Virus record (IMG/VR): IMGVR_UViG_3300010160_000107
Coordinates: 1-38,771 of that record
Reading direction: 5' to 3' (one strand)
DNA: 38,771 nucleotides
Source of the DNA: a virus
Both the position numbers and the translations under genes were made by a program. The notes beneath the pieces are model-generated. The model was not told where the DNA came from. It saw nothing but the letters and a program-made list of their open reading frames with translations, and made no database searches. Positions 1-38,771 of the stretch are shown here, one piece after another (the stretch's first letter is position 1; each line of letters starts with the position of its first letter).

Positions 1-22
1 GGGGGCGGGTTGCCCCGCCCCC
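1..22 (-). terminator. Hairpin terminator of the leftmost minus-strand gene
   Basis: A perfect 9-bp GC stem (1-9 with 14-22) closes a TTGC loop. It lies seven bases past the stop codon of the minus-strand gene at 29-397, which is where an intrinsic terminator should sit. Any T-tract on the minus strand would lie outside the window, so termination is inferred from the stem and its position. Confidence 0.6.
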
Positions 23-28
23 TGTTGG

Positions 29-397
29 TTAGTTGGTTACCGTGTAGGTAATTCCGTTGGTGCGGATAATTTGGATACCCTCTAGAGGTAGCATACGGTC
101 ATCTGCAACCGCTTTACCGCTTGAGTTCAACACGCCCGCTTTGCGACGGCGTGAGGCGTGTAGGTCGCATACTTGAATTAGGTTGCGCGGGTTGCCGTCC
201 GCGTCTAGCCCGCGTGGGTCGTACGCTAGCCCCTTGCCCGTACGGTCATACTTGCGTGAGTTGGTGGTGTAGAGCCCGCTACGCAATTCACCCGTGCCCC
301 GCGTGGTGTACACGGCGTAGAACATAGCGCCGTTTAGTCCGTCTAGTAGTTCTAGCACGCTGTCGCGGGCTACTGTCTCTTGAGTTGTTGCTCTCAT
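29..397 (-). CDS. Hypothetical small phage protein, possibly SH3-barrel-like
   Basis: This 122-residue protein is one of only two convincing minus-strand genes in the window. A good ribosome site (GGGGAGA on the minus strand) lies five bases before the ATG, and a strong hairpin follows the stop. The central part reads as alternating beta segments: MFYAVYTTRGTGELRSGLY, then NLIQVCDLH, then a C-terminal LEGIQIIRTNGITYTVTN strand pair. This order (beta pair, a V-x-DL strand, a short basic turn, a final strand) recalls the small SH3-barrel proteins of phages such as the DUF2693 type. The match is by eye only. It has no membrane segment and carries one CAGTAGCC motif in its coding sense (TVA codons). 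Its orientation away from the rest suggests separate, perhaps early, control. The function is unknown. Confidence 0.75.
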   Translation of the reverse strand: MRATTQETVARDSVLELLDGLNGAMFYAVYTTRGTGELRSGLYTTNSRKYDRTGKGLAYDPRGLDADGNPRNLIQVCDLHASRRRKAGVLNSSGKAVADDRMLPLEGIQIIRTNGITYTVTN

Positions 398-440
398 TAG
401 GTCTCCCCTAACTTATCGGCGTTATTGCCTTAGTATGGTT

Positions 441-458
441 ATCCCCCTTAAGGGGTAT
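441..458. promoter_or_regulatory. CCCCTTAAGGGG palindrome, candidate operator
   Basis: The centre CCCCTTAAGGGG (444-455) is a perfect 12-bp palindrome, and the next bases out (AT/AT at 441-442 and 457-458) also pair after one mismatch. It lies between the minus-strand gene and the rightward leader, about 33 bases upstream of the extended -10 box at 486-494. A related half-site, CCCCTTAAG, occurs near 525-533. The position suits a repressor or activator site serving divergent promoters. Protein binding is inference. Confidence 0.35.
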
Positions 459-485
459 CTTAAACATAATTCTTTATAACGATTT

Positions 486-494
486 TGTTATAAT
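486..494 (+). promoter_or_regulatory. Extended -10 promoter TGTTATAAT for the rightward genes
   Basis: TG-n-TATAAT matches the bacterial extended -10 consensus exactly, and this type of promoter can work without a good -35 (none is visible near 465-471). The predicted start near 500 gives a leader of about 158 bases before the first rightward gene at 659. The leader is GC-rich and holds two CAGTAGCCTA copies. Confidence 0.5.
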
Positions 495-575
495 TGGGCT
501 CTACGCGCCAAAGCACCCCCCCACCCCTTAAGCGCCCCGACACGCCCGACCGCGGCAGGCGTTACGGACTGGTAT

Positions 576-642
576 GGGTTTGAGGGGGCTGGCAGTAGCC
601 TAAAATTTTGATAGGGTTTGGCGGGTTTGATGACAGTAGCCT
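576..642 (+). repeat. Imperfect direct repeat GGGTTTGA ... CAGTAGCCTA in the leader
   Basis: GGGTTTGA at 576-583 is followed nine bases later by CAGTAGCCTA (593-602). GGGTTTGA at 623-630 is followed three bases later by CAGTAGCCTA (634-643). The second copy runs to just before the ATG at 659. The repeat lies in untranslated leader, so coding constraint does not explain it. CAGTAGCC recurs through the window. Confidence 0.55.
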
Positions 643-658
643 ATGTAACATTGGTGGT

Positions 659-895
659 ATGTTTACGGTGTGGTTGTTCGGTCAGCAGGATAGGGATGAC
701 TCGGTTGGCTTGTTCGCTAGGGTTGCTTTTTATGATTATAATGCGGGTTGTGCTTCGGTGTTTGGGGATGCTGTGGGCTGGAAGAAGCATTTTGAGGTGA
801 AGCATGCGCGGAAGTATCCAAAATTGATTGAGTTGTTGGGGGATGCTTATGTGGAGTATTGCACTGAGTTGGGCGAGAAGTCGTCAGAGTTTTAA
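659..895 (+). CDS. YozE SAM-like domain protein
   Basis: This 78-residue protein fits the small helical YozE_SAM_like family: an opening FTVWLFGQQDRDDSVGLFAR (aromatic, then polar-DD-x-VG-x-x-A), a central GWKKHFEVKHARKYP, and a closing helix with LGDAYVEYC. Those are the family's landmarks: F-x-x-W, D-D-x-V-G, W-x-x-H and A-Y-x-E-Y. I chose the ATG at 659 because the homologous region starts there; an in-frame TTG at 608 would add 17 residues that do not fit the family. The ribosome site is weak. These domains are common in actinobacterial phages and Firmicutes, and no biochemical role is settled. It is the first gene after the long leader and is followed by a well-signalled gene at 926. Confidence 0.75.
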   Translation: MFTVWLFGQQDRDDSVGLFARVAFYDYNAGCASVFGDAVGWKKHFEVKHARKYPKLIELLGDAYVEYCTELGEKSSEF

Positions 896-925
896 GAGAT
901 AATAGTAAAGATTTAAGGAGTCATT

Positions 926-1231
926 ATGTCTAGAAGAGAAAACGCTGCTGAGGGTGCTCGTGGTGCTGACGCATCTAACACCTGTACTGATTGCACTACT
1001 GGTATTGACACGGGGTCTATTGATTTTGGTATTGGCGATGAGTGGGGTAACAAGAAGCATTACAACAATGCTGGTGAGTTAGTTGCGGCTGACATAGAGA
1101 CTTCTACCCATCCTGAAGGTAATTCAGGTCGCCGTTGTGGTGACTGCAGTGGTCAGCATATGGACCGTCAGGTTCATCAGGATTGGCGCGATGCTGATAA
1201 TTATTACCGCCGCGAACGTCAGGGCTATTAA
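926..1231 (+). CDS. Hypothetical Cys-pair protein, possibly zinc-binding
   Basis: This 101-residue hydrophilic protein has an excellent ribosome site (AAGGAG, 915-920) and a GATAAT box near 897 that might act as a -10. Two CxxC pairs, CTDC (about residues 20-23) and CGDC (about 71-74), could form one zinc site, though nearly 50 residues separate them. The middle is rich in Gly, Asp and Asn, and the C-terminus is charged and aromatic (DNYYRRERQGY). No membrane segment is visible. I do not recognise the family. It precedes the acetyltransferase/ADP-ribosyltransferase cluster but is separated from it by 31 bases, so it need not share a function with it. Confidence 0.75.
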   Translation: MSRRENAAEGARGADASNTCTDCTTGIDTGSIDFGIGDEWGNKKHYNNAGELVAADIETSTHPEGNSGRRCGDCSGQHMDRQVHQDWRDADNYYRRERQGY

Positions 1232-1262
1232 GCACTCCCCACGAATAGTTTAGGAATTTGGC

Positions 1263-1622
1263 ATGCCTGCTGAAAGAGGTAGACAATTTCCAGACGAGTT
1301 ATCTTATGATGTCAAACCTGTAGGACCTAATAGAAGGGGTCATACTTGGTTGCACGTTTCTGCTGTTCATCCAAAACATGGGGAACTTGGACTATTAACG
1401 GCATTAGCGGAAAGTGGCGACCCAGACATTCCAAAAGGTCAAATTGGTAGTGTTTCGGTTATGCCTGACCATCAACGAAAAGGTGTAGCAACTGCTATGG
1501 CTAAAAGAGCCGAACAAGAACTAGGTATTAACCTTAGCCATAGTGAGGCGCGAAGCGATGATGGGGAAGCTTGGGCTAAAGCATTTGGTGGAACTATGCC
1601 GCCAAGGGAGGATTTGCGTTAA
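1263..1622 (+). CDS. GNAT-like N-acetyltransferase, paralog 1
   Basis: The 119-residue product has the acetyl-CoA binding motif A of GNAT enzymes: strand GQIGSVSVMP followed by the pyrophosphate loop QRKGVATAMAKRAEQEL (about residues 60-88). GNAT proteins transfer an acetyl group from acetyl-CoA to an amine; no substrate can be read here. It is short for the family (usually about 140-160), so the N-terminal strands may be reduced. The C-terminal block HSEARSDDGEAWAKAFGG recurs in the next two genes, making the three tandem paralogs. Its N-terminus carries RGRQFP, a tag shared in form with the genes at 1622 and 2283. The ribosome site is AGGAA. The stop overlaps the next start by one base. Confidence 0.8.
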   Translation: MPAERGRQFPDELSYDVKPVGPNRRGHTWLHVSAVHPKHGELGLLTALAESGDPDIPKGQIGSVSVMPDHQRKGVATAMAKRAEQELGINLSHSEARSDDGEAWAKAFGGTMPPREDLR

Positions 1623-1948
1623 TGGATAGAGGTAAACAGTTCCCGTACACCTATGTAAATAACCCTATTTCTGATAGTAGTGGTTTAGGTGAATGGAACT
1701 CTGTTGAAGCCCACCACCCAGAAGAGGGTAAAGTAGGGCATCTTATTTGGCATCCAGAGGGTGAAATTCAAGACGTTCACGTAAACGAAGAGCATAGAAG
1801 AAAAGGCGTTGCTACGGGTATGTATGAGCACGCTAAGAAACTTAAACTAAAACCACCTGAGCACTCTGAACTACGCTCAGAAGAAGGTGACGCCTGGGCT
1901 CGTGCTGTAGGTGGCAAAGTACCAGAGATGGAGATTCCTGATTACTAA
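1622..1948 (+). CDS. GNAT-like N-acetyltransferase, paralog 2
   Basis: This 108-residue protein is the second of three tandem GNAT paralogs. Motif A is plain: strand GEIQDVHVNEE, then RRKGVATGMYEHAKKL (about residues 59-74). The shared C-terminal block reads HSELRSEEGDAWARAVGG. The N-terminus, MDRGKQFPYTY, matches the first residues of the ADP-ribosyltransferase-like gene at 2283, and both genes start with ATGGATAGAGG. The start overlaps the preceding stop by one base (TAATG), and a GGGAGGA site lies inside the end of the upstream gene. The substrate is unknown. Confidence 0.8.
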   Translation: MDRGKQFPYTYVNNPISDSSGLGEWNSVEAHHPEEGKVGHLIWHPEGEIQDVHVNEEHRRKGVATGMYEHAKKLKLKPPEHSELRSEEGDAWARAVGGKVPEMEIPDY

Positions 1949-2283
1949 TGGATGAAGAATATACTTATGCTGACGTGCCAAGAGTAAGCATACCTGGAAA
2001 GCCCAAACCAGGTGGTTACCGTATTCAGGCTACTCACACCGAAAGTGGCGAATCAGTAGGAAACTTGTTTTGTGACCACTCTGGTAAAGTACAATCTATA
2101 CAAGTAGAGCCAGAACACAGGAGAAAAGGCGTAGCCACTGCTATGTGGGAGCATGCACAAGGTCTAGCAGAACAAGGTAAAGTTCCAAAACCTAAACACT
2201 CTAGCGATAGAAGTGACCAAGGCGACGCCTGGGCTAAGTCAGTAGGCGGTCGCCGTCCCCGCAGAGTGGAGTTCTTCGAATAA
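1948..2283 (+). CDS. GNAT-like N-acetyltransferase, paralog 3
   Basis: The third paralog has 111 residues, with strand GKVQSIQVEPE and loop RRKGVATAMWEHAQGL (about residues 47-71), followed by the block HSSDRSDQGDAWAKSVGG. It lacks the RG-x-QF N-terminal tag of its two relatives and starts with an acidic, aromatic stretch (MDEEYTYADVP). The start overlaps the preceding stop (TAATG), with GGAG about 20 bases upstream. Three diverged copies in a row point to duplication followed by specialisation rather than simple dosage. An acetyl-CoA-binding role is likely; the target is not known. Confidence 0.8.
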   Translation: MDEEYTYADVPRVSIPGKPKPGGYRIQATHTESGESVGNLFCDHSGKVQSIQVEPEHRRKGVATAMWEHAQGLAEQGKVPKPKHSSDRSDQGDAWAKSVGGRRPRRVEFFE

Positions 2284-2543
2284 TGGATAGAGGACCACAA
2301 TTTTTATACCACGGTACTGATGCTGATTTAGAGCCTGAAGACATGGTAACACCTCAAGGTACTTCAAAAGACGGTGCAGAAGGATATGGTTGGGCTTTTG
2401 CTACTCCTGACTCAGAATACGCCGCCGAACATGGTAAAAACGTTTACCTTGTAGAGGGGACGGGCGATGAGCAAGTGCATCCAGATAATGAAGAAGCTGT
2501 AGTCAGCAAAAAAGGCTTTAGAGTAGTAAAGAGGCATCGATGA
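2283..2543 (+). CDS. Arr-like ADP-ribosyltransferase (rifamycin-transferase fold), short
   Basis: The 86-residue product follows the order of Arr-type ADP-ribosyltransferases: FLYHGTDADLEPEDMVTP at residues 7-24 (family YHGT...L-x-PGD), a middle GWAFATPDSEYAAEHG, then a VYLVEGTG strand and a VHPDN...GFRVVKRH ending like the family's DDPN...PLRVV. Arr enzymes move ADP-ribose from NAD+ onto rifamycin, and distant relatives act on other targets. This protein is shorter than Arr (about 140) but keeps the NAD-pocket His of YHGT. It starts MDRGPQF, the same form of tag as the acetyltransferases upstream. It overlaps the previous stop by one base and the next start by four (ATGA). Drug resistance is unlikely to be its role in a phage; modification of a host target is inference. 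Confidence 0.7.
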   Translation: MDRGPQFLYHGTDADLEPEDMVTPQGTSKDGAEGYGWAFATPDSEYAAEHGKNVYLVEGTGDEQVHPDNEEAVVSKKGFRVVKRHR

Positions 2544-2701
2544 CCGTAGATGAACTCCACCAACTGCACATGAACAAACTGATACAGTCATTCGGTGTAA
2601 GTACTGCCGTAGGCGCGTTTCGAAATGATAGAGCGGCTAGGGCGCTAGGTAATCATTATTCAGAGACTGCTGACCCCGCTACGTCTAAGGAAGAAGTCTA
2701 A
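2540..2701 (+). CDS. Small hypothetical protein between two ADP-ribosyltransferase-like genes
   Basis: This 53-residue reading frame starts at an ATG overlapping the previous stop (ATGA) and ends in a TAATG overlap with the next gene, so it fills the gap exactly. The N-terminal half looks helical (MTVDELHQLHMNKLIQSFGV), followed by a small basic segment (AFRNDRAARALGNHY). It could be a partner or antidote for a neighbouring enzyme, but nothing in the sequence shows this. The fit between neighbours is the main evidence that it is real. Confidence 0.6.
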   Translation: MTVDELHQLHMNKLIQSFGVSTAVGAFRNDRAARALGNHYSETADPATSKEEV

Positions 2702-3138
2702 TGCCTAAAGACAACTACGTAAAACTCTACAGGGGATTGGCTAATGCAAAGCCTGAAGATGTTAGCACAGGTAGGGGATTAGACGACCCTGACTATCCAG
2801 GTGTACATGACAGTGTTGGCATACATTGGACTCCAGACTTTGAAGTTGCTAAAAACTTTGCTACAAACCGTGATTATGGGGGTCCTGGGAAACGTCCTGT
2901 AGATGAGGGTGTTGTAGTAGAGGCTATGGTACATAAACGTCATTTAATTGACTACAACTCTGATGAGGGTCAAAGGTACGCGTCCGCTTATCAAATTGAA
3001 GAGCCTGACGAAGATAGTAATGAAAACGAGACCACGGTACGACGTCGCTCACCTGTGTTAATTACTAAAAAACATCATTTAGTAGGAAAGCAGTTCAAAA
3101 CTGAAACTCCAGATATGCCAGTGAGGGCAAAGGCATAA
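2701..3138 (+). CDS. ADP-ribosyltransferase-like protein (R-S-E type)
   Basis: This 145-residue protein resembles compact ART enzymes. An opening KLYRGLAN gives the NAD-binding Arg (about residue 11); a central VGIHWTPDFEVAKNFATN (about 39-56) matches the strand-helix block that usually begins S-T-S/T and ends A-x-x-F; a strand VVVEAMVHKRHLIDY follows; and an acidic ENETTVRRRSPVLI segment near 108-121 could supply the E-x-E catalytic pair. The S-T-S element is WT here, so catalysis is not assured. It lies two genes after the Arr-like protein. If active, it would use NAD+ to mark a protein or nucleic acid; the target is unknown. Start and stop both use TAATG overlaps. Confidence 0.6.
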   Translation: MPKDNYVKLYRGLANAKPEDVSTGRGLDDPDYPGVHDSVGIHWTPDFEVAKNFATNRDYGGPGKRPVDEGVVVEAMVHKRHLIDYNSDEGQRYASAYQIEEPDEDSNENETTVRRRSPVLITKKHHLVGKQFKTETPDMPVRAKA

Positions 3139-3284
3139 TGAAGCCTAAGAAGGAACAATTCAAGGCGTCACCCGAACAACTTCAAGCAAGACTAGACCTA
3201 AGAAAAAGTAGCGCTTCAGGTCCAATGAAGAGCAAAAAGGCGTATACTAGAAAAGAAAAATACCCAAGGAGTTACAATGGCTAG
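3138..3284 (+). CDS. Small basic hypothetical protein
   Basis: This 48-residue, Lys/Arg-rich protein starts in a TAATG overlap with the ART-like gene and runs eight bases into the next gene. It contains ASPEQLQARLDLRKSS and ends KYPRSYNG. The composition suggests nucleic-acid binding or a disordered tail; no family is recognised. The ribosome site of the following gene (AAGGAG) lies within it, as does a TATACT box at 3243-3248. Confidence 0.5.
   Translation: MKPKKEQFKASPEQLQARLDLRKSSASGPMKSKKAYTRKEKYPRSYNG
3243..3248 (+). promoter_or_regulatory. Candidate -10 box TATACT
   Basis: TATACT occurs 29 bases before the start at 3277, followed by AGA. The same GTATACT-n-AGA string occurs at 31206-31215, also about 30 bases before a start codon. 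No -35 is visible. It is a weak candidate based on repetition and position. Confidence 0.25.
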
Positions 3285-3537
3285 ACGTAATCAATCACAT
3301 GAACATGCGAGTGGCACACATCGCCCTGACGCACTAGGTTCACAGGCAGACTGCAATCACTGCGGAGTTACTGACCCTTGGGATAAAAACTTTGTTGATG
3401 ACCGTAGCGCGTTTGACAAAGCCGTTCAGCGTGAAGCAAGCAGAACATTTGGTCACTATGGGGGCGACGAGAGCCCTACTCTTGATGAGGACATTGACGA
3501 AGCAAGACTTGGTAATTACCTAGGTCAAGACCGCTAA
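3277..3537 (+). CDS. Hypothetical protein with a CxxC motif
   Basis: This 86-residue hydrophilic protein has a strong ribosome site (AAGGAG). Visible features are an N-terminal His-rich stretch (NQSHEHASGTHRPDALG), a CNHCG pair near residues 26-30 that could bind metal together with those histidines, and an acidic C-terminal half (DESPTLDEDIDEARLGNYLG). No family is recognised. It closes the accessory cluster. Confidence 0.65.
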   Translation: MARRNQSHEHASGTHRPDALGSQADCNHCGVTDPWDKNFVDDRSAFDKAVQREASRTFGHYGGDESPTLDEDIDEARLGNYLGQDR

Positions 3538-3544
3538 AAATACA

Positions 3545-3706
3545 ATGGGTAACGCCTTATTTCCCCGTAATACCAATATACAATTTAGAAATGTAAATGC
3601 TGGTATGTTTTCGGGACCGCGCCCATCTTACCAACGTTATAGCGTAGGTGCTACATCTACAGGAATTCTGAAAAGGACAGGCAATGACACACAAGAAAAC
3701 AGATAA
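3545..3706 (+). CDS. Small hypothetical protein overlapping the next start
   Basis: This 53-residue frame starts at an ATG without a clear ribosome site, eight bases after the preceding stop, and overlaps the next gene by 23 bases. It is rich in Asn, Arg and aromatic residues (NALFPRNTNIQFRNVNAGMF) with no membrane segment. The gene at 7093 has a similar size and style. It is plausible because it fills an otherwise empty gap in a densely coding region. Confidence 0.4.
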   Translation: MGNALFPRNTNIQFRNVNAGMFSGPRPSYQRYSVGATSTGILKRTGNDTQENR

Positions 3707-4925
3707 AACGGATAAAACGGATACGACGGATAAAGACCCGTACCAGTATGCAATGGACCTTTCTAACAATGACAATGCTAGTCCTGAGGCTATCGGCGAC
3801 GCGTGGCGAGCCGTAGCAGCCTATGCAAAAAATAACCCTAACAGTGCTTCAGCACGTTCAATTAAAAAAACTCAGGCAGAAACTAAACAGTACTTCGATG
3901 ACGCGCCAAAACGAGCAGCTATTGATAAAAAACGAGCAGCAGATTTAAATAATACCGTAAGAAACGTTAACATGGGTTATGATATTGCTAAGGCAGTGGG
4001 TAAAGGGGCACTAAAATCAATAGAGAACACTGCTAATAGATTTCAACAAGACCCTATAACTACTGTAGGCACTCGTTTGGCTAACTTTGCTTCTGACATT
4101 GGTTCCAGCATTGTTAACATTGGGGCAAATGCCTCTAACGCTTTATTTGACACTAACGCACCTAATGTTCAAGGCGCTAAATTAAGAGAAAATTACGATG
4201 GGGGAGTAAGTTTTGTTGGTGGTCGCCAAAATCTAAACCCTGATAAAGGTACTAAATCAAGTTTAGGTATAGTTGTTCCTGGTAAGCCACTAGAGTCGTT
4301 TGGACGTGGGTTAGAAGTTGCTGGACTTATTCCTGGATTGGGAAAACCTCTAAAAACCGCAGGTGCGGGTATTAAAGCTGGTTTAGAAAAAGCAGCAGTG
4401 GACGGTATTGCCGCAGGAATGACAACAGGCGCACGTTCTGCTGTAGGTCAAAACATTGCTAAAAACACAGCAAAAGTTATGCTTGCTACCCAAGCACTTA
4501 CTGGTACTGGAGCCGCTCACGCCGCTACAGACTTGAGTGCAAACGCTTTACGTCAAACGTCTGGTATTAGCAGAAGTTTTGAGGCGGCTACGGGCGCAAC
4601 AAGAACTTATAACCCTGAGACTGGGGTAACAATAATTCGTTTTGCTGATGATACTGCCGCTAAAGATATTCCAGACGGAGTAGCAAAGGTAATGAAACAA
4701 CAAGCCGATGCTCCTTATGAGGCTCCTGCGGTAGCCCCAGCAGTAAACCCAGCAAAAGCAAAAGCGCCAGCAGTAGCCCCAGCAACAGCAGCCGCCCCTG
4801 CAGAAAAGCCAGCGGAAAAGCCAGCGGAAAAGCCAAAAGAAAAGGGTAAGCGTCCTCATGCTATCAATAGTGCTACTGGCGCTTCGTACGGCGCCCAAGA
4901 GGCTGAGATTCCTAGGCTTTACTAA
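3684..4925 (+). CDS. Large repetitive-tailed hypothetical, possibly virion or ejected protein
   Basis: This 413-residue protein begins with a low-complexity KTDKTDKTDTTDK repeat and ends with a Pro/Ala linker containing three PAEKP-type repeats. Between them are helical, Ala-rich segments and a Gly-rich amphipathic stretch (GLEVAGLIPGLGKPLKTAGAGIKAGLEKAAVDGIAAGM, about 210-250, broken here by description only) that could insert into or cross a membrane. No enzymatic motif is seen. Flexible charged ends around a Gly/Ala amphipathic core are common in phage internal or ejected proteins, but this is inference. It precedes an M23-like protein with a one-base stop-start overlap, suggesting coupled expression and perhaps a joint role at the cell envelope. 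Confidence 0.7.
   Translation: MTHKKTDKTDKTDTTDKDPYQYAMDLSNNDNASPEAIGDAWRAVAAYAKNNPNSASARSIKKTQAETKQYFDDAPKRAAIDKKRAADLNNTVRNVNMGYDIAKAVGKGALKSIENTANRFQQDPITTVGTRLANFASDIGSSIVNIGANASNALFDTNAPNVQGAKLRENYDGGVSFVGGRQNLNPDKGTKSSLGIVVPGKPLESFGRGLEVAGLIPGLGKPLKTAGAGIKAGLEKAAVDGIAAGMTTGARSAVGQNIAKNTAKVMLATQALTGTGAAHAATDLSANALRQTSGISRSFEAATGATRTYNPETGVTIIRFADDTAAKDIPDGVAKVMKQQADAPYEAPAVAPAVNPAKAKAPAVAPATAAAPAEKPAEKPAEKPKEKGKRPHAINSATGASYGAQEAEIPRLY
3697..3738 (+). repeat. Short tandem repeat coding for KTD units
   Basis: Units of nine bases near ACAGATAAA/ACGGATAAA are repeated about four times and code for KTDKTDKTDTTDK at the start of the 413-residue protein. Replication slippage could vary the copy number. 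Confidence 0.6.
4801..4840 (+). repeat. Short tandem repeat coding for PAEK units
   Basis: Twelve-base units close to CCAGCGGAAAAG are repeated three times and code for the PAEKPAEKPAEKP linker near the C-terminus of the 413-residue protein. The copies are nearly identical, which points to recent slippage. Confidence 0.6.
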
Positions 4926-5740
4926 TGGGTACAAAAAATCCAAAACCTACGCAACGCTTTGGTGTTCCGAAACCAATCGGAACACCAAAACCTACGCCAA
5001 CGCCTAAACCACCTGTATTTGGGTACCCTGTAGAGGGCGCTACCGTGTCTCAAGGGTTTGGTAACACTCCATCAAATAAAAACATAAAGTATCAGTCTGG
5101 AACAAATTTAGGAACAGATTTTGCTGCCTCAATGGGTTCTGAAATTAAAGCACCTTTGGGTGGAAAAGTTATTGGTGTTAATAAAAACGCGGGCGCTTGG
5201 GGTAATCAAGTAGTTGTGCAGTACCCTGGGGGAGCCACTTTATCATTTAACCATTTATCTAATTTTGGAAAAGTTAAACGCGGACAAATCGTTCCTCAAG
5301 GGTATGTCTTAGGACAAGTTGGTGCTACGGGGCAAACTACTGGCGCTCACCTAGACTTAGAGGCTACTCTAAACGGTGTTAGTGTACCCTTAGCAAGTGC
5401 GTTTAAGGGTTACCAGTTTGATTCCGCGTATAAAGGTGGAGAATACGGAGTCAAAAATGCAAGGGGCTACAACCGCTCTGAGAATAAATTTTATGACTTA
5501 GATAATCTTGGAGTGTACACTCCTGATAGTGACGCTAAAACTCCTGTAACCCCATCCCCAAAACCTGGTGCGGAACCTAAACCAACCCCATCACCCTCGG
5601 CACAGGCAGCCCCAGCAGCCCCGTCAGCCTCTGCGGACGGCGTAGTTGGAGGTAACGTAAACTTACAGTCAATTCGTAACCCAAGTGTATCTAAACAATT
5701 CTCTGGGGTAACCCAGGGTAATATACCGTTAGTAGGATAA
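4925..5740 (+). CDS. M23-like peptidase domain protein with altered zinc ligands
   Basis: The 271-residue protein has a Pro-rich N-terminal linker, an M23/LytM-like domain (about residues 35-160) and a Pro/Ala-rich tail. The fold landmarks are GTNLGTDFAASMG, IKAPLGGKVIGV, VVVQYPGGATLSFNHLSNF, VKRGQIVPQGYVLGQVGATG and GAHLDLEA. Canonical M23 enzymes bind zinc with H-x3-D and the second His of H-x-H. Here the first is N61-x3-D65 and the last is H142-x-D144. The two catalytic-type histidines (H110, H142) remain, but two of three metal ligands are changed. It may be inactive and used for peptidoglycan binding, or may use another metal. No signal peptide is seen. It starts in a TAATG overlap. Confidence 0.8.
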   Translation: MGTKNPKPTQRFGVPKPIGTPKPTPTPKPPVFGYPVEGATVSQGFGNTPSNKNIKYQSGTNLGTDFAASMGSEIKAPLGGKVIGVNKNAGAWGNQVVVQYPGGATLSFNHLSNFGKVKRGQIVPQGYVLGQVGATGQTTGAHLDLEATLNGVSVPLASAFKGYQFDSAYKGGEYGVKNARGYNRSENKFYDLDNLGVYTPDSDAKTPVTPSPKPGAEPKPTPSPSAQAAPAAPSASADGVVGGNVNLQSIRNPSVSKQFSGVTQGNIPLVG

Positions 5741-5742
5741 CA

Positions 5743-6048
5743 ATGTCAGAAGTTAAAAAATTTGGTCCGTATAAAGGGTCTGAACAAAATGGCGGACGTC
5801 CTATTTATGTGTATAAGAAGAAAGTAAACGGCAAGTGGGAAACCACATCCAGTAACAAGGCTCGCGTTGATTATGAGGATAAGCATGGCAAGTTGTCTAA
5901 GAATACTGACGTAGACCACAAAGATAACGGTGGTCGTAAAGGTCACGACGGTCAGTCAAACCTACAGGCTATGAGTCACTCTAAGAACGTAGCCAAAGAG
6001 AATAAACGCCGTGCTGGTAAGAAAGCCACCCCAAAGAAGAAAAAGTAA
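5743..6048 (+). CDS. HNH endonuclease-like protein
   Basis: This 101-residue basic protein carries an HNH-type motif: DVDHKDNGGRKGHDG (about residues 56-70), then SNLQAMSHSKNVAKENKRR. The first His (VDH), the NLQ Asn and the final S-K-N position give an H-N-N arrangement. The N-terminal part (GRPIYVYKKKVNGKWETTSSNKARVDYE) resembles the strand preceding many phage HNH folds. HNH proteins nick or cut DNA, either as packaging partners or as free-standing homing enzymes. It is far from the terminase gene and has no intron next to it. The tail is Lys-rich. AGGA precedes the start. Confidence 0.8.
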   Translation: MSEVKKFGPYKGSEQNGGRPIYVYKKKVNGKWETTSSNKARVDYEDKHGKLSKNTDVDHKDNGGRKGHDGQSNLQAMSHSKNVAKENKRRAGKKATPKKKK

Positions 6049-6051
6049 TAA

Positions 6052-6150
6052 TTGAAAGCTGACCTCTGGAAGTGTGACTGGTGCGGTAAGCATTACGTAG
6101 TTCCAGCGCTCGCTAGAGATTGTGAAGATAAGCATTTAAATGCCGATTAA
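6052..6150 (+). CDS. 32-residue zinc-finger-like peptide, TTG start
   Basis: A TTG-initiated frame codes for 32 residues with KCDWCGKHYVVPALARDCEDKH. The spacing C-x2-C-x12-C-x3-H is that of a small zinc finger with both ligand pairs intact. It lies one base after the preceding stop and fills the gap before the 6191 gene. The TTG start and short length lower confidence, but a complete metal-binding pattern is unlikely in random frame sequence. Confidence 0.5.
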   Translation: MKADLWKCDWCGKHYVVPALARDCEDKHLNAD

Positions 6151-6190
6151 TAGGCTAAAATAAATATATATTTAATTTAGGAGTCATGTA

Positions 6191-6904
6191 ATGGATTTAG
6201 AAGGTATTGGTAGAGCGGTTAACTCTAACCAGCAAAAGGGCGCAAACCCTTTTATATTTACTCGTATGGGTCAAGAGTTGACTAAGCCTCACCCAAAAAA
6301 GAAAAAAGCAAAAAATGAAGAGGACTCTGAAGAAAAAGACGTTAAAGAAAAGAAGCCGACTAATCGCGCTGAAGGCATGGACATGAGTCCGCAGGGTGAC
6401 CCTGAGCGCTTTAGTGTTAAAGAAGTAATTGACGAGTTGTCTCCCTACGCTAAAGCTCTTGCTAAATCGGCTGCTAAAGGCGCTGCCAAAGCGGCGCTTA
6501 GAGGTGGCGGCGCCGCGGCTACAATTACTGCCGATATGGTTAAAAAAGGCGCAAAAAAAGCCAAACAAAAGAGGGATGACCGTAAAAGTAGCGCATCTAG
6601 CCAGGATAATTTACCTGAACTTGGTGATTTTACAGCCCAGCCTTTGCAGACTGACGATTTTGGAACAAGCAATCCTTTTGACGATTTCAGTGCCCCCGCA
6701 ACGCCTGCTGCTAAACCAGGTAGATGGGGTCTTGGGAGAGCAAAACCTACACGTGGAAATGAATTAGATGAGTTGAACCCACCACCTGCACAAAGAAACT
6801 GGAGTGGCGGTTGGGACCCAGGTATCGAAGACTTTCCTGAAGGCTCCCCCGAAAGAGCGCAACGCGTTCAACTTCGTGAAGACGCGAGTAAAACTTTCTT
6901 TTAA
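6191..6904 (+). CDS. Hypothetical charged, low-complexity protein
   Basis: This 237-residue protein has a good ribosome site (AGGAG) and an AT-rich leader with TAAAAT near 6156. It has a Lys/Glu-rich region (about 34-60), an Ala-rich helix (PYAKALAKSAAKGAAKAALRGG, about 85-106; I quote only part as motif) that could be amphipathic, a basic KKGAKKAKQKRDDRK stretch, and an acidic aromatic C-terminal half with two FDDF/DDFG patches. It looks largely disordered. No family is recognised. Its composition resembles the 413-residue protein upstream, so both may be internal virion proteins; this is inference. Confidence 0.65.
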   Translation: MDLEGIGRAVNSNQQKGANPFIFTRMGQELTKPHPKKKKAKNEEDSEEKDVKEKKPTNRAEGMDMSPQGDPERFSVKEVIDELSPYAKALAKSAAKGAAKAALRGGGAAATITADMVKKGAKKAKQKRDDRKSSASSQDNLPELGDFTAQPLQTDDFGTSNPFDDFSAPATPAAKPGRWGLGRAKPTRGNELDELNPPPAQRNWSGGWDPGIEDFPEGSPERAQRVQLREDASKTFF

Positions 6905-6916
6905 AGGAGATGGCTG

Positions 6917-7096
6917 ATGCCAAAAAAGAATAATCTCCAACCAAAGTCAGACCTGGAACAGCAGGCAGTAGCCCGCTATTTACAGAATCGGGCTAAGGCT
7001 AACCCTAGAGATTTTCGTGACGCCATTACTAAAGTAACTGGTGGCGTAAGAGGCATACCTACTAATCTTGTACAATGGAATAGGTGGGATAAATGA
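6917..7096 (+). CDS. Small hypothetical basic protein
   Basis: This 59-residue protein starts at the ATG at 6917, preceded by AAAGGAGA at 6904-6910. The earlier ATG at 6910 gives only seven codons. It contains DLEQQAVARYLQNRAKANP, a likely helix, and a C-terminal aromatic tail (LVQWNRWDK). It ends in an ATGA overlap with the next gene. No family is recognised. A CAGTAGCC copy falls in its AVA codons. Confidence 0.6.
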   Translation: MPKKNNLQPKSDLEQQAVARYLQNRAKANPRDFRDAITKVTGGVRGIPTNLVQWNRWDK

Positions 7097-7254
7097 ACCG
7101 CAACGATACTTTTTCTAACGCAGTAGCCGTACCTGTACAAATTAAAGATGCAAGATTTGGTTTACGAAAAATGCCTACTAGCAAAACTGAACAACCAAGT
7201 ATTTTTTCATACAGTAGCCCAGGTATGGGTGTGAACGGAGAGCACCAGTCGTGA
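7093..7254 (+). CDS. Small hypothetical protein
   Basis: This 53-residue frame starts in an ATGA overlap and ends in a GTGA overlap with the next gene, so it sits in a coupled series. It has no charged clusters and no membrane segment. Its middle (VPVQIKDARFGLRKMPTS) could form a beta strand. It holds two CAGTAGCC copies in different codon frames (AVA and SSP). Function unknown. Confidence 0.55.
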   Translation: MNRNDTFSNAVAVPVQIKDARFGLRKMPTSKTEQPSIFSYSSPGMGVNGEHQS

Positions 7255-7550
7255 AGCCTATCCGCACACCTAAACCTTGGAGAGACAAAGACTACCGTAA
7301 AAAAGTTGCGTATAAACTGAAGACTAACCCAAATCCAAAAGAACAGGCAGAGTATAAAGACAAAAAAATAGCGTCAAAATTTGTCGCTAAAGAAGAGTGG
7401 TACTCCGACAGGGGACTGCCAAAAGAGGGTATGACAGACAGGCAATCTAGAAAAGATTACTTTTCAAGAGTTAATGGTCAAGATACAGGCGTATCAGTTG
7501 CTCCTGACGAAGTGCCAGGTGTTAAAGATTACATGCCATGGAATGAGTAA
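7251..7550 (+). CDS. Hypothetical basic protein
   Basis: This 99-residue, strongly basic, Lys/Asp-rich protein starts at a GTG overlapping the previous stop. It opens IRTPKPWRDKDYRKKVAYKLK and ends DEVPGVKDYMPWNE. It may be mostly disordered, with no enzymatic motif or membrane segment. It is the first of several Lys-rich short proteins read in series. Function unknown. Confidence 0.65.
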   Translation: MKPIRTPKPWRDKDYRKKVAYKLKTNPNPKEQAEYKDKKIASKFVAKEEWYSDRGLPKEGMTDRQSRKDYFSRVNGQDTGVSVAPDEVPGVKDYMPWNE

Positions 7551-7553
7551 ATT

Positions 7554-7835
7554 ATGGAAAATAAAAAGAAAACATCAAAGAAGGACCCACGCTTAGAGCG
7601 TGCTGGCGTATCTGGCTTTAATAAACCTAAAGCAACTCCAGACCACCCAAAAAAGTCTCACATTGTTGTGGCTAAAGAGGGTGACCAAGTTAAGACTATT
7701 AGGTTTGGTCAGCAGGGCGTAAAGGGCTCTCCAGATGGTTCAGACCGTAATGCTTCATTTAAAGCACGTCACGCTAAAAACATTGCTAAGGGCAAAATGT
7801 CTGCGGCTTACTGGGCAAACAAGGTGAAATGGTAA
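7554..7835 (+). CDS. Conserved small Lys-rich phage protein (RFGQQGV ... KMSAAYWANKVKW type)
   Basis: This 93-residue protein has a distinctive core: KSHIVVAKEGDQVKTIRFGQ followed by QGV, then SFKARHAKNIAKGKMSAAYW with a C-terminal KVKW. I recognise this pattern from many phage and some large-virus genomes, where it is unannotated or a DUF; I do not give a number. Conservation of the ARHAKNI-x-KGK-x-SAAYWA region points to a specific fold and perhaps nucleic-acid contact. It ends in a TAATG overlap with the next small gene. Confidence 0.75.
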   Translation: MENKKKTSKKDPRLERAGVSGFNKPKATPDHPKKSHIVVAKEGDQVKTIRFGQQGVKGSPDGSDRNASFKARHAKNIAKGKMSAAYWANKVKW

Positions 7836-7999
7836 TGGCTAGAAAAGAAGTTTGGGATACCCCAGACCCATCTAAAAAGGACAAAAAGTTAAGTCCAAAG
7901 AAAAAGTCTTCCGCTAAAGCGGCTGCTAAGGCTGCTGGACGTCCTTACCCTAATCTGGTAGACAACATGAACGCGGCTAAAAAGAAGAAGAAAAAGTAA
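7835..7999 (+). CDS. Small Lys/Ala-rich protein
   Basis: This 54-residue frame is bounded by TAATG overlaps on both sides. The opening reads VWDTPDPSKKDKKLSPKKK, followed by an Ala-rich basic helix and a GRPYPNLVDNMNAAKKK ending. The GRPYPNLVDN block looks conserved, and I have seen similar endings in small basic phage proteins. Likely nucleic-acid associated by composition; function unknown. Confidence 0.65.
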   Translation: MARKEVWDTPDPSKKDKKLSPKKKSSAKAAAKAAGRPYPNLVDNMNAAKKKKKK

Positions 8000-8244
8000 T
8001 GGCTAAAAAAGAAGAAAAAAAGAAAGATACTCCTGCAATCCTTAAGGTTTCAGGTAAAGTTCACCGTGTCTATAAAGACGATAAAGGCAGTGTCATTGTT
8101 GACCATGTTGGTTCGGCTAAACAGAACGGAAAGTACGATAAAATAAACGTAACCAAAAAAGCTGGAGCCAAAACGGTTAAGGCTGGCGTTGCCGCTACCA
8201 AAAAGTGGCATAAAGCAAATCCGCATACCAAGAAGGGTAAATAA
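7999..8244 (+). CDS. Small Lys-rich conserved phage protein
   Basis: This 81-residue protein has a short beta region (PAILKVSGKVHRVYKDDKGS, then VIVDHVG) followed by a basic helix (GAKTVKAGVAATKKWHKANP). The pattern of a small barrel-like strand pair then K-W-H helix is seen in phage proteins of unknown function. Starts in a TAATG overlap. A DNA- or RNA-binding role would suit its charge but is not shown. Confidence 0.65.
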   Translation: MAKKEEKKKDTPAILKVSGKVHRVYKDDKGSVIVDHVGSAKQNGKYDKINVTKKAGAKTVKAGVAATKKWHKANPHTKKGK

Positions 8245-8245
8245 T

Positions 8246-8374
8246 ATGTGTGCAACATGTGGTTGTGGTCAACCAAAAAATAAGCACGGACAGAAGACAG
8301 TAGCCGCGGCTAATAAAAAGTTTGCTGTTAAGAAGCCTAGCAAAACAGGAAAACCAAACAAAAAAGCTAAGTGA
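8246..8374 (+). CDS. Small Cys-rich basic protein (MCATCGCG start)
   Basis: This 42-residue protein opens MCATCGCG and is otherwise Lys/Asn-rich. The C-x2-C-x-C triad could bind a metal. An upstream in-frame start at 8189 exists but lies inside the preceding gene; the ATG at 8246 fits the spacing and the sister protein at 26319 (MCKTCGKAKCSC). The two share the MC-x-TCG opening and Lys-rich body and look like paralogs placed 18 kb apart. Confidence 0.65.
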   Translation: MCATCGCGQPKNKHGQKTVAAANKKFAVKKPSKTGKPNKKAK

Positions 8375-8542
8375 CATCTTTACGCAGTAGCCCGACCCAA
8401 AATTAAATAGTTTAGGCAGTTGCCTAACCAAGAATTAGGTAGACTAATAACGCTAGAGATTGTACGAGGCATCGTTTTTCTCATAAATAGCACTTAAATA
8501 ACTAGTTATTAACCCCCCATGCCTAAGGAAGGAAAAAATCTT
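8375..8542. promoter_or_regulatory. Leader of the beta-module surface protein: dyad and weak promoter
   Basis: This untranslated stretch (about 168 bases) has a perfect dyad TTAGGCA-GT-TGCCTAA at 8412-8427, one CAGTAGCC at 8385-8392, and a TTGTAC followed after about 18 bases by TAAATA, which could be a promoter. AAGGAAGG at 8525-8532 is the ribosome site for the ATG at 8543 and rules out the in-frame ATG at 8519. The dyad could be an operator or a weak hairpin. Confidence 0.4.
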
Positions 8543-10468
8543 ATGGCACGCGATACAGGCTCATATACAGTGAGCACCCCCCCAGTAACAGACCCAGTAC
8601 AATCACTGGCTGCTACCGCTACAAATAACACAACAGCAGCTGTAATTACTTACACCACAGCTTCTGCCCACAATCTTAAAGTCGGTCAGCCAGTCGTTAC
8701 CAGCGGCTTCTCAAACGCTTGGCTTAACTACAACCCAGATTCAGCAACAGGTAACGCAACTCCAGCCGTTGTTGCTTCTGTGACTAGTTCAACAGTATTT
8801 ACTGTTAACATTCCAGCCGTAGTTGCTACTGCTTCATCTGCTGTTGCAGGTACTGTTGTACAGCAGGCACTTGTTTCAAACTCACCGTATGGTCATACCT
8901 GGTTGCCTACCAACGCACAAACTAACGTTGTTGTTGCTCGTGAATGGGGTAACGGATTCCCAATTCAGCCAAACGATGACCGTGCAGCAAACGTTGCTAT
9001 TACAGGCGTTTCATCTAACGGTAGTCAAGTTACATACACGGTCGCTTCAGGTCACGGACTTGTTGCGGGTCAGCGCGTATCAATTCAAGGTATTAAGTCA
9101 GGTTCTTACAACTCAGACGCATACAACCTTGAGACTTTTATTGCTTCCACAACCGCGACTACAGTTGTATTCAACAGTAGTGTAACTGATGCTGTAACTT
9201 CATACGCTAACGGAGCCATTGTTTCTCAGTCAGCGCTTAACGGAGTTAAGGTAATCTCATCTGCTGTAGGCGCTGTTGCTTACGCAGGTTCAACCTCAAC
9301 AACGACTGCTACTGCTGCTGCTGCTGCTACATCCCTTTCAATTACATCTACTTCAGGTCTTGCTGTTGGTATGGGCGTTAGTGCAACTGTTTCAACAGGT
9401 CTTGCTACAGGCGCAGTTATTACAGCAATTGGTACAGGCACTGTAACAATTAATCCAGCAGTTAACGCTAACACAGTAGCCTCTGCCGCTGTTATTACGT
9501 TCTCGGCTTCAACTAGCAACCAGTATGTAACTCAGCAAGCACACGGCTTAACTTCAGGTGAGAACATCACAATCACGGGTGCAAGCAACCCTAATTACAA
9601 CATTTCTGGTGTTGCAACATCTGTTGATGCAAAAACCTTCTCTGTAAAAGTCCCATCCTTTAAGATTATTAAGGTTTCTGGAACAGCAGGAACTGGCGTT
9701 GTTGGTGACGGAACTAACGTTCTTTACTACACCGATTCAGCACATGGCTTAGCGTCTGGTGACAAGGTAACCATTACTGGCATGGCTCCAGCAGGCTACA
9801 ACATAGTAAACGCTGCAGTTATTTCTGCTGGTTTATCTGCAAATGCTTTTGCAGTTGCTAATACTACAGTTACCACTGTAACTGCTGCTGGTCAGGCTGT
9901 TAAGAATAGTGGCGCCTTTACAGGAACTGCTATTGTTGCTGGTGACAAGGGTTGGGCTGGAACTTACGCTTACCCATCAGGTAACTTGGACCCATCATTG
10001 GATAACCATGACCGCGTTGCAAACTCAGAGCGCGGTTACCCTGACCTAACCTCAAGTTACACAACGCCTAACCTAGTCGGGTTGACAACTACAAACGCTA
10101 TCCAAAAGATTCGCGCTGCAGGTCAGACACCTGGTAACGTTCAGTTCTCAACCGATATTACGGCTACTACAGTTGCTACAACTACGTCAACCCTTCAGGT
10201 TACTTCAGGTACCGTCCACAACTTGGCTGTTGGCGACACTGTTTACCTAAGCGGAAGTTCAAACACAACGTTGAACATTGGCGATGCAATTGTTTCTTCT
10301 GTACCAAGCACAGTTAGCTTCATTGTTGGAGCAACAGGGTGCACAGGAACTGTTGGCGCTACTGCACTTACATTCCGTCCAAAGAACACTGTTGTATCTG
10401 CTCAGTCCCCAGCGGCTGGCGCTACAACGGCTACCGTTGTTGGGTTCACTCGCAACTACGGTATCTAA
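8543..10468 (+). CDS. Beta-module virion surface protein with a split PASTA domain
   Basis: The 641-residue protein is built from short beta modules. HGL-x-x-GD-x-V-type units start near residues 43, 171, 333, 401 and 559, and a GM-x-V unit sits near 276. Two conserved blocks, NVVVAREWGNGFPIQPNDDR and the later DPSLDNHDR region, look like a duplicated base domain. Near the end PNLVGLTTTNAIQKIRAAGQ (about 509-528) is the first half of a PASTA domain, and VVSAQSPAAG with its final strand is the second half; an HGL module lies between. PASTA domains bind uncross-linked peptidoglycan, so a role in cell-wall contact is likely. It could be a head decoration or tail-associated protein. A strong terminator follows. 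Confidence 0.75.
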   Translation: MARDTGSYTVSTPPVTDPVQSLAATATNNTTAAVITYTTASAHNLKVGQPVVTSGFSNAWLNYNPDSATGNATPAVVASVTSSTVFTVNIPAVVATASSAVAGTVVQQALVSNSPYGHTWLPTNAQTNVVVAREWGNGFPIQPNDDRAANVAITGVSSNGSQVTYTVASGHGLVAGQRVSIQGIKSGSYNSDAYNLETFIASTTATTVVFNSSVTDAVTSYANGAIVSQSALNGVKVISSAVGAVAYAGSTSTTTATAAAAATSLSITSTSGLAVGMGVSATVSTGLATGAVITAIGTGTVTINPAVNANTVASAAVITFSASTSNQYVTQQAHGLTSGENITITGASNPNYNISGVATSVDAKTFSVKVPSFKIIKVSGTAGTGVVGDGTNVLYYTDSAHGLASGDKVTITGMAPAGYNIVNAAVISAGLSANAFAVANTTVTTVTAAGQAVKNSGAFTGTAIVAGDKGWAGTYAYPSGNLDPSLDNHDRVANSERGYPDLTSSYTTPNLVGLTTTNAIQKIRAAGQTPGNVQFSTDITATTVATTTSTLQVTSGTVHNLAVGDTVYLSGSSNTTLNIGDAIVSSVPSTVSFIVGATGCTGTVGATALTFRPKNTVVSAQSPAAGATTATVVGFTRNYGI

Positions 10469-10480
10469 GACTACAAACGA

Positions 10481-10504
10481 AAGAGCGCCCTACGGGGCGC
10501 TCTT
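10481..10504. terminator. Bidirectional terminator between the surface protein and whiB
   Basis: A perfect 10-bp stem (10481-10490 with 10495-10504) closes a TACG loop. T-rich sequence follows on the plus strand and an A-run precedes, so it can stop transcription from both sides. The minus-strand gene's stop codon (CTA read on the plus strand, 10490-10492) lies inside the hairpin, so its last codons form one stem arm. Confidence 0.9.
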
Positions 10505-10798
10505 TTGCTTTTCACGGCGTTTTTGCAAATTCAACTGATGCTTAATGCGTTTGCGGTCTTCATCAGTAGTTGCCCCCCATACGCCCTGCAATTTATTTTC
10601 TAACGCGTACTTTAAACACTCAGTAGTAAACTCACAAGTATTACAGACAGCAAGAGCGTTATTAATTTTTTCTTGGTACTCTGCTTTGTCCTTGTTAGTT
10701 ATTTTTGATACTGGCTTGTCAGGTAGTTCTGGAAAAAACACCTCTGGGTCTACCTTTGTGCACGGTAGATACGAGTCACGACTAATTGGTAAAAACAT
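10490..10798 (-). CDS. WhiB-family iron-sulfur transcription regulator
   Basis: This 102-residue protein has all four cysteines of a WhiB cluster: Cys13, then C52-x2-C55-x5-C61 (CNTCEFTTEC). The G-V-W-G turn, GVWGATTDEDRKRIK, and a basic C-terminal tail (QKRREKQ) that contacts DNA are both present. WhiB proteins bind a 4Fe-4S cluster and usually pair with the primary sigma factor to change promoter choice; phage copies such as that of TM4 repress a host WhiB and affect superinfection. The family marks an actinobacterial host. A ribosome site (AGGAGA) precedes the ATG. It is transcribed opposite to its neighbours, so it has its own promoter and timing. Confidence 0.92.
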   Translation of the reverse strand: MFLPISRDSYLPCTKVDPEVFFPELPDKPVSKITNKDKAEYQEKINNALAVCNTCEFTTECLKYALENKLQGVWGATTDEDRKRIKHQLNLQKRREKQKSAP

Positions 10799-10824
10799 TT
10801 ACTCTCCTAAGTTCTTACTGTAAT

Positions 10825-10852
10825 CCTATATCACATCTGTGACAAAACACAA
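10825..10852 (-). promoter_or_regulatory. whiB promoter with TCACA-TC-TGTGA dyad in the spacer
   Basis: On the minus strand TTGTGT (10852-10847), a 16-base spacer and TATAGG (10830-10825) form a plausible promoter ending about 27 bases from the start codon. The spacer holds a perfect dyad, TCACA-TC-TGTGA (10831-10842), where a bound repressor or WhiB-type factor would block or reshape promoter use. Binding is not shown. Confidence 0.4.
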
Positions 10853-10927
10853 ATTTAGCGGGACATATATCATAACTTCCTGTTTAATAGAATAGTACCT
10901 ATTGTTACTATGTATAAGGTTTAGAGT

Positions 10928-11194
10928 ATGCTATCTAACGCTAGTTCTTGGACGCAATTAATCCTAACTTCCCTTGAAATTGCAGCACTTATTTTTGCTG
11001 GGTTTAAGTATATTAATAGGCTTACGTCCAGGCTGGAAAAACTAGACCAAATTGATGATAGAATTAAAAAGGTGGAATCCCAATACGTTCCTAACGGCGG
11101 GTCTAGCATGCGCGATGCGGTTAATCGCATTGAGAAGAACATGGACAAACTGCAAGAACGTTTTGATAACCACATTGACAACAACAATCGATAA
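10928..11194 (+). CDS. Holin-like membrane protein with one TM segment and coiled coil
   Basis: The 88-residue protein has a transmembrane helix at about residues 9-29 (TQLILTSLEIAALIFAGFKY) followed by a charged coiled coil (INRLTSRLEKLDQIDDRIKK and a second heptad region, DAVNRIEKNMDKLQERF). A YVPNGGSSMRDAVNRIE hinge between them resembles the DUF2746-like membrane proteins beside lysis genes in actinophages. It sits directly before a second small membrane protein. One of the pair probably acts as holin and the other as regulator. No endolysin is next to them in the window. Confidence 0.7.
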   Translation: MLSNASSWTQLILTSLEIAALIFAGFKYINRLTSRLEKLDQIDDRIKKVESQYVPNGGSSMRDAVNRIEKNMDKLQERFDNHIDNNNR

Positions 11195-11204
11195 TTGGAG
11201 AAAA

Positions 11205-11408
11205 ATGAGTACCCTTACTAAAAAGAAACTAGTTGCAATCGCTGAGCAGTACGCTTACGCAGCACTTGTTGCAGTAGCCACAGCATACGTTGCAGGTTAC
11301 ACAACCCCGTCAGATTTACTTAAAGCCGCTTTAATTGCTATTCTAGGACCGCTTGCTATTGGCGCTAATCCTAAGAACTCTGCTTACGGCGTAGGCTCAA
11401 AGAAGTAA
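11205..11408 (+). CDS. Small two-helix membrane protein, probable holin
   Basis: The 67-residue product has two hydrophobic segments, AEQYAYAALVAVATAYVAGY (about residues 11-30) and LLKAALIAILGPLAIGA (about 37-53), separated by a short polar turn, with a basic N-terminus (TKKKL). That is the layout of a small class II-type holin. The start at 11205 is set by GGAG at 11197-11200. It is ten bases downstream of the coiled-coil membrane protein and ends before a strong terminator, so the two form a short lysis-type operon. Confidence 0.7.
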   Translation: MSTLTKKKLVAIAEQYAYAALVAVATAYVAGYTTPSDLLKAALIAILGPLAIGANPKNSAYGVGSKK

Positions 11409-11420
11409 TTGTTAGCATTG

Positions 11421-11444
11421 AGGGGGGCAGTAGCCCCCCTTTTT
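11421..11444 (+). terminator. Terminator after the holin pair
   Basis: An 8-bp stem, AGGGGGGC with GCCCCCCT (11421-11428 and 11433-11440), closes an AGTA loop, followed by a T-run (11440-11444). The loop and closing bases form a CAGTAGCC copy. Confidence 0.9.
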
Positions 11445-11458
11445 GTTATTCTATAATT

Positions 11459-11725
11459 ATGCACATCATTCAGACAGTAGCCGCCTATCAGGGGCATGCC
11501 GTGCCTAGTCAAGTTACTAGACCTAAAGGTCCGTTTCCTGCCGAGTTATTTAGACAACCTGAAGTTATATACAACTACGAGCAGGCGTACGCCGAAGACG
11601 GCTCTAACTTTGAAATGGGCGCTACCGCGCAGAATAACTTTGAGCCTCCTATGTGGCTTCGTTGCTATGATTGCCACGCTAGAGTTCGTGAAGACGAAAC
11701 TGAATTACACGAGTGTGATGAGTAA
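11459..11725 (+). CDS. Hypothetical zinc-ribbon-like protein
   Basis: The 88-residue protein ends with RCYDCHARVREDETELHECD: C-x2-C, then His and Cys 14-16 residues later, the ligand pattern of a compact zinc ribbon. The N-terminal part is Pro/aromatic-rich (GPFPAELFRQPEVIYNYEQ). The start lies just beyond a TATAAT string after the terminator; a ribosome site is not obvious. It ends in a TAATG overlap with the KTSC gene. Function unknown. Confidence 0.65.
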   Translation: MHIIQTVAAYQGHAVPSQVTRPKGPFPAELFRQPEVIYNYEQAYAEDGSNFEMGATAQNNFEPPMWLRCYDCHARVREDETELHECDE

Positions 11726-12216
11726 TGGTTCCCGACCCACAAGAGTTAAGAGACTTGATGGATGACTCAACGTTTGATTCCCCCTACAAAACTCCTGAAG
11801 AGTATGCGTCAGGTGGCGATGAAGAAGGGGAAAAAACCGCTAATCTAATCCTTGCTCAGACCTCTACTTCTAACCCTGATGAGCCTAGGACTTTAAAGGC
11901 TGGGTATGATGACAAAAACTTTATTATGACAGTAGAGTTCCGTGATGGAACGTTGTTTAATTACTACGACGTACCTCCGTCAGTATGGCAGGAGTTCTAC
12001 TATTCATTTTCTAAAGGTATTTACCTAAAAGAATCTGGCTTAGATAACTGGGTTAATAAAGGTCCTGCAAATGGGGACCAGGAGTGGAAGCAGACTCGTA
12101 GAAAAGTCAGTTACCAAGACCTTATGGGGCGCATTAAAAAGGGTCGTGGAGAAGATGCTAGAATAGTTGAGAAACAATCATCTCAAGAAGCGCTAGGACA
12201 GGTACCAAACTACTAA
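11725..12216 (+). CDS. KTSC domain protein
   Basis: This 163-residue protein has a KTSC-type domain (about residues 55-105): an AGYDDKNFIMTVEFRDGTLF strand pair, then NYYDVPPSVWQEFYYSFSKG. The family signature is a small beta unit (V-x-F-x-DG-x-x-Y-x-Y-x-x-VP) ending in S-x-G. KTSC domains bind nucleic acid in some contexts or occur alone in phages, with no known enzyme activity. Acidic N-terminal and basic C-terminal (GRIKKGRGEDARI) regions flank it. Both ends use TAATG overlaps. Confidence 0.8.
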   Translation: MVPDPQELRDLMDDSTFDSPYKTPEEYASGGDEEGEKTANLILAQTSTSNPDEPRTLKAGYDDKNFIMTVEFRDGTLFNYYDVPPSVWQEFYYSFSKGIYLKESGLDNWVNKGPANGDQEWKQTRRKVSYQDLMGRIKKGRGEDARIVEKQSSQEALGQVPNY

Positions 12217-12479
12217 TGTTAAATATCGGACCACTATACGTAACAGCCTTAAAGTACCCACACCGTAAGCCCCTACCTGTGGTGGAAAAAGGCTGGACAA
12301 ATGAAATTGAAGAACCATTTCGTAAAGGCAGTTGTTTAGTACTTAGACTACCGTTTACAAAACCCGCCCTTGTTATTGGTTGGTGGGGTCCAGAACAAGA
12401 CGAAGATGACGCACTAACTGCGGCTATTTGGGGGCGTAAACTAGACGTGCCCTTAGACGAACTACTGGAGTGGGACTAA
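12216..12479 (+). CDS. Hypothetical protein
   Basis: This 87-residue acidic protein has a hydrophobic strand pair (GSCLVLRLPFTKPALVIGWW) around a Trp-rich GWWGPEQDEDD turn and a helical C-terminus (DVPLDELLEWD). The core is not long enough for a clear membrane helix. It is coupled to its neighbours by TAATG on both sides. No family is recognised. Confidence 0.65.
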   Translation: MLNIGPLYVTALKYPHRKPLPVVEKGWTNEIEEPFRKGSCLVLRLPFTKPALVIGWWGPEQDEDDALTAAIWGRKLDVPLDELLEWD

Positions 12480-12718
12480 TGTTTAAAAAGAAAACAGAGC
12501 CTTGGGTAAAACCATTTCCTGAAAAACTAGCCAACAGGGTCTCTAAGATTGCTACCGCAGATTTAACTATGTGGCTTGACCAAGCCATGTCAGAAACTAA
12601 TCGGTCTATATCTAACTACCAAAGGTCTAATGAACCGCTTGAGTTAGAGAACATGTTGGTTGGCGCAGAGGCTATAAACGCTTTGGTATCAGAACTGCAC
12701 CGCAGAACTGTGGTATAG
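12479..12718 (+). CDS. Hypothetical helical protein
   Basis: This 79-residue protein is mostly helical: KLANRVSKIATADLTMWLDQ, then AINALVSELHRRTVV at the end. I chose the ATG at 12479, which overlaps the previous stop; an in-frame GTG nine bases earlier is less likely. No motif for function. Its stop codon overlaps the strong -10-like box at 12711-12719. Confidence 0.65.
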   Translation: MFKKKTEPWVKPFPEKLANRVSKIATADLTMWLDQAMSETNRSISNYQRSNEPLELENMLVGAEAINALVSELHRRTVV

Positions 12719-12719
12719 T
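12711..12719 (+). promoter_or_regulatory. Extended -10 box TGGTATAGT
   Basis: TG-n-TATAGT is a good extended -10 overlapping the stop of the preceding gene. The 11-base string AACTGTGGTAT here (12706-12716) also occurs at 15278-15288 before the portal gene. Transcripts from here would meet the terminator ending at 12797 after about 70 bases, so it could drive a short RNA or be partly read through. Confidence 0.3.
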
Positions 12720-12759
12720 TGTATTGCCTAACTTCTTTCCTCTCCTAAGGTGGCGTGAT

Positions 12760-12801
12760 AGACCCTAGCAGTTTTACTTGTTTTAACGCTAGGGTCTTTC
12801 T
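12760..12801 (+). terminator. Terminator before the terminase gene
   Basis: AGACCCTAGC (12760-12769) pairs perfectly with GCTAGGGTCT (12788-12797), with an 18-base AT-rich loop and a TTTCTTT tail. It separates the small-gene unit from the packaging and head genes. Confidence 0.85.
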
Positions 12802-12849
12802 TTATTGTTGTACTATGTAAATAACCGTTTTATTTAGTTTGGAAAACAC

Positions 12850-14424
12850 ATGAGTGAACATCAATTTTACGCTGAGAGCGAAGACGACCTCTCTGACGAC
12901 CTTTTGCCTGAAGAGCCTGAGGAAGATGAGGTTGATGAACTTTCTAAAGAGTTTGTAAATAAACTAATAGACAAGATGATGCTCTTTATGGAGACCCTTG
13001 TTGGGCACGCGCTTCACCCTTACCAAGTACCGCTTGCACGCCGTATTATGGAATCAGTGCTTATTAACGACGGTGAAGAAATTACGGCTCTAGCCGCCCG
13101 TCAGTCAGGTAAATCAGAGACTATTGCTAATACTGTAGCCACGCTTATGGTGCTTCTTCCCCGCCTTGCCAAGATGTACCCAGACCTTTTAGGGCAGTAT
13201 GTAAACGGCATTTGGATTGGTATGTTTGCTCCTGTTGAAGGTCAGGTAGAAACCCTATTTGGTAGAACTGTAAACCGCCTTAGTTCTGAGCAAGCCCGTG
13301 AGATTCTAGGTGACCCTGAGATTGATGACTCACTAGGTAAAGTTCCAGGTGTTTCTCGTCAGATTATCTTAAAAAACTCTGGTAGCAGTCTTATGATGAT
13401 GACCGCAAACCCGCGAGCCAAGATTGAGTCTAAGTCCTTCCACCTCATTGTTATTGATGAGTGTCAGGGTGCAGATGACTTTATTGTCTCTAAATCTATC
13501 TCCCCTATGTTGGCGTATTACTCAGGTACCATGGTAAAAACAGGGACACCGACAAACGTCAAAAACAACTTCTACCGCTCTATTCAGTTAAACAGGCGTA
13601 GGCAGACCTCTCGCGGTAAGCGTCAAAACCATTTCCAGTGGGACTGGAGAGATGTATCTAAAGTAAACCCTCGCTATGACAAATTCGTTCGTAAAGAAAT
13701 GCTCCGTATTGGTGAAGACTCTGATGAGTTCCAGATGTCGTATAACTGCAAGTGGATGCTTGAAAAAGGTATGTTTATTACCTCTACGGTTATGGACGAA
13801 CTTGGTGATACCAGTATGGAAACTGTTAAGTCTTATCACCGTACGCCTGTTGTGGTTGGTATTGACCCTGCTCGTAAGATGGACTCTACGGTTGTTACAG
13901 TTGTTTGGGTTGACTGGGACCGCCCTGATGAGTTTGGTTACTACGACCATCGTGTAATGAACTGGATGGAAATTCAAGGCGATGATTGGGAAGACCAGTA
14001 CTTCCAAATTGTTAACTTCTTAGCCAACTACAATGTCTTTATGGTAGGGGTTGACGCTAATGGTGTCGGAGATGCCGTTGCACAGCGTCTAAAACTGCTC
14101 CTACCGCGTGCAGAGGTCATTTCGCTAACCAGTAGCCCTACCGAGCAGTCAAAGCGCTGGAAGCACCTTAAAGCCCTTATTGACCGCCGTATGGTTGCGT
14201 TCCCTAGCCACGCTAAAACTCGCCGCTTACGCACGTGGAAGCGTTTCTATCAACAGATGACAGACCTAGAGACAAAGTTCAAAGGTCCTAACTTTATGGC
14301 TGCTGCTCCAGACGAAGCCCACGCTCACGACGATTACGCAGATTCTTTAGCAATTGCCTGTTCATTAACTATTGACATGACCATGGTTGAGGCTGAAGTA
14401 AGTTCAAGCCCATTTTATAGGTAA
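12850..14424 (+). CDS. terL: Terminase large subunit
   Basis: The 524-residue protein is the DNA-packaging motor. The N-terminal ATPase has a Walker A-type ARQSGKSE (about residues 83-90) and Walker B LIVIDE (199-204) with catalytic Glu204, plus the coupling motif KTGTPT near 230-235. The C-terminal RNase H-like nuclease has its acidic residues at D339 (VVGIDPARKMDS), D402 (VGVDANGVGD) and the D494/D495 to D498 region (HDDYADSL). It hydrolyses ATP to drive DNA into the head and cuts the concatemer. The very acidic N-terminus (about residues 9-30) is unusual. A weak ribosome site (TTGGAAAAC) precedes the start. No separate small subunit is recognised nearby. Confidence 0.97.
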   Translation: MSEHQFYAESEDDLSDDLLPEEPEEDEVDELSKEFVNKLIDKMMLFMETLVGHALHPYQVPLARRIMESVLINDGEEITALAARQSGKSETIANTVATLMVLLPRLAKMYPDLLGQYVNGIWIGMFAPVEGQVETLFGRTVNRLSSEQAREILGDPEIDDSLGKVPGVSRQIILKNSGSSLMMMTANPRAKIESKSFHLIVIDECQGADDFIVSKSISPMLAYYSGTMVKTGTPTNVKNNFYRSIQLNRRRQTSRGKRQNHFQWDWRDVSKVNPRYDKFVRKEMLRIGEDSDEFQMSYNCKWMLEKGMFITSTVMDELGDTSMETVKSYHRTPVVVGIDPARKMDSTVVTVVWVDWDRPDEFGYYDHRVMNWMEIQGDDWEDQYFQIVNFLANYNVFMVGVDANGVGDAVAQRLKLLLPRAEVISLTSSPTEQSKRWKHLKALIDRRMVAFPSHAKTRRLRTWKRFYQQMTDLETKFKGPNFMAAAPDEAHAHDDYADSLAIACSLTIDMTMVEAEVSSSPFYR

Positions 14425-14507
14425 TCCGAGTTTAGTCTGACATTTGCCCCAATACAGGGCACAATTTAAATGAGGAACCTCAAACCTTAATTAAGGAGAA
14501 TCTCCCT

Positions 14508-14912
14508 ATGTCAGAAATCATTGCACCTGCACCTCAGTTCCCTGAGAAGCCAGGTACCGTGTACGACCGTACGTTAAGCCCAGCTTTGCCAGGTCAGCGT
14601 GGTCCACTTCGTTTCGAAGAGGGTCTTGCTACCGATACTGACGTTCCTATGGAATTCACTAAGGGTGCTATGCAGGGATATATCCCAGCACCTGGTCGTG
14701 TAAACCATAACCAGAACGTTTTTGAAAAGCCAGCCGAAGAGACAATGCGTGAGCGTGCTCACGTTGGCTCTTGCGCTTGGGTGGAAGCACCCGCAGTGCT
14801 TGTTGACTTTGCGTCTGAAGCATTTGCAGACCATGGTGACAACAGCTTTGCAGAAGTTTTCCGTGATGGTGGGCATCAGTTCCGTCTGAACCCATCAGTC
14901 GTACAGGACTAA
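14508..14912 (+). CDS. Hypothetical head-region protein
   Basis: The 134-residue protein has a strong ribosome site (AAGGAG) and lies between terminase and portal. It is rich in Pro and Gly in its first half (FPEKPGTVYDRT, GQRGPLRFEEG, GYIPAPGRVNHNQNVFEKP). The second half reads as alternating strands and helix (SCAWVEAPAVLVDFASEAFA, then AEVFRDGGHQFRLNPSVVQ). The strong start signals suggest high expression. It may be a head decoration or structural protein, but I do not recognise the family. Confidence 0.7.
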   Translation: MSEIIAPAPQFPEKPGTVYDRTLSPALPGQRGPLRFEEGLATDTDVPMEFTKGAMQGYIPAPGRVNHNQNVFEKPAEETMRERAHVGSCAWVEAPAVLVDFASEAFADHGDNSFAEVFRDGGHQFRLNPSVVQD

Positions 14913-14926
14913 CCTCAAACCTGGTT

Positions 14927-14949
14927 CCCCCCGCCCATAAAGCGGGGGG
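14927..14949 (+). terminator. GC-rich hairpin after 14912, weak terminator or processing site
   Basis: CCCCCCGC (14927-14934) pairs with GCGGGGGG (14942-14949) across a seven-base loop. The T-tract is missing, so it may slow or partially stop transcription or protect mRNA ends rather than terminate fully. Confidence 0.55.
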
Positions 14950-14964
14950 TCTAAGGATTTTACT

Positions 14965-15276
14965 ATGGCTCTTATTCAAGGTAAATCGGTTAAAGAGGGT
15001 CCTAAACAACTCCCTGCTAACCCTAAACTGTGGAATATGTACGTTGCACAGGCTAAATCGCGTTTTCGCGTTTACCCATCACCTGCGGCTGCTCACTGGG
15101 TACACTCACGGTACGCGCAAGTTGGTGGCAAGTTTGTTACCTCTGAAAAAGATATTGACCCACGTTTTCGTGACTATGTGCAAGAACGCATGGATGAGCA
15201 ACTTGCCTCACAGAAAAAGAAAGTTACAAAGCCTGTTGGTCGTAACACTATTCGCGGAGAGAAATTCCGCGGTTAA
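14965..15276 (+). CDS. Conserved small phage protein (YPSPAAAHWVHSRY type)
   Basis: This 103-residue basic protein has the block NPKLWNMYVAQAKSRFRVYP followed by SPAAAHWVHSRYAQVGGKF, which I recognise as conserved in many phage genomes near head genes, without assigned function. The N-terminus resembles a small fold with K-x-W-x-M helix. The Lys-rich tail (QKKKVTKPVGRNTIRGEKF) may bind nucleic acid. AGGATTT is a weak ribosome site. Confidence 0.75.
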   Translation: MALIQGKSVKEGPKQLPANPKLWNMYVAQAKSRFRVYPSPAAAHWVHSRYAQVGGKFVTSEKDIDPRFRDYVQERMDEQLASQKKKVTKPVGRNTIRGEKFRG

Positions 15277-15283
15277 AAACTGT

Positions 15284-15300
15284 GGTATTATTTATGTTAT
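15284..15300 (+). promoter_or_regulatory. GGTATTATTTAT leader box before the portal gene
   Basis: TG-G-TATTAT is an extended -10 at 15283-15291. The twelve-base string GGTATTATTTAT recurs as GGCATTATTTAT at 19571-19582, at the same distance (35-36 bases) from the next start codon. No good -35 is visible. Candidate late promoter. Confidence 0.35.
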
Positions 15301-15319
15301 TAGATAGGGAGGATGATTA

Positions 15320-17041
15320 GTGAGTATTGATTTCTCGCCACCCAGTTATAGGGCGGCGTCGTCTGACTTAACTATCTCAATTTCCCCTCTGGGTCTTGTA
15401 GAACTTGCTGATGAAGAGTTTGAGGTTCACGGTCCTCGGCTAAACCGTTACTCCCTTAACTGGGCTATGTACCTAGGTCACCATACATCTTACCGCCGTC
15501 AGGCTGGCGAGACCCAAATGGTTTTCAACTATTATCGTGCGTTTACAGACTACATCATTAACTTCTCGTTTAGCAAAGGCGTACAGTTTCGTAGCCCTAA
15601 GCAGACTGAGGGTATCGTACCAGACTTGTTAGAAAGAGTTTGGGAAGTTGATAACGACAAGAGAACTGTCCTATGGGAAATGGGTCAACAGGGTTCTGTA
15701 TCGGGCGACTGCTTTGTTAAGGTTGCTTATGAAGAGGGCTATACCGATACTGTTGGTAGGTTCCACCCAGGAAAAGTTCGTGTTCTTCCCTTAAACGCGT
15801 CTTTTTGTTTTCCTGAGTTTCACCCGCACGACCGTGAACGTCTTATACGTTTTAAATTAAAATACCGTTTTTGGGGAACATCACTAGAAGGAACTCGTCA
15901 GGTTTTCACATACACGGAAATCCTTACAGACGACATTATTGAGGAGTACATTAACGATGAACTTATTGACTCGCGTCCGAATCCGCTTGGCATTATTCCT
16001 GTTATTCACATTCCAAACGTCCGAGTCTCAGGCTCCCCGTGGGGACTCTCAGACTGCCACGACATTATCCCAGTCAACCGAACCTACAACGAGGTTTCAA
16101 CAGATATTGCCGATATTGTTAACTATCATGCTGCCCCTGTTACTGTCATTATTGGTGCTAAAGCTAACCAGTTAGAAAAAGGCGCTAATAAAGTCTGGGG
16201 CGGTTTGCCTAAAGACGCTCGTGTAGAAAACCTTGAGGGTGGCGCACAGGGTCTTAAGGGCGCTATGGACTTCCTAGCCCTTATGAAGAAGGCTATGCAC
16301 GAAATGACTGGTGTTCCTGAGACTGCACTTGGTCAGGCTGTTCCTATTTCTAACACTTCAGGTGTTGCCCTTTCTATTACTTTCCAGCCGTTGATGAACA
16401 AATGGAATCAAAAGACCACTCAATATGGTCGCGGTATCCAACGCATTAATGAACTTATTCTTTTAAATCTTGCTATCAAAGAGCCAGAGACCCTGAAGTG
16501 GAACCCCACCATTGAGGGCACACTACAGCAGGGCGAAGCAGAAATGCTTGACCCTAACGACCCAATTACTTACCAGAACTACGTGCATTTTATGCAACCG
16601 TTGCCTCTGGATAAATTAATTCTTCTTAACGAAGTTCAAACCATGATGTCGTTAGGTCTTGAATCAAAATCTGGTGCTCTACGCGCTATGGGTGAAGAGT
16701 TCCCACAAGAAAAACTTGAAGAGATTCGTATGGAACTTCTACTTGACGCTAAGGCTGACGGCGCTGTCAAATTGGTACAAACCCAGATTGAAAACACTAT
16801 TGCTAGCCTTACGGGCATGCTTTCGGGTGGTCTTGGCGGACAGCCAACTCCTGTGGGCAACCCAGCAGGTCCTCCTGCGGGTGGACAAGAAGGCGGTATG
16901 CCTCCAATGATGCCACCAGTTATTGACCAAGCAACAATGGCTAGCGCACAGGCTGAGCAGCAATTACGTATTGACTTGGTCACAAAAGCTTACGGAACCA
17001 CAATTCCTAATAGGAAGATTCCGTCAGAAAAGTATGATTAA
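15320..17041 (+). CDS. Portal protein
   Basis: The 573-residue protein has the long, mixed alpha/beta pattern of portal proteins: a start region with NRYSLNWAMYLGHHTSYRRQ, a crown/wing region with GDCFVKVAYEEG, IIPVIHIPN, and a stem-type stretch TYNEVSTDIADIVNYHAAPV followed by GAMDFLALMKKAMHEMTGVP. The ETALGQAVPISNTSGVALSI block is typical of portal proteins, near the clip and tunnel loop. The C-terminus is Gly/Pro-rich, likely flexible (GGLGGQPTPVGNPAGPPAGG). Twelve subunits form the vertex through which DNA passes. The GTG start has a strong GGGAGG site. Confidence 0.93.
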   Translation: MSIDFSPPSYRAASSDLTISISPLGLVELADEEFEVHGPRLNRYSLNWAMYLGHHTSYRRQAGETQMVFNYYRAFTDYIINFSFSKGVQFRSPKQTEGIVPDLLERVWEVDNDKRTVLWEMGQQGSVSGDCFVKVAYEEGYTDTVGRFHPGKVRVLPLNASFCFPEFHPHDRERLIRFKLKYRFWGTSLEGTRQVFTYTEILTDDIIEEYINDELIDSRPNPLGIIPVIHIPNVRVSGSPWGLSDCHDIIPVNRTYNEVSTDIADIVNYHAAPVTVIIGAKANQLEKGANKVWGGLPKDARVENLEGGAQGLKGAMDFLALMKKAMHEMTGVPETALGQAVPISNTSGVALSITFQPLMNKWNQKTTQYGRGIQRINELILLNLAIKEPETLKWNPTIEGTLQQGEAEMLDPNDPITYQNYVHFMQPLPLDKLILLNEVQTMMSLGLESKSGALRAMGEEFPQEKLEEIRMELLLDAKADGAVKLVQTQIENTIASLTGMLSGGLGGQPTPVGNPAGPPAGGQEGGMPPMMPPVIDQATMASAQAEQQLRIDLVTKAYGTTIPNRKIPSEKYD

Positions 17042-17159
17042 GTCGTGCGTTTAAACAGACAAACGTACTAAATTGTACAAAAATTAAATATAGAAATATA
17101 CGTTAGGTCATTTGTGTTAATAATTCGGAAAACGACCCAGAGAAAACTAAGGAAATATA
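17042..17159. promoter_or_regulatory. AT-rich leader of the scaffold gene
   Basis: This 118-base gap holds TTGTAC followed after 17 bases by ATATAC, and GTGTTAATAATT about 40 bases before the next start. Either could be a promoter. It holds no gene that I can support. Confidence 0.3.
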
Positions 17160-17948
17160 ATGAACCAATCTGTAAACGCAGACGTTGAAGCATTTACTGC
17201 CGAAGCGAATGTCCCTCCAGTGGCAGCAGAAACGGGCGTTGACGCACCGACTGCTATCTCATCGAACGGTCAAAAATTCTACACTGAAGAAGATTTGGCA
17301 AAAGTTCGTACTCAGGAGAAGGACAAACTTTATCCTCAAATTAACAGCCTCAAAGAAGAACTTGACGCTATCAAACGTGAAAAAGAAGAGGACTCAGCCC
17401 GTAAATTGGCTGAACAAACCGCTCTTGACGCGAAGTTAGCAGAAGAGGCTAAGCTTAAAAAAGAGGAAGAGCTTGAACTTCGGGACCTTTTAAAAGTTAA
17501 AGAATCCGAATGGAACGAGCAGTTAGAGCGTGAGCGCAACGAGCGCGAGCGTGCCTTTGCTCTACTGGACCGAGAAAAAACGTTTGCAGAAATTCAGAAT
17601 TACCGTACAAGTCGTTTAGAGCAAGAGCGGGATAATATCATTCCAGAACTTGTAGACATGATTAACGGTAACTCAATTGACGAAATTGAACAGAGTATTC
17701 AAGGACTAAAGGCTAAATCATCTAGTATCCTAGATGCAGCACAGCAAGCTATGCAGGCTGCTCGTCGGGATATGACTGGAACAAGAGTAACAACTCCGCC
17801 TAACGCGGGACCTCTTGACATCGAAACTGGTACACGTCAGTTTACGGCACAGGACATTGAGTCCATGTCGTTGGCTGAATACGCTAAGTATCGAGATAGT
17901 CTCTTGAGCCCAACCGCTCAAGGTCGTTCTACTGGTCTGTTTGGTTAA
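17160..17948 (+). CDS. Capsid scaffolding-like protein
   Basis: The 262-residue protein is dominated by a highly charged coiled coil from about residue 45 to 160 (YTEEDLAKVRTQEKDKLYPQ, then NSLKEELDAIKREKEEDSAR). The C-terminal third is shorter helices (ELVDMINGNSIDEIEQSIQG) and a Gly/Thr-rich tail. Phage scaffolding proteins look like this and sit directly before the major capsid gene, as here. It would guide procapsid assembly and then leave or be degraded. No protease is seen next to it. The start is 42 bases before a good leader sequence (AAGGAAATATA). Confidence 0.85.
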   Translation: MNQSVNADVEAFTAEANVPPVAAETGVDAPTAISSNGQKFYTEEDLAKVRTQEKDKLYPQINSLKEELDAIKREKEEDSARKLAEQTALDAKLAEEAKLKKEEELELRDLLKVKESEWNEQLERERNERERAFALLDREKTFAEIQNYRTSRLEQERDNIIPELVDMINGNSIDEIEQSIQGLKAKSSSILDAAQQAMQAARRDMTGTRVTTPPNAGPLDIETGTRQFTAQDIESMSLAEYAKYRDSLLSPTAQGRSTGLFG

Positions 17949-17989
17949 TACCCCAACTTAACAATCAAAACTATACAAGGAGTCCACAA

Positions 17990-19060
17990 GTGGCTAGCGC
18001 ATTAACAGGTACAGGCAATCTCGCCGCGTCACCTACCGCCTACTCAGGCACAAACTCGCAGCTAACTCAGGCGATTCAGCAGATTTGGTCAAAGGAAATT
18101 CTTTTCCAGGCTATGCCAATCCTGCGTTTCGAACAGTTTGCTGTAAAAAAGACTGAACTTGGTGTTGCACCAGGTCTTCAGATTAACTTCATGCGATACA
18201 ACAACCTTGGCTTTGCACAGCCATTGGTTGAAGGTGTTCGTATGAGTACCAACGCATTGACTGCACAGCAGTTCTCAATCACAGTTTCTGAGCATGGTTA
18301 TGCTCTTGCTGTGTCAGAACTCTTGCTAAATGCTTCATTCGACGATGTCATGGCATCTGCTTCCCGTCTATTGGGTCGCAACATGGCTATCTACCTTGAC
18401 CAGATTTCACGCGACACCCTTTACGGTGCCACTTCTGTAATTTACGGTTACGACCGCTCAGGTCTATCAGCTGTTAACAACTGGTACGACAAGGGCACCA
18501 AGGGCGCTAACCGCGCTGGTATGACTGGTAACTTTGGTCTAACAACCGCAACCGTTAAGGATGCAGTTGAGACCTTGGCTACCAAGAACATCCCAAGACT
18601 AGGCGAAACCTACGTTGCGTTTGTTCACCCTCACCAGAGCCGTGCTCTTCGTGACAACCCTGAATTCATCGAAGTTTCGAAGTATGCCGCTCCTGGTAAC
18701 TTCATGCTTGGTGAAATCGGTCGCCTTTACGACACCGTATTCATTGAGACCACTCAGATTCTCAAGGTTCCAGGTGGAGCAGGCACTTCATACACCGCTG
18801 ATACCGCAGTTGCAACTCCAGTAGTTGCTGCTGGTGGTGGCTACACAACCCCTAACACCTTCACAGGTAATGGTGGTTCTGACCGCTACTCAGCAATCTT
18901 CATCGGCGACAATGCCTTTGGTCACGCTATCTCACTTCCTGTGGAATTGCGCGATGGTGGTATCCTAGACTTCGGACGTGAGCATGCACTTGCATGGTAC
19001 TCAATCTTCGGTCTTGGTCTAATCACCGACCAGGCAATCGTAGTTGCTGAAACCAACTAA
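17990..19060 (+). CDS. Major capsid protein, N4-gp56 family
   Basis: The 356-residue product fits the N4-gp56 family: an opening with IQQIWSKEILFQAMPILRFE, a central block with ISRDTLYGATSVIYGYDRSG, and the family's most diagnostic region, FVHPHQSRALRDNPEFIEVS followed by FMLGEIGRLYDTVFIET. It ends with DFGREHALAWYSIFGLGLIT. The fold is HK97-like and forms the icosahedral shell. A GTG start follows AAGGAGTCCACAA. A strong terminator follows, which would isolate this highly expressed gene. Confidence 0.95.
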   Translation: MASALTGTGNLAASPTAYSGTNSQLTQAIQQIWSKEILFQAMPILRFEQFAVKKTELGVAPGLQINFMRYNNLGFAQPLVEGVRMSTNALTAQQFSITVSEHGYALAVSELLLNASFDDVMASASRLLGRNMAIYLDQISRDTLYGATSVIYGYDRSGLSAVNNWYDKGTKGANRAGMTGNFGLTTATVKDAVETLATKNIPRLGETYVAFVHPHQSRALRDNPEFIEVSKYAAPGNFMLGEIGRLYDTVFIETTQILKVPGGAGTSYTADTAVATPVVAAGGGYTTPNTFTGNGGSDRYSAIFIGDNAFGHAISLPVELRDGGILDFGREHALAWYSIFGLGLITDQAIVVAETN

Positions 19061-19071
19061 TTAAGACCCCT

Positions 19072-19102
19072 AGAGAGGGGGCGCAAGCCCCCTCTCTGCT
19101 TT
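19072..19102 (+). terminator. Strong terminator after the capsid gene
   Basis: AGAGAGGGGGC (19072-19082) pairs perfectly with GCCCCCTCTCT (19087-19097) around a GCAA tetraloop (GNRA type), followed by GCTTTT. Expected to be efficient and also to protect the capsid mRNA's 3' end. Confidence 0.92.
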
Positions 19103-19133
19103 TAAACAGACACTAACATTGGAGAAAACACTC

Positions 19134-19502
19134 ATGGCAACATCAAAAGCAAAACCAACTGACACCACTGGTCGTCAGCGTGAAGCACAGCAGGCAGCAT
19201 TTGCTGATGAGCAGGCAGAAGCCGCTCAGACTATGGCAATGGCTACCGCACAAAAAGCAGTCGCATTAGAGACTGAAGTAATCGACGCTACTGTACCTAA
19301 CAGGGTAACAGTTATTGTTGATGAGCCAACTATCGTAGACAACAGCGAAAAGGCTGTTACTATCCGCGTAGTTGAAGACATTGAAAATATGACTTTCGGT
19401 GCTGGAAATTACTTTTCCTTCCGTGCTGGTCAGAAGTACCAAGTCAATAAAGACTTGGCTCGCCACCTTGAAGAAAAGGGTTACCTCGCTGGAGTTATCT
19501 AA
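19134..19502 (+). CDS. Head-region protein with a C-terminal small beta domain
   Basis: The 122-residue protein begins with an Ala/Gln-rich helix (REAQQAAFADEQAEAAQTMA) and ends with a small beta domain: VTIRVVEDIENMTFGAGNYF, then SFRAGQKYQVNKDLARHLEE and KGYL. That last pattern, a ...F-x-AG-x-x-Y-x-V-x-x-x-x-A-x-HLEEKGY, is common in small proteins found after the capsid gene in actinophages. I chose ATG 19134 because GGAGAA lies at 19121-19126; an in-frame TTG at 19119 is too close to it. Probably a head-tail adaptor or minor head protein. Confidence 0.75.
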   Translation: MATSKAKPTDTTGRQREAQQAAFADEQAEAAQTMAMATAQKAVALETEVIDATVPNRVTVIVDEPTIVDNSEKAVTIRVVEDIENMTFGAGNYFSFRAGQKYQVNKDLARHLEEKGYLAGVI

Positions 19503-19515
19503 GCAGGTTTTAGAG

Positions 19516-19547
19516 TGGTGGGCTTCGTGCCCACCATTTCTATTTTA
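19516..19547 (+). terminator. Terminator after 19502
   Basis: TGGTGGGC (19516-19523) pairs with GCCCACCA (19529-19536) across a TTCGT loop, followed by TTTCTATTTT. Confidence 0.8.
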
Positions 19548-19570
19548 GGCAGATTTTTTCACCAAAGTAA

Positions 19571-19582
19571 GGCATTATTTAT
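19571..19582 (+). promoter_or_regulatory. GGCATTATTTAT leader box before the connector gene
   Basis: This repeats the string before the portal gene (GGTATTATTTAT, 15284-15295) with one change. It lies 35 bases before the GTG start at 19606 and just after a terminator, where a new promoter is expected. Confidence 0.35.
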
Positions 19583-19605
19583 TAGAGTGCACGTAAGGAG
19601 TTTTT

Positions 19606-20868
19606 GTGGCTGTACTTTCTGACCTCCTTTCTAGAGTTCGTCTAGAACTTGGAGACAACGCCAAACAATTTACCACTAACCTTACTGGTGATGGTGTTAC
19701 TAAAGACTTTTATTTAAACGTTAAGCCCGTAGATGCTACGTATCTAACCGTTACGGTTAATGGTTTATCTCAAGCCAATCCAACAAATTTTACGGTTGAA
19801 GAAAACCTTGGAATAATACATTTTAACTCAAACTCAACAACTAAAACTGGCTCTGGTGGCGGCGTTGGAACTAGCAGTTTTACTGTAAACGCTACTACTG
19901 GAATTGTTGTAGGTATGTCGGCAAGTGGTACGGGGATTGCATCAACCGCTATGGTGTCCTCAATTACAGGGACAAATACGGTAAACGTATCTGCGGTTAA
20001 CACAAACACAGTTTCTGGTACCGTAACCTTTACCAATGTTCCTACGGAGAATGCCGTAATTATTATTACAGGCACTAGTTACCGCTACTTCACAACCACC
20101 GAACTTACTACGTTTGTCAACACTGCCGTTACACAGCACACAAGCAACCGTACAGACGCTTACGGTAGTGAAGTGACCATTGCTAACATCCCAGCCGTAG
20201 AAGAGTACCCAGTGGCTCTCCTAGCCGCTGTAGAGGCTCTGTGGGCGCTTGCTACAGACGCCGCGTTTGATATCAATATCATGGCTCCAGATGGAGTACA
20301 GATTCCTCGTAGTCAGCGCTTTACGCAGTTATCTAATATTATTGCTCAGCGCCAACAGCAGTACCGCGACCTGTGTGCGGCTTTGAACGTTGGTTTATTC
20401 CGTATTGAAATGGGTATACTACGCCGTATTTCTCGTACCACCAATAAACTAGTGCCTGTTTACATGCCTCAGGAAATTGACGATAGCACTAAGCCAGAGC
20501 GCGTTTACATTGAGAATAACATGAAGGGTCGCACCCCACTTCCAAGCAACGTGGGCGTTTACGACATTGTTCTTACGCAGGGTGACGTTTGGTCAGTCCC
20601 ATTTGACTTCCCAATTAACTTAACTGGTTACCTAGTTAAAGCACAGGCTAGAACTTACCCAGGCGCACCTGTTATTGCGGCTGAAATTACTTGCACTATT
20701 ACAGACGTTGCTTTGGGTAAGGTAACTTTATCCCTTACTCACGACCAAACACTTGACCTCCCGCTTAAATCTTTCTGGGATTTGCAAATCTACAAGGCTG
20801 ATGAGTCTTTCAATGAAACCTACGTGCGCGGTTTAGTATTTGCTAATCGCCAAGTCACGGAGGAATAA
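19606..20868 (+). CDS. Head-tail connector-like protein with an inserted beta module
   Basis: The 420-residue protein starts LSDLLSRVRLELGDNAKQF, a pattern seen in connector proteins. A module with GIVVGMSASGTGIASTAMVS sits at about residues 80-150 and interrupts this N-terminal region, which resumes with RYFTTTELTTFVNTAVTQHT. A C-terminal domain starting near 320 (VLTQGDVWSVPFDFPINLTG ... AEITCTITDVALGKVTLSLT) resembles BppU-type upper-baseplate/adaptor domains. This suggests a neck or baseplate linking role. The GTG start has AAGGAG. The stop is followed by a series of TAATG-coupled genes. Confidence 0.7.
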   Translation: MAVLSDLLSRVRLELGDNAKQFTTNLTGDGVTKDFYLNVKPVDATYLTVTVNGLSQANPTNFTVEENLGIIHFNSNSTTKTGSGGGVGTSSFTVNATTGIVVGMSASGTGIASTAMVSSITGTNTVNVSAVNTNTVSGTVTFTNVPTENAVIIITGTSYRYFTTTELTTFVNTAVTQHTSNRTDAYGSEVTIANIPAVEEYPVALLAAVEALWALATDAAFDINIMAPDGVQIPRSQRFTQLSNIIAQRQQQYRDLCAALNVGLFRIEMGILRRISRTTNKLVPVYMPQEIDDSTKPERVYIENNMKGRTPLPSNVGVYDIVLTQGDVWSVPFDFPINLTGYLVKAQARTYPGAPVIAAEITCTITDVALGKVTLSLTHDQTLDLPLKSFWDLQIYKADESFNETYVRGLVFANRQVTEE

Positions 20869-21074
20869 TGGCGGTTAGTACTCAAGAAGTTATTGTTGTA
20901 AACCCAGCCTCTACTTCTGTAGTAACGGTAACGGGTACTGCTGTAGGTCCTCAAGGTATCCCTGGTCCTTCAGGTATTTTCTTATCTGCTACTGCGCCTA
21001 CTGATAAAACTCTTGTATGGGCTGACCCTAACGATGTTACCTACACTACTTTGGTAGACGGTGGTTCTGCGTGA
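20868..21074 (+). CDS. Short collagen-like tail protein
   Basis: This 68-residue product has a short GPQGIPGPSG collagen-type stretch followed by FLSATAPTDKTLVWADPND, a block that recurs in the next gene (TSATAPTNTNLLWVDTTT). It may be a truncated or accessory fibre piece. TAATG start; ends in a GTGA overlap. Confidence 0.6.
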   Translation: MAVSTQEVIVVNPASTSVVTVTGTAVGPQGIPGPSGIFLSATAPTDKTLVWADPNDVTYTTLVDGGSA

Positions 21075-21571
21075 GCGCATTAAAATACTGGGATTCTACA
21101 ACAAGTTCTTGGAAGTACTTTGCCCAAGGAGTTAAGGGTGATACAGGTCTAACTGGTCCAGCAGGTCCAACAGGTCCCACAGGTACAATCACCTCTGCAA
21201 CCGCGCCAACTAATACTAATCTTCTTTGGGTAGACACCACTACGTCCACCTCTGTGGCATTTGTTTTAAACGGCACTAACGTACTTGTTGGTGGAGCCAT
21301 CTCTGTTGTAGACAGTAGAGTAGCCGTTAAAAACCCAGACCTCCTTATCGTAGGAAATATCACTAGAAATGCTTCTGGGGTTGTCACATCTGCCGATGTT
21401 AGGTTTCCAGACGGGACCCCTGGAATTTATACCACTCTTTCTATTGATGTTTCGGGCGCGGTTAACTCCTACCAGATTACTTACGGAACTTCTATAACTT
21501 ATACACAACCGACAATTACACGTGATGCAAACGGGGCAGCAACTTACGTGCCTCAGATAGTGGTGACATAA
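21071..21571 (+). CDS. Collagen-like fibre protein
   Basis: The 166-residue protein begins with LKYWDSTTSSWKYFAQG, a start shared in form with the gene at 23595, then a collagen-type GLTGPAGPTGPTGT and an SATAPTNTNLLWVDTTT block as in the gene at 20868. The C-terminal half is beta-rich (VAVKNPDLLIVGNITRNASG). Likely a fibre subunit that trimerises via the G-x-y repeat. Starts at a GTG overlapping the previous stop. Confidence 0.7.
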   Translation: MSALKYWDSTTSSWKYFAQGVKGDTGLTGPAGPTGPTGTITSATAPTNTNLLWVDTTTSTSVAFVLNGTNVLVGGAISVVDSRVAVKNPDLLIVGNITRNASGVVTSADVRFPDGTPGIYTTLSIDVSGAVNSYQITYGTSITYTQPTITRDANGAATYVPQIVVT

Positions 21572-23595
21572 TGGGAATTCTTGACGTACCTAGTTATTCA
21601 AAAGCACAGTCAGACGCTAAATACGCTCAGTTAAATAAGGTACTTCCTGGACGGTATACACTTCCTCCAAGAACATCGGCAGATGGTCTAAAAGGGTTGA
21701 CCCCAATGACTAACCCGCCTACTCTTACTAAGACTACGGCGGCTACCATAACTAACTCAGTCTTGGTTTACCCAGGAACTTCAACGGGAACTGGTAGTGG
21801 GTTTAACCGAGCATTTGATGCAAGTAAATCCCCTTATTTTTTGTATCACGGAAACGTAATGAAAGCTGCTGGTACTACTATTCCAGACTATGCTGCTGTG
21901 CAAGGCTCTCTTAATAACGGTTATCCATTTGATGGCGGTAGTTATTCTGTAGAGTTTGACTACGACGGCTCTCAGTTTGAAATAACGTGGAAAGACATAG
22001 CGTCTAGTAGCAAGGGAATGATTTTTATAGATGGTCAGCCTGTAAACTCTAGCTATGTACTGTTTGGTGCAACGGGTAGCGGTAGCACTTATAGAACTCT
22101 TGTTAAATTTGTTGACCCAACGTTTACACCACTTGTGGTAACTGCCGCCTCAAGTAATAACACAACTACAACTACCTACACAGTTACTAACCCAAACAGT
22201 ACATTAGCGGTTGGAGATGTAGTTAGTATTACTGGGTTATCTACCAGTTCTCTTAATCTTTCTGGAGTTACTGTATCAAGTGTAACGGGCACTACGACGT
22301 TTACTGTAAAAACTTTAACCGCAGTTGCTACCGCATCTGCTACTGCTCAAACTGCATCGGTTGCTAAAGAAGTTCGTACTACTCGCAGGGTGACTGTAGC
22401 TATGTCTAGCCCTGTTCCTTTTTACGGTATCTATAGACAACCTACCGCTAGTATCTATAAGCCCCCTTCAAAAATAACAAGTATTTTATGGCAAGGAGAT
22501 TCCTTCACTGAGAGCACTGGCTCTAACACGCAAGTATTTGATGGGTACCCGACTATTGCATCTAAATTATTAGGTATTGACGAGGTAATTAACGTTGCTC
22601 AGGGTGGAACAGGGTTTGTTGTAATTAGCGATACCCAAAATACTTGTGCAAGTTTAAGCGGTAATATTACTGCCACAGCGACTACTGCAACAGTATCTGA
22701 CATAACGAATTTTGGCACTCCTACATATCCCTTTAATGCGTTCATTGGTGCCGAGTATGTAACAGTCAGCACCGCTGCTGGAAACGTTCTTACCCTTATT
22801 CGCGGAATAAACTACGGAACTTTACCAACAGTTGCTGAGGCTCACTACTCTGGTGATGCTGTAGTACGCGGTTCTAGACCAATATTTAGAGCGCGTAATT
22901 TTACTGACCTAAGTAAGCTTACTAAAGCTCCCGATATTATTGCGGTTGCTGGTGGACACAATGACCTTAACTATGATGCTACTAGGCTTGCTACTGAAAT
23001 CCTTACGTACTTCCGCTCACTGCGTACTTTGTTCCCTAACGCAGTTATTATTGGGCTTTCTGCGCTACCTACATTTGGCGTAGAATTTCTTAATGTTAAC
23101 TGGTTTAAAGCAACTGATGCTATTAAAACTGCTATGGCGGATAGCCAAGTAAACGGTATATTTATCAACTTGTTGGAACTTCCACTTAGGTACACTCCAG
23201 CAGCAACAACCCTATCAAGTGCGTATACTTATTCAACCTCTAATCCTAATATTGTTACTACTAACTATATATCAGTTGGAGCAACAGTTGAACTAGGTAG
23301 CCTTTACGGAACTTGGGGAGGACGTAGAGTTGTTACTGCTATTAGTGGTTCAGGTCCGTACACATTAACACTAAATAAGTACCCAGATATTTCGCTTACA
23401 TCTAGTACCGCTGTTACTGAAGTTGGTCCATGTATATTTACAGGTACTGGCTACCAAACAGCAATAAATAATACTGGTAATACTGACTTTATGATTATTA
23501 GCGACCAAGCACACCCAAGCCCAGAAGGGCACAGACTACTTGCTGAAGAGTTTGTTAATCAATTAATTAACACACAGATTACCACGAGGCTATAA
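21571..23595 (+). CDS. Tail fibre with SGNH hydrolase domain interrupted by beta modules
   Basis: The 674-residue protein has a fibre N-terminus and a SGNH/GDSL hydrolase domain. Ser311 is in LWQGDSFTES (block I), Asn464 in GGHNDLN (block III), and Asp645/His648 in DQAHPSPEGH (block V). Such domains cleave esters, usually O-acetyl groups on surface glycans. Three beta segments are inserted: about 188-263 (AVGDVVSITGL type), about 355-440 (GAEYVTVSTAAGN...LIRGINYGT), and about 540-620. The last two fall between catalytic blocks. Likely a receptor-modifying tail component. Starts and ends in TAATG overlaps. Confidence 0.85.
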   Translation: MGILDVPSYSKAQSDAKYAQLNKVLPGRYTLPPRTSADGLKGLTPMTNPPTLTKTTAATITNSVLVYPGTSTGTGSGFNRAFDASKSPYFLYHGNVMKAAGTTIPDYAAVQGSLNNGYPFDGGSYSVEFDYDGSQFEITWKDIASSSKGMIFIDGQPVNSSYVLFGATGSGSTYRTLVKFVDPTFTPLVVTAASSNNTTTTTYTVTNPNSTLAVGDVVSITGLSTSSLNLSGVTVSSVTGTTTFTVKTLTAVATASATAQTASVAKEVRTTRRVTVAMSSPVPFYGIYRQPTASIYKPPSKITSILWQGDSFTESTGSNTQVFDGYPTIASKLLGIDEVINVAQGGTGFVVISDTQNTCASLSGNITATATTATVSDITNFGTPTYPFNAFIGAEYVTVSTAAGNVLTLIRGINYGTLPTVAEAHYSGDAVVRGSRPIFRARNFTDLSKLTKAPDIIAVAGGHNDLNYDATRLATEILTYFRSLRTLFPNAVIIGLSALPTFGVEFLNVNWFKATDAIKTAMADSQVNGIFINLLELPLRYTPAATTLSSAYTYSTSNPNIVTTNYISVGATVELGSLYGTWGGRRVVTAISGSGPYTLTLNKYPDISLTSSTAVTEVGPCIFTGTGYQTAINNTGNTDFMIISDQAHPSPEGHRLLAEEFVNQLINTQITTRL

Positions 23596-24320
23596 TGAGT
23601 ACTCTTAAATATTACGATGGAGCGAACTGGGTCCCTTTAGTTGTAGGCTCTCAAGGTCCTCCAGGACAAGTTAGTGGCGCTAATGCTCCGTTGTACTATG
23701 ACTCTGGTACAGGTAAGATTAGCGTTGCCCAAAACGAACTAGGTATTTCTGTTAACCAAGTTGGTGGAGCAGTTAGCACTAGTGGTAACAATACTCTTGC
23801 GGGTACTAATATATTTAATGGAGTTACTACCTTTAGTACTACTGCTAACTTTGTTAGGGTAGTTGCTACTAACATGTCTCTTACCGCTAATGCTACAGTC
23901 TCTACAGATGTAACTAATAAATCCTATGTAGATTCTGCAGTAAGCGCTGCAGCACAGGGTATTGCTTCTGTAACAAATACTGACGGAACAGTTACAGTTG
24001 ATAATACTGACCCCAAAAATCCTATTGTATCTTTGCCTTCTGTAGTGACAGCTAGCGCATATACAAAAGTAACAGTAGATGCTAAGGGCAGAGTTACCAC
24101 GGGGACTATACTAGCCACCACTGATATTCCTAGCCTTGATGCTGGAAAAATAACTACTGGAACTATCGGAATTGCTAATGGTGGTACTGGAGCAACCACA
24201 ACAGCCCTTGCTTTAACAGCTCTTGGGGCTGCGCCTGCTGCTAGCCCCACTTTTACAGAAACCGCAACTTTTACAGGTGTTACACTTGTAGGGTTAATTA
24301 TTGACGGAGGACAAGCCTAA
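23595..24320 (+). CDS. Tail fibre protein
   Basis: The 241-residue protein opens LKYYDGANWVPLVVGSQGPP, the same start as the gene at 21071, with a very short collagen-type turn. The rest is beta-rich fibre sequence: VSTDVTNKSYVDSAVSAAAQ (a typical fibre repeat), YTKVTVDAKGRVTTGTILAT and a C-terminal IANGGTGATTTALALTALGA block common in fibre shafts. No enzyme motif. Start and stop use TAATG. Confidence 0.8.
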   Translation: MSTLKYYDGANWVPLVVGSQGPPGQVSGANAPLYYDSGTGKISVAQNELGISVNQVGGAVSTSGNNTLAGTNIFNGVTTFSTTANFVRVVATNMSLTANATVSTDVTNKSYVDSAVSAAAQGIASVTNTDGTVTVDNTDPKNPIVSLPSVVTASAYTKVTVDAKGRVTTGTILATTDIPSLDAGKITTGTIGIANGGTGATTTALALTALGAAPAASPTFTETATFTGVTLVGLIIDGGQA

Positions 24321-25474
24321 TGGCGCGTATTACACAAATTCAAGTTCGCAGGGACACTGCGGCTAACTGGACTTCTCAGAACCCTACACTCGCTGAGGGT
24401 GAAATTGGCTTTGAGACTGATACGGGTAAGTTTAAAATTGGAACTAAAGTTGCTACCATCTTACAGACCTGGACACAATTACTCTACGCTACTGATGCTT
24501 CCGATATTACTGGGGCTACGCTATCTACAAGTGTTACTACAGCAACTGGTATTACATCTGTTGGTACTTTAGGAACTTTGTCTGTAACTAATACTACAAC
24601 TTCTGGCAGTTTCAGTGGTTCTGGCGCGGCTATTACTGCACTAAACGCTGGAAACATTAGTTCTGGTGTTGTGGCTACTGCGGTAGGCGGTACAGGAGCA
24701 ACTACAGCAGCACTCGCTCGTACAGCCCTTGGAGTTGCTGCCTCTGGCGCTAATGCTGATATTACATCTATTACTGGGTTAACTACTATGCTTTCCCCTG
24801 CTCAAGGTGGAACAGGTGTTAATAACACTGCCGCTAATACAATTACTGTTAGTGGTGGTCCAGCAACTCTACAGGGTCAAACAAGCGGAGCCACCACTTA
24901 TGTACCTGTGCTGTATTACTCAAACGCTGCTGATATTGTTACTTATTCAAATGCAACCCCGTCTACTACTGACCAATTAATGTTTGGTAAATCAGTTACA
25001 TTGGCAGCAGATACGGCGTATGAGTTTGAAGCAGAGTGGTATTACGCAGTAACACAAGGCTCCACTAATGGTAGTTACTCCTTTACGGTTGGTTACACTG
25101 GAACTTTATCAACTAACGGAACTGGTAATACTGGTCTTGCTTACCGTGGAGGTATGTATCACGGGTCCCAAAGCGTCTCAACTAGTGTATTAAACTCAGC
25201 CTCAACATTCTTTACTTACGCAACTACTGCTACTAGCATTAGTGCATGGGGTGGTACTGTTACGGCTTCCACTACTTACTCTTTTGATAGAGTAACGGTT
25301 AAAGGTATTATTCGTACTCAAACTTCAGGTAACTTTTCTTTAAAACTTCGTACTTCTGGTCTTGGTGTTACAGCATTCCAGACCAATGCTAACTCGTGGT
25401 TGCGTTTAACGCCCCTTGGTGCAGCGGGCTCTAGCAGCACTGCAGTCCCAGTTGTGATTGGTACGTGGGTCTAA
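24320..25474 (+). CDS. Tail fibre protein with tropism-type N-terminal domain
   Basis: The 384-residue protein starts with ITQIQVRRDTAANWTSQNPT followed by LAEGEIGFETDTGKFKIG, the small N-terminal domain seen in many fibre and tropism proteins. A shaft with VGGTGATTAALARTALGVAA and a jelly-roll-like C-terminal domain (YEFEAEWYYAVTQGSTNGSY, SLKLRTSGLGVTAFQTNANS) follow. The C-terminal domain is the likely receptor-binding part. Preceded by GGAGG and coupled by TAATG. Confidence 0.85.
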   Translation: MARITQIQVRRDTAANWTSQNPTLAEGEIGFETDTGKFKIGTKVATILQTWTQLLYATDASDITGATLSTSVTTATGITSVGTLGTLSVTNTTTSGSFSGSGAAITALNAGNISSGVVATAVGGTGATTAALARTALGVAASGANADITSITGLTTMLSPAQGGTGVNNTAANTITVSGGPATLQGQTSGATTYVPVLYYSNAADIVTYSNATPSTTDQLMFGKSVTLAADTAYEFEAEWYYAVTQGSTNGSYSFTVGYTGTLSTNGTGNTGLAYRGGMYHGSQSVSTSVLNSASTFFTYATTATSISAWGGTVTASTTYSFDRVTVKGIIRTQTSGNFSLKLRTSGLGVTAFQTNANSWLRLTPLGAAGSSSTAVPVVIGTWV

Positions 25475-25572
25475 TGGCTTGTAGAACAGGTTGTCCAACT
25501 CAGGACTGTGAAGACTACTCGGCTTGTTGTCGTGGAATTATGATTGATAAAACGAGTTTGCAGGTTCGCTAA
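25474..25572 (+). CDS. 32-residue Cys-rich peptide
   Basis: A frame coupled at both ends by TAATG codes for 32 residues with five cysteines (CRTGCPTQDCEDYSACCRG). The CRTGC-P-T-Q-D opening is one I recognise from tiny proteins in actinophage tail regions. It may bind metal or form disulfides. Function unknown, but its neat coupling and Cys pattern support it as a gene. Confidence 0.6.
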   Translation: MACRTGCPTQDCEDYSACCRGIMIDKTSLQVR

Positions 25573-26309
25573 TGAGTAGACCATACACCCCTAGTGGTCG
25601 CTTTGATACTAATTTTGAAACCGAAGATATCCATGATGGTATTACCAAAGACTTAACTAACCCAGTAGGTACCAGTATTCAGTGGTTTGTATGGAATGGG
25701 ACAGCCACTAATGTTGACCCAATTTATGATGTAGGTTCTAACTACATAACTAGCACTACTGGGGCTAATAGGAATACTACTATGTCTGCGGCTGTGGGAA
25801 CTACTGTGGTTACTGTGGTTTCTACTACTGGTCTAGTTGTGGGTATGGCGGTCAACGGTACAGGCATACTTAGCGGTACGTTAATTAAATCTATTTCTGG
25901 TCTAAATGTCAGGCTTACTGCCAAAACTAGTAAAACTATTACAGCGGGTACAGCAGTGAACTTTACTAATAATGGTAGGAAATGGAAAATTCCAGTCATT
26001 GTACCTGTTATTAAAGCCTTGATTAAGCATGGTACGGTAGAGCATAGCCATGAAGGTTTCTATAACGCAGACTCTGTTCACTTTACTATTGACAAAGCGG
26101 AATTAAATAAAAGCGTACCTGATTTTCTTAACAACCCTGACCCCATAAACCGTGATAGAATTGTATGGCAAGGGCAGGTCTACCGACCACTCTTGTCTCA
26201 GTTTAAAGGCATTGTTGCGGAAAACTTCACACTAGTGTCTTTGGATTGTAGACAGATTATGCCTGAAGAACTAGTAAATGACCCTCAATTTCAAGCGTAC
26301 GCAAACTAA
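25572..26309 (+). CDS. Neck-like structural protein with an inserted beta module
   Basis: The 245-residue protein has an aromatic N-terminal domain (SIQWFVWNGTATNVDPIYD) interrupted at about residues 65-135 by a GM-x-V module (GLVVGMAVNGTGILSGTLIK). The core resumes with KWKIPVIVPVIKALIKHGT and HFTIDKAELNKSVPDFLNNP, then IVWQGQVYRPLLSQFKGIVA. The resumed part resembles small head-completion proteins, but the family is not certain. Its position before small head-type genes supports a connector role. Confidence 0.6.
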   Translation: MSRPYTPSGRFDTNFETEDIHDGITKDLTNPVGTSIQWFVWNGTATNVDPIYDVGSNYITSTTGANRNTTMSAAVGTTVVTVVSTTGLVVGMAVNGTGILSGTLIKSISGLNVRLTAKTSKTITAGTAVNFTNNGRKWKIPVIVPVIKALIKHGTVEHSHEGFYNADSVHFTIDKAELNKSVPDFLNNPDPINRDRIVWQGQVYRPLLSQFKGIVAENFTLVSLDCRQIMPEELVNDPQFQAYAN

Positions 26310-26318
26310 GGAGACACT

Positions 26319-26531
26319 ATGTGTAAAACATGCGGTAAAGCAAAATGCAGTTGTAAAACTGCCGACAAGAAGCAGGATGCAAAAACCACTAAAGGTATGA
26401 CTCCTGCACAGAAGGCTAAGTTCGCCAAAGAAGATAAGAAGATGGACAAGAAACCTATGTCTCGTGCAGAGGACGCTAAAAAAGATGCCGCTCTTGCTAA
26501 GAAAGTTGCCCCTAAAAAAGGTAAGAAGTAA
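26319..26531 (+). CDS. Small Cys- and Lys-rich protein
   Basis: The 70-residue protein opens MCKTCGKAKCSC and continues as a Lys/Ala/Asp-rich, probably disordered chain ending KKVAPKKGKK. The C-x2-C-x4-C-x-C set could bind metal. It resembles the gene at 8246 in its MC-x-TCG opening. Ribosome site AAGGAGA; TAATG to the next gene. Function unknown. Confidence 0.7.
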   Translation: MCKTCGKAKCSCKTADKKQDAKTTKGMTPAQKAKFAKEDKKMDKKPMSRAEDAKKDAALAKKVAPKKGKK

Positions 26532-26743
26532 TGGCTAAGGAAGACTACATTGTTCGTGCGCCTAAAGCAACGGTAAAGGCTAAACCTGCCAAGGTAGAAA
26601 AAGTTTTAAACGAGTACGGTAAGGGTGAACTTCACTCAGGTAAGCCAGGTCCTGGAAAAGGTCCCGTAGTTAAGTCAAAGAAACAAGCCACGGCTATCGC
26701 TCTTTCTGAGGGTCGCAAGGCTACTAAGAAAGGTAATAAATAA
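26531..26743 (+). CDS. Small DUF6496-like protein
   Basis: The 70-residue protein has the block KVLNEYGKGELHSGKPGPGK and then VVKSKKQATAIALSEGRKA, matching the small family I know as DUF6496: a short helix, G-x-L-x-SG, and K-x-x-QA-x-AIALSE. Found widely in phages and bacteria, no known activity. The Lys-rich character matches the neighbouring small protein. TAATG on both sides. Confidence 0.75.
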   Translation: MAKEDYIVRAPKATVKAKPAKVEKVLNEYGKGELHSGKPGPGKGPVVKSKKQATAIALSEGRKATKKGNK

Positions 26744-27033
26744 TGGCATATAACCATGTTAATCTTACTGTGCAGACTACTCCTACAGCACTTGTAACTA
26801 TCCCAGCAGGTAACCCTAATACTTTTGTAACTATTCAAAATAACCATAGCGGGGCTTTGTTTATCGGTGACGCTACTGTAACTGCAACAACTGCAGGCGC
26901 AACATCAGGGGTTAGTGTTGCGGCGGCAGGCTCAATTTCATTGTGGCTGCAGTCAAACTCTACTGTTTACGGGGTTACGGCTACTACGACTGTTGCTGGT
27001 GTAGTTAAAGCTATCTACTCAACAGTAGTATAA
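26743..27033 (+). CDS. Small beta-rich structural protein
   Basis: The 96-residue protein is nearly all beta (HVNLTVQTTPTALVTIPAGN, TFVTIQNNHSGALFIGDATV), ending in SISLWLQSNSTVYGVTATTT. The layout looks like a small jelly-roll-type decoration or connector protein; such proteins often occur with this VTIQN-N-x-x-x-x-L-FIGD pattern. A terminator follows. Structural role inferred from the fold and neighbours. Confidence 0.7.
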   Translation: MAYNHVNLTVQTTPTALVTIPAGNPNTFVTIQNNHSGALFIGDATVTATTAGATSGVSVAAAGSISLWLQSNSTVYGVTATTTVAGVVKAIYSTVV

Positions 27034-27049
27034 AAACTAATATTGATTT

Positions 27050-27071
27050 AGCGGGCGAAAGCCCGCTTTTT
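27050..27071 (+). terminator. Terminator after 27033
   Basis: GCGGGC (27051-27056) pairs with GCCCGC (27061-27066) around a GAAA tetraloop, followed by TTTTT (27067-27071). An A-T pair extends the stem. Confidence 0.93.
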
Positions 27072-27087
27072 CATTTATCCTTGTAGT

Positions 27088-27104
27088 AGTTCCATGCGGG
27101 AACT
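27088..27104. promoter_or_regulatory. AGTTCC-ATGCG-GGAACT dyad
   Basis: Perfect six-base arms around a five-base loop lie 17 bases after the terminator and before the ribosome site of the small membrane peptide. It could be an operator for the unit from 27156 on. No clear promoter is visible in this 84-base leader. Confidence 0.3.
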
Positions 27105-27155
27105 GAATCAATACCCTTGCCGAATACCTTGCGAATCTCCACCAAAGGAGCCTGA

Positions 27156-27236
27156 ATGTTTACTAAACACAGCGCTTTACGTACTCTGGCTATTGGGTTT
27201 TTGGTAGGTTCGCTTCTAGGTATTCGGGGGCGGTAA
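27156..27236 (+). CDS. 26-residue single-helix membrane peptide
   Basis: MFTKHSALRTLAIGFLVGSL ends LGIRGR: one hydrophobic helix (about residues 10-22) with a G-x-x-x-G packing pattern and basic ends, positive on both sides. The ribosome site AAAGGAG (27144-27150) is the best in the region, five bases before the ATG, and the stop overlaps the next start (TAATG). It may be a small membrane effector or a translation-leading peptide for the neck gene. No family is recognised. Confidence 0.6.
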   Translation: MFTKHSALRTLAIGFLVGSLLGIRGR

Positions 27237-27553
27237 TGGCTGGTTCAACTAAAGATTTAATAATCCAAGCCCTCAAAAAGACTGAGCCAAAACTGGCTGC
27301 TTTATGGGAGTCCTCAGCGGCTAACTTTGGTTGGGATAAACAATCTGCTGATATGGTTAATGTTAAGTCTGATGAACAGGGCGTAAAATTAGCCTATGAC
27401 CCTGATATGGCTCAGAAAATATTTGACATTGAGTACGGGTACAAAAAAGACTCCCCTAAACCCGCTATGAGAGAGTTCTCCTCAGCCAGCAAAGCGCATT
27501 TAGACCAAGCAATTAATGAAGCACTTGGTCAACAATTAAAGGGTACGCTATGA
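27236..27553 (+). CDS. Hypothetical neck or tail-completion protein
   Basis: The 105-residue protein opens with a helix (STKDLIIQALKKTEPKLAAL), then a short beta segment and a helix at the end (SKAHLDQAINEALGQQLKGT). Its position directly before the tail-completion-like protein and sheath fits the HK97-gp10/neck slot, but sequence match is weak. It ends in an ATGA overlap with the next gene. Confidence 0.55.
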   Translation: MAGSTKDLIIQALKKTEPKLAALWESSAANFGWDKQSADMVNVKSDEQGVKLAYDPDMAQKIFDIEYGYKKDSPKPAMREFSSASKAHLDQAINEALGQQLKGTL

Positions 27554-28176
27554 CATTTATCCTTGCTGAAGACGCAGCCCTTAAAGAATACTTGGCGGGG
27601 GTTGTTGTATCCGACGAGCGGTCTGCTAGCCGTCCTGTAAAAGTCTGGTTTGGTTACCCTGACGTAGAAATCCGCACCCAAGATTTTCCCTTTGTTACTA
27701 TTGATTTATTAAACATCCGTCAGGCTACTAATCGCCAGTCTTCTGGGTATCTATATGACGGTAACTTTATGGGTACTCAGGCTATTCAAACCAATAAATG
27801 GTACAACTATGAAATTCCCGTAGCCTACGATTTAATCTATCAAGTTACCTCGTATTCCAGACATCCCCGCCATGACCGCGCTATACTGTATCAGTTACAT
27901 GAAAAGTTTCCTGGGAAACGCGGGCATTTACCTGTCCCAAATGACCTAGGGACCAGCACGGGATACCGCCATATGTTCTTAGAAAGTATGGCAAAAAATG
28001 ATAGAGCCGAAGGTGAAAACGGTAACAAACGCATTCTTCGCAACATCTTTACAGTAAGTGTAGCAAGTGAATTAACGCCGTCAGTGATACCTAATCTAAT
28101 CCCTACGGCTACCTCAGTTGTTATTAATCAAACCCCATTGTCTGCGTCATTTCCTAGTGACAAGACTGTTGTATAA
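27550..28176 (+). CDS. Tail-completion/terminator-like neck protein
   Basis: The 208-residue protein has VKVWFGYPDVEIRTQDFPFV, then VAYDLIYQVTSYSRHPRHDR followed by AILYQLHEKFPGKRGHLPVP. The pattern of a beta strand, I-P-V-x-Y-D-L-x-Y-x-V-x-x-Y-S-R, and paired H-D-R helix is typical of tail-terminator-like neck proteins just before the sheath gene in contractile phages. It would cap the tube and sheath and join the tail to the head. Overlaps the previous gene by four bases. Confidence 0.7.
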   Translation: MTFILAEDAALKEYLAGVVVSDERSASRPVKVWFGYPDVEIRTQDFPFVTIDLLNIRQATNRQSSGYLYDGNFMGTQAIQTNKWYNYEIPVAYDLIYQVTSYSRHPRHDRAILYQLHEKFPGKRGHLPVPNDLGTSTGYRHMFLESMAKNDRAEGENGNKRILRNIFTVSVASELTPSVIPNLIPTATSVVINQTPLSASFPSDKTVV

Positions 28177-28194
28177 CCCTATTAAGGAGAAATA

Positions 28195-30564
28195 ATGGCT
28201 ACATTTAACAAGCCAGGCGTTTACATTCAAGAAGTGCTAACGTCAAACCCACAAGTTAATAATATTAGTGGGACGTCTGTAGGTGCTTTCATTGGCATTG
28301 CTGACCGTGGTCCAACTGCTACTGTAGGCGGAACTTTAGTAGGCGTACCTACCCTAGTGTCAAGTTGGGACGAGTTTGTTAAAACGTTTAGTTTTGATGC
28401 TGTAACTTCCCCATTCTCAACAGAAGTTTTTGGCAGCACTGTAAGTAATACTTCTAACTTTTTAGGTACCGCTACTCAAGACCTTAAGTACGCTATGTAC
28501 GCGTTCTTCTCAAATGGTGGCAGCAATGCTTACGTTACCCGTAAAATAAACAGCGATGCTAAGGCATCTAGTATTACCGTTGGCGATAATCAGGGCACGG
28601 TTGGAGTCACGGCTTCCTCAAACACCTTGACGTACGCAGCATCTACAACAGCCATCACAGTTACCGCGGCTACCGCTACTGCTTGGACAGGTATTACTCC
28701 AAGTACCGTAGTATCTTTTAGTGGAGTAACCGTGGGTCCAGCCACGCTTGCTACTGGCATTACATCTACAAGTTCAATAACTGCTTCAGGGTCTACAACT
28801 ATCACGGCAGTTGGAACTATTACTACAGCAAACGCTGTTGGAGCAGTAATTTCTGGTACTGGTTTTGCAACAAATACAATTATTACAGGTGTAGCTGGTC
28901 AAGTAGTTACGTTTACCCCAGCAACTACTGCTAGCACTCCTGCAGGTTCAACTTTAACAATTTCAGCTAATCCTCTTAATGCTGCGTTAGCCTCAACTAA
29001 TAGTCTTATTGTTACCGCTACTACAGATACAGTACTTACCCTTGCTTATGCTGGCGGTGCAGTCTCAGGCGGAGCAACTCAAACAGCGGGAACTGTTACG
29101 GTTACAGGCATTAACTCAACTAACACATCAGCCGCACTTGTAATTTCGGCTAATAGCCCAGGTACTTGGGGTAACAATATTTGGGTAGGCATTACCCCTA
29201 ACCAGACCCCTAACTACTTTGACTTGACTGTTTACTATGGCGTAGACGCTACAGTAACTGCGTCTAGTGCAACTTACACCAGCCTTAAGTCAAGTAATAT
29301 TGTTGAGACTATTCCGCAATTAAGCCTTAATGCCTCAGATGCGCGTTACGCCCCAAACGTAGTTAACTCTAACTGGATTACTGTTTCAGTTAACGCGGGC
29401 ACTCCGACTAACCCAACTACTCGTGTGCCAGCCTTTACATCGGTCTGGGCAACTAACACCGATAATGTTACCGCAAGTAACAACACGTTTAAATGGTCCT
29501 CTAACGGAATTGTTACAGATGCGACTACTTTACTTCCTCCTGCAGTTCGTCTAGGTGGTTACACAACAATAACGTTTACTGCTGCAAGTAGTTCTGCTGC
29601 TCCTATTGCAACATCTGCTGCAGGTACAGCATTTGCTTCTACTAGCGTTAGATTAACTAGCACTACAGGTGTTGCTGGAAATACTGCTGTTGATGTTGAG
29701 TTTACTGCACAGCAACTTGACGCAGTTCCTAACCAACTAGTGATTAACTACCCTGGTGTGTATGACCAAACAAACCTCCAGAAGCTACTAACATACGCGT
29801 CTAATCGTTCTGACTCGTTTGTAGTTATTGACCCAGGTAGTGCAGCAACCACAGCCGCTACTATTACAACCTACTTTGATAACATGCCTCTATTGACTAA
29901 TCAAAAATTTGGTGCGGTTTACTTCCCTAATCTTCAGTATATTGACCCATCACCAACAGCACAAGTGGGCAAGACTATTACAATGCCTCCTGGCGGTGCG
30001 GTTGTAGGAGAAATTTGCTCAACTGATTCCAATAGAGGAGCATTTAAATCTCCTGCTGGAGTTAACAGCGTTATTCCTGGCGCCATTCCAGTGTCATCGT
30101 TATCCAACTCCGACTTTGACAAAATTAACTCTGCGTTAAAGAACATTAACGTTATTCGTAACGTTGCTGGTTATGGAACCTGTATTATGGGCGCCCGCAC
30201 CTTGAGCAGTCCTTACTCGGACAAGTACATTTCAGTACGCCGTACGCTTAACTACTTAGAGTTCACTTTAAAGAACTCAACTCAATTTGCAGTGTTTGAG
30301 CCAAATGACCAAAACCTTTGGAGCGAACTTACAAGCGTAGTAAGTGGACTGCTTAGTGATTACTGGTCAAAGGGCGGTCTTGCGGGAGCAACGGCTTACC
30401 AAGCGTTTTATGTTAAGTGCGATAGCACTATTAATACTTCAGCAACAATTGCTGCTGGTCAGGTAAACATTGAAGTTGGTGTGGCATTACAACGACCAGC
30501 AGAATTCGTAGTAATTAAAATTGGTCAAATTAATGGCGGCACTACAATAACTACCACTCTTTAA
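28195..30564 (+). CDS. Contractile tail sheath protein with large inserted modules
   Basis: The 789-residue protein has the sheath start KPGVYIQEV (residues 6-14), an early domain with GAFIGIADRGP, and the sheath C-terminus: YISVRRTLNYLEFTLKNSTQ, VFEPNDQNLWSELTSVVSGL and VNIEVGVALQRPAEFVVIKI. Most phage sheaths are 380-520 residues. About 185 residues of Thr/Ala/Gly-rich beta sequence lie at about 121-305 before the conserved SANSPGTWGNNIWVGI, and a second stretch lies at about 445-515. These probably project outwards. Subunits form helical rings that contract to drive the tube into the cell. AAGGAG precedes the start. Confidence 0.92.
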   Translation: MATFNKPGVYIQEVLTSNPQVNNISGTSVGAFIGIADRGPTATVGGTLVGVPTLVSSWDEFVKTFSFDAVTSPFSTEVFGSTVSNTSNFLGTATQDLKYAMYAFFSNGGSNAYVTRKINSDAKASSITVGDNQGTVGVTASSNTLTYAASTTAITVTAATATAWTGITPSTVVSFSGVTVGPATLATGITSTSSITASGSTTITAVGTITTANAVGAVISGTGFATNTIITGVAGQVVTFTPATTASTPAGSTLTISANPLNAALASTNSLIVTATTDTVLTLAYAGGAVSGGATQTAGTVTVTGINSTNTSAALVISANSPGTWGNNIWVGITPNQTPNYFDLTVYYGVDATVTASSATYTSLKSSNIVETIPQLSLNASDARYAPNVVNSNWITVSVNAGTPTNPTTRVPAFTSVWATNTDNVTASNNTFKWSSNGIVTDATTLLPPAVRLGGYTTITFTAASSSAAPIATSAAGTAFASTSVRLTSTTGVAGNTAVDVEFTAQQLDAVPNQLVINYPGVYDQTNLQKLLTYASNRSDSFVVIDPGSAATTAATITTYFDNMPLLTNQKFGAVYFPNLQYIDPSPTAQVGKTITMPPGGAVVGEICSTDSNRGAFKSPAGVNSVIPGAIPVSSLSNSDFDKINSALKNINVIRNVAGYGTCIMGARTLSSPYSDKYISVRRTLNYLEFTLKNSTQFAVFEPNDQNLWSELTSVVSGLLSDYWSKGGLAGATAYQAFYVKCDSTINTSATIAAGQVNIEVGVALQRPAEFVVIKIGQINGGTTITTTL

Positions 30565-30577
30565 GGAGATATAGACA

Positions 30578-31204
30578 ATGTCAAATGAAAGAAAAAAAGC
30601 ACTCAATACCATTGATACCCGTGGGACTATTGATACTGACCCTTTACGTAACTTTAGGTTCCGCGTTAACTTTAGTAAAGTTGGTAGCAACGGCGTTTTT
30701 GATTCGGCTATTGTTAATTTCAGTGGTGGATTTCAAAGCGTAAACGGTCTAAGTATTAACACATCACCTATTTCTTATCGTGAAGGTGGTTACAACACTA
30801 CCGCACATATGATTCCAGGCATGACTACGTTTAGCCCAATTACGCTTACTCGTGGAGCGTTGTTTGGAAACGATAGCGCTATTACTTGGATGCGCGGTTT
30901 GTTTGCCGCATCCTCAGGAGAAGGTTTACAGGTATCTGATTCAGGTAACAGTTCTTTTCGTGTTAATATGACAATTCAACTTATGGACCATCCACAGTCT
31001 AGCACTGTAAACAACAAGCCTCGTATGGGTTTTTACGTACACAACGCTTGGATTGCAAGTTTAAACTACTCAGGTCTAGACGCTCAATCTAGCACTTTGA
31101 TGGTTGAAACTATGGAACTTACCCATGAGGGTCTGTCAGTGGCAATGCTAAATGCCGACGGTACAGCATACAATGGCTCAGTGAAACCAAATGGATTTAT
31201 CTAG
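30578..31204 (+). CDS. Tail tube protein, T4 gp19-like
   Basis: The 208-residue protein follows the tube pattern: DPLRNFRFRVNFSKVG at the start, SGGFQSVNGLSINTSPISYR followed by EGGYNTTAHMIPGMTTFSPI, TLTRGALFGNDSAITWMRGL, then a C-terminal WIASLNYSGLDAQSSTLMVE and TMELTHEGL. These are the typical gp19-type strands that form the hexameric inner tube through which DNA passes. AAGGAG precedes the start. Located directly after the sheath gene, as in other contractile systems. Confidence 0.93.
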   Translation: MSNERKKALNTIDTRGTIDTDPLRNFRFRVNFSKVGSNGVFDSAIVNFSGGFQSVNGLSINTSPISYREGGYNTTAHMIPGMTTFSPITLTRGALFGNDSAITWMRGLFAASSGEGLQVSDSGNSSFRVNMTIQLMDHPQSSTVNNKPRMGFYVHNAWIASLNYSGLDAQSSTLMVETMELTHEGLSVAMLNADGTAYNGSVKPNGFI

Positions 31205-31206
31205 AG

Positions 31207-31212
31207 TATACT
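31207..31212 (+). promoter_or_regulatory. Candidate -10 box TATACT
   Basis: TATACT lies 24 bases before the start at 31236, with the same flanking GTATACT-n-AGA as at 3243. A weak candidate because no -35 is visible. Confidence 0.25.
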
Positions 31213-31235
31213 TAGATAAACTATTAGGAGCTTAA

Positions 31236-32033
31236 ATGACCGATTTAATAAACGACCCACAAGAACTATCAAAACTTTCTGAGGCATTTCAAAAAGTATC
31301 AGAAGATACTGAAATTACTACAGAAGCCCCACTAAGCAACACAGTTGAACTGCCAGGGGGGTATGTATTTAGTAACGGAATTGTAGAGACAACTGCTACA
31401 GTTCGGGAACTCAACGGTTTTGATGAAGAAGCTATTGCTAAAGCAGGCTCTCCTGCAGGTGCTTTAAACATTGTTTTAGAACGAGGTCTAGTATCTATTG
31501 GGGATAAAACACTATCAAAAACTGATTTAGACAGCCTACTAATTGGTGACAGAGACGCAATCCTATTAGCAATCCGCAAAGTAACTTTTGGTAAGACTGT
31601 TGAATTTGATACCGTTTGTAATTACTGTATTAGAACTCAAATTGTTACAGTCGATTTAGACACTGATATTGAAACTAAAGTATTAGAAGACCGCATTAAA
31701 GACCGAGTGCTTATTGTTGACACTAAAGCAGGCGAAGTAAAAATTGTTTTACCAAACCTACTTACCAATAAAAGAATATCGGATGACCCAAACGCCACAT
31801 ACTCAGAAGTGCTAACAGAACTATTATCTGGGTGCATTGTCTCTGTTAATGATGCCCCTTCACTAGGTAGGTCTACTGCGCTAAACCTTGTACTGGTAGA
31901 CCGTGAAGCTATTGCAGACGCGCTATATGAAAACGCATCTGGTCCCCGCCTTGCGGAGGTGAGTAAGGCTTGTGAGGCATGTGGAAAAGGTATTTCTTTA
32001 CCATTAAGTCTCGCTAGTTTATTTCGTCTATGA
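31236..32033 (+). CDS. T4 gp26-like baseplate hub protein with Cys pairs
   Basis: The 265-residue protein matches gp26-type hub proteins: VELPGGYVFSNGIVETTATV, RELNGFDEEAIAKAGSP, LLIGDRDAILLAIRKVTFGK, then a first Cys pair CNYC and late CEACGK pair. The paired cysteines suggest a zinc-binding site. gp26 acts in hub assembly around the tube tip. It ends SLFRL with stop UGA in the context CUA-UGA-C, followed directly by an open +1 frame; see the next entry. AGGAGC precedes the start. Confidence 0.85.
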   Translation: MTDLINDPQELSKLSEAFQKVSEDTEITTEAPLSNTVELPGGYVFSNGIVETTATVRELNGFDEEAIAKAGSPAGALNIVLERGLVSIGDKTLSKTDLDSLLIGDRDAILLAIRKVTFGKTVEFDTVCNYCIRTQIVTVDLDTDIETKVLEDRIKDRVLIVDTKAGEVKIVLPNLLTNKRISDDPNATYSEVLTELLSGCIVSVNDAPSLGRSTALNLVLVDREAIADALYENASGPRLAEVSKACEACGKGISLPLSLASLFRL

Positions 32034-32055
32034 CGAAGACAGTTACACGAGGTTA

Positions 32056-32178
32056 ATGGATAGTTACGAAGTACTCACGAGAGTATTCTCTGGCTGGACA
32101 TTAAAAGACATAAAGAAACTTTCCCGTAGGGAACGAGACAATTGGTTGATTAGGTCAACCCGATACTTTAAGGAGTAG
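32056..32178 (+). CDS. DUF6760-like small tail protein, possibly a frameshift extension of the hub protein
   Basis: The 40-residue frame, SYEVLTRVFSGWTLKDIKKL followed by SRRERDNWLIRSTRYF, matches the small helical proteins (DUF6760 type: Y-E-x-x-x-x-x-F-x-W-x-x-x-x-I-x-x-L-x-x-x-ER-x-x-W) found after gp26-like genes in contractile systems. It can start at ATG 32056, with GAGG four bases earlier. The same frame is open upstream to 32008, so a +1 shift at the end of the gp26-like gene would make a 313-residue fusion. Which form is made is not decided by the sequence. Confidence 0.7.
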   Translation: MDSYEVLTRVFSGWTLKDIKKLSRRERDNWLIRSTRYFKE

Positions 32179-32180
32179 TG

Positions 32181-33731
32181 ATGACTGTAGGAGATAATCT
32201 AGACGACACTATCAATAAAGTAGACCAGATTGATTCAAGATTTAACAAGTTACTAGGAACTGTAGGCAAATTATCAACTGTTGTAAAAGGCATGGCTACT
32301 AGTTTAACTACTAATATGGTTATGGGAGGCAGCCCCTCATCTGCTACTGCACAGGCAATGTCTGGTGCAGCAAGTTACACCGCCAATTCAAATAAAAGTA
32401 TGTTTGCTGAACCTATTTCGGGGAAAACTTGGGCAGATACGCTTAGAGGTATTGGCGGGGCGTACGGTTTAGTGGCTGGAATGTTACCCACCACGCAAGA
32501 AACCACAAATATGGGTAGCATTGCAGAGCGTATGCGTTTCTACTCTAGTAATTTAAATAACGGAGCAGGTAGTTCAAACCCGTTAAGTAAAGTCAATAAC
32601 ATTCCTGGGTATCAATATAGCGCTATGAATAGTGCTATGCGTATGGGAACCTCAGTGGGTCCAGATGACATGACCCAAGCCGTTAACTCTGGAAATAAAA
32701 TGGGTCTTGGTCCAGGTCTTAGTAATTATAACTTAGGCAGAGGGTTTTCAGGTATTCTTGGCGGCGCGGCGCTAGCCTCTAACCTTTCTCCAGGTATTGG
32801 TTTAACTGGTGGTATGGGTGTTATGGCTGGCATTAACTCTGCTCAAAGCGTAAACATGTTACGAATGCTTGGTATTAGTGTTCGCGATAAAAACGGCGCT
32901 ACTATGAATGACCTACCACAAATCATTGACCAATTGTACACACTAATTACTCGTAATAACTCTAGTCCAACCCCAGCAGATATTGCTACATCTTTAATGC
33001 CTGGAAACGCATTAGATAGTTTAATTAACCAATACTTTGGTGGCGACCCTAACACTAGAGAAGTTATTGTTGCGGGTTTAATTCAAAAAACTAAAGTTAA
33101 AGGAAGCTTGCGGCAAAGCGGTGCTAAGGGTGCGCTTGGGCTTACTGGTGGAACTAACACGGCTATTTCATCTCTTGCAAATAGAAACCTTGCTGAGGCT
33201 CAACTAATACAAGGGTTTACCGACTCTACTAACAAATCAATGGTTGGTACAAATAACTTTATACAAGGTATGTACACAAGTCTTGGTAGTTTAGCTGCGG
33301 ATGAAGATGCACCATTCTCAGGTGCGCTTAGGGGTGTTCAAAATATTAGCACGGCTCTTACTACCTTTGGTGGAATGCGTAATGGCGCAGGCGCAAACAT
33401 TTTACAATCTCTAGGGGTGCTTGGCGGAAAAGGTCTAAAAAAAGCGGTTACGGGCAAAGGTGGAGCCGCTAGGTTTAACCCAAAAGGTATGTTAGCTCTA
33501 GTGGGCGGAACTGCCGCGCTTAGTCTTTTTGGGGCAAACGCCGCGGATAATTATGGAGACGGTGCTAGCACAAATTCTGTTGGAAACATAGATAGTTTTG
33601 CAAGTGCGCCTTTCTCAAAAGCATCTACTGCAGGAAACTCATTTAGTGGGGACATTACTATCAACGTAACGGTTCCTCCAGGCTCCGACCCTTACGCGTA
33701 TAAATCAGCACTAGCGGATATTTGGAGTTAG
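32181..33731 (+). CDS. Probable tape-measure protein, short
   Basis: The 516-residue protein lies in the tape-measure slot between the gp26/DUF6760-like genes and the CIS-tube protein. The N-terminus (INKVDQIDSRFNKLLGTVGK) looks coiled-coil, and the middle is Gly/Asn/Ala/Met-rich with helical segments (GLSNYNLGRGFSGILGGAAL; AQLIQGFTDSTNKSMVGTNN). If it follows the usual 0.15 nm per residue, it would measure a tail of about 77 nm. I chose ATG 32181, five bases from GGAG, over GTG 32178. No peptidase or transglycosylase motif is seen. Confidence 0.6.
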   Translation: MTVGDNLDDTINKVDQIDSRFNKLLGTVGKLSTVVKGMATSLTTNMVMGGSPSSATAQAMSGAASYTANSNKSMFAEPISGKTWADTLRGIGGAYGLVAGMLPTTQETTNMGSIAERMRFYSSNLNNGAGSSNPLSKVNNIPGYQYSAMNSAMRMGTSVGPDDMTQAVNSGNKMGLGPGLSNYNLGRGFSGILGGAALASNLSPGIGLTGGMGVMAGINSAQSVNMLRMLGISVRDKNGATMNDLPQIIDQLYTLITRNNSSPTPADIATSLMPGNALDSLINQYFGGDPNTREVIVAGLIQKTKVKGSLRQSGAKGALGLTGGTNTAISSLANRNLAEAQLIQGFTDSTNKSMVGTNNFIQGMYTSLGSLAADEDAPFSGALRGVQNISTALTTFGGMRNGAGANILQSLGVLGGKGLKKAVTGKGGAARFNPKGMLALVGGTAALSLFGANAADNYGDGASTNSVGNIDSFASAPFSKASTAGNSFSGDITINVTVPPGSDPYAYKSALADIWS

Positions 33732-33740
33732 GAAAGAGTT

Positions 33741-34622
33741 ATGGCTAAAGTTGTAGGTTTAGTAAGACAGTTCAAGGGTACAGGGCAAGTTGGACCTGAT
33801 GGCAAAGTTATAATGGGTACGCCTTTTTTAAGCGGTTACCAATGGAATCTTCCTCCACATCAATGGAGCATGCCCGTAGAGCCAAGTAAAGTAGACTCAA
33901 TTGTTGTTGACACTTCAAAATACATGGTGGGCTCTTCGCATAAATGGCGTAGAGGACGTATCTATTGGTTTGCTCAAACAGACAACGCGTATTTAGGTAG
34001 CAACAAATACAACACTGGCGCCGATAAATCTGACCCCCGTTACGGTTTTCAATTCATGTGGAACCCTAGTGAAATACAAGTTCAAGTTAGTATGAACATG
34101 GGTGTTACTCCATCGTTTGCGGATAAGTTTGTAGATGTTGCTGGAGCATTTCCTAGTGGTGAGATGTTAGCGTTTACTTTACGCATTGACCGCACAAATG
34201 ACTTTGCGGCAATAAAATCTATGAATCCAGGCTCTACGCTTACGTATGACCAATTGGCTGAACAATACTCAGCAAATGCCTTTTATAACGCAAACAACAG
34301 TCACGATGCCGAGTTTGCAAGTACGTTTGTTAATAAACTTAAAGAGTTACAAAAACTTGGAACTATTGCAGATATTGAGTACTTGTACAAAGCTATTAAT
34401 GGTCCAGGTTGGGTTAATAGAGCCACGGGTAGGGCAAGTTCTGACATCGGTTTCTTAAGTCCAACACTGCTTCGTGTTGATATTGGTCCCCTTAGTTACC
34501 TTGGATATGTCAGTAGTATGTCTGTTACTCATATTAATTTTTCTAAAGGCATGATTCCAATTACTACTGACGTAGCTTTACAGTTCAACATAATGGCTAC
34601 GGCTGGATTGGCGACAAAGTAA
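33741..34622 (+). CDS. CIS-tube-like baseplate protein
   Basis: The 293-residue protein contains YGFQFMWNPSEIQVQVSMNM (about residues 96-115), AFPSGEMLAFTLRIDRTNDF, and the C-terminal YLGYVSSMSVTHINFSKGMI followed by PITTDVALQFNI. This is the pattern of the N-terminal domain of CIS-tube proteins (Afp7/Pvc7 type), which join the tube to the baseplate hub. In those systems a LysM domain is fused to the same chain; here it is the next gene. The final codon is coupled to it by TAATG. AAAGAG precedes the start. Confidence 0.8.
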   Translation: MAKVVGLVRQFKGTGQVGPDGKVIMGTPFLSGYQWNLPPHQWSMPVEPSKVDSIVVDTSKYMVGSSHKWRRGRIYWFAQTDNAYLGSNKYNTGADKSDPRYGFQFMWNPSEIQVQVSMNMGVTPSFADKFVDVAGAFPSGEMLAFTLRIDRTNDFAAIKSMNPGSTLTYDQLAEQYSANAFYNANNSHDAEFASTFVNKLKELQKLGTIADIEYLYKAINGPGWVNRATGRASSDIGFLSPTLLRVDIGPLSYLGYVSSMSVTHINFSKGMIPITTDVALQFNIMATAGLATK

Positions 34623-34903
34623 TGGCTATTACATCAGGGTCTCGTTATGAAAACTCAATTGTAGATGTTTTTAGAAAAAAAGAAGGCGGTAAAGACTGCC
34701 CAGTAGTACTGTACTCCTTTGACAGCCTTGAGAACATTTCATTTTATTATTACAGGTATCAAACTGGTCAGACGCTTCAAGGTATTTCTCAAAGACTTTT
34801 AGGTACACCTAACTTATGGTGGGCTATTGTTGAATACAACCCAGAAATTACAGACATATTCCACATTGTTAATGGTACTCTTTTAAGGATACCTAGTGTT
34901 TAA
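34622..34903 (+). CDS. LysM-like baseplate protein, gp53-type
   Basis: The 93-residue protein has YRYQTGQTLQGISQRLLGTP followed by NLWWAIVEYNPEITDIFHIV and NGTLLRIPS, the LysM-like pattern of baseplate wedge proteins (gp53 type). The N-terminal part (VDVFRKKEGGKDCPVVLYSF) is a beta pair. LysM domains bind peptidoglycan or act as hub joints; the second role is usual in contractile tails. Starts in a TAATG overlap and ends eight bases into the next gene. Confidence 0.85.
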   Translation: MAITSGSRYENSIVDVFRKKEGGKDCPVVLYSFDSLENISFYYYRYQTGQTLQGISQRLLGTPNLWWAIVEYNPEITDIFHIVNGTLLRIPSV

Positions 34904-36188
34904 TTATGCAACTATTGAATTTCCGTTAGCGCAGGTAGCCCCACAACGACTATCTTCGTTAATTCTGTCACAGACACGCTACGCTCACGAACTTGTCACT
35001 GTACGTTTTAGGGATTGGGACATTCAGTACGACAACATAAAACCAGGTGACCCCGCTAAAATAACATTAAGAAGTAACACTAACAACCGAGACTTTGTTG
35101 GTTACATTCACGACATTAGACCAGAGATAACTCCAGGAAAAAGATTTACTACTGTATCTATTATTGGCGCGTCATATATATTAAAACAACCTAAGCAACG
35201 AGTATTTGAAAACGTTACTGCTTCTGACGTAATCCGTAAGATTGCCGCTGAACATAACTTTGCTACCGACGTTGAAGACCATCCTAGAGTTTATCCTCAG
35301 ATTGTACAGCCTGGTATTACTGACCTACAATTAATGGCGCGTCTAGCGCAACAGTGTGGGTACTTGTTTAGAATTGAAAACACTACAGTAAAGTTTAAAA
35401 AAGTTACTACTGATTACAACTTGCACCGAAGCTCCGCTCCAATATTTGAAATGCGAGAGGCTAATAACCCTCAAGGCTCTACTCTTTATTCATTTAATTT
35501 AACTCTTGGTGAAAGCATTAGATACTCTGATGGCTATAAATCTGCTGTTCAAGTCGGTGGCGTAGACCCTATAACTAGCTTGGCTTCAGTCGTTACTAAT
35601 CAAGCGCGGGCTAAAACTTTGCGTGAGAAGTATCGCACGGAGTTCTTTGACAACTACGCCACTGACACAGTAGCCCCAGATGCGGTAAGTGCTTACTACG
35701 AAGCAGTAGCCGCTGATGAACGTAATCGTTTTCCTTACCGAGCAAGCGTACAAGTAATTGGTGACCCAACCTTAGCCCCTGGTATGCCTGTATACTTAGA
35801 CGGTGTAGACCGAGACTACAACGGATACTGGATTGTACTTTCGGCTGAGCATCACGTCTACGAGGAAAAACAAAACGTATTAACTTATGTAACTTACTTG
35901 CAGGTAGGTACAGATTCTGTGGGAGGGGCTAATTCTTTAAACAACTTTAATGTATTAAAACCGTCTACGATTAAAAAAAGAGCACTAGTCCCAGGTGTTC
36001 GTAATGTTCCTACGTCTAAGTCTACCCTTAAAAAAGGTACGGGCACTTATACTAATACGTTTAGTCAAATAACTAGACGTGGTAAAGGGTCTGCGTATGT
36101 TCGTCAAACGCCTCACATCTGGATATTTGATGGAAACGTTACTAAAGCATTCGTAACTCCTAGCACAGGCAAAAGGAGAAACGGCTAA
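34896..36188 (+). CDS. Tail hub protein, gpD/gp27-like
   Basis: The 430-residue protein shows the gp27/VgrG-like hub layout. Blocks are HELVTVRFRDWDIQYDNIKP, KRFTTVSIIGASYILKQPKQ, the helical hub motif TASDVIRKIAAEHNFAT, then ITDLQLMARLAQQCGYLFRI, and the late ASVQVIGDPTLAPGMPVYLD. This last strand pattern is typical of hub proteins. The trimer would sit under the tube and hold the spike. GTG start with AAGGA. The C-terminal 70 residues are basic and extended (KKRALVPGVRNVPTSKSTLK) and may be flexible. Two CAGTAGCC copies are inside. Confidence 0.88.
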   Translation: MFNYATIEFPLAQVAPQRLSSLILSQTRYAHELVTVRFRDWDIQYDNIKPGDPAKITLRSNTNNRDFVGYIHDIRPEITPGKRFTTVSIIGASYILKQPKQRVFENVTASDVIRKIAAEHNFATDVEDHPRVYPQIVQPGITDLQLMARLAQQCGYLFRIENTTVKFKKVTTDYNLHRSSAPIFEMREANNPQGSTLYSFNLTLGESIRYSDGYKSAVQVGGVDPITSLASVVTNQARAKTLREKYRTEFFDNYATDTVAPDAVSAYYEAVAADERNRFPYRASVQVIGDPTLAPGMPVYLDGVDRDYNGYWIVLSAEHHVYEEKQNVLTYVTYLQVGTDSVGGANSLNNFNVLKPSTIKKRALVPGVRNVPTSKSTLKKGTGTYTNTFSQITRRGKGSAYVRQTPHIWIFDGNVTKAFVTPSTGKRRNG

Positions 36189-36442
36189 TGTATAACAATC
36201 TTACTACTGGTGACCCACAAGATAAACGGTTCTTTGGTATCTACCGTGGCGTAGTTGCAGATACTAATGACCCTTTAGACCAAAATAGAATCCGTATGCT
36301 TGTACCTCAAATTCTTGGGGAGGCTGTGATTGGTTGGGCTTACTCAATTAATAATACTTCCCCAAACGTTGTTGGTACAGGAGTCTGGGTAATGTTTGAA
36401 GGCGGAGACCCTAATTTCCCACTATGGCTAGGAGCGTTCTAA
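36188..36442 (+). CDS. Stand-alone OB-fold spike protein, gp5 N-terminal type
   Basis: The 84-residue protein is just the OB domain of gp5-like spikes: FFGIYRGVVADTNDPLDQNR, IRMLVPQILGEAVIGWAYSI and VVGTGVWVMFEGGDPNFPLW. In T4 the same domain is followed by a lysozyme domain and a beta-helix; here it ends after LGAF. It would connect the hub to a separate tip. Starts and ends in TAATG overlaps. No lysozyme or PAAR gene is visible in this window. Confidence 0.88.
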   Translation: MYNNLTTGDPQDKRFFGIYRGVVADTNDPLDQNRIRMLVPQILGEAVIGWAYSINNTSPNVVGTGVWVMFEGGDPNFPLWLGAF

Positions 36443-36855
36443 TGGCTACACCAAAAACAACATACATAATTGACTTACCTTTTGACTTATCTACTAGGGG
36501 TAAAGTTGCAACTATTCCTGATAATGATGTAAAAGCCTGGAAAAATAAGATATTGTCGTTACTATCGACAGGCACTGATGAGCGTATTTGGTATCATAAT
36601 TATGGGGCAAGTTTAAATAATCTGGTGTTTGAAGACTCTTACACAGCAACGGAAGACGCCAGAATTGCTTTAAATGCAGTGTTTGCTTCATGGCTTCCAG
36701 AGTTGGAACTGATGGAAGTTAACTCTGGGTTTGACTCCAGTTATGGGTCTGTAACAATAAGCATTTCTTATAAGTTGCCGTCTGGGGTCATAGACTCTGT
36801 TAAAATTAATACTGCGTCGTTAACAAACGCAGGCGAAGTGATTGAGGTTATCTAA
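36442..36855 (+). CDS. gp25-like baseplate wedge protein
   Basis: The 137-residue protein matches the gp25/W family: an opening YIIDLPFDLSTRGKVATI, the central helix AWKNKILSLLSTGTDERIWY followed by NYGASLNNLVFEDS, and strands at the end (SSYGSVTISISYKLPSG). The E-R-x-W-x-x-x-Y-G-x-x-L motif is the family's main signature. gp25 joins wedge and sheath to start contraction. I chose ATG 36442, which overlaps the previous stop by one base, over an in-frame ATG at 36424 inside the upstream gene. Confidence 0.88.
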   Translation: MATPKTTYIIDLPFDLSTRGKVATIPDNDVKAWKNKILSLLSTGTDERIWYHNYGASLNNLVFEDSYTATEDARIALNAVFASWLPELELMEVNSGFDSSYGSVTISISYKLPSGVIDSVKINTASLTNAGEVIEVI

Positions 36856-38540
36856 TGGCAGACGAGTTATACGTTCCCCAAGTAGACTACACGTCCAGAG
36901 AGTACACTGCGCTTCGTAGTGACCTTATTGGTCTTATTCCAAACTTTGCTCCACAATGGACAAGCCGTGATTCTAGTGACTTTGGTATTGTGCTTCTTGA
37001 ATTGTTTTCATACTTAGGCGATGTACTCAACTATCAAATTGACCGTGCTGCTAATGAAGCCTTTATTGATACGGCTACCCAGCGCGACACGGTAGTTAAA
37101 CTAGCAAACTTGCTAGGGTACATTCCTAACTCTGGCTCAGCCGCTACAGGTGACGTAACTTTTACTAATACAACTGGCACTAACGTAACGGTTGCTGCTG
37201 GTACTCAGATTAGTACACAAGGTGATAATGCTAATCCAGCTATTGTGTTTACTTTAGATAGTTCTGTAACAGTAAACGCTAATAGCACAGCCCCTGGAAA
37301 AGTAACTCAAGGTAACCTTGTATCTGCTGAAGCAGTAGGTAACTCTGATGGTACGGCTAATCAAACCTTTCAGTTATTAAACCTCGGAGCATTTATTGAC
37401 TCCGCATTATCTGTCACCGTAGGTACTATTACATACACAAGAGTTGCAAACATTATTGATGCTGACGCCACTGACTTAGCTTATGTTGCGTACACTGATG
37501 GAAATGGTTACACATACATTAAATTTGGTGACGGTGTTTCTGGAAAGATTCCTCCTGTTAGCGCTATTACAGTTAATTACCGATACACGACTACAGCCCC
37601 AAGTTTAGGAAACGTATCTGCTGGTACACTTAACACTATTGGACCCGCAACAGCGGCTACAGTAACTAATCCCGCTACGCTAAGTGGTGGCGCTGATGCT
37701 GAGTCTACGGATTCAATTAGATTAAACGCACCTAAATCTTTACGTACTTTAAACCGTGCGGTGTCGTTAGATGACTACGCAAATTTATCTTTATCAGTAC
37801 CTGGTGTTGCTAAAGCAGTTGCACTTGCTAGTTCTTTTGCATCTGTAGTTATTTACTTAGCAGGAGCGGGTGGAGGCTTACCTTCCTCGTCACTTAAGTC
37901 TGACGTAACAACTAAATTTAATGGTAAGACTCCCCCAGGAACCACAATAACTTTAAAAGACTATACTCCTACGTATCCTTATTTAAACGTAACTGTTAAT
38001 GTGCTTCCACAATACAACAGCGAAAATGTTATTAGCGCAGTTCAGTCGTCTCTTGCGGATTTGTTTGATTTTGATAACGTTTCATTTGCTGACTTTATTA
38101 CTGAAGGTGAAATCTACTCAACTTGTAAGTCAGTAGATGGGGTATCTTGGATTACCGTAAATAATTACGAAAAACTATCAAGTAACCCTAATTCCACTAG
38201 CACTATCTACACTCAAACAGGTACGCTATCCGCAACTACAACAGCGTCTACTTCAGTAGTACTTGCCACTGGAACAACAGGTATATTTAAAGGCTCTAAA
38301 ATTGTTTCAGTAAACACCAGTACTACAGCCACGGCTGTAGGAAGAGTAATCAATGCGGTATCAGCAGACGGTAGGACTCTCACCCTTGACGCTACTACCA
38401 CCATTGCTTCTGGAGCGGTTCTTGTTGTTCAAGGTAACAGTGGAACTACTGCTGGGTCACGAGATTTATCTTGTGCTATTAATGAAATCCCAATCTACGA
38501 ACCTACCTACATAACAGTTACTGCTAACGGAGGTTCATAA
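36855..38540 (+). CDS. Baseplate J protein, gp6-like, with a late beta module
   Basis: The 561-residue protein has the baseplate-J start DYTSREYTALRSDLIGLIPN, then FGIVLLELFSYLGDVLNYQI and the helix DRAANEAFIDTATQRDTVVK followed by LLGYIPN. Middle blocks GLPSSSLKSDVTTKFNGKTP and FDFDNVSFADFITEGEIYST are typical of gp6-type wedge proteins. A beta segment at about 447-527 (IYTQTGTLSATTTASTSVVL ... SADGRTLTLDATTTIASGAV) interrupts the C-terminal wedge region, which resumes with SCAINEIPIYEP. It forms the main baseplate wedge. Start overlaps the preceding stop by one base. Confidence 0.92.
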   Translation: MADELYVPQVDYTSREYTALRSDLIGLIPNFAPQWTSRDSSDFGIVLLELFSYLGDVLNYQIDRAANEAFIDTATQRDTVVKLANLLGYIPNSGSAATGDVTFTNTTGTNVTVAAGTQISTQGDNANPAIVFTLDSSVTVNANSTAPGKVTQGNLVSAEAVGNSDGTANQTFQLLNLGAFIDSALSVTVGTITYTRVANIIDADATDLAYVAYTDGNGYTYIKFGDGVSGKIPPVSAITVNYRYTTTAPSLGNVSAGTLNTIGPATAATVTNPATLSGGADAESTDSIRLNAPKSLRTLNRAVSLDDYANLSLSVPGVAKAVALASSFASVVIYLAGAGGGLPSSSLKSDVTTKFNGKTPPGTTITLKDYTPTYPYLNVTVNVLPQYNSENVISAVQSSLADLFDFDNVSFADFITEGEIYSTCKSVDGVSWITVNNYEKLSSNPNSTSTIYTQTGTLSATTTASTSVVLATGTTGIFKGSKIVSVNTSTTATAVGRVINAVSADGRTLTLDATTTIASGAVLVVQGNSGTTAGSRDLSCAINEIPIYEPTYITVTANGGS

Positions 38541-38542
38541 CT

Positions 38543-38771
38543 ATGGCTCCATTGTCAATGGTAGACCCTGTATTTAAAGTTGCTATGGATGCTCGTCCAT
38601 CTAACTACGAGACAACTCATATTAGTTGGGCACGACCAGCATCAAATTTAAATTGGTACAGGTACGTACTCGTTCGTAGTCCAAACGGTTATCCGACAAC
38701 TCCAAATGATGGTCAAGTTATTTTTCCAGACCCAAATAATGCTGGGTGGACTCCACCGTATAACTACAATA
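38543..38771 (+). CDS. Tail/baseplate protein, partial at the window edge
   Basis: The first 76 residues of a gene that runs off the window are visible, including MVDPVFKVAMDARPSNYETT, HISWARPASNLNWYRYVLVR and SPNGYPTTPNDGQVIFPDPN. The pattern W-x-P-x-x-x-W-x-x-Y-x-LVR-S-x-x-G-Y-P-x-x-x-x-DG is typical of FN3-like repeats in phage baseplate and tail proteins after baseplate J (gpI/gp7-like slot). The start codon has GGAGG at 38530-38534. Length and the remaining domains cannot be seen. Confidence 0.7.
   Translation, partial: MAPLSMVDPVFKVAMDARPSNYETTHISWARPASNLNWYRYVLVRSPNGYPTTPNDGQVIFPDPNNAGWTPPYNYN

Follow-up and report, generated by a model that had tools for sequence, protein, structure and literature searches.

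A short N-terminal tag on more than 20 protein families of myophages that probably infect actinobacteria may be an uncleaved virion-packaging signal

More than 20 protein families in one group of phages, enzymes of unrelated folds among them, open with variants of the same short tag, the core of which is a glutamine or glutamate followed by phenylalanine, and it is rather probable that this tag is an uncleaved capsid-targeting signal that brings early-acting effectors into the virion. Our starting point is a window of 38,771 nucleotides, the whole of the IMG/VR record IMGVR_UViG_3300010160_000107, which represents a 38.8-kb myophage with a contractile tail (genes for the terminase large subunit, or TerL, the portal, the major capsid protein, or MCP, the sheath and the baseplate). 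An initial annotation had noticed an RG-x-QF start on two GNAT acetyltransferases and one ADP-ribosyltransferase (ART) and had suggested a common sorting function; the phenomenon is much larger than it saw. Why, then, should proteins of unrelated folds begin alike? The genes of the window that matter here are these (start codons are predicted throughout).

1263..1622, + strand: GNAT acetyltransferase 1, tag MPAERGRQFP; Pfam PF00583 at 29.3 bits, above cut-off
1622..1948, + strand: GNAT acetyltransferase 2, tag MDRGKQFP (1622-1645); passes the Pfam cut-off
1948..2283, + strand: GNAT paralogue 3, N-terminus MDEEYTYADV, untagged at both ends
2283..2543, + strand: Arr-like ADP-ribosyltransferase of 86 aa, tag MDRGPQF
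2701..3138, + strand: second ART-like protein (LYRG family), without an N-terminal tag; assigned by motif and homologues only
3138..3284, + strand: small open reading frame MKPKKEQFKASPEQL, with a looser tag
12850..14424, + strand: TerL; PHROG terminase
15320..17041, + strand: portal protein
17160..17948, + strand: scaffolding protein, assigned by position and by likeness to an annotated Streptomyces phage scaffold
17990..19060, + strand: MCP

The x-G-x-Q-F starts at 1263 (tag codons 1263-1292), 1622 and 2283 are as first described, with the paralogue at 1948 untagged, and the DNA string said to be common to the genes at 1622 and 2283 is indeed present in both: it is ATGGATAGAGG, and the nucleotide identity of the two amounts to 11 nt. 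Both genes begin at a TAATG stop-start overlap, the one at 1622 joining GNAT 2 to gene 1, and the degenerate pattern TAATGGANMGNGGNNNNCARTTY matches twice in the window against 0 expected from shuffles. That the tag sits on unrelated folds also stands, because the two GNATs pass Pfam and the AlphaFold2 model of the ART (pLDDT 79) finds its best PDB matches in Arr-2 and Arr (TM 0.72-0.76); against Pfam itself, the ART is weak (Arr-ms, 17.8 bits; cut-off 25). The model of GNAT 2 (pLDDT 84) has GNATs as its PDB matches, weak ones, and shows no secondary structure over residues 1-9, of which the first three score below 50 in pLDDT. The ART-like protein at 2701..3138, which itself matches nothing in Pfam or NCBIfam, carries LVGKQF about 20 residues before its C-terminus, and its homologues in other phages are tagged at the N-terminus (MVNEHLVGQQF, MAVEPGAQF). 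Two N-termini in locus L099, MKPKKGQF and MNPKEEQF, resemble that of the small frame at 3138..3284.

To look beyond the window, we gathered 107 loci from IMG/VR, 80 through an HNH-like neighbour protein and 27 through internal GNAT motifs, neither search pattern including the tag, and counted three-residue patterns (19,220 in all) in the first 14 residues with protein families as the unit. G.QF was the most enriched of them all, in 23 families against 3.1 expected, a few of the 23 being chance (zinc fingers with CGQQF, for example); its permutations stayed near expectation, with G.FQ at 1 against 1.1, Q.GF at 3 against 1.4 and F.GQ at 3 against 1.5. Single phages may carry several tagged genes: eight in L016, five in L095 and four in L003. 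Of the RG-x-QF first proposed, the Q-F part holds and the RG does not belong to the core, which is [QE]-F, usually ending at residues 7-9, with R and G variable. Other lineages use forms of their own (NL[SN]xxQF and MG[RA]NxxDF), and the proteins that carry them are again ART, GNAT, ParB-like and Zn-ribbon; more broadly written, these forms are NL[SGN]xxQ[FW] in L090, L092, L101, L109 and L112, and MG[RA][NS]xx[DEA]F in L091, L103, L111 and part of L095. Because these variants were partly defined after inspection, the G.QF statistic is the only firm one. The HNH-like basic protein of the window (5743-6048; DVDHKDNGGRKGHDxxSNLQAMSHSKNVAKENKRR) has relatives in 115 viral stretches and is a good marker of the phage group.

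Within this group, 19 of 20 aligned GNATs keep the phenylalanine of the tag, the acetyl-CoA motif residues being conserved as well, and 11 of 12 aligned ARTs keep that phenylalanine too, the rows being a hand-picked, non-random set from which homologues with doubtful starts were omitted; L100 has QL in place of QF. Homologues lacking the tag, which the initial annotation would have counted against a sorting function, are the exception among these rows. DNA encoding MSNLxxxQF, searched for on its own in 2.9 million viral contigs, gave 67 matches, among them ARTs, GNATs and ParB-like proteins, often beside several more tagged genes, together with small proteins of no known role and short frames that are clearly chance. 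The strict RGxQF occurs across IMG/VR in 24 stretches, about half of them short or chance frames, and nine of the 24 (on eight contigs) carry plausible genes in phages with the capsid or terminase type of the window. The ParB matches are weak and fall below cut-off.

Tagging at the C-terminus was considered as a class and set aside, since G.QF there is unenriched (5 against 2.5 expected); there are hints of it in two families, the LYRG ART and the Zn-ribbon, which is tagged at the N-terminus in L003 and at the C-terminus in L002, with a similar protein of L024 tagged there too. In many relatives, a small conserved protein (L024:7670-7912 and its homologues; SLDKWTKEEWTTSDGKP...GKQFVPQPKKIAKKTARHR) has a GKQF not far from its C-terminal end. 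Two further tagged proteins, a Gly/Tyr-rich one of 91 aa (MSNLSNSQFAQAVAEEENIRRRGLMNSGTGFVGNGFYWGMYPT; L239, reverse complement, 5453-5728, and L252, L259 and L276) and one of 125 aa (MSNLSGVQFQSKDWNPF; L246, L247 and L275), resemble virion components more than enzymes.

What is being conserved is the peptide. The tags use all four glycine codons, both glutamine codons (CAG/CAA, 17/12) and both phenylalanine codons (TTT/TTC, 22/7), and the tags of one phage agree in codon in 60 of 135 comparisons against 66.6 expected. Because their synonymous codons are randomised, the tags are selected at the protein level; they are no recent copies of one another and their nucleotide sequence is not the feature that is kept, so that recent gene conversion or a nucleic-acid role is unlikely, and the fusion or conversion first offered as the other origin of the tag is disfavoured. 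The form of the tag also tends to depend on the phage more than on the enzyme that bears it. On unrelated bodies, tags match at 1.70 positions within a phage and 1.29 between phages (p=0.002), and pairs of the same family from different phages match at 1.32; by a second measure of likeness, cassette genes score 13.06 within and 11.91 between phages, whereas control genes rise only slightly (10.01 against 9.70). Since tags are more alike within than between phages, the partner that they would meet may differ between lineages.

Tagged genes are nearly confined to a same-strand cassette upstream of TerL, which in the window lies about 10-12 kb from that gene. On 23 mapped contigs, the N-tagged genes mostly share the strand of TerL and lie 8-19 kb upstream of it, or 1-3 kb upstream in G018-G020; the exceptions are a tagged ART that follows TerL by 13 kb in G021, a few chance-like frames, and G022, where the place matches only if the contig is circular. 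G.QF occurs in 29 of 85 cassette genes, with cassette limits drawn by hand, and in none of 181 late structural genes; in a larger set, [QE]F occurs in 70 of 144 cassette genes and 12 of 151 controls. Cassette genes are mostly short and single-domain, with a few longer proteins of 344-547 aa. From position and strand, we infer that the cassette is expressed late. Between TerL and the portal of the window lies a conserved protein (14508-14912) that ends in GGHQFRLNPSVVQD in several relatives and is possibly a head protein. An untagged ferritin/Dps-like protein (L034:6311-6745; PF00210, E=3e-20) adjoins tagged genes. Relatives of the window also encode a proteasome beta/HslV-like protein (MTTIVGVQYEDRCVIVADNQVT; PF00227, E=2e-4, just under cut-off) at L254:5275-5823, L090:9406-9954, L092:8612-9160, L101:5929-6474, L250:8297-8857 and, on the reverse complement, L239 2740-3282, which is an odd thing for a phage to carry when its hosts probably have one themselves.

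The MCP of the window is 70-72% identical to those of the Streptomyces phages BRock, GiJojo, LuckySocke, Alone3 and pSt2308, TerL is 52-53% identical to that of Borockvirus-like Streptomyces myophages and the sheath is about 40% identical along one third of its length. Because homologous MCPs are present in genomes of Terracoccus, Streptomyces and Saccharothrix, an actinobacterium is the probable host. Wherever a tagged contig yielded a capsid gene, it was of the capsid type of the window (about 68-97% identical). The tagged contigs that lack one are short or incomplete, as IMG/VR contigs mostly are fragments, and tail genes link two of them (G060, G062) to the group. The IMG/VR record 2522125155_000001 (G063; MCP 72-79% identical) has one tagged gene and may stem from a cultured isolate, since its number is of the IMG genome type. 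The capsid alone does not imply the tag system, for no convincing tag was seen in the regions read of BRock-group Streptomyces phages with the same capsid type, nor in those read of such prophages in cultured actinobacterial hosts. Searches of cultured phages by tblastn with the tagged ART and other tagged proteins gave no match, nor did megablast for close relatives of the window.

Are there precedents? The only feature common to the internal proteins of phage T4 is their capsid targeting sequence (PMC3012670, PMC12373910), by which alone their genes can be found (PMC12373910). Like the tag, this sequence (on IPI-III and Alt) is a short N-terminal leader on small, otherwise unrelated proteins, and the place of its aromatic residue is similar: ipII and ipIII start MKTYQEF and ipI starts MKTFKEF, with E-F at residues 6-7 as in MDRGKQF, which may be coincidence. 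Beyond [QE]F there is no relation in sequence, and the present phages differ from T4 in belonging to another lineage, in a tag that varies by lineage, in a separate scaffold gene (in the window without an adjoining protease) with no T4-type core identified, and in having neither an S77/S78 prohead protease nor an [LI]xE site that we could find. In phage P1, too, an N-terminal signal directs an effector, DarB, into the capsid, truncations pointing to residues 6-10, but a consensus across the Dar proteins was not found in that study (PMC9024508); here, by contrast, there is a plain consensus on many small genes, and P1 further differs in that its capsid protein is cleaved and no separate scaffold has been identified in it. 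The signal that we propose is analogous to those of T4 and P1 but probably independent of them.

A likeness in content is offered by the polyvalent proteins of phages and conjugative elements, which Iyer et al. 2017 inferred to be packaged (PMC5512222). Their domains overlap with the tagged set (ART, GNAT and ParB-like, near late genes), but the proteins here are separate, mostly of one domain and each tagged, as if a large polyvalent protein had come apart into pieces that are each labelled separately. In Mycobacterium phage Colt, a related GNAT forms part of a multi-domain protein encoded upstream of the portal; a tag in such Bixzunavirus homologues was considered and rejected, the tblastn match to Colt gp73 beginning at the tag but being internal and reading RIQQLP. 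Encapsulins use cargo-loading peptides, short, uncleaved and terminal, to put unrelated enzymes inside a shell of the HK97 fold. Those peptides are usually C-terminal, unlike the tag, whose C-terminal cases are anecdotal. A search of the literature for such a motif, incomplete in its coverage, found none.

A common sorting function for the tag, as the initial annotation had suggested, is well supported by the more than 20 families, the randomised codons, the single cassette and the tagged relatives, and, as judged from sequence, the likeliest form of that sorting is that the proteins are packaged in the head. The tag would act as a short, uncleaved N-terminal address, with its [Q/E]-F core usually placing phenylalanine at residues 7-9 and a lineage-specific stretch (RGx, NLSxx or GRNx) ahead of it. 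It would bind a partner in assembly, be it capsid, scaffold or another head protein, and so load small unrelated effectors (ART, GNAT, ParB-like, Zn-ribbon) into the heads of actinobacterial myophages as these assemble; injected with the DNA, these could act on the host at once. We weakly favour a partner encoded by the phage rather than the host. Because Streptomyces relatives with the same capsid show no tag in the regions read, it is uncertain whether the capsid protein is that receptor. Mimicry of the scaffold was entertained and dropped, the C-terminal TGTRQF of the window scaffold not being conserved in other tagged phages.

Could the tag instead dock its enzymes onto one host protein in the infected cell, such as RNA polymerase, a ribosomal protein or a protease adaptor? 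Unrelated tagged enzymes and lineage-specific variants (in phages of different hosts) would fit, and GNAT and ART domains of other phages are thought to modify host proteins (PMC5512222). We nevertheless consider this unlikely, for the tag is also borne by small proteins, Zn-ribbons among them, that have little of the enzyme about them, plausible genes with the strict RGxQF occur almost only in contigs with this capsid or terminase type when a docking site on the host would be open to other phages too, and a cassette placed ahead of the head genes points to expression late in infection. Loading into the tail tube or baseplate, or into an intracellular compartment made by the phage, is less probable again: the phage does have a contractile tail, and the data do not separate head from tail loading, but in nearly all contigs the cassette lies upstream of the terminase and head genes and not amid the tail genes.

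Two other explanations seem to us very improbable. The tag could be a feature of expression or of the start site (initiation, N-terminal processing) or a relic of gene capture by fusion or conversion, as the TAATG overlaps and the 11-nt identity of the two window genes might suggest; its G, Q and F codons vary synonymously, codon agreement within a phage does not exceed expectation (the 60 of 135 given above) and G.QF is absent from the late structural genes of the same phages. Nor do we give much credit to the tag as part of a maturation cleavage site, a true T4-type cleaved targeting sequence, on the model of the 10-20-residue leader that is removed from T4 internal proteins (PMC5694885). 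In nine phages, we found no match to Peptidase_S78, the T4 gp21 family S77 gave a single match that stayed under threshold (12.7 bits; cut-off 27), and [LI]xE follows the tag in 3 of 70 cases against 13 of 151 controls. The window ART passes at once from MDRGPQF into its first strand, LYHGT, which in the model starts at residue 8 and so leaves little room for a cleavage site. It is because neither such a protease nor such a site was found, and because the ART fold begins directly behind the tag, that we propose an uncleaved signal, although a protease of some other kind is conceivable.

The effectors that phages inject have no homology in common by which they might easily be recognised. If the tag is a loading signal, it directly lists dozens of ART, acetyltransferase, ParB-like and uncharacterised proteins in actinobacterial phages, many of them without any annotation, and it would add a consensus form of capsid targeting beside that of T4, apparently free of a protease. 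The predicted packaging of single-domain effectors of the polyvalent type would become testable, and there would be a route for placing chosen proteins in actinophage particles. It is even conceivable, although here we fall a little short of belief, that the tag is a packaging code with lineage dialects (RGxQF, NLSxxQF, GRNxxDF) worn by most injected effectors and co-evolving with a receptor on the head side. Any enzyme that gained the tag would then be virion cargo, and the effectors of uncultured actinophages could therefore be listed by their tag alone.
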